From NCBI GenBank assembly GCA_017453665.1, contig JAFTEM010000027.1, forward strand, positions 1 through 5,179: DNA of 5,179 nt, written 5' to 3'. Made by a program: the position numbers and the translations under genes. This DNA is from a bacterium (lineage in GTDB: Bacteria > Patescibacteria > JAEDAM01 > Absconditabacterales > Absconditicoccaceae). This document shows positions 1-5,179 of this stretch, piece after piece (the first letter of the stretch is position 1; every line of letters starts with the position of its first letter). The notes under the pieces were generated by a model. The model was given only the letters and a program-made list of their open reading frames with translations. It made no database searches and was not told the DNA's origin.

Positions 1-2
1 TG

Positions 3-155
3 GTTTTTTTGGTAAGTGATAGAGTAAATGACAGAGTAAATGACAGAGTAAATGACAGAGTAAATGACAGAGTAAATGACAGAGTAAATGACAGAGTAAA
101 TGACAGAGTAAATGACAGAGTAAATGACAGAGTAAATGACAGAGTAAATGAATAA
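3..155 (+). CDS. C-terminal end of a gene truncated by the window edge; (RVND)n tail
   Basis: Reading from base 3 gives VFLVSD, then ten exact RVND tetrapeptides, then RVNE and a TAA at 153-155. Only 50 residues are inside the window, so no function can be assigned. The tail is polar and charged, and each 12-bp unit adds exactly four residues, so copy-number change would keep the frame. Caution: the other two frames entering from the left also stop early (TAA at 13-15; TAG at 20-22 with TGA read as Gly), and a run of seven T at 4-10 could hide a frame error. The upstream gene might therefore end before the repeat, leaving it non-coding. This frame is preferred because it is open through the whole repeat and closes directly after it. 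Confidence 0.45.
   Translation, partial: VFLVSDRVNDRVNDRVNDRVNDRVNDRVNDRVNDRVNDRVNDRVNDRVNE
21..150. repeat. Perfect 12-bp tandem repeat, about 10.8 copies
   Basis: The unit AGAGTAAATGAC occurs ten times without a mismatch (21-140), followed by a partial AGAGTAAATG (141-150). Complete identity suggests recent expansion or ongoing slippage/recombination. There are no spacers, so it is not a CRISPR array. Each unit also contains the stop-start overlap TAAATG in another frame, which makes tiny M-T-E-stop frames of no evident meaning. Confidence 0.97.
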
Positions 156-164
156 TAATATTAA

Positions 165-174
165 AACGGCCGTT
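165..174. repeat. 10-bp perfect palindrome, GC-rich core
   Basis: AACGGCCGTT is self-complementary and lies inside a slightly longer near-palindrome (161-176) in otherwise AT-rich intergenic DNA. It lies just after the upstream stop and before the fic promoter. No T-tract follows, so it is not a classic terminator; it could be an operator or chance. Nothing else is evident between 156 and 203. Confidence 0.35.
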
Positions 175-203
175 AAGAAGCTGGAAAATTTCTCATTAAG
201 GAC

Positions 204-231
204 TTGATTTTTTATATGTTAATCATATTAT
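204..231 (+). promoter_or_regulatory. Predicted promoter of the Fic gene
   Basis: TTGATT at 204-209 and TATTAT at 226-231 are separated by 16 bp. The predicted transcription start near 238 would give a leader of about 24 nt before the ATG at 262. The leader shows no Shine-Dalgarno sequence. The same two hexamers with the same spacing recur on the minus strand at 1637-1664, which strengthens the call. Confidence 0.6.
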
Positions 232-261
232 AGGGTTAGTTTTATTGATTTTTCCTTAACT

Positions 262-1263
262 ATGAATAGCTATCCTCCGTATACATTGAGTAATAGTATG
301 GTTAATAAAATAACTTTAATAGTACAAAAAATTGAGAAAATTCATTATTATACACATTTAGATAGATTTCCTCAATTAAGAAGAGAAAATAGGATAAACT
401 CTATTTATTCATCTTTGGCAATTGAGGGTAATTCACTTTCTTATAATGATGTAAAGAGAGTTATTGAATGATGAACGGTTCTTTGAAAACAAAAAGATAT
501 TCAAGAAGTTAAAAATGCATATAAAGCTTATGAAATGTTAGAAAAGATAAATCCTTTTTCTATTGATGATTTAAAAAAGGTTCATGAGGTCATGACTTTT
601 CTTACGGTAGATGATAATTGAAATTATAGGAATCATTGAGAGTGAGTTTTTGAATGAGAAAAAGTTATCTTTATGGCACCTCCGCATGCGTTAGTTCCGC
701 AGTTAATGCAACAGTTATTTGATTGGATTTCTTCTGCTTGGAAAGATGTTAATCCTCTTATTATTTCATCAGTATTTCATTATGAATTTGTTTTTATTCA
801 TCCGTTTTCTGATTGAAATGGAAGAATGGCGAGGTATTGGCATACATTATTATTATCGAAATGGGAAGATATTTTCACATATCTTCCAATAGAAACAATG
901 ATTAAGCATCATCAAGCAGATTATTATGAAGCAATTCATGTGTGTAATCAAAGATGAAATTCAGATGAATTTATAGAGTTTATGCTTAATATTATTGATG
1001 AGGAGTTAGAAAAAGTAATTGTTAATTGACCAAATATGGATAATAATAGTTTAGAAGCTGGTAATCTAACAAAAAATGAACAAGTAGTATTAAATTTTAT
1101 TATGAAAAATTGACCTTCTTCAGCAAAAGATGTTATTGAATGATCTCTTTTGTCTGATAGTACAGTAAGAAGAGTACTAAGAAGGCTTGTTGATAAAAAA
1201 TTGCTGATTTCGACAGCAGTAAAAGAAAATGATCCAACTACTAAATATCGTATTGCTAGTTAA
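262..1263 (+). CDS. Fic-domain protein adenylyltransferase, self-inhibited class II type with C-terminal winged helix
   Basis: Translation with TGA as Gly gives 333 residues ending in TAA. Residues 180-191 are HPFSDGNGRMAR, the complete Fic catalytic motif HxFx(D/E)GNGRxxR, with catalytic His180. Fic enzymes typically transfer AMP from ATP to a hydroxyl side chain of a target protein. Residues 51-56 (SLAIEG) match the inhibitory motif (S/T)xxxE(G/N), here near the N terminus, so the enzyme should be autoinhibited by Glu55 contacting the active-site Arg. The MAPPHALVP segment (about residues 135-143) fits the substrate-binding flap. Residues of about 269-333 look like a winged helix-turn-helix, suggesting DNA binding or autoregulation. 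Twelve of 15 glycines are TGA, including Gly185 of the active-site loop. No adjacent toxin or antitoxin partner is seen. The family call is firm; the target is unknown. Confidence 0.93.
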
Positions 1264-1280
1264 ATTTTTGTTTTTTGCAT

Positions 1281-1305
1281 GAAGGTGCTAAATATTAGCA
1301 CCTTC
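1281..1305. terminator. Perfect 11-bp stem hairpin between convergent genes
   Basis: GAAGGTGCTAA pairs perfectly with TTAGCACCTTC across the 3-nt loop ATA. It lies 17 bp after the fic stop and covers the last codons and TAG stop of the convergent minus-strand gene. A shared terminator is the natural reading. However, the T-rich run (1265-1276) lies upstream of the hairpin on the plus strand, and neither direction has a downstream U-tract, so it is not a canonical intrinsic terminator. It may instead block 3' exonucleases. Confidence 0.45.
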
Positions 1306-1599
1306 GGGAATTCCTTCTGGGAGATTGAGAAAGATTCTTAGTTTGATGCTTGTTACTTGAAGTGCACCAGCTTCAGAGACTTGTATTGAGAAATATTCTT
1401 CCCAATCTTTTGATGACTTTTCTCTTATGACTTCATATCTTCTGTTAATAAAGATAGTGAAATCTCCTCCTTGAACGTAGAGGTAGCCATTAGGACAATC
1501 AGTCCCTGGCCATTGTGCTGGAGTAAGTTTGAGTGTAAGATATTTTTCTTCATCATCTACTTTACCCCAAAATCTGAATAAGAATTCTTTTTGTTTCAT
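1288..1599 (-). CDS. Hypothetical protein, 103 aa, without TGA codons
   Basis: The frame runs from ATG at 1599 to TAG at 1288-1290 and encodes a soluble, aromatic-rich acidic/basic protein with no signal peptide or membrane segment. I do not recognise the family. The alternating hydrophobic pattern in the middle (for example YLYVQGGDFTIFINRRYEVI, about residues 40-59) suggests beta strands. A good promoter lies 38 bp upstream, which supports the start and makes this a real gene rather than an antisense frame. All eight glycines use GGN codons, whereas about two thirds of glycines in the neighbouring genes are TGA. A hand count gives about 37% GC over 1321-1560, higher than the parts of fic I counted. 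Both fit recent acquisition from a standard-code donor, but eight codons are few. Confidence 0.7.
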   Translation of the reverse strand: MKQKEFLFRFWGKVDDEEKYLTLKLTPAQWPGTDCPNGYLYVQGGDFTIFINRRYEVIREKSSKDWEEYFSIQVSEAGALQVTSIKLRIFLNLPEGIPEGANI

Positions 1600-1636
1600 A
1601 ATAGTGGTTATTTGGGTTTTGTTTGTGAATGTTGTT

Positions 1637-1664
1637 ATAATATGGTTTGGAGTAATAAAATCAA
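1637..1664 (-). promoter_or_regulatory. Predicted promoter of the 103-aa gene
   Basis: On the minus strand TTGATT (plus 1659-1664) and TATTAT (plus 1637-1642) are separated by 16 bp, an exact match in hexamers and spacing to the fic promoter. The predicted start near 1630 leaves a leader of about 31 nt, A/C-rich and without a Shine-Dalgarno sequence. Confidence 0.6.
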
Positions 1665-1755
1665 AGTAAAATTAAGGGGTTTCTCTTTTTTTGTCCTTCA
1701 TTATAGAGAACAATATGGCTTCATCTTATATGATCAACTTTTCGTTAATTACTCT

Positions 1756-1779
1756 CTAAGAACTTTATTTAATTCTTAG
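1756..1779 (-). terminator. Weak hairpin overlapping the HicB stop codon
   Basis: CTAAGAA (1756-1762) is complementary to TTCTTAG (1773-1779) with a 10-nt loop, and the TAA stop of the HicB gene lies in one arm. No T-tract follows on the minus strand, so termination is uncertain. The rest of 1665-1775 holds no supportable gene on either strand. Confidence 0.3.
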
Positions 1780-2024
1780 GCGTAAACGAGGTCATCAATA
1801 AAAATATTAGAAATAAATGTACTTTGCTTTTTTGCTGGCAAACTTTCTTGAGTTTTATGCTTATCTAAAGAATTAAGATATGCTAAAATTGCCTCTTTTG
1901 TCATTTTCTGAGCGTCTTCTATATCTGTTCAATAACTGATACATCCAGGTAATTCAACAACTTGTGTTGTGTATCCTCAATCTTCTTTTTTTGTATATAC
2001 AACAAACAGTATAGTTCATTTCAT
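1776..2024 (-). CDS. HicB-family antitoxin-like protein, 82 aa, without adjacent HicA
   Basis: Read with TGA as Gly from ATG at 2024 to TAA at 1776, the protein shows the HicB/UPF0150 signature. A short strand (TILFVVY) is followed by EDGGYTTQVVELPGC (residues 14-28), ISYGTD, and a helix EDAQKMTKEAILAYLNSL. HicB proteins normally neutralise the HicA mRNA interferase by covering its active site, and some repress their own operon. After residue 53 there is only a 29-residue tail ending FISNIFIDDLVYA and no HTH or ribbon-helix-helix domain, so DNA binding is doubtful. No HicA reading frame lies next to it in either direction. It may be solitary, act on a distant HicA, or be a remnant antitoxin. 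Three of its five glycines are TGA, so the standard code would break it. Confidence 0.85.
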
Positions 2025-2038
2025 CTTTTTTGTGAATT

Positions 2039-2066
2039 AAATTAAGAAAATATTAAATCTATTCAA
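2039..2066 (-). promoter_or_regulatory. Possible promoter of the HicB gene
   Basis: On the minus strand TTGAAT (plus 2061-2066) and TAATTT (plus 2039-2044) are 16 bp apart, the spacing seen at the stronger promoters. It would start transcription near 2032, leaving a leader of about 8 nt. The -10 is poor and other AT-rich alternatives exist. The IS lies about 35 bp farther upstream and would leave it intact. Confidence 0.35.
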
Positions 2067-2099
2067 TTATTTATTCTAGAGATTTGTTAAAAATTGTAA

Positions 2100-2104
2100 T
2101 GGCT
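2100..2104. repeat. Left copy of probable 5-bp target duplication
   Basis: TGGCT directly precedes the left inverted repeat and recurs as TGGCT at 3380-3384 directly after the right one. A 5-bp match at matching distances from both ends is the best target-site duplication available. Confidence 0.55.
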
Positions 2105-2148
2105 AAATAGAAATGCGACAAAGAAAGCAAAAATAGAAATGCGACAAA
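2105..2148. repeat. Left IS end with two direct copies of the transposase-site motif
   Basis: AAATAGAAATGCGACAAA occurs at 2105-2122 and again at 2131-2148, a 26-bp period. The inner copy with its preceding CAAA is identical to the inner copy at the right end (18 matching bases in inverted orientation). Two sites per end suggest two transposase contacts. Confidence 0.85.
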
Positions 2149-2172
2149 ATGTTTACAAAAGCTTAACATTTT
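2146..2172 (-). terminator. Possible weak terminator after the transposase gene
   Basis: AAAATGTT (2146-2153) and AACATTTT (2165-2172) form an 8-bp AT-rich stem with an 11-nt loop, about 20 bp past the transposase stop. On the minus strand the 3' arm ends in TTTT, but no longer U-tract follows. The arm touches the inner end repeat. Confidence 0.35.
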
Positions 2173-2191
2173 CGAGACAAGTATTACCATC

Positions 2192-3301
2192 TTATAACCT
2201 TATATCTCACTTGATTGTTTCTTTAACTATAATTTTTCTACTACTTAATATCAAGTTCTTCTCTAATTGAAACTCCTTTCAGTAGTATGTTAAAGTTCAA
2301 TCTCTTCTCCATATTCTTGTTTCTTCTTTTGCAAAGAACCAATAGAAATTATCTTTTTCGTTCTTTGTTATTTTTACATGGGCATTTCATTCACACTTTG
2401 GAGGTACTCAAAACTTTGTATTATGCCATGGAATATAAACTTCTTCAAGAAACTTATTTCATTCCTCAATTGTTTTTATTCAGGCCAATCTCATCTTCTT
2501 AATTAATCTATCTTGTAGAGTTCTATTTCCTCTTTCAACTCTTCACTTTCATTCTGGATGATTTGCATATATCACTTCTATTCATAGTTTACTCATTCAT
2601 ACCTGAAATCTTGTTCTATATTCTTTGTTTCGGAGGTCCGAAGGGTAATTAACTTTATAAGTAGCATGCTTATCTAGATATATTGCACTTGGTTTTCAAA
2701 ACTTATCAAAATATGTTTTCCAAAAACTTATTACATCTTCTAAACGTTCTCGTTCAGAAAATTTAGCATATATTTTACTCGTTGCATCATCTATGGCAAC
2801 TAATAAACATCGTTTCTCTCAATTCTCTAACCAATCATGATAGCTTCAATCAAATTGGATAAGATCTCAATAACTAGGTCTTCTTTCTCTTTTTTGATGT
2901 TTAATTTTTTTCCTTGATTCATGGGCTATCCAAATTCATTCTTTAATCATTATTTGTCTTAATGTTTTTTTGCAAATATCAATTGAGAATTCCTCATCAA
3001 GATAATCCTTAAGTGCTGTAGGTCAAAAGTCTCTTAATTTATCATTTTTTCTGATGATTGTTTTAATATCAGCATATTTTGTGTTGTCTCATTGATGATT
3101 GGAAGGTTTTCACTTTAGACCATGTAATAATCATGGCGGTCATTTGTGTTTATAGCGATCAACCATTCTATAGATGGTAGATCTATCACGGTTAAATAGT
3201 GAAATCATTTCATCTATACTAATTTTCTTATTAATAAACTTTTCAATAATGCGAGTTTTCTGCGACATTTGTTCTAAATCATAATCATTATAAATAACCA
3301 T
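2192..3301 (-). CDS. DDE transposase of the ISNCY/IS1202 type, TGA-recoded
   Basis: The frame from ATG at 3301 to TAA at 2192 gives 369 residues with TGA as Gly. Residues of about 16-62 form a helix-turn-helix (MISLFNRDRSTIYRMVDRY) followed by GLLHGLKGKPSN, typical of these transposases. The integrase-like core starts at GDLIQFDGSYHDWLENGE (145-162). The catalytic triad is Asp151, Asp210 (in IYLDKHATYKVN) and Glu256 (in PEGKGRVERGNRTLQDRL). The family-typical segments RLAGIKTIEEGNKFLEE and FGVPP follow. No frameshift or internal TAA/TAG is present, so it appears functional. Twenty-one of 23 glycines are TGA, including Gly152 beside the catalytic Asp. In a standard-code cell it would stop within about 54 codons. 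The start is preferred because a promoter and leader hairpin lie directly upstream. Confidence 0.95.
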
Positions 3302-3307
3302 TTTTGT

Positions 3308-3336
3308 ATAGATAAAGAATAAAATTCTTTATCTAT
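3308..3336 (-). promoter_or_regulatory. Hairpin in the transposase leader, 13-bp stem
   Basis: ATAGATAAAGAAT (3308-3320) and ATTCTTTATCTAT (3324-3336) are perfectly complementary across a 3-nt AAA loop. The hairpin fills the space between the -10 box and the ATG, ending 7 bp before the start codon. A transcript entering from outside the IS would carry the whole stem. One started at the IS promoter (near 3328) would lack most of the 5' arm. This is the arrangement expected of a device that prevents transposase translation from read-through RNA, an inference from how some other IS work. Confidence 0.75.
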
Positions 3337-3363
3337 TATAGTCGCATTTCTATTTTTGTCCTA
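3335..3363 (-). promoter_or_regulatory. Transposase promoter embedded in the IS right end
   Basis: A perfect TATAAT -10 on the minus strand (plus 3335-3340) directly abuts the inner end repeat. The -35 region at 16-17 bp distance would read AGGACA or TAGGAC and lies between the two copies of the end motif. It is weak, as is common for transposase promoters, and transposase bound to the end could repress it. Confidence 0.5.
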
Positions 3364-3379
3364 CTGTCGCATTTTAAAT
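3341..3379. repeat. Right IS end with two copies of the transposase-site motif
   Basis: GTCGCATTT occurs at 3341-3349 and 3366-3374, a 25-bp period, in opposite orientation to the pair at the left end (26-bp period). The inner copy extends to GTCGCATTTCTATTTTTG, an exact inverted match to the left inner copy. The outer copy leads into the probable terminus at 3379 or 3380. Confidence 0.85.
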
Positions 3380-3384
3380 TGGCT
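3380..3384. repeat. Right copy of probable 5-bp target duplication
   Basis: TGGCT follows the right IS end and matches 2100-2104. Removing the IS and one copy would rejoin intergenic sequence without a reading frame, so no gene was cut. Confidence 0.55.
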
Positions 3385-3407
3385 GTAACAGAACTTATAT
3401 GAAAAGC

Positions 3408-3435
3408 TTGATTTTAAATTCATTCTCTATAAGAT
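3408..3435 (+). promoter_or_regulatory. Predicted promoter for a small RNA or leader
   Basis: TTGATT at 3408-3413 and TAAGAT at 3430-3435 are 16 bp apart, the same spacing and -35 as the promoters at 204-231 and 1637-1664. TATAAG at 3428-3433 overlaps as an alternative -10. The predicted start is near 3441. It lies about 24 bp beyond the IS and predates or is independent of the insertion. Confidence 0.45.
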
Positions 3436-3440
3436 GATAT

Positions 3441-3525
3441 CGGAATTGAATCTATATCGAAAAGGTAGCTTTTAGAGCTCGGCCTTCCAACCTTGGGTTG
3501 GATAGATGTGGATTTTTTTATTTTT
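3441..3525 (+). ncRNA. Candidate structured small RNA or leader, family not recognised
   Basis: Between a promoter and a T-tract (3512-3518, continued 3521-3525) lies a segment with no reading frame and several mutually compatible helices: TCTAT (3451-3455) with ATAGA (3502-3506), AAAAG (3460-3464) with CTTTT (3469-3473), and CCAACC (3487-3492) with GGTTGG (3496-3501, loop TTG). The last hairpin stacks directly on the closing helix, and the T-run starts six bases past it, giving a 70-85 nt product. It is locally GC-richer than its surroundings. I match it to no known riboswitch or tRNA. It could instead be an untranslated leader of the methyltransferase gene, which has its own -10 box downstream. 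Confidence 0.4.
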
Positions 3526-3552
3526 AGTCCGTTTTTTCTATGGAATCTTTCT

Positions 3553-3558
3553 TATAAT
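3553..3558 (+). promoter_or_regulatory. Predicted -10 box of the methyltransferase operon
   Basis: A perfect TATAAT sits 43 bp before the ATG at 3602, predicting a leader of about 37 nt. The -35 region (around 3530-3536) is T-rich without a good hexamer. TATAGT at 3563-3568 is an alternative. No Shine-Dalgarno precedes the ATG; the last bases before it are a T-run. Confidence 0.45.
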
Positions 3559-3601
3559 TTAGTATAGTATGTATGATGTTTAGTTTCCTATATTCTTTTT
3601 T

Positions 3602-4633
3602 ATGTATTTTGCAGTCTTATGAAAAAATAAAGAACTTAGTCTAAAAGAACTAGACTATGTTTCTCCTAAGAATCTTCATTTTTCAGCGAATCAACAGGTT
3701 ATACTTTTTGATGATGCGAATGAGGAGAAATTATCAGATTTAGCATGACTTGTAAAATGGTGAAAAGTTATCGAGTGAGATCTTTCAGAGTTTTTTGCTC
3801 GTAATGAGAAAAAGATGATAGGGGTTGCTGATAAACAAGTATGAATTAACTTAAAAAAAACTTATGATTTAAAAAGGTTTAAACAAGTAGATCTTTTTCA
3901 TACGGATTTAGAAATTAAGAAAAAAGGGATAGAGCTTATTAAAATATGAAAGGAATGGGGAGAGGTCTTAGGATATCAAAATATTAAACTTTATGAAGTT
4001 GTTGATTTTGAGAAACCTTGACGTAGTATGCAAATGGGAATGATGCCTGCTAAATTAACACATACTTTAATTAATATTTGATTATCAATAGATAAAGAGC
4101 AGACGTTAATTTATGATCCTTTTGTTTGAAGTTGAACTACAGGTTTTTTGGCGAATTATTTTTGATATGATTTTTTAGGTTCAGACTTAAAATTAACTTT
4201 TGCGAATAAAAATTATCCATGGTGGCTTAATTCAAGATGGGCAACTCCTAGTAAGGAATTTAAATTCTTTGTTCATGATGCTACGAAAGAATTTGAGAGT
4301 TCAGATTTTTTGTTTGCTTGAAGGACACCGTTAGTCATCACAGAAGGTTGGCTTTGACCTATTATTAAATCTTGAACTACAGAAGATCAGGTTAAGGAAT
4401 ATCAAAGATGGGTAAAAAATGTCTATTTGCCTTGGATAGAAAGAATGGCTACAGCGTTTGAAAAAAAACCTGTTATGGTTTTTACTATCCCTTGGTATTT
4501 GTGATATGAGAATCTTTTAGAACATCAGATTATTGAAATTTGTGAGAAGGTTTGATTTGAATATTCTTCTTTACAAGAAATGTATAAAAGAGATCAACAC
4601 AAAGTTGCTAGAAAGGTTATTATTCTGCAATAA
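3602..4633 (+). CDS. Trm11-like SAM-dependent (probably tRNA guanosine) methyltransferase
   Basis: With TGA as Gly the gene encodes 343 residues ending in TAA. The N terminus MYFAVLGKNKELSLKEL resembles the opening of Trm11/TrmG10-type tRNA methyltransferases. Residues of about 50-150 occupy the place of their THUMP-type RNA-binding region. The catalytic half begins with GRSMQMGMMPAKLTHTLINI, followed by SAM motif I DPFVGSGTTG (172-181), whose glycines 176 and 178 are both TGA. The aspartate of LGSDLK probably contacts SAM. At the motif IV position, where N2-guanine and amino methyltransferases have (D/N)PP(Y/F), the sequence is TEGWLGP (247-253). Sixteen of 24 glycines are TGA. The substrate is inferred from family resemblance only; a DNA substrate is not excluded. 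The gene leads a tight three-gene run. Confidence 0.8.
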
Positions 4634-4660
4634 GATTTTTTATATGCTATTAAATAGAGA

Positions 4661-5011
4661 ATGGTTTTATGAGGACTTTTAGCTTTGCAGGTTATCTTGT
4701 TCTTGGTATTTCAGTTATGGCTTATTAATCGATGAGGAATGTTTTTAGTTCTTTTAGGAGGAACTTTCCTCATCTCTTTTGTGATAGTTTTTTGTTATCA
4801 TTCTTGGATTAGATATTTTTATCCTATTTTTGTGTTGGCTATTTGGGTGTTAATGCTTTTTTGTATCCAGGCTTTAGGTGGTTGTGGTGATGATATGATG
4901 TGTAATGCTTGGTTTGAATTAAAAGATTATGTTGTTGTGTTTTCTTGAGTAGGATGTGCTTGTTGATGTATTGGGTTAGCAGTAAAAGAAATATTTAGAA
5001 AGGGAAAATAG
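4661..5011 (+). CDS. Small four-helix membrane protein with cysteine-rich last helix
   Basis: The ATG at 4661 follows an in-frame TAG (4655-4657), so it is the first possible ATG start. The TAG stop is at 5009-5011, giving 116 residues. Four hydrophobic segments lie at about 3-22, 27-46, 52-72 and 90-108, with short loops (INRG, YHSWIR) and a basic end KEIFRKGK. The loop between helices 3 and 4 holds GGCGDDMMCN (73-82), two cysteines that could form a disulfide if outside. The last helix carries C-A-C-G-C (99-103). Without TGA-as-Gly the protein would be cut at codon 4 and at 25, 96 and 102. It lies 27 bp after the methyltransferase. No family is recognised. Confidence 0.72.
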
Positions 5012-5044
5012 TTACTAGTTTTTAATCTCTTATTTGTATTGATT

Positions 5045-5179
5045 ATGAAAAGAGGAGGATTGTTTAGTTTATTGTTTTGTTGTGTAATACTTTCTTGATG
5101 TCTTGATGAATGAGTGGTAATAAATAATGAAGCGGATAATTTTACAGGAGATGTTGAAGTTATTGATTCTTTAGAAGAA
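5045..5179 (+). CDS. Lipoprotein, N-terminal part (runs off the window)
   Basis: The first 45 codons start at ATG 5045 and stay open to the edge. They encode a basic n-region (MKRGG), a hydrophobic stretch LFSLLFCCVI, then the lipobox LSGC with the lipidated cysteine at residue 19, and an acidic mature start (LDEGVVINNEADNF). This is a type II signal peptide, so the protein should be anchored on the outer face of the membrane. The glycine before the cysteine is a TGA codon. Under the standard code the gene would end at codon 18. It begins 33 bp after the membrane-protein gene and probably belongs to the same transcript. The mature part seen is too short to suggest a role. Confidence 0.8.

Follow-up and report, generated by a model that had tools for sequence, protein, structure and literature searches.

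A stretch of bacterial DNA of 5,179 nucleotides, which we will call the window, contains a transposase gene whose glycines are nearly all encoded by TGA, where a ribosome using the standard code would stop. How did a mobile element come to be written in this way, and is it confined to hosts that share its code?

The element and its transposase

The frame at 2192-3301 stays open for 369 codons provided that TGA is read through (Table 1). Under the standard code the frame splits and the longest piece has 53 amino acids, so the sequence-only reading was right that a standard-code cell could not express this transposase. The protein matches NCBIfam family ISNCY_2 (NF033594; E = 2e-95, 320 bits with a cut-off of 250). 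D151, D210, E256, and Q263 are invariant in 29 aligned rows, and a glutamine seven residues after the catalytic glutamate is given as a mark of the IS1202 family in the available part of its description (PMC10132070). A sequence search of solved structures with the transposase gave no match. An AlphaFold2 model (mean pLDDT 82, pTM 0.70) predicts a helical N terminus followed by a mixed core and an end rich in strands. Foldseek's top matches to this model were IstA of IS21 and TnsB, with TM-scores that are low by query length (0.36 and 0.44).

Table 1. Features of the element in the window (positions are those of the whole stretch)
Feature	Position	Strand	Basis
Insertion sequence, 1296 bp	2095..3390	-	TGT...ACA ends, placed in register with family-member ends
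Terminal repeat upstream of transposase	3365..3390	-	terminal-repeat pairing
Terminal repeat downstream of transposase	2095..2120	+	terminal-repeat pairing
Inner second copy of repeat core, upstream end	3341..3358	-	18/18 complementary to 2128-2145
Inner second copy of repeat core, downstream end	2128..2145	+	2105-2122 directly repeated at 2131-2148
Transposase gene, 369 codons, 21 TGA as Gly	2192..3301	-	ORF, ISNCY_2 match, codon counts
First catalytic Asp, residue 151	2849..2851	-	invariant column; motif-assigned
Second catalytic Asp, residue 210	2672..2674	-	invariant column; motif-assigned
Catalytic Glu, residue 256, with Gln 263 seven residues on	2534..2536	-	invariant columns
CGA codon, residue 164, perhaps Trp	2810..2812	-	R 20, K 14, W 8, Y 5 (63 short-tail rows); ambiguous
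CGA codon, residue 184, perhaps Trp	2750..2752	-	W 35, N 9, G 9, S 9; ambiguous (W in this column may be TGA-coded Gly)
CGA codon, residue 224, perhaps Trp	2630..2632	-	F 48, W 6, R 4
Early TAA stop of transposase	2192..2194	-	59 recoded short-tail relatives extend 12-27 residues further

The ends were sought with a script that lists inverted repeat pairs starting with TG, in the window and in 57 other loci. The element's terminal repeats are 26 bp long and identical at 19 of 26 positions. An 18-bp stretch starting at 2105 recurs directly at 2131, and inverted counterparts lie on the opposite side of the element. The available family description gives TGT/ACA ends, imperfect repeats of 24-26 bp, and a second inner copy (PMC10132070). 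The window's element resembles that description in its DDE residues plus glutamine, its TGT/ACA ends, its repeats of about 26 bp, its inner copy, and its length. Given the ISNCY_2 match, the ends, and the inner repeats, the element is an insertion sequence of the IS1202 family (ISNCY), as "insertion sequence" had implied. It had been placed at 2105-3379. An element does lie there, but the family anatomy puts its ends slightly wider, at 2095-3390.

The element also departs from the family. Its end core is ATGCGACA, whereas the upstream end has ATGTC in 39 of the 57 loci (a count from the listing, in which a few repeat pairs are unlike family ends). It uses TGA as glycine and probably CGA as tryptophan, and its transposase is shorter: it has 369 amino acids and no C-terminal tail, versus a published family range of 394-507 amino acids with a C-terminal domain. 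ISTde1, an IS1202-family element from Treponema, which uses the standard code, also has no tail, so we do not take the missing tail to exclude membership. The likeness to ISTde1 rests on the published description, which in its available part gives a short transposase of 394 amino acids without a C-terminal domain (PMC10132070).

Directly ahead of the transposase start lies a perfect 13-bp inverted repeat (3308-3336), which could restrict read-through expression. A promoter-like site overlapping the element end (3362-3335) is no stronger than in shuffled sequences.

TGA as glycine in the element, its relatives, and its neighbours

Public protein sets commonly translate such genes with table 4, so that a glycine encoded by TGA shows as tryptophan (W). 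For instance, the database protein P0001, 94% identical, is the window's protein bearing W at its TGA codons. We counted W at the window's glycine columns in 398 aligned rows (the window, 278 proteins, and 119 locus translations): 278 rows have none, one has a single W, and 119 have at least four. These 119 recoded rows include the window itself (P0001), which is left out of the counts of relatives, and 118 recoded relatives remain. The row with one W (L063) is left out of both groups. Nearly all of the recoded rows are protein only, with DNA and host seen for few.

Three protein searches gave 7720, 7445, and 5876 matches, of which the best 120 each were listed. The query of search 1 had the correct glycines, which favours standard-code rows, and the first standard-code row stood at rank 40 among the matches listed. 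Searches 2 and 3 were queried with W-bearing rows, which favours recoded matches. The best of 274 standard-code rows has 45% identity to the window with W and G omitted, and 52 of the 118 recoded relatives come closer than that. TGA shares in the recoded relatives run from 0.32 to 1.00 (median 0.71), with 13 of the 118 equal to or above the window.

The columns themselves identify the meaning of TGA. The claimed count of TGA among the transposase glycines, 21 of 23, was correct (the other two are GGA and GGT). The TGA codons at residues 145, 152, and 253 align to glycine in 100% of the 274 standard-code rows, those at residues 202 and 54 in 97% and 91%. In the 15 columns where 40% or more of standard-code rows have glycine, the window's 12 glycines are all TGA. 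Some TGA codons lie outside conserved glycine columns (the glycine share is 2% at residue 251 and 0% at residue 335). Residue 321 is a true tryptophan column and was excluded from later counts.

Could the frame be open by chance, or could TGA encode tryptophan as in Mycoplasma? The insertion sequences of Mycoplasma, with TGA as tryptophan, also have transposases that the standard code cannot read; they differ in the meaning of the codon and in their IS families. A chance frame is ruled out by the family match and by TGA in conserved glycine columns, and TGA as tryptophan is ruled out because the W of table-4 readings sits on glycine columns. We found no support for either kind of artefact, and we give that explanation practically no chance.

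Other genes in the window are recoded as well. TGA encodes 12 of 15 glycines in a protein that has a Fic domain and a winged-helix end (262-1263, + strand), 16 of 24 in an MTase gene, 3 of 5 in a HicB-like antitoxin (1776-2024, - strand), and 4 of 14 in ORF4661. The MTase count marks it as a gene of a TGA=Gly host, and no tRNA genes were found in the window. Judging from the code, the host group is probably Absconditabacteria. Within one order of 49 genomes, 45 have the MTase gene, each time with in-frame TGA. Its closest relatives are in genomes G901 (81%) and G1084 (78%), and the sequence read from these two has GC contents of 0.296 and 0.291. No match in the kin stretches was found for the part of the window that holds the Fic and HicB-like genes, and this part looks like a variable island adjoining the conserved MTase gene. 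We also noticed a tandem repeat at 12-151 (12 bp, GTAAATGACAGA, 11.7 copies, 98% matches), which in one open frame encodes the repeat VNDR.

Two frames without TGA stand among recoded genes. ORF 1288-1599 (- strand, 103 amino acids) has 0 TGA among 8 glycines, is flanked by recoded genes, and has no match in phage records or in Pfam; perhaps it is a recent arrival. In G1084, a frame of about 200 amino acids (L268:13641-14243) has 0 TGA among 19 glycines, most of its neighbours are TGA-rich, and it is a candidate recent import.

The transposase's TGA share had been called higher than that of any host gene here. It is indeed the highest of the six ORFs in the window, and it exceeds the five others pooled (p = 0.0009), but the difference from Fic alone (Fisher p = 0.36) or the MTase alone (p = 0.07) is not significant. 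Its share of 0.91 is also above that of every one of 26 genes in two close relatives of the host. Does this reflect adaptation? Fourfold sites of two kin set the neutral expectation at 0.84, which a count of at least 21 in 23 fits (p = 0.26); when the transposase's own sites are used instead, the expectation is 0.69 (p = 0.012). Host genes of the kin average 0.57 (415/728), under the expectation of 0.84. Since 21 of 23 fits mutation under the composition of the nearest hosts, it is by itself neither a clock nor a sign of selection. So the element has been recoded, as proposed, but the idea that it has been there "long enough to recode" is weakened as a measure of adaptation.

Relatives with more AT-rich residues tend to have a higher TGA share (rho = 0.65, n = 58), a trend that is unproven once rows are paired by kinship (median p = 0.22). 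Over residues 54-365 of the family, the TGA share also differs strongly among conserved glycine columns: it is 51/57 at residue 54 and lowest at residues 152 and 202 (23/58). In row-wise permutation, uncorrected for kinship, these differences are larger than chance (observed 12.9, versus a mean of 1.7 and a maximum of 7.8 in 3000 permutations). Residue 152 adjoins the catalytic aspartate, and perhaps the accuracy of UGA reading in the core matters.

A probable second reassignment

CGA and CGG are reported to encode tryptophan in Absconditabacteria, in the available part of that report (PMC8629427). In the alignment, residue 157 is tryptophan in 274 of 274 standard-code rows and arginine in 15 of the 118 recoded rows, and residue 124 is arginine in 39 recoded versus 3 standard-code rows. 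The fewest changes on a tree of 190 rows are 5 for residue 157 and 18 for residue 124. A third conserved tryptophan column, in the long tail, has arginine in 0 recoded and 28 standard-code rows, with most recoded rows gapped there. The element in genome G982 has CGA at tryptophan positions 124, 157, and 194 (the aligner gave residue 156 for the second, which we placed at 157 by the invariant motif S-Y-H-x-W). The element in genome G943 has CGA and CGG codons outside the tryptophan columns.

Host genes point the same way. In 11 MTase sequences, 7 of the 9 columns with CGA or CGG (18 of 20 codons) are tryptophan in most of the others, and the remaining two are mostly phenylalanine or tyrosine; the window's own MTase gene has no CGA or CGG codons. 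Between G901 and G1084, 10 column pairs contain CGA or CGG: in 5 of them the other genome has TGG, in 3 it too has CGA or CGG, in 2 it has ATA or TTA, and in none does it have an unambiguous arginine codon. For comparison, TGG faces 0 of 113 AGA/AGG pairs. The tryptophan columns in the relatives and nearest hosts agree with the reported reassignment, so the relatives and nearest hosts probably also use CGA/CGG as tryptophan, beyond table 25, and table 25 probably misreads these codons in the elements.

For the window itself, the columns of its three CGA codons have a mean aromatic share of 0.56, versus 0.03 for its 25 other arginine codons (p = 0.0012), and of the three columns residue 224 alone is plainly aromatic. 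This is suggestive only of tryptophan at the window's own CGA codons. The element had been assigned to "one genetic-code island", and TGA as glycine agrees with this; code 25 alone does not describe the island, with CGA/CGG probably tryptophan in relatives and nearest hosts.

Confinement, history, and the state of this copy

Are all near relatives recoded? In the trees, W and G were masked, which keeps the code from driving the topology. The split between recoded and standard-code rows has support of 100 (88 rows), 79 (175 rows), and 95 (190 rows, thinned from 390 by dropping rows at least 72% alike and those under 320 amino acids, except P0031 and P0039). A rooted tree has 82 rows: 36 recoded and 33 standard-code rows (thinned to these 69) and 13 IS481-like rows as the outgroup. 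The 36 recoded rows form one clade that is free of standard-code rows; its support is 100/99, and all 200 bootstrap trees recover it. This clade is nested among standard-code elements, the nearest being P0117 and elements of Moraniibacteriota and Parcubacteria, and the fewest changes of code label on the tree is 1. So the check on whether near relatives are TGA-rich came out as a single recoded group, and the proposal that the element is confined to recoded hosts is well supported: we detect one entry and no exit. Elements newly arrived without TGA would be scored as standard-code, so there may have been further entries.

Three proteins (P0031, P0032, and P0039) have no W, yet lie inside the recoded clade. 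P0032 is named Gracilibacteria, and from their starts and stops P0031 and P0039 look like standard-table pieces between TGA codons.

Genomes gave fewer members. A search of the class matched 8 of 288 genomes and found two recoded members with DNA, in G982 and G943 (13 TGA with 4 GGN, and 14 TGA with 6 GGN). Both genomes belong to the same order as above, and the two elements are accompanied by recoded host genes. A scan of genome contigs had a top identity of 43% among the best 80 of 577 relatives, and a viral scan kept the best 80 of 84. Among the loci then gathered, L176 and L217, both the same place, were the only ones with two or more TGA within the match. Matches turned up in 19 of 379, 16 of 383, and 4 of 148 genomes searched, with single stops only, except in genome G307; PilB searches for recoded genomes (286, 40, and 20 genomes) found a TGA-rich PilB in G307 only. 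We think that back-translated search patterns are blind to TGA as glycine. The place shared by L176 and L217, contig C3 of G307, uses TGA as glycine and carries a TGA-rich DDE transposase of its own (10-11 TGA) as well as a PilB that has 6 TGA, within a standard-code genome bin; this contig is most likely contamination. Twenty-one phage records matched, all under 60% identity.

Our preferred reading, with a probability of about 0.84, is that an IS1202-family lineage entered TGA=Gly bacteria once and then diversified inside recoded hosts. A DDE transposase of the ordinary type would act on the TGT...ACA ends, moving the element now or formerly. The lineage would have crossed from standard-code candidate-phyla bacteria into TGA=Gly bacteria, a direction and a single entry that we infer from the tree. 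At entry its glycines would still have been GGN, legible in both codes. Within recoded hosts, GGN to TGA changes would be synonymous and favoured by AT-rich mutation, a presumed ratchet. Each such change bars a return, since translation under the standard code ends at TGA. The lineage would then have split into long-tail groups and a short-tail clade containing the window, and many members would have adopted CGA/CGG as tryptophan in addition.

The tails vary in length: beyond the window's end, 59 recoded rows extend 12-27 residues and 20 extend 61-87, versus 30-73 in the 93 standard-code rows of the same set. The window's transposase groups with the short ones, and a larger set has 63 recoded rows under 400 amino acids. 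The deep separation of long-tail and short-tail groups would also be expected if elements had entered several times, each being recoded apart under the same mutation pressure. The support of 79 in the 175-row tree and the invisibility of recent arrivals fit that account too. But the recoded rows form one clade in the 88-, 190-, and 82-row trees with W and G masked, and the rooted tree needs a single label change. On present sampling we reject several entries as improbable, the value of 79 being the weak point.

A single clade without exit would also result if the element had been present in the ancestor of the recoded bacteria, had been inherited and recoded there, and had later disappeared from most lines, with scant horizontal movement. 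The transposases of the window and G943 are 42% identical and their MTase counterparts 38%, so the element has diverged about as much as a host gene. Against this, the element is patchy: it was found in just 2 of the 49 genomes of the order, and not in G901 or G1084, the closest kin of the window's host. The patchiness counts for less because assemblies often break at insertion sequences, and both copies, in G982 and G943, are at contig ends. We hold this vertical history to be a serious contender, with clearly less than an even chance. So of the proposal that the element is a marker for horizontal transfer confined to one code, confinement stood, and movement between hosts did not gain support.

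A separate question is whether this copy still moves. The lineage could be real and this copy a dead relic, which we consider somewhat less likely than not. Its TAA precedes the end reached by the 59 short-tail relatives. No target duplication was found flanking the element; for the family, the available description gives duplications of 3-5 bp or more than 15 bp, and none in some members (PMC10132070). Among the 57 loci, exact duplications are 14-17 bp in 14, 5-6 bp in 8, and 3 bp in one, but 34 likewise have none. The frame is otherwise open, the catalytic residues, both ends, and the inner repeats are retained, and the window's protein cluster has 2 member sequences on 4 contigs. A search of kin genomes for an empty insertion site was unsuccessful, since nothing in them matched the part of the window left of the MTase gene. 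So this copy may be immobile, and "lone decayed copy", named beforehand as a ground for rejection, describes the early stop and the missing duplication but not the rest.

Other mobile DNA shares the host's code. Recoded phages and prophages of Gracilibacteria and Absconditabacteria are likewise written with TGA as glycine, and standard-code phages are also predicted for these hosts, in the available part of that work (PMC10746230). The predicted standard-code phages suggest that the code is no barrier to entry. By titles and abstract openings, we found no paper on insertion sequences in TGA=Gly hosts.

It is an even bet whether the transposon lineage is double-locked, with one entry, two reassignments following, divergence to about 40% identity, and no exit. 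If so, the code would work on mobile DNA as a one-way valve, and elements of this kind would log which hosts shared which code. The long-standing notion that a changed genetic code blocks gene flow becomes countable, here as 118 recoded relatives, one clade in the rooted tree, and no detected exit. And because W at conserved glycines reveals genes translated with the wrong table, public protein sets offer a way to make such counts.
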